A stretch of DNA of 20,857 nucleotides from a virus, in the IMG/VR virus record IMGVR_UViG_3300023174_000739, positions 1 through 20,857 of that record, one strand, 5' to 3'. The position numbers and the translations under genes are program-made. Below the pieces are notes generated by a model. The model was not told the DNA's origin and did not search any database. It saw only the letters and a list, made by a program, of their open reading frames with translations. Of the stretch, positions 1 to 20,857 are shown in pieces; the stretch's first letter is position 1, and each line of letters begins with the position of its first letter.

Positions 1-2
1 TT

Positions 3-557
3 GCACACCAAATACATGTTTTTGCCTGTTCCGGTTCACAATACAAACTTGCTAACGGCGATGTAACTACCGAGATGATTCCTAATGAACAGCGTGACCG
101 TATCAAACTTTTGGTTGAAAAGGCTGCAATCGAACTAGGTTTATGGTGTGACAATCCGGTTGGTGCAATCATTGAAGATCGGCTTGCCCAAATCACTTAC
201 TCAGCTCTCGGTCAACAAGCATCACCTGAACAAAAATCTGATTGGGATGTTGACAAGCGTAAAAGAGAAAATCTGGTCAATCGTCTACAAAATCTGATTC
301 CAGGATTCGAGTTGCGCATCGGTGGTAGTACAAGCATAGACATAACCCCTATTGGTCGTGACAAAGCATATGGCATCACAAAGTTTATGAATCTGGTTGA
401 AGTTGATCCGTTAGAAACCGTTTATGTAGGCGATTCTTTCTCGAATTCTGGTAACGACTTTCCGGTTCTAAGTACGGGCGTGTTTTGTGTTGAAGTTTCT
501 GGTTGGGAACAAACCCTTGATTTGATGAAATGGTTGAATCGTGAGCAAGTTTCCTAA
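3..557 (+). CDS. HAD-IIB (phosphomannomutase-like) phosphatase, 5'-truncated
   Basis: The reading frame is open from the first bases of the window, so the N terminus (with HAD motifs I and II) lies outside it; 184 residues are visible. An ATG at position 75 exists, but the protein clearly continues upstream of it (FACSGSQYKLANGD). Two features place it in the HAD superfamily, type IIB cap class, where eukaryotic-type phosphomannomutases and sugar phosphatases belong: a cap-to-core segment GGSTSIDITPIGRDKAYGI, with the Lys expected for motif III, and a clear motif IV VYVGDSFSNSGNDFPVL with the acidic Asp residues that hold Mg2+. It would act on a sugar or polyol phosphate in the cytoplasm. The next gene starts inside its last codons. 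A role in supplying an activated sugar to the glycosyltransferases 11 kb downstream is inference. The exact substrate cannot be told. Confidence 0.75.
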   Translation, partial: AHQIHVFACSGSQYKLANGDVTTEMIPNEQRDRIKLLVEKAAIELGLWCDNPVGAIIEDRLAQITYSALGQQASPEQKSDWDVDKRKRENLVNRLQNLIPGFELRIGGSTSIDITPIGRDKAYGITKFMNLVEVDPLETVYVGDSFSNSGNDFPVLSTGVFCVEVSGWEQTLDLMKWLNREQVS

Positions 558-870
558 GCCGTGTCTTGATTGTGGCCGTTTGACAACGGGCGGTAATCGG
601 TGTGTGGTGCATCAGCAACGTGTTGAAGATTTGCATGAAGCTAAACGCGCACAGATAAAGAAGGCTACGGGGCAATATTCTGGTGATTATCGGAAGCGAG
701 CTGCCCTGGTTCGTGCTACTGCTCTCGTGTGTCATTTGTGTGGTGATGGTTTCCGGTTGAGTGATCCGTGGGTTGCTGATCATGTGGATGCGTCTAGTCA
801 TGGTGATGTTGCGGAATTGCGGGCAGCTCATCGTTCATGTAACGCTAAACGGGGTAACAAGCCTCTCTAG
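541..870 (+). CDS. HNH endonuclease
   Basis: A 109-residue protein starting at GTG 541, overlapping the end of the HAD gene by 17 bases. It has an N-terminal CLDC...CVVH zinc-knuckle-like cluster (C8, C11, C21, H24). The C-terminal half is a typical HNH core: CHLC (64-67), then ADH (H81 as general base), then HRSCNAKRG (97-105) with the second zinc Cys, the Asn and a basic tail. Small phage HNH proteins of this type nick DNA, and in HK97-like phages one next to the terminase is needed for cos cleavage. Here it is about 3.1 kb upstream of the small terminase, with an unrelated gene cluster between. It could be the packaging-associated HNH or a free-standing homing nuclease. The nuclease assignment is secure; the role is inferred. 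Confidence 0.88.
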   Translation: MSKFPKPCLDCGRLTTGGNRCVVHQQRVEDLHEAKRAQIKKATGQYSGDYRKRAALVRATALVCHLCGDGFRLSDPWVADHVDASSHGDVAELRAAHRSCNAKRGNKPL

Positions 871-966
871 AATCTGGTTGGCCAAATTCTGGTTGAGTAA
901 ATTCTGGTCAAAATTTGGTGCTAAATTCTGGTCAAAATCTGGTTAAAATCTGGTTGAAATTTGGTT
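871..966 (+). repeat. Tandem degenerate AAAT(T)CTGGT repeats
   Basis: Eight imperfect copies of an A/T-tract plus (C/T)TGGT unit lie directly after the HNH stop codon. The TGGT cores begin at 875, 890, 905, 916, 929, 940, 951 and 962. Spacings are 15, 15, 11, 13, 11, 11 and 11 bases, so the last four are in helical phase. No protein or RNA explains the array. It lies about 110 bases upstream of a TTGACA promoter and may be a protein-binding array, a curved-DNA element or a replication-type iteron set. Confidence 0.8.
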
Positions 967-1043
967 CAGATCAGCGCACGGCGTTAGGGCTTGCGGGGCT
1001 ATCCGGCGGGGGCAGCTACCTAGTGCCAGGGGCGGGCGTATTG

Positions 1044-1107
1044 CGACACGCCGAAAAAAAACTTTTTGCTAAATGCTTGACATGCCCCCGCGATCATGCC
1101 CTAAACT
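1044..1107 (+). promoter_or_regulatory. Promoter module 1 (left gene cluster)
   Basis: A perfect -35 TTGACA at 1077-1082 is followed, 19 bases on, by TAAACT (1102-1107) as the best -10. Upstream lie CGACACGCC (1044-1052) and an A-tract/T-tract (GAAAAAAAACTTTTT) like an UP element. The same order and almost the same sequence recurs at 2955-2992, which supports function. It would drive the genes from 1153. The -10 is weak and the spacer long, so the start point is uncertain. Confidence 0.65.
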
Positions 1108-1152
1108 TTTCGCATGGTAACCGCCATAAAAAAACGAAGGGAAAAAACAAAA

Positions 1153-1683
1153 ATGGAGATTTACCAATTTTCGGAAAATGAACGATTCACTTATGAATAT
1201 GACACGGATACCCCGCTTGACTATTTCACGGGCGGGCTTTATTTTGTGCAAACACTTTTGGGGCCGCGCGGGCGTGGTTGGTATCATTCCGAAACGCTCC
1301 CCGAAATTGAAAACGCGGTAAATCGTTTCGAAGAATCTTACTTAACCGATGATTCAAAACTAAGGGCGATTAGGCGTTACGCCACGTTATCCGGCTACAC
1401 GGGTATAGCTTCAACGGTTAGGGGCTATTCCCAGGGTGAATGGTTGGATGTTTTTGTTTATTGCCCTAGTGCCGATGCGGAAAAATTGCCCGCTTATTTG
1501 GCAGAATTTGAAAACTATTTCAAGGGCGAAATTCACACCGTCACGCTACAAAAGTCTAAAGTGTTTATGGCAGCCGACGGTGAAACCGTCACTATTTGGC
1601 AGGATGTAGATTCAATTGGCGGTTTCATTACTGATGATCAAAACAAACTAAACGAATACGCTCTCGAAGCGTTCAACAAATAA
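1153..1683 (+). CDS. Uncharacterised acidic phage protein (176 aa)
   Basis: A 176-residue protein. The ATG at 1153 is chosen over the in-frame ATG at 1114 because GAAGGGA (about 1136-1142) sits a good distance upstream, matching the ribosome site of the next gene. I do not recognise a family. The N terminal half is rich in aromatic and acidic residues (YEYDTDTPLDYFTGGLYF, then a GPRGRGWYHS stretch). The C-terminal half has alternating hydrophobic strands (WLDVFVYC, GETVTIWQDVDSIGGF). There is no signal peptide, membrane segment or Cys cluster. It is the first gene after promoter module 1 and is followed 18 bases later by the next gene. Small acidic proteins in such cassettes are often early phage functions against host defences or metabolism, but that is only context. 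Confidence 0.75.
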   Translation: MEIYQFSENERFTYEYDTDTPLDYFTGGLYFVQTLLGPRGRGWYHSETLPEIENAVNRFEESYLTDDSKLRAIRRYATLSGYTGIASTVRGYSQGEWLDVFVYCPSADAEKLPAYLAEFENYFKGEIHTVTLQKSKVFMAADGETVTIWQDVDSIGGFITDDQNKLNEYALEAFNK

Positions 1684-1701
1684 CCGAAGGGAAATAAAAA
1701 A

Positions 1702-2439
1702 ATGAACACAACTACACAAACAAAAACGGAAGCCGTAATCCTAGAAATGTTGTTAGAAAACACGGGGAAAAGCATGCTCGATTCTGGCGGTGATCACGGG
1801 CGGGCATGGCAACGAAACCAGGCAAGCGGGGCGGAAGCAATTACCGAAGCTCCGGCGGTGACTTTTGATTATGGTAGCCCCGTGTTATCGGTGTATCACT
1901 TTCTAACCGAACACTTAGAATATGCGCCGATGCTAGATGCCGCATATTCCGTTTGGGATGAAACACACCCCGATGATGGATGGCTAGAAACCGTTGATTC
2001 TTTTCTAGACACTTTCGGTGTCGGGCAGGATGGCGGATTTTATGAAAGCGGGCGGTTCACTTTGAACACTTACGAAATCGAATATTGTTTGCTTTCTCAA
2101 GTGTTGCAATTTACTAAATTCGATTTAGCGGGTACTGATTACCTAGCTCTCCAAATTCACGGCGGGGCCGATGTTCGGGGCGGTTACACGAAACCCCGCA
2201 TATTCCAGGTAGATGACTTTGAAAGTTTTTTCTTGGATTCAGAATCCGGCACGGTAACTTGTTCAGATTGCACGGTATCGTATTCTTTCCGATGCGGTGA
2301 GATCGAAATTGATTACGTTGAAGATGTCACGGAAGAATTCAACGCACTAGGCATGTCTGAGCTGCGCAATTGGTTCAATGCCTACGAAACACAAAACACT
2401 TGCCCAAATTGCTACGGCGTAAACACATTGAAGGGCTAA
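1702..2439 (+). CDS. Conserved phage protein with DSGG...GRxWQRN motif (245 aa)
   Basis: A 245-residue soluble protein with GAAGGG (1686-1691) ten bases before its ATG. The N terminus carries ENTGKSMLDSGGDHGRAWQRN-type sequence (residues 19-39), and the middle carries LQIHGGADVRGGYTKPRIF (150-168). I have seen this pairing in uncharacterised phage-encoded proteins, but I know no assigned function. The C-terminal third has CSDC (187-190), C198 and CPNC (234-237), which could form a zinc site. It is acidic and lies second in the operon from promoter module 1. A structural role is unlikely, given its place outside the head and tail block. Confidence 0.8.
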   Translation: MNTTTQTKTEAVILEMLLENTGKSMLDSGGDHGRAWQRNQASGAEAITEAPAVTFDYGSPVLSVYHFLTEHLEYAPMLDAAYSVWDETHPDDGWLETVDSFLDTFGVGQDGGFYESGRFTLNTYEIEYCLLSQVLQFTKFDLAGTDYLALQIHGGADVRGGYTKPRIFQVDDFESFFLDSESGTVTCSDCTVSYSFRCGEIEIDYVEDVTEEFNALGMSELRNWFNAYETQNTCPNCYGVNTLKG

Positions 2440-2442
2440 CCC

Positions 2443-2547
2443 ATGAAAACACTTGCAAAAGTTTTCGGTGGAGCAGTAGGCATATATCTAATGTTGCCAC
2501 TAGCCCTAATCGCGTCACTTGCTAACGATTCTAAGAAACGGAGATGA
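2443..2547 (+). CDS. Small single-helix membrane peptide (34 aa)
   Basis: A short frame, M K T L A K V F G G A V G I Y L M L P L A L I A S L A N D S K K R R, starts 4 bases after the previous stop, with AAGGG (2431-2435) seven bases before its ATG. Residues 4-26 form one hydrophobic helix with a Lys near the N terminus and a KKRR tail, the pattern of a small inner-membrane peptide with a cytoplasmic basic C terminus. A cleaved signal peptide is unlikely because little follows the helix. Its stop overlaps the ATGA that begins the next possible frame. No homolog is recognised; the coding call rests on spacing, ribosome site and hydrophobic pattern. Confidence 0.55.
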   Translation: MKTLAKVFGGAVGIYLMLPLALIASLANDSKKRR

Positions 2548-2552
2548 TCAAA

Positions 2553-2759
2553 ATGGAAAACTATTTTTATGCCCAATACCTAACCCGTCATGGTTTCGGT
2601 AACGATTATGTGGAAGCCGATTCGGCCGCCGAAGCGTGTCAAAAAATTCGTGAAGAATTCGGTTATGAATTGGTTTCAGTTTCGGTTCGCAAAACACTAT
2701 ATAAAGAATGGAATTATGAATTGAGCGTTTCTGGTGCTTGTTTGAATCACTCGCATTAG
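2553..2759 (+). CDS. Uncharacterised small phage protein (68 aa)
   Basis: A 68-residue protein. Two in-frame ATGs exist, at 2544 and 2553. GGAG at 2540-2543 is nine bases from the second and touches the first, so 2553 is preferred. The sequence (YAQYLTRHGFGNDYVEADSAAEACQKI, then beta-prone ELVSVSVRKTLYKEWNYELSV) looks like a compact alpha/beta domain that begins with a strand ending in E-A-D-S-AAEA, the style of small phage proteins with a single helix packed on a sheet. It is the last gene before the terminator at 2775. Function is unknown. Confidence 0.7.
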   Translation: MENYFYAQYLTRHGFGNDYVEADSAAEACQKIREEFGYELVSVSVRKTLYKEWNYELSVSGACLNHSH

Positions 2760-2774
2760 TTTTCGATCTACTTG

Positions 2775-2808
2775 AAGCCCCCCGCAAATTCCAGGCGGGG
2801 GGCTTTTT
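2775..2808 (+). terminator. Rho-independent terminator
   Basis: AAGCCCCCCGC (2775-2785) pairs perfectly with GCGGGGGGCTT (2795-2805) across a 9-base loop and runs into TTTTT. It closes the 1153-2759 operon. Confidence 0.92.
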
Positions 2809-2856
2809 GGTTTTTGGTTTTTGATTTTGGTTTTGGTTTTTGGTTTTTCCGGTTTA
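2804..2856 (+). repeat. TTTTTGG short tandem repeat
   Basis: Runs of four or five T separated by GG (GG at 2809, 2816, 2829, 2835, 2842, 2851; a variant GA at 2823), period 6-7, starting in the terminator tail. It sits about 130 bases upstream of promoter module 2, as the TGGT array at 871-966 precedes module 1. It could be a binding array or simple slippage-derived sequence. Confidence 0.75.
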
Positions 2857-2954
2857 GCAGCTCAACCAACTTTCCAGGTTTGTGCTGTGAAAAAATTTGC
2901 GGATAACCATACGGGGGCAACACTACACCCCCGCCTCATGTCGAGGATCAAAAC

Positions 2955-3016
2955 CGACACGCCCGAAAAAAAGTTTTGCCAAATACTTGACACGGGAAAC
3001 GGCACGGGTGCAAAAT
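2955..3016 (+). promoter_or_regulatory. Promoter module 2
   Basis: TTGACA (2987-2992), an 18-base spacer, then CAAAAT (3011-3016). Upstream are CGACACGCC (2955-2963) and GAAAAAAAGTTTTGCCAAAT. These match module 1 (1044-1082) at nearly every base and almost the same spacing (32 against 33 bases from motif to -35). It drives the gene at 3056. A further stem, CGGGGG/CCCCCG, flanks a short loop near 2911-2932. Confidence 0.72.
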
Positions 3017-3055
3017 GGTTACACGGCAACACCGCCGAAAACGAAAAGGGAAAAA

Positions 3056-3544
3056 ATGTTCGAGATACAAACACAAGAATCTAACGGCACATGGCTAACC
3101 TTCTCCACCGCTTACACCAAAGCATATGCGGAAGAAATAGTTGAGATGATAACTACTCAATGGGAAAACCAAACTACTATACGAATTGTCGAAGTCGGCA
3201 CTAGGGCAATTCTAACCGAGATTGCCGACACACTAACCCGCATGGGGCACACCGCGACGATTCAATCTCAATCATGGCGGGGCATGCCAGACTATCTAGA
3301 GATTGGCGAAACCGAAGCCGTACTACATGACGGGCAACCATACACCGCCCCACGATTCACTCTTTACTACAACCTAAACGAAAACGGCAACGATATTTCG
3401 GGCACGGGTTACCACCTAAGTTTTGAAGATGATGAGTCTCAAATCGTTTCGGAGATTGGAAACGAATCCGCCCTTAGAGTAGTTGCCGAAATTATCAAGG
3501 GCATGGCACGGGCGGAAATGCAACTAGAAAATGGATTCAACTAA
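3056..3544 (+). CDS. Uncharacterised phage protein (162 aa)
   Basis: A 162-residue protein. The ATG at 3056 is chosen because AAAAGGG (3044-3050) lies five bases upstream; longer in-frame versions would start before the promoter. The first 45 residues (FEIQTQESNGTWLTFSTAYTKAYAEEIVEMI) resemble small phage domains in which a strand-turn-strand is followed by a helix. The remainder has an acidic beta-rich part (YLEIGETEAVL, FTLYYNLNENGND) and a C-terminal helix (ALRVVAEIIKGMARAEMQ). There is no motif that assigns function. It is the only sizeable gene of the second module and its TAA shares bases with the ATG of a tiny membrane peptide. Confidence 0.75.
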   Translation: MFEIQTQESNGTWLTFSTAYTKAYAEEIVEMITTQWENQTTIRIVEVGTRAILTEIADTLTRMGHTATIQSQSWRGMPDYLEIGETEAVLHDGQPYTAPRFTLYYNLNENGNDISGTGYHLSFEDDESQIVSEIGNESALRVVAEIIKGMARAEMQLENGFN

Positions 3545-3627
3545 TGACGCCTTTTGCAACTTGGTTCAATCTCATCGCCCTCGCCCTGGAGATTGCCATA
3601 GTCATTGGATGGCTCTCTAAACGGTAG
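3544..3627 (+). CDS. Tiny membrane peptide (27 aa)
   Basis: A 27-residue frame starting in a TAATG overlap with the preceding gene, reading M T P F A T W F N L I A L A L E I A I V I G W L S K R and ending at TAG 3625-3627. It is almost wholly one hydrophobic helix with a basic end, like the 34-residue peptide that also follows a larger gene in module 1. It is close to the lower size limit for a gene; translational coupling and the terminator 14 bases on favour it. Confidence 0.5.
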   Translation: MTPFATWFNLIALALEIAIVIGWLSKR

Positions 3628-3640
3628 ACACCCCAAACAC

Positions 3641-3674
3641 GAAACCCCTCGCCAGAATCGGCGGGGGGTTTCTT
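3641..3674 (+). terminator. Rho-independent terminator
   Basis: GAAACCCCTCGCC (3641-3653) pairs with GGCGGGGGGTTTC (3660-3672) as a 13-bp stem with one T-G wobble and a 6-base loop, followed by a short T-rich tail. It ends the second left-hand module. Confidence 0.88.
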
Positions 3675-4006
3675 CATGCCCGTGACACCCCGCCCCGCCC
3701 CGTTGATCTATTTGGGCCGATTTCCGGCACGGCTAAAGCTGCAAACCGAGCAGTAAAAAACGCCACATAAGCCTGCTACACGCCACAAACCCCCAAAACA
3801 ATACAAACACCCACAAACACCCCGTAAAGCCCGACACGCCCCGCCTGGTAGGCAATACAGCGATTAGAACACTTGTTCGACCTGGGAAGGGGGGGAGTGG
3901 GGCATTTTAGAAAAAGTGTTCGATACCTGACACCCCGCCCGCCTACTATCGCACATTCCCGCACTTCAGACCTTTTCTGTTGGTAGGCTGTTGGTAAGGA
4001 GTGTGT
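3675..4006 (+). other. Gene-free region before terminase; candidate packaging or regulatory site
   Basis: About 330 bases without a credible gene on either strand. The top strand is unusually poor in G between about 3770 and 3830 (CCACAAACACCC-like runs). It holds a 13-bp direct repeat TGACACCCCGCCC (3683-3695 and 3928-3940), a third copy of CGACACGCC (3832-3840), and an inverted pair GAACACTT (3867-3874) / AAGTGTTC (3914-3921), with GTTCGA following each arm. The position just upstream of the small terminase is where cos or pac sites usually lie. A promoter for the packaging operon should also be here, but no convincing -35/-10 pair was found (TACTAT at 3944-3949 is the best -10). Confidence 0.45.
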
Positions 4007-4459
4007 ATGCCAAATCCACCTAAGACGATTGAGCAGAAACGTTTGATGGGTAATCCTGGTAAGCGGGCGATGCCTAAAGAGGGCAATCTTGTGTTGATGC
4101 CACAGGTTGAGAATCCTAAACCGTTGCGGCCTCTTGCTGATGTGGGTTCTGCGTTTTGGGATGAGGCTTGGGGTAAGGGGCAGTTGTGGTTGGGGCGTAC
4201 TGATAAGTGGTTGGTGCAGGTTACGGCTGAGATGTTGGATGAGCGTGAGGAGTTGCGGGTGATTGTTGCTGACCGGACTGCTGCGGGTGATAAGGATGCG
4301 TGGCGTGATCGTAGGCAGTTGCGTGACATTGAGCGTTCTATTATTTCTAATTTGTCGTTGTTGGCTTGGACTCCTGTTGATCGGAGTCGTTATGGGTTGG
4401 CTGAGGTGAAAACTAAGTCAAAGTTAGCTGAGTTTATGGAAAAGCATGGCAATAGCTAA
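4007..4459 (+). CDS. terS: Terminase small subunit (P27 family)
   Basis: A 150-residue protein. AAGGAG (3996-4001) is five bases before the ATG at 4007, which is preferred to the GTG at 4001. The N terminus PPKTIEQKRLMGNPGKR is the hallmark of P27-type small terminases, with its helix and NPGKR turn. The middle is helical and the C terminus SRYGLAEVKTKSKLAEF is the conserved end of the family. It would form the ring that recognises the packaging site and hands DNA to the large subunit. It overlaps that gene by 14 bases, which suggests translational coupling. Codons here are strikingly rich in G and T compared with the genes to the left. Confidence 0.9.
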   Translation: MPNPPKTIEQKRLMGNPGKRAMPKEGNLVLMPQVENPKPLRPLADVGSAFWDEAWGKGQLWLGRTDKWLVQVTAEMLDEREELRVIVADRTAAGDKDAWRDRRQLRDIERSIISNLSLLAWTPVDRSRYGLAEVKTKSKLAEFMEKHGNS

Positions 4460-5972
4460 CGCTTGGCCACCTGCCTGGCTGACTCCTGTTCCTGATGACA
4501 CGATGGCTGCTGGTAAGGGTGCGTCGGTTATAGAGTTTGCAGAGATTTTTGGCATTATCACTAAGGACTCGATTGCGGGTGGTGCTGGTGAGCCGTTGGT
4601 TTTGCGTGAGTGGCAGAAAGAGTTGTTGCGTCATGTGTATGCGCGTGGCGATGATGGGGGTTTACGTCACCGTATCAACTTAATTGGGATGCCTCGCAAG
4701 CAGGGGAAGTCGGCTGTTGCGTCTACGCTTGGTGTGTACAGCCTTTTTGCTTCAGGTATTAAGGGTGCAGAGGTTTATTCGTGTGCAGCTGACCGTGATC
4801 AGGCTCGTATCGTGTTTGCTGATGCTAAACGCATGGTTGAAGCGTCACCTGACTTGATGGGTATGGCAAAGCTGTATAGGGATGCTATTGAGATTCCAGA
4901 GTTTAACTCGGTTTATCGCGTGCTTTCTAGTGAAGCGTTCACTAAAGAGGGTTTGTCACCGACTGCCGTGATTTTCGATGAGCTTCATGCACAGCCCAAT
5001 CGTGAACTGTTTGATGTTATGTCACTTGCTCAGGGTGCGCGTGGATCTATGGCTACCCTTATCGCTATCACTACTGCCGGAGTCAAGACTGACAGCACAG
5101 GTCAGGACTCTATTTGCTACTCGCTTTATCAGTATGGCCAGAAAGTGGCTCGTGGCGAAGTTGATGATCCGTCTTTCTTTATGGCATGGTGGGAAGCCCC
5201 ACAAGAAGCCGACCATAGGTTGCAAGAAACGTGGGAGATTGCTAACCCTGGCTTGGGTGACATTTGTGCGCTGTCAGACTTTGAATCATCCGTGCGTCGA
5301 ACCCCAGAGGCAGAGTTTCGCACTAAACGCTGTAACCAATGGGTTTCGTCACGCCTATCCTGGTTACCTACAGGTGCGTGGGATGCTTGTGAAACTATCC
5401 AAGATTTAGACACTAACGCTGAGTATGTGCTTGGCTTTGACGGCTCGTTCAATGGTGACACGACTGTGATTGTTGGTTGCCGGATAGCATCCAATGAGGA
5501 TGAGAAGCCACACATTTTCTTGGTGAAAGCATGGGAGAAACCTGTTGACTCTGACGATTCGTGGCGTGTAGATGTTTCTGACGCTGAAAATGCGATTCTT
5601 GAGTTTTGTGCTAAATACCATGTGCGTGAAGTTGCTTGTGACCCGTTCCGTTGGCAACGGTCTATGGAAGCTCTAATGGATGCTGGTGTTCCTATTGTGG
5701 AATGGCCTACAACTTCTGCTCGCCGTATGGTAGCTGCTTGTGCAGCTTTCTATGATGCCGTGCTTGAACAGCGTGTAACCCATGACGGTAATCCGATGAT
5801 CGCTAGGCATTTCGATAATGCTGTAGTGAAGATAGATAATCTTGGCCCTCGTATCGTTAAAGAGAATCGAAACTCTCTCCGCAAGATTGACGCAGCAGTA
5901 GCATCTGTTGTTGCGTATGACCGTGCGGGCGGTAGACTAGAAGAGGTAATTGTGCCAGGCTTTTTCATTTAG
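4446..5972 (+). CDS. terL: Terminase large subunit (ATPase and nuclease)
   Basis: A 508-residue packaging motor of usual length. The N-terminal ATPase has a Walker A GMPRKQGKS (81-89), a Walker B AVIFDE (174-179) with the catalytic Glu, and a motif III-like LIAITTAG (205-212). The C-terminal RNase H-like nuclease shows its acidic residues in LGFDGSFNGDTT (D332, D338), VACDPFRW (D399) and KIDAAVASVVAYDRA (D482). It cuts concatemeric phage DNA and pumps it through the portal. It starts inside the small subunit gene. All motifs are intact, so the protein should be active. The long-terminase type with a P27 partner is typical of siphoviruses with HK97-like heads. Confidence 0.95.
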   Translation: MAIANAWPPAWLTPVPDDTMAAGKGASVIEFAEIFGIITKDSIAGGAGEPLVLREWQKELLRHVYARGDDGGLRHRINLIGMPRKQGKSAVASTLGVYSLFASGIKGAEVYSCAADRDQARIVFADAKRMVEASPDLMGMAKLYRDAIEIPEFNSVYRVLSSEAFTKEGLSPTAVIFDELHAQPNRELFDVMSLAQGARGSMATLIAITTAGVKTDSTGQDSICYSLYQYGQKVARGEVDDPSFFMAWWEAPQEADHRLQETWEIANPGLGDICALSDFESSVRRTPEAEFRTKRCNQWVSSRLSWLPTGAWDACETIQDLDTNAEYVLGFDGSFNGDTTVIVGCRIASNEDEKPHIFLVKAWEKPVDSDDSWRVDVSDAENAILEFCAKYHVREVACDPFRWQRSMEALMDAGVPIVEWPTTSARRMVAACAAFYDAVLEQRVTHDGNPMIARHFDNAVVKIDNLGPRIVKENRNSLRKIDAAVASVVAYDRAGGRLEEVIVPGFFI

Positions 5973-5980
5973 GCGGTTTT

Positions 5981-6118
5981 GTGCTACCAACAACTTTTCA
6001 GATCGTAGGGATTGCTGTTATAGCAATTGGCTTGGGTCTTGTTTACGCACCTGTAGGTGTTATTGCTTTGGGTGCTGGCATTTTACTTTTCGGTTTGGCT
6101 TTGGAACGGAGTAAGTAA
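5981..6118 (+). CDS. Small two-helix membrane protein (45 aa)
   Basis: A 45-residue frame starting at GTG 5981, eight bases after the terminase stop, with AGGCGG as a weak ribosome site. It ends in a TAATG overlap with the portal ATG. The sequence is two hydrophobic Gly-rich segments (about residues 7-20 and 24-41) separated by VYAP, with an ERSK tail. Tiny membrane proteins between terminase and portal genes are common in actinophages. Its function is unknown. The close packing and stop-start overlap make it a likely real gene. Confidence 0.6.
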   Translation: MLPTTFQIVGIAVIAIGLGLVYAPVGVIALGAGILLFGLALERSK

Positions 6119-7407
6119 TGCTAGGTAACTTGTTCGGGGAATCTCGCGCATTGTCGTATCAGCAAGTTTTCGCTAATGGCGAGGACTTCACTACTCAAAC
6201 TGAAGCTGGCGTTGTAATCAACAACGATACGGCTTACAAGATTGTTGCTTTCTTCTCAGCCGTGTCACTCTACTCGGACACTATCTCTACGCTTCCTGTT
6301 GACGCTTTTATTCGTCTTGATGGTGACCGGAAACCTTACCGACCTAAGCCAACATGGATTGACCAGCCAGATGTTGATACGACTCGTCAAGCACACTACG
6401 GTCAGGTCGTTACCTCGCTACTTGTAAACGGTAACTCTTACACTCGCGTATTTCGTGACCGTGCAGGTGATGTTGTAAACCTTGTTGTTCTTGATCCGCT
6501 AAAGGTCAAAGTTGAACGCTCAGGTATTGGTCGCAAAGTTTTTATTGTTGATGGCGAAAGCAAACCTTTAACAAGTAAAGAAGTCATCCACATCGTTGAC
6601 CTAGCCATTCCAGGTTCACTCGTTGGTGCAAGCCGTATCGAGAAACTAAAAGACTCTCTAGGTGTTGCTACTGCTTTACAAAACTATGCAGCTCGCTTCT
6701 TCTCACAAGGTGCAACAACTCAGGGCATCATTGAAGTGCCAGGTAACCTGCTACCAAACCAACTTAAAGACTTGGCTGATGGATTCGACTCTCGCCACCG
6801 AGGTTTCCGCAAAGCACATAAAACCGGAGTGCTTTTTGGCGGAGCAACCTATAAGCAGACGACAGTTCCCAACGACCAAGCCCAATTCCTTGACTCACGC
6901 CGTTTTGCTGTTGAGGAAATCGCTCGAGCATTTAACATTCCACTACACCTTATGGGTATCCCTGGAACAAACACTTACTCATCTGTTGAACAGAACAACC
7001 TTCAATGGATCAGCCACGGCCTTAGACCTATTCTGGAAAAGATTGAGTGGGCATACTCTCAACTACTTCCAACAACTGCATTTATCAAGTTCAACTTCAA
7101 CGCTCTACTGCGTGGAGATCTACAATCTCGTGCAACTGCTTACAGCATTCTTCTACAGCAAGGTGCAAGCACAATCAATGAAGTTCGTAAACTTGAAGAT
7201 CTACCACCTATTGATGGTGGCGATATTGCTCGTGTACCACTAGCCAACGTTGGTTTGCCAGCAGCAGATTTGCAAGCTACACAAATCCGTATCGGTATGG
7301 CTGACACGCTTATTAAGGATGGTTTTGATCCGGCAGCTGTATTGTCTGCTTTGAAACTACCACCGATTGATCAGGCTACACAACCACCAGCAAATACAGG
7401 TGCATAA
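6118..7407 (+). CDS. Portal protein (HK97 family)
   Basis: A 429-residue portal, which forms the dodecameric ring at the head vertex through which DNA enters and leaves. Family features are visible in order: FFSAVSLYSDTISTLPVDAF near the N terminus (residues about 45-64), LLVNGNSYTRVFRD (about 101-114), the IPGSLVGASRIEKLKDSLG segment followed by the AARFFSQGA helix, then VEEIARAFNIPLHLMGI and the YSSVEQNNLQWISHGLRPILEKIEWA clip/stem helices. The C terminus is a Pro/Ala-rich tail. The ATG overlaps the stop of the small membrane gene, and its own TAA overlaps the next ATG. Length and motifs agree with a complete protein. Confidence 0.95.
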   Translation: MLGNLFGESRALSYQQVFANGEDFTTQTEAGVVINNDTAYKIVAFFSAVSLYSDTISTLPVDAFIRLDGDRKPYRPKPTWIDQPDVDTTRQAHYGQVVTSLLVNGNSYTRVFRDRAGDVVNLVVLDPLKVKVERSGIGRKVFIVDGESKPLTSKEVIHIVDLAIPGSLVGASRIEKLKDSLGVATALQNYAARFFSQGATTQGIIEVPGNLLPNQLKDLADGFDSRHRGFRKAHKTGVLFGGATYKQTTVPNDQAQFLDSRRFAVEEIARAFNIPLHLMGIPGTNTYSSVEQNNLQWISHGLRPILEKIEWAYSQLLPTTAFIKFNFNALLRGDLQSRATAYSILLQQGASTINEVRKLEDLPPIDGGDIARVPLANVGLPAADLQATQIRIGMADTLIKDGFDPAAVLSALKLPPIDQATQPPANTGA

Positions 7408-7667
7408 TGGCTATTACTACAGCAAAAACAACTATAACTACATCTGCTGGTGCTGTCGGTTCAAGTAGCCCAAACCCTTATGTTTTGATTATTCGTAATG
7501 AACACGCTACAACAAGCGTTCACATTGGCAACTCAACGGTTACTGCTGCAAACGGTTTAGAACTTGCAGGTAAAAGCACTATTGAACTTAATCTGGCCGC
7601 TGCCGATCAAGTTTATGCAATAACAGCTTCAGGCACTAGCGACATTAGTTGGATGAAGATTTATTAA
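7407..7667 (+). CDS. Small beta-rich virion-associated protein (86 aa), candidate head decoration
   Basis: An 86-residue protein in TAATG overlaps on both sides. It is rich in Thr, Ser, Ala and alternating hydrophobic residues (VLIIRNEHATTSVHIGNSTV, then ADQVYAITASGTSDISWMKIY), which predicts one small beta-sandwich. It has no Cys and no membrane segment. Similar short beta proteins sit between portal and protease genes in other actinophages. The fold and place suit a capsid-surface or head-associated protein, but no family was identified with certainty. Confidence 0.65.
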   Translation: MAITTAKTTITTSAGAVGSSSPNPYVLIIRNEHATTSVHIGNSTVTAANGLELAGKSTIELNLAAADQVYAITASGTSDISWMKIY

Positions 7668-9595
7668 TGCCATACTTTATTACTGATAAAGCCAATGGTT
7701 GCTCTGGATGGGCAACTGTTAAAGAGGGTGGCGAAGTTCTTGGATGCCACACCTCTAAAAAGGCTGCTATCGGTCACATGGTTGCTATCTCACTTGCTGA
7801 GAACATGAAACCTGGTGGACAAATAGGTAAGCGTAATGCTTCAGGTCAGAAAATCATTATTAGCGACATTGATGGCACTCTTATTGCTGGTGGTCGTTTA
7901 ATTCAGAAAACTTATGATTACATCAAAACCCTTGAGGGCAACCTATTCATTGTGACTGGTAGACCAGCATCACAACGCTCCGAAACTGCTAATCAACTAC
8001 ACAATCTTGGTGTGCGTTATTCACGACTTATTATGAACAATAGTTCGACTGCTACTAGCCCCGAGTATAAAAAAGCAACAGCCGAACGATTACTCAAAAC
8101 TTACAATGTAGTTGCTGCTATTGAAAATAACCCAACTGCTTTAGGTTACTATCGTGATCTCGGTATTGATGGAGTGAATCCATCAACTATCAAGGCTGAT
8201 ACTAAACGTGAACTGCGTGTAGACACTATTGCACCACCTAGTTACATGCGAGCTGCTGCTAGGCGTGGATTGAAGTATTACCAAGAAGGTAAGGGTGGTG
8301 CAGGTTTAGTTCCTGCAACTATTCGTGAAGCTCGTGAAATGGCGGCTGGCCGTGTATCTGCAGATAAATGGGTTCGCCTTTCTGCGTGGATTGCTCGTCA
8401 TTTACCTGATCTTGATGCCCCTAAAAATAAGAACGCTACTGACCCTAACTATCCTGGTGCTGGTCTAGTTGCACATTTACTTTGGGGTTCAGGGCCAACT
8501 AAGCGTCAAGCATTGAGAGCAAAACAGTTTGCTGATTCAGTTGTTGATAGACTGAAAGCATCAGGTGAAAGAGAAGTAATGATTGAAGAACAACGTGCAA
8601 GTCTAGACAGCATCGCTGTTGGTGATTGGGTGTCTTGGACTCCACTACTTGAGGATGAACCAGAGTACGGTCAAGTGGCTGAAATTCTTGGCGTTCAAGC
8701 CTTAGTTAAGTGTTTCGATGAAGAAGCAAATACATGGTTTGAATCTGACGAAACCTCACTTGTATTGATTGCAGATCTTGACAAAATTCAACCACTTACG
8801 AACACGAACATGATTGAAGATGAAATGTCTATGAGCAATCGTTCTAAATGGATTCGTGCAGCATGGGCTATCAAAGCGCGTATTGAGGGTTTACCTTCTG
8901 AAGTTCGGTCAGTTGATGGCAAAGAGGTTCGCACTAATCACACCGAGTTTGAAATCCGTGATAGCACCGACGGCATGACTATTAGTGGATATGCTGCCGT
9001 TTTTAACAGCGATAGCGAACCATTACCATTTATTGAACGTATAGCCCCTGGTGCTTTCACCCGTTCACTCAAAGCTCGTAACGAAATCAAACTGTTGTGG
9101 AATCACGACAGCGGTGAACCTATGGCATCGTTGCGTGGTGGAAGTCTAAAGATTTGGGAAGATGCTAAAGGACTTGCTTACGAAGCTACTCTCGCTAACA
9201 CTACTCGTGGTCGTGATGTTGCAGAGCTTATCCGCAGCAAAGTTATTGATGCGATGTCATTTGGTTTCAATGTCATCAAAGACACTTGGGATGAGCGTGG
9301 CAACCGAACTCTTAATGCTGTCAGAATTCACGAAATTTCAGTAGTTAGTTATCCGGCATATACGGCCACTTCAGGAACAGTATCGGTGCGATCCGCTGAA
9401 GGCACGATTGATGCGGAAGCCCTAGCTGATGCTCTGCTCAAATTAGAGTCTGGTGAGGAACTAGAGTCTGATCACGCAAACCTGATCATGGATGTTGTTT
9501 CTAAACTACAGAAAACTCCAGAAGTCGAGGAAGTATCAGGCAACATCCTAGACTTGAAACAGAAACAACTTGAACTACTACTTAAGAAGGTTTAA
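7667..9595 (+). CDS. Multidomain capsid maturation protease with inserted HAD domain (642 aa)
   Basis: The ATG at 7667 (TAATG overlap) is preferred over 7649. Five parts are visible. (1) Residues 1-50, MPYFITDKANGCSGWATVKE, the Cys-Gly-Trp start of actinophage protease polyproteins. (2) Residues 62-183, a HAD phosphatase-like domain: SDIDGTL (D67, D69), IVTGRP (T97) and AIENNPTALGYY as an acidic motif IV. (3) Residues about 185-300, the helical APPSYMRAAARRGLKYY ... PGAGLVAHLLWG domain common next to phage proteases. (4) Residues about 312-377, an SH3/Tudor-like VGDWVSW ... LDKIQPL domain. (5) Residues about 425-575, the HK97-type (U35) prohead protease with GYAAVFNSDSE, the His of LLWNHD (H480) and the Ser of AMSFGF (S531). 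It processes capsid shells. The HAD insertion is unusual. Confidence 0.88.
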   Translation: MPYFITDKANGCSGWATVKEGGEVLGCHTSKKAAIGHMVAISLAENMKPGGQIGKRNASGQKIIISDIDGTLIAGGRLIQKTYDYIKTLEGNLFIVTGRPASQRSETANQLHNLGVRYSRLIMNNSSTATSPEYKKATAERLLKTYNVVAAIENNPTALGYYRDLGIDGVNPSTIKADTKRELRVDTIAPPSYMRAAARRGLKYYQEGKGGAGLVPATIREAREMAAGRVSADKWVRLSAWIARHLPDLDAPKNKNATDPNYPGAGLVAHLLWGSGPTKRQALRAKQFADSVVDRLKASGEREVMIEEQRASLDSIAVGDWVSWTPLLEDEPEYGQVAEILGVQALVKCFDEEANTWFESDETSLVLIADLDKIQPLTNTNMIEDEMSMSNRSKWIRAAWAIKARIEGLPSEVRSVDGKEVRTNHTEFEIRDSTDGMTISGYAAVFNSDSEPLPFIERIAPGAFTRSLKARNEIKLLWNHDSGEPMASLRGGSLKIWEDAKGLAYEATLANTTRGRDVAELIRSKVIDAMSFGFNVIKDTWDERGNRTLNAVRIHEISVVSYPAYTATSGTVSVRSAEGTIDAEALADALLKLESGEELESDHANLIMDVVSKLQKTPEVEEVSGNILDLKQKQLELLLKKV

Positions 9596-9769
9596 ATGGC
9601 TACCAAAGAACAAATCCTTGACGCTATTCTTATTACCGCGGGTAACCCTACTGCCGGAGTAATCAAAGAATGGGCTGAAGCTTTCGCTGATGCCATCGTT
9701 GCCCTCGACACACCACCAAGCAAAGTTGCTAAAGAGGTTCGTGTAGTCGAGTCTGAAGAAACTCGCTAA
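9596..9769 (+). CDS. Small acidic protein between protease and capsid (57 aa)
   Basis: A 57-residue frame starting directly after the protease TAA with AAGAAGG (9584-9590) as a strong ribosome site. It begins MATKEQILDAILITAGNP, runs through GVIKEWAEAFADAIVAL as an amphipathic helix, and ends in an acidic EVRVVESEETR tail. Short helical proteins of this kind are regularly found between protease and major capsid genes in actinophages; scaffold-like or protease-regulating roles have been suggested by position only. Its stop lies in a hairpin and a terminator follows 18 bases later. Confidence 0.75.
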   Translation: MATKEQILDAILITAGNPTAGVIKEWAEAFADAIVALDTPPSKVAKEVRVVESEETR

Positions 9770-9785
9770 TCCCCTTCTAGCGAGT
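9761..9785 (+). other. Hairpin over stop codon
   Basis: ACTCGCTA (9761-9768) and TAGCGAGT (9778-9785) form an 8-bp perfect stem with a 9-base loop. It includes the stop codon of the 57-residue gene and ends just before the terminator, so it may stabilise the 3' end of the message. Confidence 0.6.
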
Positions 9786-9787
9786 TC

Positions 9788-9826
9788 ACCCCCACAGGTT
9801 TTCACCCTTTTCCTGTGGGGGTTCTT
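9788..9826 (+). terminator. Rho-independent terminator upstream of the capsid gene
   Basis: ACCCCCACAGG (9788-9798) pairs perfectly with CCTGTGGGGGT (9812-9822), 13-base loop, followed by a short T-rich TCTTCATTT. It separates the terminase-protease operon from the capsid gene. Confidence 0.85.
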
Positions 9827-9854
9827 CATTTCCCTAACGCATACATTTTATTAT
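9825..9854 (+). promoter_or_regulatory. Candidate promoter for major capsid gene
   Basis: TTCATT (9825-9830), an 18-base spacer, then TATTAT (9849-9854). The -10 is good and the -35 poor. A promoter is expected here because the capsid gene lies between two terminators. It would give a leader of about 90 bases that carries both copies of the 18-bp repeat. Confidence 0.35.
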
Positions 9855-9871
9855 GTAAACTTTTATGTGTA

Positions 9872-9917
9872 GTTGAGTGTCAGCACCGCTACCTCGTCTG
9901 TTGAGTGTCAGCACCGC
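9872..9917 (+). repeat. 18-bp direct repeat in capsid leader
   Basis: GTTGAGTGTCAGCACCGC occurs at 9872-9889 and again, identical, at 9900-9917 (28-base period). It lies between the terminator and the capsid ribosome site. Candidate operator pair or leader RNA element. Confidence 0.9.
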
Positions 9918-9949
9918 AGAGCCACTATTCATTTCTATTAGGAGATTCA

Positions 9950-11119
9950 ATGTCTGAATTTGCAAAATTTCAGTCTGAGGCTCGTGCTAAGGCTTGGGAA
10001 GCAGCAAAGTCAATTCTTGACCGTGCCGCTGAAGAGAAGCGCGATCTAACTGCTGAAGAGAACGTTCAATACGAGCGTATTTCTGCTGAACTTGACGAGC
10101 GTGCTGCGCTTATCGAGTCGGCAAACAACCTAGCTGCTCGTGAAGAACGTGCTGCTGAGGCTGCTGCCTCATTCACCCCTTCGGCTACCCGTTCGGTTGA
10201 TGACAGCGACCTACTTCGTGCTATCGCTATGGGCGAGTCACGCGGACACGAGTTCATCTCGGAAAAGCGTACCATCGTATCAAGCGACAACACCGTTCCA
10301 AAGTCGTTCTACAACCAGGTATTCCAGATTGCTCGCCTCGCTGGCCCAATGCTAGATGTCGCTGATGTAATCAACACCACTTCGGGCGAGAACCTAACCA
10401 TCCCAACCCTAACTGCTCGTAGCACCGCTACTATCAAGGGTCAGGGAACTGCAATCGCAGAGTCCGAGCCAACCTTCAGCTCGATCACTCTCGGTGCGTT
10501 CAAGTACTCGTTCCTTGTACCTGTAGCCAACGAACTGCTTACCGATGCAGGTTTCGACCTTTCATCGCTAATTGCAGAACAGGCTGGTAACGCAATCGGT
10601 TTCGCAGTCAACACCGGACTAACCTCTGGTACTGGAACTGCAGAACCGACTGGTATCCTAACCGCAGCTTCGTCTGCTGTTACTGGTGGAACTGGTGTAT
10701 CTGGTGTACCAACCTACGAAAACCTCGTAGACCTCGTGTACGCACTTGATGGTCAGGCTCGTCTACTTCCAGGAGTAGGCTTCCTAACTGGCAAGTCAGC
10801 TATCGCTGCTATCCGCAAAATCAAGGATGGTGCAGGTAACTACATCTTTACTCCTGCAACTGCTGGTCAGCCAGACCAGATCCTCGGTTACCGCCTAATC
10901 GAGAACCCTGCTATGCCAGCAACCGCTGTCGGTGCAAAGTCGGTTCTCTTTGGTCACCTACCTTCATACAAGGTTCGTACCGCTGGTGGAATCAAGGTTG
11001 CACAGTCAACCGATTACGCTTTCGACAAGGATCTAACCACGTTCCGTGTCACCATGCGCGTAGACGGTAACTTGACCCACTCGGCTCACGCTGTATGGTT
11101 CAAGGGTGGCGCAAGCTAA
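9950..11119 (+). CDS. Major capsid protein (HK97 fold)
   Basis: A 389-residue protein. TAGGAG (9939-9944) is five bases before the ATG at 9950, so the longer frame from 9905 is rejected. Residues 1-75 are a charged coiled-coil delta/scaffold domain (AKAWEAAKSILDRAAEEKRDL), which the HK97-type protease upstream would remove. The mature part has the expected order: SSDNTVPKSFYNQVFQIARL, the E-loop/strand region GENLTIPTLTARS, FKYSFLVPVANELLTD, NTGLTSGTGTAEPTGIL, and the C-terminal KVRTAGGIKVAQSTDYAFDKD ... RVDGNLTHSAHAVWF. Codons favour AAC, TAC and ATC, unlike neighbours, as in very highly expressed genes. It is isolated by terminators on both sides, which suits separate strong late expression. 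Confidence 0.95.
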   Translation: MSEFAKFQSEARAKAWEAAKSILDRAAEEKRDLTAEENVQYERISAELDERAALIESANNLAAREERAAEAAASFTPSATRSVDDSDLLRAIAMGESRGHEFISEKRTIVSSDNTVPKSFYNQVFQIARLAGPMLDVADVINTTSGENLTIPTLTARSTATIKGQGTAIAESEPTFSSITLGAFKYSFLVPVANELLTDAGFDLSSLIAEQAGNAIGFAVNTGLTSGTGTAEPTGILTAASSAVTGGTGVSGVPTYENLVDLVYALDGQARLLPGVGFLTGKSAIAAIRKIKDGAGNYIFTPATAGQPDQILGYRLIENPAMPATAVGAKSVLFGHLPSYKVRTAGGIKVAQSTDYAFDKDLTTFRVTMRVDGNLTHSAHAVWFKGGAS

Positions 11120-11141
11120 ACCTTAGCCACACAAAGGCTGG

Positions 11142-11183
11142 ACACCCCTCAGAGTTGCGTAGGACTCTGGGGGGTGTTCTTTT
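11142..11183 (+). terminator. Rho-independent terminator after capsid gene
   Basis: ACACCCCTCAGAGT (11142-11155) pairs with ACTCTGGGGGGTGT (11164-11177): 14 bp with one wobble, 8-base loop, then TCTTTT. It limits read-through from the capsid gene into the glycosyltransferase cassette. Confidence 0.93.
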
Positions 11184-11191
11184 GCTATGAT
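11183..11191 (+). promoter_or_regulatory. Extended -10 promoter for glycosyltransferase cassette
   Basis: TGCTATGAT is an extended -10 (TGn plus TATGAT, 11186-11191) right after the terminator. No good -35 exists, as the right spacing falls in the terminator stem, but extended -10 promoters can do without one. Transcription would start near 11198, before GAAAGGT and the ATG at 11215. Confidence 0.5.
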
Positions 11192-11214
11192 TTAGACACT
11201 ACGAAAGGTAATAA

Positions 11215-12396
11215 ATGGGTAAGAAAAAAGTTGTTTCTGTTTGGTCTAATAGTCCGTATCAGCCAACAGGTTATGGGGTGCAAGCCGGACTGCTTGTTGA
11301 TCGTTTGAAACGTGATGGTTACGAAGTTGCTGCGCTTTCTAACTATGGCCTTGAAGGTAACAATTCGACTTTACAAACCCCACATGGTGAAATACCACAT
11401 TACGCTCGTGGCATGGAAGCCTACTCTAACGATGTAGCACCAATGCATCATCATCATTGGCTACAGCAACACCCTGATGCTAAAGATCTATTTATTACTC
11501 TTTATGATGTGTGGGTGCTAAAGGGTTCTGCATGGGACAAGATGCGTAACATAGCTTCTTGGACTCCGCTAGATCACATCACAATGCCACCAAAGGTTGA
11601 AGCCTGGTTGCGTAAAGACAATGTGACACCTATTGCTATGTCACCTTTTGGTCAAAAACAAATGATAGACAAAGGCATTGATTGTCTATACATTCCTCAC
11701 GCTATTGACACGAAAGTGATGAAACCAACTTTTGAAATCAATGGTGTTGCAACTCGTGAGTATCTAGGTTTTAAGGAAACTGACTTTATTGTTGGCATGG
11801 TGGCTGCTAATAAAGCCTCTGGTCTATTTCATCGTAAAGCGTTCTCTGAGAACTTGATGGCTTTTAGTATCTTCTTGCAGTCACATCCTGATGCAAAACT
11901 CTATTTGCACACAGATCCTTTGGGTTCTGCTGGTGGCTGGAATCTGTTGAAACTTTGCGAAGCAGCTGGCATACCTGACTCAGCTGTGCGTTTCCCTAAT
12001 CTTGTTGATTACAAGTACGGTATTGCACCGGAAGTATTAGCTGCGTTTATGACCACGATGGATGTGATGCTTGCTACTTCGTATGGTGAGGGTTTTGGTG
12101 TACCAACTGTTGAAACTCAAGCATGTGGTACACGCGTTATTGGTTCGTCATGGGCCGCAACACCTGACCTTGTTGCTGAGGATTGTTTCTTAGTTGAGGG
12201 TCAGCCTATGTGGGATTCGGGTCAGGATGCTTGGTGGTCTATGCCCCTGATTCCCTCGATTCTCCAGGCTTTGCAACTTGCTTATGATGCGCCTCGTGAA
12301 CGCTCGCAGACTTGTATAGATTTTGCATCACAGTTTGATGTTGAAAAAGTTTGGGACAAGTATTGGATTCCAGCCCTAGACAAACTGTTTGCATGA
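11215..12396 (+). CDS. Glycosyltransferase family 4-like (GT-B)
   Basis: A 393-residue glycosyltransferase that would move a sugar from a nucleotide-sugar donor to an acceptor. The N-terminal Rossmann domain opens with VVSVWSNSPYQPTGYGVQAG, the Gly-rich acceptor-side loop. The C-terminal domain has FIVGMVAANKASGLFHRKAF (donor phosphate-binding Arg-Lys) and the EX7E signature EGFGVPTVETQACGTRVI (E292, E300). GAAAGGT precedes the ATG. It is the first gene of a three-gene cassette between capsid and connector genes, and its TGA overlaps the ATG of the next. Phages with such genes near the head genes can glycosylate capsid or tail proteins; this target is inferred from place. No signal peptide or membrane helix is seen. 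Confidence 0.88.
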   Translation: MGKKKVVSVWSNSPYQPTGYGVQAGLLVDRLKRDGYEVAALSNYGLEGNNSTLQTPHGEIPHYARGMEAYSNDVAPMHHHHWLQQHPDAKDLFITLYDVWVLKGSAWDKMRNIASWTPLDHITMPPKVEAWLRKDNVTPIAMSPFGQKQMIDKGIDCLYIPHAIDTKVMKPTFEINGVATREYLGFKETDFIVGMVAANKASGLFHRKAFSENLMAFSIFLQSHPDAKLYLHTDPLGSAGGWNLLKLCEAAGIPDSAVRFPNLVDYKYGIAPEVLAAFMTTMDVMLATSYGEGFGVPTVETQACGTRVIGSSWAATPDLVAEDCFLVEGQPMWDSGQDAWWSMPLIPSILQALQLAYDAPRERSQTCIDFASQFDVEKVWDKYWIPALDKLFA

Positions 12397-13040
12397 TTCC
12401 CGTAATCGGTTTTGCGACAGTTAAGAGGTTTGACCTTGCGGATCGCTTAGTTAAATCTATTGACTATCCCGTTGAGCATTTGGTCATCATTGATAACTCC
12501 GGCACGGGCACTTACTTGCCCCCTGAAAATGATTTTGTAAAACAAGTTTGGGTACTACCTATACCATTTGGTTTAGGTCTAGTTGGTGCGTGGAATCTGA
12601 TTATTAAATCAACTCCATATGCGCCTTATTGGGTTTGCATAAATGATGATGCATGGTTTGAACCAGGTGCGCTAGAAGTTATTGCCAACAAAGCTGACCC
12701 GTCTACAATCAACTTCCCGAGCATTATTCCGCATTGGTCTTGTGCAATTTTTGGTGAAGGCGTAGTAAATAAAGTTGGCTTGTACGACGAGCGTTTCTAT
12801 CCTCTATATTTTGATGACAATGACATGGAACGCCGGATGCAACATCACGGTTTTGAAATAAACTGGATTGATGCCCAGGTACATCACGACAACAGTTCAA
12901 CACTAAACTCTGGCTTTCAGGATGCTAATGGTCGCACTTATGGAAAGAATCAGAAACTTCTGGATGAAAAGATTTCCAGCGAGGACTTCTCTGAAGGTAA
13001 CTGGAGTTTGCAAGTGCGAAGGGATAACCGTTGGGACTAA
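12393..13040 (+). CDS. Glycosyltransferase family 2-like (GT-A)
   Basis: A 215-residue protein starting in an ATGA overlap with the GT4 gene. GT-A features: VIGFATVKRFDLADRLVKSI at the N terminus, LVIIDNSGTG (nucleotide binding), GLVGAWNLII, then the metal-binding INDDAWF (D85, D86) and the late acidic FYPLYFDDNDMERRM (D141-D144), a usual position for the catalytic base, followed by VHHDNSS, whose His residues often complete the metal site. It resembles the rhamnosyl/galactosyl-transferase-like GT2 group. It is compact, with no membrane helices, so it is probably cytoplasmic and acts with GT4 to build a short glycan. Its donor sugar cannot be told. Confidence 0.88.
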   Translation: MIPVIGFATVKRFDLADRLVKSIDYPVEHLVIIDNSGTGTYLPPENDFVKQVWVLPIPFGLGLVGAWNLIIKSTPYAPYWVCINDDAWFEPGALEVIANKADPSTINFPSIIPHWSCAIFGEGVVNKVGLYDERFYPLYFDDNDMERRMQHHGFEINWIDAQVHHDNSSTLNSGFQDANGRTYGKNQKLLDEKISSEDFSEGNWSLQVRRDNRWD

Positions 13041-13459
13041 TCGTTTACACGGGCGGAACATTCGATCTATTCCACTTAGGCCATGTGGCGTTTCTGAGGC
13101 GTTGTGCAGAGATAGGCTCTGTGACTGTTTCGTTGAATACTGACGAGTTTATTGAAGCGTATAAGGGTAGCCCACCCGTAGTGTCTTACTCTGAGCGTGA
13201 AGCTGTGTTGCTTGGCTGCCGTTATGTAGATGCTGTTGTAGCAAATCATGGCGGGGCAGATTCTAAGATTGCTATTCAACAAGTAAAGCCCGACCTGGTT
13301 GTTGTCGGGTCTGATTGGGCTAGGCGTGACTACTACAAGCAGATGCTTTTTGATCAAGATTGGCTTGATGCCCGTGGCATTGGTCTTTGCTACATTCCTT
13401 ACACAAATGGCATTAGCACGACAGCATTGAAGAAGCGTATTGTAGAGCAAGTAAAATAG
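13031..13459 (+). CDS. TagD-like cytidylyltransferase (glycerol-3-phosphate type)
   Basis: A 142-residue nucleotidyltransferase starting at TTG 13031, with GAAGGGA (about 13018-13024) before it and a 10-base overlap with the GT2 gene. Motifs are complete: YTGGTFDLFHLGH (HxGH at 15-18) for CTP binding, RYVDAV (64-69), VKPDLVVVGSDW (86-96) and ISTTALKKR (128-136), the ISTT-K/R end. This matches glycerol-3-phosphate cytidylyltransferases (TagD/GCT), which make CDP-glycerol; related enzymes use ethanolamine phosphate, choline phosphate or sugar phosphates (RfaE/HldE type use ATP). The partner glycosyltransferases suggest a CDP-activated alcohol or sugar used for virion decoration. The substrate is unproven. 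Confidence 0.88.
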   Translation: MGLIVYTGGTFDLFHLGHVAFLRRCAEIGSVTVSLNTDEFIEAYKGSPPVVSYSEREAVLLGCRYVDAVVANHGGADSKIAIQQVKPDLVVVGSDWARRDYYKQMLFDQDWLDARGIGLCYIPYTNGISTTALKKRIVEQVK

Positions 13460-13477
13460 GTAGAGATTGGAGTTTTT

Positions 13478-14107
13478 GTGGCTATTACTAACGGTTATTG
13501 CACTCTTAATGAACTGAAGTCGGCACTCCGCATCCCTACCGCTGATACTGTTGATGATTCTTTGCTTGAGATGGCTGTCGAGTCGGCTTCACGCGCTGTT
13601 GACACCTATACCAACAGGTATTTCTATAACGCTGGCACAGCCATACGTTATTTTGTCGCTGACAGCAGTTTCTATACTGTCATTGATGACGCTATAACTA
13701 TTACAGAGGTTGCTACCGCTGACGATCTTGACTCAAACTTTTCAACTATTTGGAATTCAGCAAACTATCAAAAAGAACCACTAAACAACATCTCTGGTGG
13801 TATCTCAGGGTGGCCTACAACGGCTCTACGAGCTATTGATGACAAAGTGTTTCCAACTACTGGAACATACGGCTGGAAAGGTCAAGAAGCGTGTGTGCGC
13901 GTTACAGGAACATGGGGTTGGTCAGCCGTTCCTATCGCAATCAAACAAGGAACTATTTTCACAGCTGCACGATTCTTTAAACGCAACGAATCACCACTAG
14001 GTGTTCTTTCAAGCCCTGATCTTGGATTCATTCGTGTAGGTACACGCATTGACCCTGACGTAGCCATGATGATTGACCCATACCGCACAATGAGGCAATA
14101 CTACTAA
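13478..14107 (+). CDS. Head-tail adaptor (HK97 gp6-like connector)
   Basis: A 209-residue protein from GTG 13478 with TTGGAG (13467-13472) upstream. The N-terminal half YCTLNELKSALRIPTADTVDDSLLEMAVESASRAVDTYTNRYF is the standard helical bundle of gp6-like connectors that dock under the portal ring. The middle has a beta insertion (RYFVADSSFYTVIDDAITI) and the C terminus VPIAIKQGTIFTAARFFKRNESPLG is the second conserved helix. It joins the filled head to the tail. It follows the glycosyltransferase cassette by 18 bases, so that cassette interrupts the normal capsid-connector order. Its stop overlaps the ATG of the next gene. Confidence 0.88.
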   Translation: MAITNGYCTLNELKSALRIPTADTVDDSLLEMAVESASRAVDTYTNRYFYNAGTAIRYFVADSSFYTVIDDAITITEVATADDLDSNFSTIWNSANYQKEPLNNISGGISGWPTTALRAIDDKVFPTTGTYGWKGQEACVRVTGTWGWSAVPIAIKQGTIFTAARFFKRNESPLGVLSSPDLGFIRVGTRIDPDVAMMIDPYRTMRQYY

Positions 14108-14514
14108 TGGCTACCCTTAGCGAAATTCGTGACGGCATAGCCACTAACCTTTCTACAATCTCTGGCCTACGCACCACCGGACACATACCTGGTCAAATCA
14201 ATCCACCATATGCTGTTATCAGCCCTGACGGTATCGAGTATCACAAAGCCTTCCGCAACGGGTTCAATACCTACAATTTCACTATTAGTGTCGTTGTAGG
14301 TCAGGCAGAGTCACGCACGGCTCAAACTATTCTTGACGCTTATTGCTCACCTACAGGTGCAACGAGTATCAAGAGTGCGATAGAATCAGATAAGACACTA
14401 GCTGGAAAGGCTTTCGATCTAGTTGTGTCTGACATGAGAAACTATGGTTCAACGACCATTGGTGAAACAACTTACCTGGCAGCAGAGTTCAGCTGTGCTG
14501 TCCAAGCATCTTAG
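14107..14514 (+). CDS. Tail terminator / tail completion protein
   Basis: A 135-residue protein beginning in a TAATG overlap with the connector gene. It has an N-terminal helix SEIRDGIATNLSTISGLRTTG, a strand pair PPYAVISPDGIEYHKAF, a central FTISVVVGQAESRTAQTILDAY and a C-terminal strand region TTYLAAEFSCAVQA. This alpha/beta pattern, size and place immediately before the major tail protein match tail terminator proteins (lambda gpU-like), which cap the tail tube and bind the connector. The identification rests on pattern and synteny rather than a sharp motif. Confidence 0.75.
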   Translation: MATLSEIRDGIATNLSTISGLRTTGHIPGQINPPYAVISPDGIEYHKAFRNGFNTYNFTISVVVGQAESRTAQTILDAYCSPTGATSIKSAIESDKTLAGKAFDLVVSDMRNYGSTTIGETTYLAAEFSCAVQAS

Positions 14515-14522
14515 GAGATAAA

Positions 14523-14936
14523 TTGGCAGTTTACGTAGCTACCGATCACAAAGTTACTGTGAACGGCACTAACCTTTCAGCAGTTCTACAGAGCGTCAGC
14601 CTTGACCTTTCGGCTGACGAAATTGAAACAACCGCTTTCGGTGGCGGATGGCGTACCCGTGTTGCTGGTCTGAAGTCGGGTTCTGTAACCCTAAACTTCT
14701 TCCAGGACTTTGGTGCAGCTATGGTAGACGCAACTCTACAGCCACTATTCAACGCTGGCTCATACGCTACCGTTGTTATCACCCCAACCAGCACCGCAAC
14801 GTCAGCAACTAACCCCGCTTACACCGCTGTATGCTTGGTTTCGCAGTACCAGCCATACTCGGCATCTGTCGGGGACATCGCCACTCTATCGGTAACCTGG
14901 ATGACCAGCGGCACCGTTTCAAGAGCAACGGCCTAA
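14523..14936 (+). CDS. Major tail tube protein
   Basis: A 137-residue protein from TTG 14523, with AGGAG (about 14513-14517) overlapping the previous stop. It is beta-rich: ATDHKVTVNGTNLSAVLQSV, LSADEIETTAFGGGWRTRV, GLKSGSVTLNFFQDF, and a C-terminal SATNPAYTAVCLVSQYQPYSASVGDIATLSVTW. These are typical of siphophage tail tube subunits that polymerise round the tape measure protein. Codons are C-ending (AAC, TAC, ACC) like the capsid gene and unlike the genes beside it, agreeing with very high expression. No C-terminal Ig domain is present. The chaperone pair and tape measure downstream confirm the call. Confidence 0.9.
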   Translation: MAVYVATDHKVTVNGTNLSAVLQSVSLDLSADEIETTAFGGGWRTRVAGLKSGSVTLNFFQDFGAAMVDATLQPLFNAGSYATVVITPTSTATSATNPAYTAVCLVSQYQPYSASVGDIATLSVTWMTSGTVSRATA

Positions 14937-14950
14937 TCTAAGGAACTAAA

Positions 14951-15202
14951 TTGAAAATCAACCTACGCATTGAGTTTCCATCCGGTGAAAGCAAAGAAGT
15001 AGTTTGTTCTGCTTCTGATCTTGTAAAGTTGGAATCTAAATTTGACATTTCGATTGCTTCGCTAGAGTCAAACCCCAAGTTCACACATTTGTGTTTTTTG
15101 GCTTGGGCTAGTGAAACTCGCACTAAAGGTACTGACAAAGACTTTGACTCTTGGATGGATGGTATTGCATCTGTTGGGGGTAGTGACAAAGACCCAAAAT
15201 AA
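14951..15202 (+). CDS. Tail assembly chaperone, short (gpG-like) product
   Basis: An 83-residue protein from TTG 14951, preceded by AAGGA six bases upstream. It starts with MKINLRIEFPSGESKEVVCSASDLVKLESKFDISIASL, a small strand-helix domain, and ends with SWMDGIASVGGSDKDPK, an acidic tail. Size, place between major tail and tape measure, and the slippery site at its end identify it as the G-type chaperone of the lambda G/GT pair, which binds the tape measure protein during tail assembly. It is the major product; the minor product reads on by frameshift. Confidence 0.85.
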   Translation: MKINLRIEFPSGESKEVVCSASDLVKLESKFDISIASLESNPKFTHLCFLAWASETRTKGTDKDFDSWMDGIASVGGSDKDPK

Positions 15203-15354
15203 AGGGTCTTGGTGATGAATCGGCTCATTGGTTTATTGCCACAGTTGCTTGTGAAACAGGTATTAGTCCTCGTGAGTTGATGGAATTAGATGAGCGAATG
15301 TTGTGGACTATGGGCAGGTATCTTGTTTACCGGAGTCAGCAGCAAGCTAGATAA
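14951..15354 (+). CDS. Tail assembly chaperone, -1 frameshift (gpGT-like) product, 134 aa
   Basis: The short frame ends gac cca aaa taa. The canonical slippery heptamer C CCA AAA (15193-15199) lets the ribosome step back one base and continue I-K-G-L-G-D-E-S-A-H-W-F-I-A for 51 residues to TAA 15352-15354. The added part has the T-domain hallmarks HWFIATVACETGISPRELM and LDERMLWTMGRYLVYRSQQ, while no start codon or ribosome site is needed for it. The fusion totals 134 residues. The T part recruits the tube protein to the gpG-bound tape measure. A terminator hairpin overlaps its stop codon. The frame, heptamer and domain all agree; efficiency is unknown. Confidence 0.9.
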
Positions 15355-15386
15355 AGAAGTCCCTTTCGGGGGGCTTCTTTTCTTTT
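15353..15386 (+). terminator. Rho-independent terminator after chaperones
   Basis: AAAGAAGTCCC (15353-15363) pairs with GGGGCTTCTTT (15370-15380), 11 bp with one wobble and a 6-base loop, followed by TCTTTTT. It begins in the stop codon of the frameshift product, and would reduce transcription of the tape measure region relative to the tube gene. Confidence 0.85.
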
Positions 15387-15401
15387 TATAGGATTGTTTG
15401 T

Positions 15402-16067
15402 ATGGCTCAACTCATTACGCGCGGTGAACGATCTGGTGTTACTGTCACCGATTACCGCGATCTAATACGAACCTTGAGATCTGTTGATCCAACGTTGGTT
15501 AAACAGATGCGTAAAGATTTTAGAACTGTAGCTAAACCTTTAGCTGCTGGTGTGCGTAATGCTATTCCCAAAAAACCACCCACATCTGGTATTCATCGGA
15601 GAGATCCTAAACAAACGGTTTCAGGTTTTAAGCCTATTGTTATACCTGGTCGTTTGACTTGGAGTGCTAACTCACAAAATGGGAATAAGAGGCCAAATCA
15701 TACTTTGATTAAATTGCCTCGTGTAAGAACGAAGTTTAGCAACGGTGCAACTGTTTCTTCGATTGCTCGTGTTGATGTTGATAATGCTGCTGTTGTTATG
15801 GCTGATATGGCTGGTAAGTCACGCAATTTTATTAATAAAAAACCTTTTACTAGAGAGTATCCGTATAGTCGTTCTAGGACAGGTTCGCGTAAACACCGAA
15901 TTCATAATCAAGGTTATGGAATGATTGAAGCTTTAAACAAAAATGGTGGGCCTTCGCGCTTTATTTATCCTGCTGCAGAAAGTCAATTACCTGCTGTACG
16001 TTTGCAAGCTATCGCTGTTTTGGCACAAGCCTATAATGAGATCAATCAGAAGTTGAGGACTAAGTAA
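15402..16067 (+). CDS. HK97 gp10-like tail/neck protein
   Basis: A 221-residue basic protein from ATG 15402 with TAGGA (15389-15393) before it. The N terminus VTVTDYRDLIRTLRSVDPTLVKQMRKDFRTVAKPLAAGVRNAIPKK is the long helix pair typical of gp10-like head-tail joining and tail-completion proteins. The middle is basic and Arg/Lys-rich (YPYSRSRTGSRKHR), and the C terminus RFIYPAAESQLPAVRLQAIAVLAQAYNEINQK is a final helix. Such proteins usually lie before the tube gene; here it lies between chaperones and tape measure. It could be a second tail-assembly component instead. The family call is moderate. Confidence 0.6.
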   Translation: MAQLITRGERSGVTVTDYRDLIRTLRSVDPTLVKQMRKDFRTVAKPLAAGVRNAIPKKPPTSGIHRRDPKQTVSGFKPIVIPGRLTWSANSQNGNKRPNHTLIKLPRVRTKFSNGATVSSIARVDVDNAAVVMADMAGKSRNFINKKPFTREYPYSRSRTGSRKHRIHNQGYGMIEALNKNGGPSRFIYPAAESQLPAVRLQAIAVLAQAYNEINQKLRTK

Positions 16068-18628
16068 TGTCTGGAAGTATTCTTTTACCAATCATTTCCA
16101 TTTTTCGGGGAAAAGGTGTCAAAGATGCAATAGCCGATTTAACTACCTTTGGTGGTGTTATTGGTACTACAAAAAAACTTTTGGGCGGTTTTGGCGCATA
16201 CAAAATTGCTACAGGGGCATTTGATTTTATTAAAGACTCTACACTCAAGGCTCGTGATTATGAGCGTGAATTAAGAGCTTTGAAAACTATTTTTGGTACA
16301 TCAGCACCAGAAATGGAAAAGTTTGCTAAAAACTCAGCAGATATTGGTTTGAGTACCGCAGAGTCAGCTAAGGCTTCTGTATTCTTGGGTTCGGTTTTGA
16401 AGCAATCCGGTTTCACTATGGGCAAAGTTACTGATGAAACTAAAAAACTTGTTGGCTTGGCTTCGGATCTTGCAACTGTTTATGGTTATGACGTTTCTGA
16501 AGCTTTGAGTGGTATGACGGCTTTGTTCCGTGGCGAGTATGACCCGATTGAAAAATTCGGTGTCGCTATGAAGCAGGCTGAAGTTAATGCTTTGTTGCTT
16601 GAGCGTGGTCAGAAGAATCTTACTGGTGGCATGTTGCGTCAAGCACAAGCTCAAGCTCGCTTAGATCTGTTGTATCAACGCTCTGCTGACTCTCAAGGTG
16701 CTTTTGCTAAAGGTCAAGGTACTTTGTTTGTTGAGCAACGCAATCTTTCTGTAGCATTTGAAAACTTCCAGGCACAGATCGCTCAAGCATTGATTCCGGT
16801 GCTTGCAAAAATGATGGCTCTAATTGGTGACTTTGTTACCAGGAATGGGCCACTTCTTACAAAAGTTTTTGAAAGTTTTGCACAAGTTATCAACGATGTT
16901 TTTAATGAGCTAAATGCTGATCAAAAAGTTCTTGATGGGCTTGTACAAACATTTGTTATTTTGACTGAGGTACTGAGCTTGTTTGCACGAATTGTTGTGA
17001 AACATTCTGCCGCTATTGTTGCTCTAGGTATTGGATATGTAACTGCACTTGGAGTTATGAAAGCCTGGAAAACCATTATGCCTATTATTACTATTGCAAG
17101 TTGGAATTTTAAAGCCGCTATAGATGTGATAATTCTCTCTCTTAATACTATGGCAGTAAGAACTGCTGTGGCTACTGCTGGTATTAGCCTACTTGTTGCT
17201 GGAGCGGTTATAGGTACACAATCTTTAATAGATCAAAAACGTGAAATAGATAAAGTTACTAAAGCTTTAAAAGAATATGGTGGCTCTAAATACGATATTG
17301 GAAAGTTAACTACTGAAGAAATTGCTGGTGGCAAAGCTGTAAATGACATTTTGTCTGACGAATTAAAGGGACTTGAATTAGTTAATGCAGCGTATCGTGA
17401 TAGGGCAAGATTGCGTGGCCTTGCACGTGCTGCTGTGGCTGAACAGGTCGCTGCAGATAAAAAGGCTGCTGCAGATGCAGCTAAAGCGGCTGCTGAGGCT
17501 TTTGCTAAACAAGCCGCAGCATACAAAGCCGCTTTTAAAGACATGTTATCTACGTTTACAAGTGGCAACTTAGTTACTCGGCAACTAGGTCAGTTAGAGT
17601 CAAGTGTTAAAACAACTTTTGATGGCATTTTTTCAAAGATTACAGAAGGTTTAAATAACAAGTTAATCAATGGTAAAGCTGTTACTAATTTACGCAATTA
17701 TGCAAAAGATGTTAAAAGAGAATTGATGGAGATTGCTTCTGAACGTGATAAATTAGGTCAAAAACTTGATCTTGGTAAAGCTCTTATTGCTGATACTAAA
17801 AAGGCTGTTGTTGGTTTTGCTAGTTTGTCTAATCTTATGGCCGCTACCGGACAGTCGGTTACTAAGTCTGTTTCATTTATGGTTGGAAAGTTTAAAGTAA
17901 CAACTACTGAAACTGTGGCTGGTGTTGCTAATGCTGCAACTATTATTGACAAGTTTAAAAACATTGTTAGTAAAACTAAAGAGTTTAAAACTGATTTGGA
18001 GAAGCTTCGCAAACTTGGTTTAACTGGTGATCTTTACACTCAAATTCTTGGTCTTGGCCTAGATGAGGGTGGTGCTATGGCTAAGAGCATCCTGGCTGGT
18101 GGTGCTACTGCTGTAAAGACTTTAGAGGATTTGCAAACGGAGCTTACCACTTTGGGTGGGCAAATGGGTGAGTCAGCTGCTCAGGTCATGTATGGTGCAG
18201 GTTTGAATCTTGGTCAGGGTCTTGTAACAGGTATTTTGGCCGCGGATGCAAGTTTGAAAGAAGCTGCCGATAAATTGGCGGATACATTTAAAACTGCTTT
18301 CTATGGCGGAATAAACCCTAATGGTTATACAGCAAGTTTTACAGCTCCTAAAGTGGATATTAACTATGCCGAAGATGCTGTTAAAGAGGCGTTTAAGCGA
18401 GCTAAAGTTATTGATACTTCCGGCACTTCATCTCTAGATAACATGCCAGGCTATGGTGGTTACACTTTTGGTGTTGGTGGTGTTCCAACTCAGATAACCA
18501 TTAACGTTGCTGCTGGTATTGTTACTGATCCTGTAAAGACTGGCCAAACTATTGTTGAATACGTTAATAAATATGCTAAGACTCAGGCTAGTGATGTGTT
18601 CTACAGAGGCGGTAATTACACTGGTTAA
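16067..18628 (+). CDS. Tape measure protein
   Basis: An 853-residue protein starting in a TAATG overlap. The N-terminal third has the tape measure domain (ERELRALKTIFGTSAPEMEKF, DIGLSTAESAKASVFLGSVL, LATVYGYDVSEALSGMTALF, RGEYDPIEKFGVAMKQAEV). Residues about 300-390 are strongly hydrophobic (VVKHSAAIVALGIGYVTALG, AGISLLVAGAVIGTQSL), the segments thought to enter the host membrane. An Ala/Lys-rich helix covers about 450-492. The C terminus QITINVAAGIVTDPVKTGQT is the usual end. No peptidase or lytic domain is seen. At about 1.5 angstrom per residue the tail would be roughly 125-130 nm. It sets tail length and guides DNA ejection. Confidence 0.93.
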   Translation: MSGSILLPIISIFRGKGVKDAIADLTTFGGVIGTTKKLLGGFGAYKIATGAFDFIKDSTLKARDYERELRALKTIFGTSAPEMEKFAKNSADIGLSTAESAKASVFLGSVLKQSGFTMGKVTDETKKLVGLASDLATVYGYDVSEALSGMTALFRGEYDPIEKFGVAMKQAEVNALLLERGQKNLTGGMLRQAQAQARLDLLYQRSADSQGAFAKGQGTLFVEQRNLSVAFENFQAQIAQALIPVLAKMMALIGDFVTRNGPLLTKVFESFAQVINDVFNELNADQKVLDGLVQTFVILTEVLSLFARIVVKHSAAIVALGIGYVTALGVMKAWKTIMPIITIASWNFKAAIDVIILSLNTMAVRTAVATAGISLLVAGAVIGTQSLIDQKREIDKVTKALKEYGGSKYDIGKLTTEEIAGGKAVNDILSDELKGLELVNAAYRDRARLRGLARAAVAEQVAADKKAAADAAKAAAEAFAKQAAAYKAAFKDMLSTFTSGNLVTRQLGQLESSVKTTFDGIFSKITEGLNNKLINGKAVTNLRNYAKDVKRELMEIASERDKLGQKLDLGKALIADTKKAVVGFASLSNLMAATGQSVTKSVSFMVGKFKVTTTETVAGVANAATIIDKFKNIVSKTKEFKTDLEKLRKLGLTGDLYTQILGLGLDEGGAMAKSILAGGATAVKTLEDLQTELTTLGGQMGESAAQVMYGAGLNLGQGLVTGILAADASLKEAADKLADTFKTAFYGGINPNGYTASFTAPKVDINYAEDAVKEAFKRAKVIDTSGTSSLDNMPGYGGYTFGVGGVPTQITINVAAGIVTDPVKTGQTIVEYVNKYAKTQASDVFYRGGNYTG

Positions 18629-18667
18629 TAGTAAATATATTAAGACTAATGAAATGGTGTTTGTTTA

Positions 18668-19837
18668 ATGGCCGTTCCAACATACCAAATTCTTCTTACT
18701 GTGTCAGATGGTGGGGCTAGTGTTGACATAACACAATACGTTTTATCTGTAAACATTAATCGTGGCCGTAGCCGTGAACTGGAACGATTTAATACTGGAA
18801 CGGTAAGCGTTACTTTAAATAACCGTAATCGTTACTTTGATCCATTAGTTACTTCTTCACCTTTTTATGGTTATCTTGTTCCAAGAATTGGCATATCAAT
18901 TTTATCCGCTGGTCAACTCATTTTTGATGGTTATGTTCAAGACTGGAATTATAGTTACGATGTTTCTGGTGAATCTACAGCAAATGTTACTGGTGCAGAC
19001 TTTTTTGTTTATCTTGCACAAATGTCTTTGACTGGTGGTGTGCAAACATCTGAATTGAGTGGCACAAGATTGTCTAAACTTTTTGTTTCACCAAAAGACC
19101 CTGGCATTGTTTATCCACCAATCACTCCCGCATATTCTTTAGATAATGGTTATAGAACTTTACAAGCAGATACTATTACTGCCGGAACTAATGCTCTTGA
19201 ATATGCTCAACTTGTTGAAAAAACTGAGGGTGGTTATTTCTTTGTCAATAGAAGTGGAACAATAAAATTTGTTAAAAGTCGTGGAATATACAATAACAAT
19301 ATAAGTTTTACTGATTCGGGAACTTCTAATGCCACTAATTTTCCTTATCAATCCATTGAAGTAGTTTACGGATCTGAGTTACTTTACAATGATGTTACTT
19401 TGACTCGTGTTGGTGGAGCTAGTGCAAATGTTATTAAACAGAGTTCTATAGATAGGTTTGGTAGGATTGTTTATTCGGATGACAATTATTTAAATAATTC
19501 CAATTCGGATACTGCAAAACAGGCTTATTTATTGGCAGCAAAATACGCTGAACCTGAGTATCGTTTTGAATCCGTTACGGTGATGTTAAATCCTTTAACA
19601 GTTAGTCAACAACAAACAGTATTAAGTCTTGAACTTGCAACAATTGTTAGAGTAACTTTTAAACCAAACCAAACTGGTTCATCTATAACTAAAACTGTTC
19701 GCATTATTGGTATTGACCATCAAATGAATCCTGATTCACATGTTGTAACTTTTAGATTTGAATCTGTTTTATATGAACCATTAATTTTGAGTAATACTAT
19801 CTGGGGTAGTCTAGACTATAACGTGTTGGGATTTTAG
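18668..19837 (+). CDS. Minor tail protein (tail hub/baseplate type)
   Basis: A 389-residue protein, 39 bases after the tape measure gene, with no clear ribosome site (only GGTG), so expression may be modest. The N-terminal half VDITQYVLSVNINRGRSRELERFNTGTVSVTLNNRNRYFDP is typical of actinophage minor tail proteins; it continues as LIFDGYVQDWNYSYDVSGESTANVTGAD. The later part YNDVTLTRVGGASANVIKQSSIDRFGRI and AAKYAEPEYRFESVTVML, with VRIIGIDHQMNPDSHVVTFRFE at the end, resembles gp27-like hub proteins. It probably links tube end to adhesin. It is complete and contains no enzyme motif. Confidence 0.85.
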   Translation: MAVPTYQILLTVSDGGASVDITQYVLSVNINRGRSRELERFNTGTVSVTLNNRNRYFDPLVTSSPFYGYLVPRIGISILSAGQLIFDGYVQDWNYSYDVSGESTANVTGADFFVYLAQMSLTGGVQTSELSGTRLSKLFVSPKDPGIVYPPITPAYSLDNGYRTLQADTITAGTNALEYAQLVEKTEGGYFFVNRSGTIKFVKSRGIYNNNISFTDSGTSNATNFPYQSIEVVYGSELLYNDVTLTRVGGASANVIKQSSIDRFGRIVYSDDNYLNNSNSDTAKQAYLLAAKYAEPEYRFESVTVMLNPLTVSQQQTVLSLELATIVRVTFKPNQTGSSITKTVRIIGIDHQMNPDSHVVTFRFESVLYEPLILSNTIWGSLDYNVLGF

Positions 19838-19845
19838 GAGTTTAA

Positions 19846-20472
19846 ATGGCTGGCGCAGGATATAAAACATTTCTTACAGGTGACGTGTTCACTGATGTTG
19901 AGGCTCAAACCTATTTCATGGACCAGGTTGTAACAACTTTTGCTGATACTACTGCCCGTGATGCTGCTATTACTTCACCAACAGAGGGACAATTTTCTTA
20001 TTCTCTTGCAGATAATTCTTTTTATGTTTATTCTGGAACGGCTTGGATTCCTTACGATATTGCTTGGATAGCATGGACACCAACACTAACTAACTTAACT
20101 CAAGGAACGGGCGCTACTTTATCCGCATTTTATAGTCGTATTGGTAAAACAGTTGTTGCACAGGTTTACATAACTATGGGAACTTCGCCTACTGTTGGCG
20201 GTCAATTTTCAATTTCTTTACCTGTTGATATCGCAAATGGTAACCGTTCTGTATCTATTGGCACTTGCGTTATGCGTGATGCTGGCGCTTCACTTTCTTA
20301 CTTGGGAAGCGTAACTTCAGTCGGGTCAGGGCCATCTGTTGCTCGTATGCAAACCATCGGCACATCAGGTGCTACAGCAACTTTGTCTAGCCAAACTGCA
20401 AGCAGCCCTTTTACTTGGGCGACAACCGCAGGAAGTTATTTTCAATTCACTATAATGTATCAGGGAGTCTAA
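19846..20472 (+). CDS. Minor tail protein, likely receptor-binding or tail tip
   Basis: A 208-residue protein with AGGAG (about 19836-19840) before ATG 19846. The N terminus MAGAGYKTFLTGDVFTDVEAQTYFMDQVVTTFADTTARDAAI, then GQFSYSLADNSFYVYSGTAWIPY, is a pattern well known in actinophage minor tail proteins: a short anchor followed by a turn-rich repeat. The C-terminal 130 residues are Ser/Thr/Gly-rich beta strands (SAFYSRIGKTVVAQVYITMG, GQFSISLPVDIANGNRSVSIG), probably a trimeric tip domain that contacts the host surface. Its stop shares bases with the next ATG. Host-binding is inferred from family and place. Confidence 0.82.
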   Translation: MAGAGYKTFLTGDVFTDVEAQTYFMDQVVTTFADTTARDAAITSPTEGQFSYSLADNSFYVYSGTAWIPYDIAWIAWTPTLTNLTQGTGATLSAFYSRIGKTVVAQVYITMGTSPTVGGQFSISLPVDIANGNRSVSIGTCVMRDAGASLSYLGSVTSVGSGPSVARMQTIGTSGATATLSSQTASSPFTWATTAGSYFQFTIMYQGV

Positions 20473-20597
20473 TGAGTGTCTTTATTTGCAGTATAAGTGA
20501 TTGTGTAAACAAGGATGTTGTTTACAATTTTGGTGATGATTCGCCAGCATTTGCTGAATGTGGTGGATGTAAAACAAAACTTTGGCCTCAAGCATGA
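20472..20597 (+). CDS. Small Cys-rich zinc-ribbon-like protein (41 aa)
   Basis: A 41-residue frame in a TAATG overlap. It reads CSISDC (C6, C11) and later CGGCKTKLW (C30, C33), four Cys that could bind one zinc. Short proteins with this layout follow minor tail genes in many actinophages. The function is unknown. The ATGA overlap with the next gene and the preserved Cys spacing support translation. An in-frame upstream start exists inside the tail gene but is less likely. Confidence 0.65.
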   Translation: MSVFICSISDCVNKDVVYNFGDDSPAFAECGGCKTKLWPQA

Positions 20598-20812
20598 CGG
20601 AAGTTCCAAAAGCCCCCACTACACCTGTTCTTCTTGCTGACATAAGTAATCGTCTTGCAGTTATTGAGGCTCGTTTAGAAATTATTAGTGACCATGAATC
20701 TCGCCTGCGTGAGTTGGAAAAGGCTCGTTGGCAGTCGGCTTGGATTACTTCTATTCTTTCGTCAGCGTTAGCGTCTGGCATTGTTGCTTTAGTTATTAAA
20801 ACCCTCACCTAA
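20594..20812 (+). CDS. Coiled-coil plus transmembrane protein, holin candidate (72 aa)
   Basis: A 72-residue protein from ATG 20594 (ATGA overlap); the TTG at 20582 is less likely. Residues 15-45 form a charged coiled coil (ISNRLAVIEARLEIISDHES), and residues about 50-70 are one hydrophobic helix (AWITSILSSALASGIVALVI). This topology is that of XhlA-like and other phage holin-associated proteins, and of small actinophage membrane proteins beside lysis genes. The position after the tail tip genes suits a lysis cassette start. An endolysin is not seen in the window, so the lysis role is inferred. Confidence 0.7.
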   Translation: MTEVPKAPTTPVLLADISNRLAVIEARLEIISDHESRLRELEKARWQSAWITSILSSALASGIVALVIKTLT

Positions 20813-20824
20813 AACCCCGTTTAC

Positions 20825-20857
20825 CTACGCACATACCGATTGGATAATGATGCGTAG
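20825..20857 (+). repeat. Inverted repeat at window end
   Basis: CTACGCA (20825-20831) is the reverse complement of TGCGTAG (20851-20857). The match extends by CAT/ATG if one base is bulged. No T-run follows within the window. It may be an operator, part of a terminator cut off by the window edge, or a leader structure. Confidence 0.6.

Follow-up and report, generated by a model that had tools for sequence, protein, structure and literature searches.

A polynucleotide phosphatase-like HAD module in the head maturation protease of a freshwater phage

The protease gene and its late-gene neighbourhood

The DNA analyzed in this study (hereafter, the window) is a 20,857-base IMG/VR virus record, a genome fragment of approximately 21 kb belonging to a freshwater phage. 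Its late genes occur in the order terminase, portal, small protein, protease, capsid protein, two glycosyltransferase genes, cytidylyltransferase, and more late genes. The ATG of the protease gene overlaps the stop codon of the upstream ORF (TAATG), and its Peptidase_S78 domain (U35 is the older name of S78) sits between the portal and capsid genes, as in S78 head maturation proteases. In-house profiles were used for six modules, namely N, H (HAD), C, T, P (protease), and Z. The genes and modules of this part of the window are as follows:

6118-7407, portal gene
7667-9595, + strand, head maturation protease gene of 642 aa with the modules N-HAD-C-T-S78-coil, from the ORF, Pfam, PHROG, and module profiles
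7667-7822, + strand, N module (residues 1-52, the CSGWATVKE...GCH segment), matched by PHROG 80, head maturation protease
7832-8206, + strand, HAD phosphatase module (56-180) with a predicted PNKP 3'-phosphatase-like fold, from profiles, predicted structure, and conservation
8237-8536, + strand, helical C module (191-290), which other phage proteases and portal proteins also have
8591-8818, + strand, Tudor-like T module (309-384), weakly modelled, from module profiles and the model
8951-9400, + strand, Peptidase_S78 domain (429-578), profile search E value 4.7e-45
9440-9586, + strand, C-terminal module Z (592-640), from its module profile
9950-11119, + strand, HK97-type major capsid protein with an N-terminal delta-like region, matched by PF05065 from residue 114

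In each of the 181 multi-module ORFs with an N module, this module comes first. The C module matched predicted phage proteases and portal proteins in BFVD but no Pfam family, and neither C nor T had a convincing PDB match to its fold. The BFVD matches of the C module also included ParB-like and other virion-linked proteins.

Identity and conservation of the HAD domain

According to the initial annotation, a full HAD domain follows the CSGWATVKE segment and precedes the helical, Tudor-like, and protease parts; both the profiles and the model bear this out. The position given there, 7850-8215 (residues 62-183), is correct within a few residues, and 7832-8206 (56-180) is the closer fit to the limits of the module. 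A whole-protein Pfam search returned the HAD matches Acid_phosphat_B (1.3e-7) and Hydrolase_6 (4.6e-6). PHROG 415, annotated as polynucleotide kinase, matched protease residues 54-168 (2e-11), and the polynucleotide kinase profiles PHROG 415/505 were matched by 19 of 19 members, the best at 1.9e-19. The window sequence scored 20.3 with PF25109 (HAD_PNKP), under the gathering score of 27.6. No known non-catalytic linker family, the other identity that the initial annotation had considered, matched in the Pfam and PHROG profile searches.

The structure of residues 1-312 was predicted using AlphaFold2 from 28 homologs, a step that the annotation had proposed. The model had a mean pLDDT of 88.5, mostly above 90 over residues 61-170, and contained a HAD core at 55-174 as a separate domain; it matched many HAD structures with a Rossmann-like core over residues 55-178. 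Foldseek ranked bacterial Pnkp1 and the T4 Pnkp phosphatase at the top. A second structural alignment gave T4 Pnkp a Z score of 18.0 (1.8 A over 120 residues), followed by Pnkp1 (17.4), Nir2 LNS2 (14.7), and a plant vegetative storage protein (12.6). Residues 56-180 are a complete capless HAD domain. PNKP is the nearest HAD family by both fold and profile; in the profiles and the predicted structure, the nearest counterpart of the module is the 3'-phosphatase half of T4 polynucleotide kinase/phosphatase. The polynucleotide 3'-phosphatase-like character that had been envisaged for the domain therefore agrees with the predicted fold, for which T4 Pnkp phosphatase was the top structural match by a clear margin.

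The HAD motifs named earlier are present (DIDGT at 67-71, TGR at 97-99, K135, and AIENN at 151-155). The catalytic features are as follows:

7865-7873, + strand, HAD motif I, D67-I-D69, both D invariant (93/93)
7955-7963, + strand, HAD motif II, T97-G-R99, T and R invariant (93/93), aligned to T4 S211/R213
8069-8071, + strand, HAD motif III, K135, invariant (93/93)
8117-8131, + strand, HAD motif IV, AIENN (151-155), family consensus AIDN[DN]

The conservation set comprised 93 distinct HAD sequences, the window included. Residues D67, D69, T97, R99, T107, and K135 never varied, and position 153 of motif IV was acidic throughout (D in 80 sequences and E in 13). Loss of the acidic HAD residues in homologs, which the initial annotation had regarded as decisive against its proposal, was thus found in none of the 93. 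Position 154 was N in 92 of the 93 sequences and not a second acid. The overall identity of the HAD dropped to about 40% while the catalytic positions remained invariant, and the median dN/dS was 0.097 for the HAD versus 0.067 for the protease. This pattern of conservation makes an enzyme far more likely than a dead fold. A chance match or a decayed fragment was ruled out by the profile matches and the invariant motifs in the 93 sequences. An assembly chimera was likewise ruled out; the same fusion was present in the contigs L002 and L003 (95% identical), and relatives occurred in dozens of contigs.

The T4 protein Pnkp (PseT), bacterial Pnkp1, PHROG 415, and PF25109 carry DxDGT, [ST]GR, and AI[DE] at the same places as the window HAD, for which T4 Pnkp, Pnkp1, and PHROG 415 provide the best fold match and the best profile family. 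In the alignment with T4 Pnkp, the window residues D67, D69, T97, R99, and E153 correspond to D165, D167, S211, R213, and D277, and the arginine after motif II (T4 R213) is kept in all 93 sequences. Compared with T4 Pnkp, the window HAD lacks the kinase domain, is about 16-20% identical, has shorter inserts, and is fused to a capsid protease. The T4 residues R176 and D278 are important to the active site of that enzyme. The R176 position, at which the alignment has a gap, is R in only 40 of the 93 sequences, and the D278 equivalent is the nearly invariant N154; because of these two differences, the substrate may differ from that of T4 Pnkp.

Distribution of the module and E-x-R triplets

We compared the window protein with its HAD-less siblings. 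The L005/L006 and L007/L008 proteins were 92% and 83% identical to it over residues 180-642 and about 70% identical over the first 52-56 residues, and the DNA block missing from these siblings spans about 7819-8215 or 7835-8202. Among the HAD-bearing ORFs, 125 of 155 have the HAD in the protease gene; many of the remaining ORFs are cut contigs or genes adjoining the protease. The commonest module orders were N-H-C-P-Z (52 ORFs) and N-C-H-P-Z (18), counts in which some loci are one contig fetched twice. Rarer orders were N-T-H-C-P-Z, N-H-T-P-Z, and N-H-P, and L111 has P-H, with the HAD behind the protease. On the protease tree, the presence of the HAD changed at least five times; its position label changed approximately 17 times, an overcount because some contigs are cut. 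Many sister phages have no HAD, and the same slots elsewhere hold a CxxC zinc-ribbon-like block, a DUF5824 block, or Hva1-Tudor-like domains. The initial annotation had considered the HAD a non-standard part of such a protease. The domain does lie in the protease; N-terminal fusions, however, are common in this group, and the HAD is one of several interchangeable modules. From these comparisons, the HAD is a clean, mobile module that relatives appear to gain, lose, move, or split off. In bacterial genomes, only four weak relatives were identified, none with the protease modules.

The DUF5824 block (L070, 3533-4000) lies between C and the protease in some relatives and is also part of a PHROG annotated as cytidyltransferase.

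The HAD also occurs in genes of its own. In L040, L044, L045, L047, and L117, the modules N-H-C with a zinc-ribbon-like tail, in which a CxNC...C pattern is conserved, form a 426-aa ORF, and a separate protease ORF comes directly after it. Between L040 and L044, 18% of the tail residues differ, with a tail dN of 0.093 and dS of 0.497. A sequencing error as the source of the split was rejected, since five contigs have it and dN is well below dS in every segment, the tail included; no evidence emerged for a programmed frameshift joining the two ORFs, the second of which has an ATG of its own about 20-25 bases past the stop of the first. In L198, a 212-aa N-H ORF is flanked by an S78 protease ORF and a capsid-like ORF; the order of protease and then N-H recurs in L193-L195. 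L182 (2649-4228) and L184 (3871-5366) each contain a bare HAD ORF overlapping the end of an N-C-T ORF that has no protease domain, and L106 (510-917) has another among structural-looking genes. These split, N-H, and bare genes indicate that the HAD can occur without being part of the protease, yet it remains near head genes.

E-x-R triplets were located in both the protease and the capsid protein:

8210-8218, + strand, E-L-R (182-184) in the linker joining HAD and C, with R184 shared by all 28 aligned proteins
8588-8596, + strand, E-Q-R (308-310) in the C/T linker
8900-8932, + strand, two E-V-R triplets (412-414 and 420-422) immediately ahead of the protease domain, at which the protease might cut itself
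10262-10270, + strand, E-K-R (105-107) in the capsid protein, at its delta/mature boundary, E-x-R in 81/81 capsid proteins

At the capsid boundary, the triplet is invariant in all 81 distinct capsid proteins with a variable middle residue, and R107 stands shortly before the start of the PF05065 match at residue 114. This invariant E-x-R before the capsid fold is a candidate maturation cleavage site of the phage group. In the protease, 115 of the 116 distinct junctions that lead straight into the protease domain contain an E-x-R (C-P 71/71, H-P 36/37, and T-P 8/8). Its frequencies at the HAD borders were 9/47 for N-H, 16/47 for H-C, and 1/21 for C-H, and the idea of E-x-R as a universal module separator was rejected because almost all junctions before the protease domain have the triplet, whereas most HAD borders do not. 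The HAD/C linker is disordered in the model despite its invariant R184. Across these related junction sequences, E-x-R occurred 75 times versus 34 expected from shuffles, and the reversed R-x-E occurred 31 times versus 35 expected; part of the enrichment may be the N-terminal strand of S78. Some arginine lies just before every module in 181 of 181 distinct junction strings versus 71% of random 17-residue stretches, a figure that is no clean probability because the junction sequences are related. The simplest reading of the junctions is that self-cleavage would release the protease from an N-HAD-C(-T) protein, the same unit for which the split phages have a separate gene.

Possible roles of the fused phosphatase

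We tentatively favor, at somewhat less than even probability, an active phosphatase of the PNKP branch that serves as an exchangeable cargo or effector of the head maturation polyprotein and that is packaged, ejected, and used to heal 3' ends. The repeated fusion to an enzyme that acts in the procapsid, together with the invariant catalytic residues, makes a phosphatase carried into the head the best explanation, and from the resemblance of its fold to PNKP, the substrate may be nucleic acid with 3'-phosphate ends. The N segment and the protease would carry the HAD into the procapsid; the N module, which the separately encoded HAD proteins retain, could serve as a targeting tag. During maturation, the protease would cut itself loose at the E-x-R just before its own domain and would cut the capsid protein at E-x-R too. 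This self-cleavage would leave an N-HAD-C unit resembling the separate protein of the split phages, and the unit would remain in the head and be ejected with the DNA. It could then strip 3'-phosphates from nicked or broken nucleic acid, either the phage genome ends or DNA or RNA damaged by host nucleases, which would let repair, ligation, or replication go on.

The fold match, the PHROG match, the invariant residues, the dN/dS, the module positions, the split genes, and the E-x-R triplets are all consistent with this proposed mechanism. Counting against it, E-x-R is not general at the HAD borders and the triplet before S78 may be part of the first strand; moreover, propeptides would generally be expected to be lost from the head, the HAD is absent from many sister phages, and the R176 and D278 positions differ from T4. 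A broader extension, in which the protease would be a self-processing cargo carrier in environmental, probably actinobacterial, phages and would deliver swappable, end-healing enzymes, cut at E-x-R, with the genome, is possible but doubtful.

The invariant active site and a dN/dS near 0.1 demand activity and not packaging. The same data would therefore suit a phosphatase that is active in the infected cell while assembly is under way and not in the particle, with the fusion serving for co-expression or for recruitment to head assembly. The substrates of such an enzyme could be nucleotides, 3'-phosphate ends prior to packaging, or another phosphometabolite, and the enzyme would be degraded or lost at maturation. 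The bare and split HAD genes in late-gene neighbourhoods agree with this possibility, as does the usual departure of propeptides from the head (PMC10052503). By itself, however, it leaves the repeated choice of the protease over other late genes unexplained, and we regard it as somewhat unlikely. A purely structural or assembly role, with the HAD fold as a folded spacer, a procapsid-core filler, or a protein-binding domain in which catalysis is unneeded, would explain why unrelated modules (zinc-ribbon-like, DUF5824, and Tudor-like) fill the same slots and why close siblings have none. A spacer would not need every catalytic position to stay invariant (93/93) at approximately 40% identity, and split and free-standing versions of the HAD exist, so this role appears improbable. 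The repeated fusion to the protease could also reflect a regulatory domain that, for example, removes a phosphate keeping the protease or the capsid protein inactive. Because the order of the modules and the distance to the protease vary, and because the HAD is separate or absent in siblings with the same protease, regulation is the explanation to which we give the least credence.

The initial annotation had raised a possible link between the HAD and virion decoration. HAD phosphatases include sugar-phosphate phosphatases, and in the window GT1, GT2, and the cytidylyltransferase gene come after the capsid gene, an arrangement that could suit a sugar-phosphate or nucleotide-sugar phosphatase acting with these genes in virion glycan decoration. 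We compared 14 distinct HAD-less relatives with 39 HAD-bearing relatives, and the results revealed no positive association of the HAD with glycosylation genes. Glycosyltransferase genes followed the capsid gene in 14 of 14 HAD-less relatives for which enough downstream sequence was available (GT1 and GT2 in each) versus 36 of 39 HAD carriers, and within the available sequence the cytidylyltransferase was present in 9 of 14 versus only 5 of 39. Three of the 39 HAD carriers have none of the glycosyltransferase or cytidylyltransferase genes. GT1 and GT2 are thus retained in most relatives with or without the HAD, and in the cultured phage phiPsal1, GT1 and GT2 genes are annotated while the HAD is missing. 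With a polynucleotide phosphatase as the best structural match in addition, a role in decoration is very improbable, and the proposed link did not hold.

The best cultured match of the protease is the prohead protease of Pontimonas phage phiPsal1 (Peptidase_S78 PF04586, PHROG 80), which shares the modules N, C, P, and Z and the gene order portal - protease - capsid - glycosyltransferases with the window but has a CxxC zinc-ribbon-like block at the site of the HAD. None of the HAD matches in cultured phages (the best 40 of 343 records and all records of further searches) was in a protease; they lie in kinase/phosphatase, HAD, or unnamed genes. Among open-access papers, literature searches turned up none on a HAD-protease fusion. 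The name "HAD-like domain containing protein" is given in BFVD to some related proteins of uncultured phages, which indicates that automatic annotation had already seen the domain. HAD enzymes, S78 proteases, and shuffled head polyproteins are already known kinds.

The main text of Iyer et al. 2017 (PMC5512222) presents polyvalent proteins and MuF/portal fusions as multidomain proteins with shuffled enzymatic modules that are encoded with head genes and thought to be injected. As described there, they resemble the window protease, likewise a multidomain head-gene product with shuffled enzymatic modules; the carriers in that account are MuF, portal, or large effector proteins, whereas in the window a maturation protease takes this part and its enzymatic module is a HAD phosphatase. 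The word "phosphatase" does not appear in the main text of that paper. In phage SPN3US, head proteins are cut by the prohead protease and many head proteins are ejected, and the propeptides that prohead proteases remove are as a rule not expected to stay in the head (PMC10052503). The substrates in SPN3US and T4-like phages are head-internal proteins matured by the protease, some of them ejected, as the candidate cargo here might be; the SPN3US substrates are, however, separate genes of a giant phage, whereas the candidate cargo here is fused to the protease on a fragment of approximately 21 kb. By analogy, SPN3US and the MuF/portal fusions would be precedents for single steps of the favored mechanism, not for their combination.

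Prohead proteases are usually viewed as single-purpose enzymes whose extensions are discarded. The repeated joining of an intact phosphatase to the protease at varied positions under strong selection suggests an enzyme attached to the head-assembly machinery and possibly carried in the particle. It also suggests a route by which phages with small genomes could bring an end-repair or counter-defence enzyme in at cell entry, and the protease gene would be a place to look for further cargo modules.

Two further genes pointed out by the initial annotation, a cytidylyltransferase and a second HAD-like gene, are real. The cytidylyltransferase ORF (PF01467, 8.4e-15) lies with the two glycosyltransferase genes at 11215-13459, between the capsid gene and the head-tail genes. 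The partial ORF at the start of the window (3-557) matches the C-terminal part of eukaryotic-type phosphomannomutase (PMM, a HAD protein, PF03332, 3.2e-9) and is unrelated to the HAD module of the protease.
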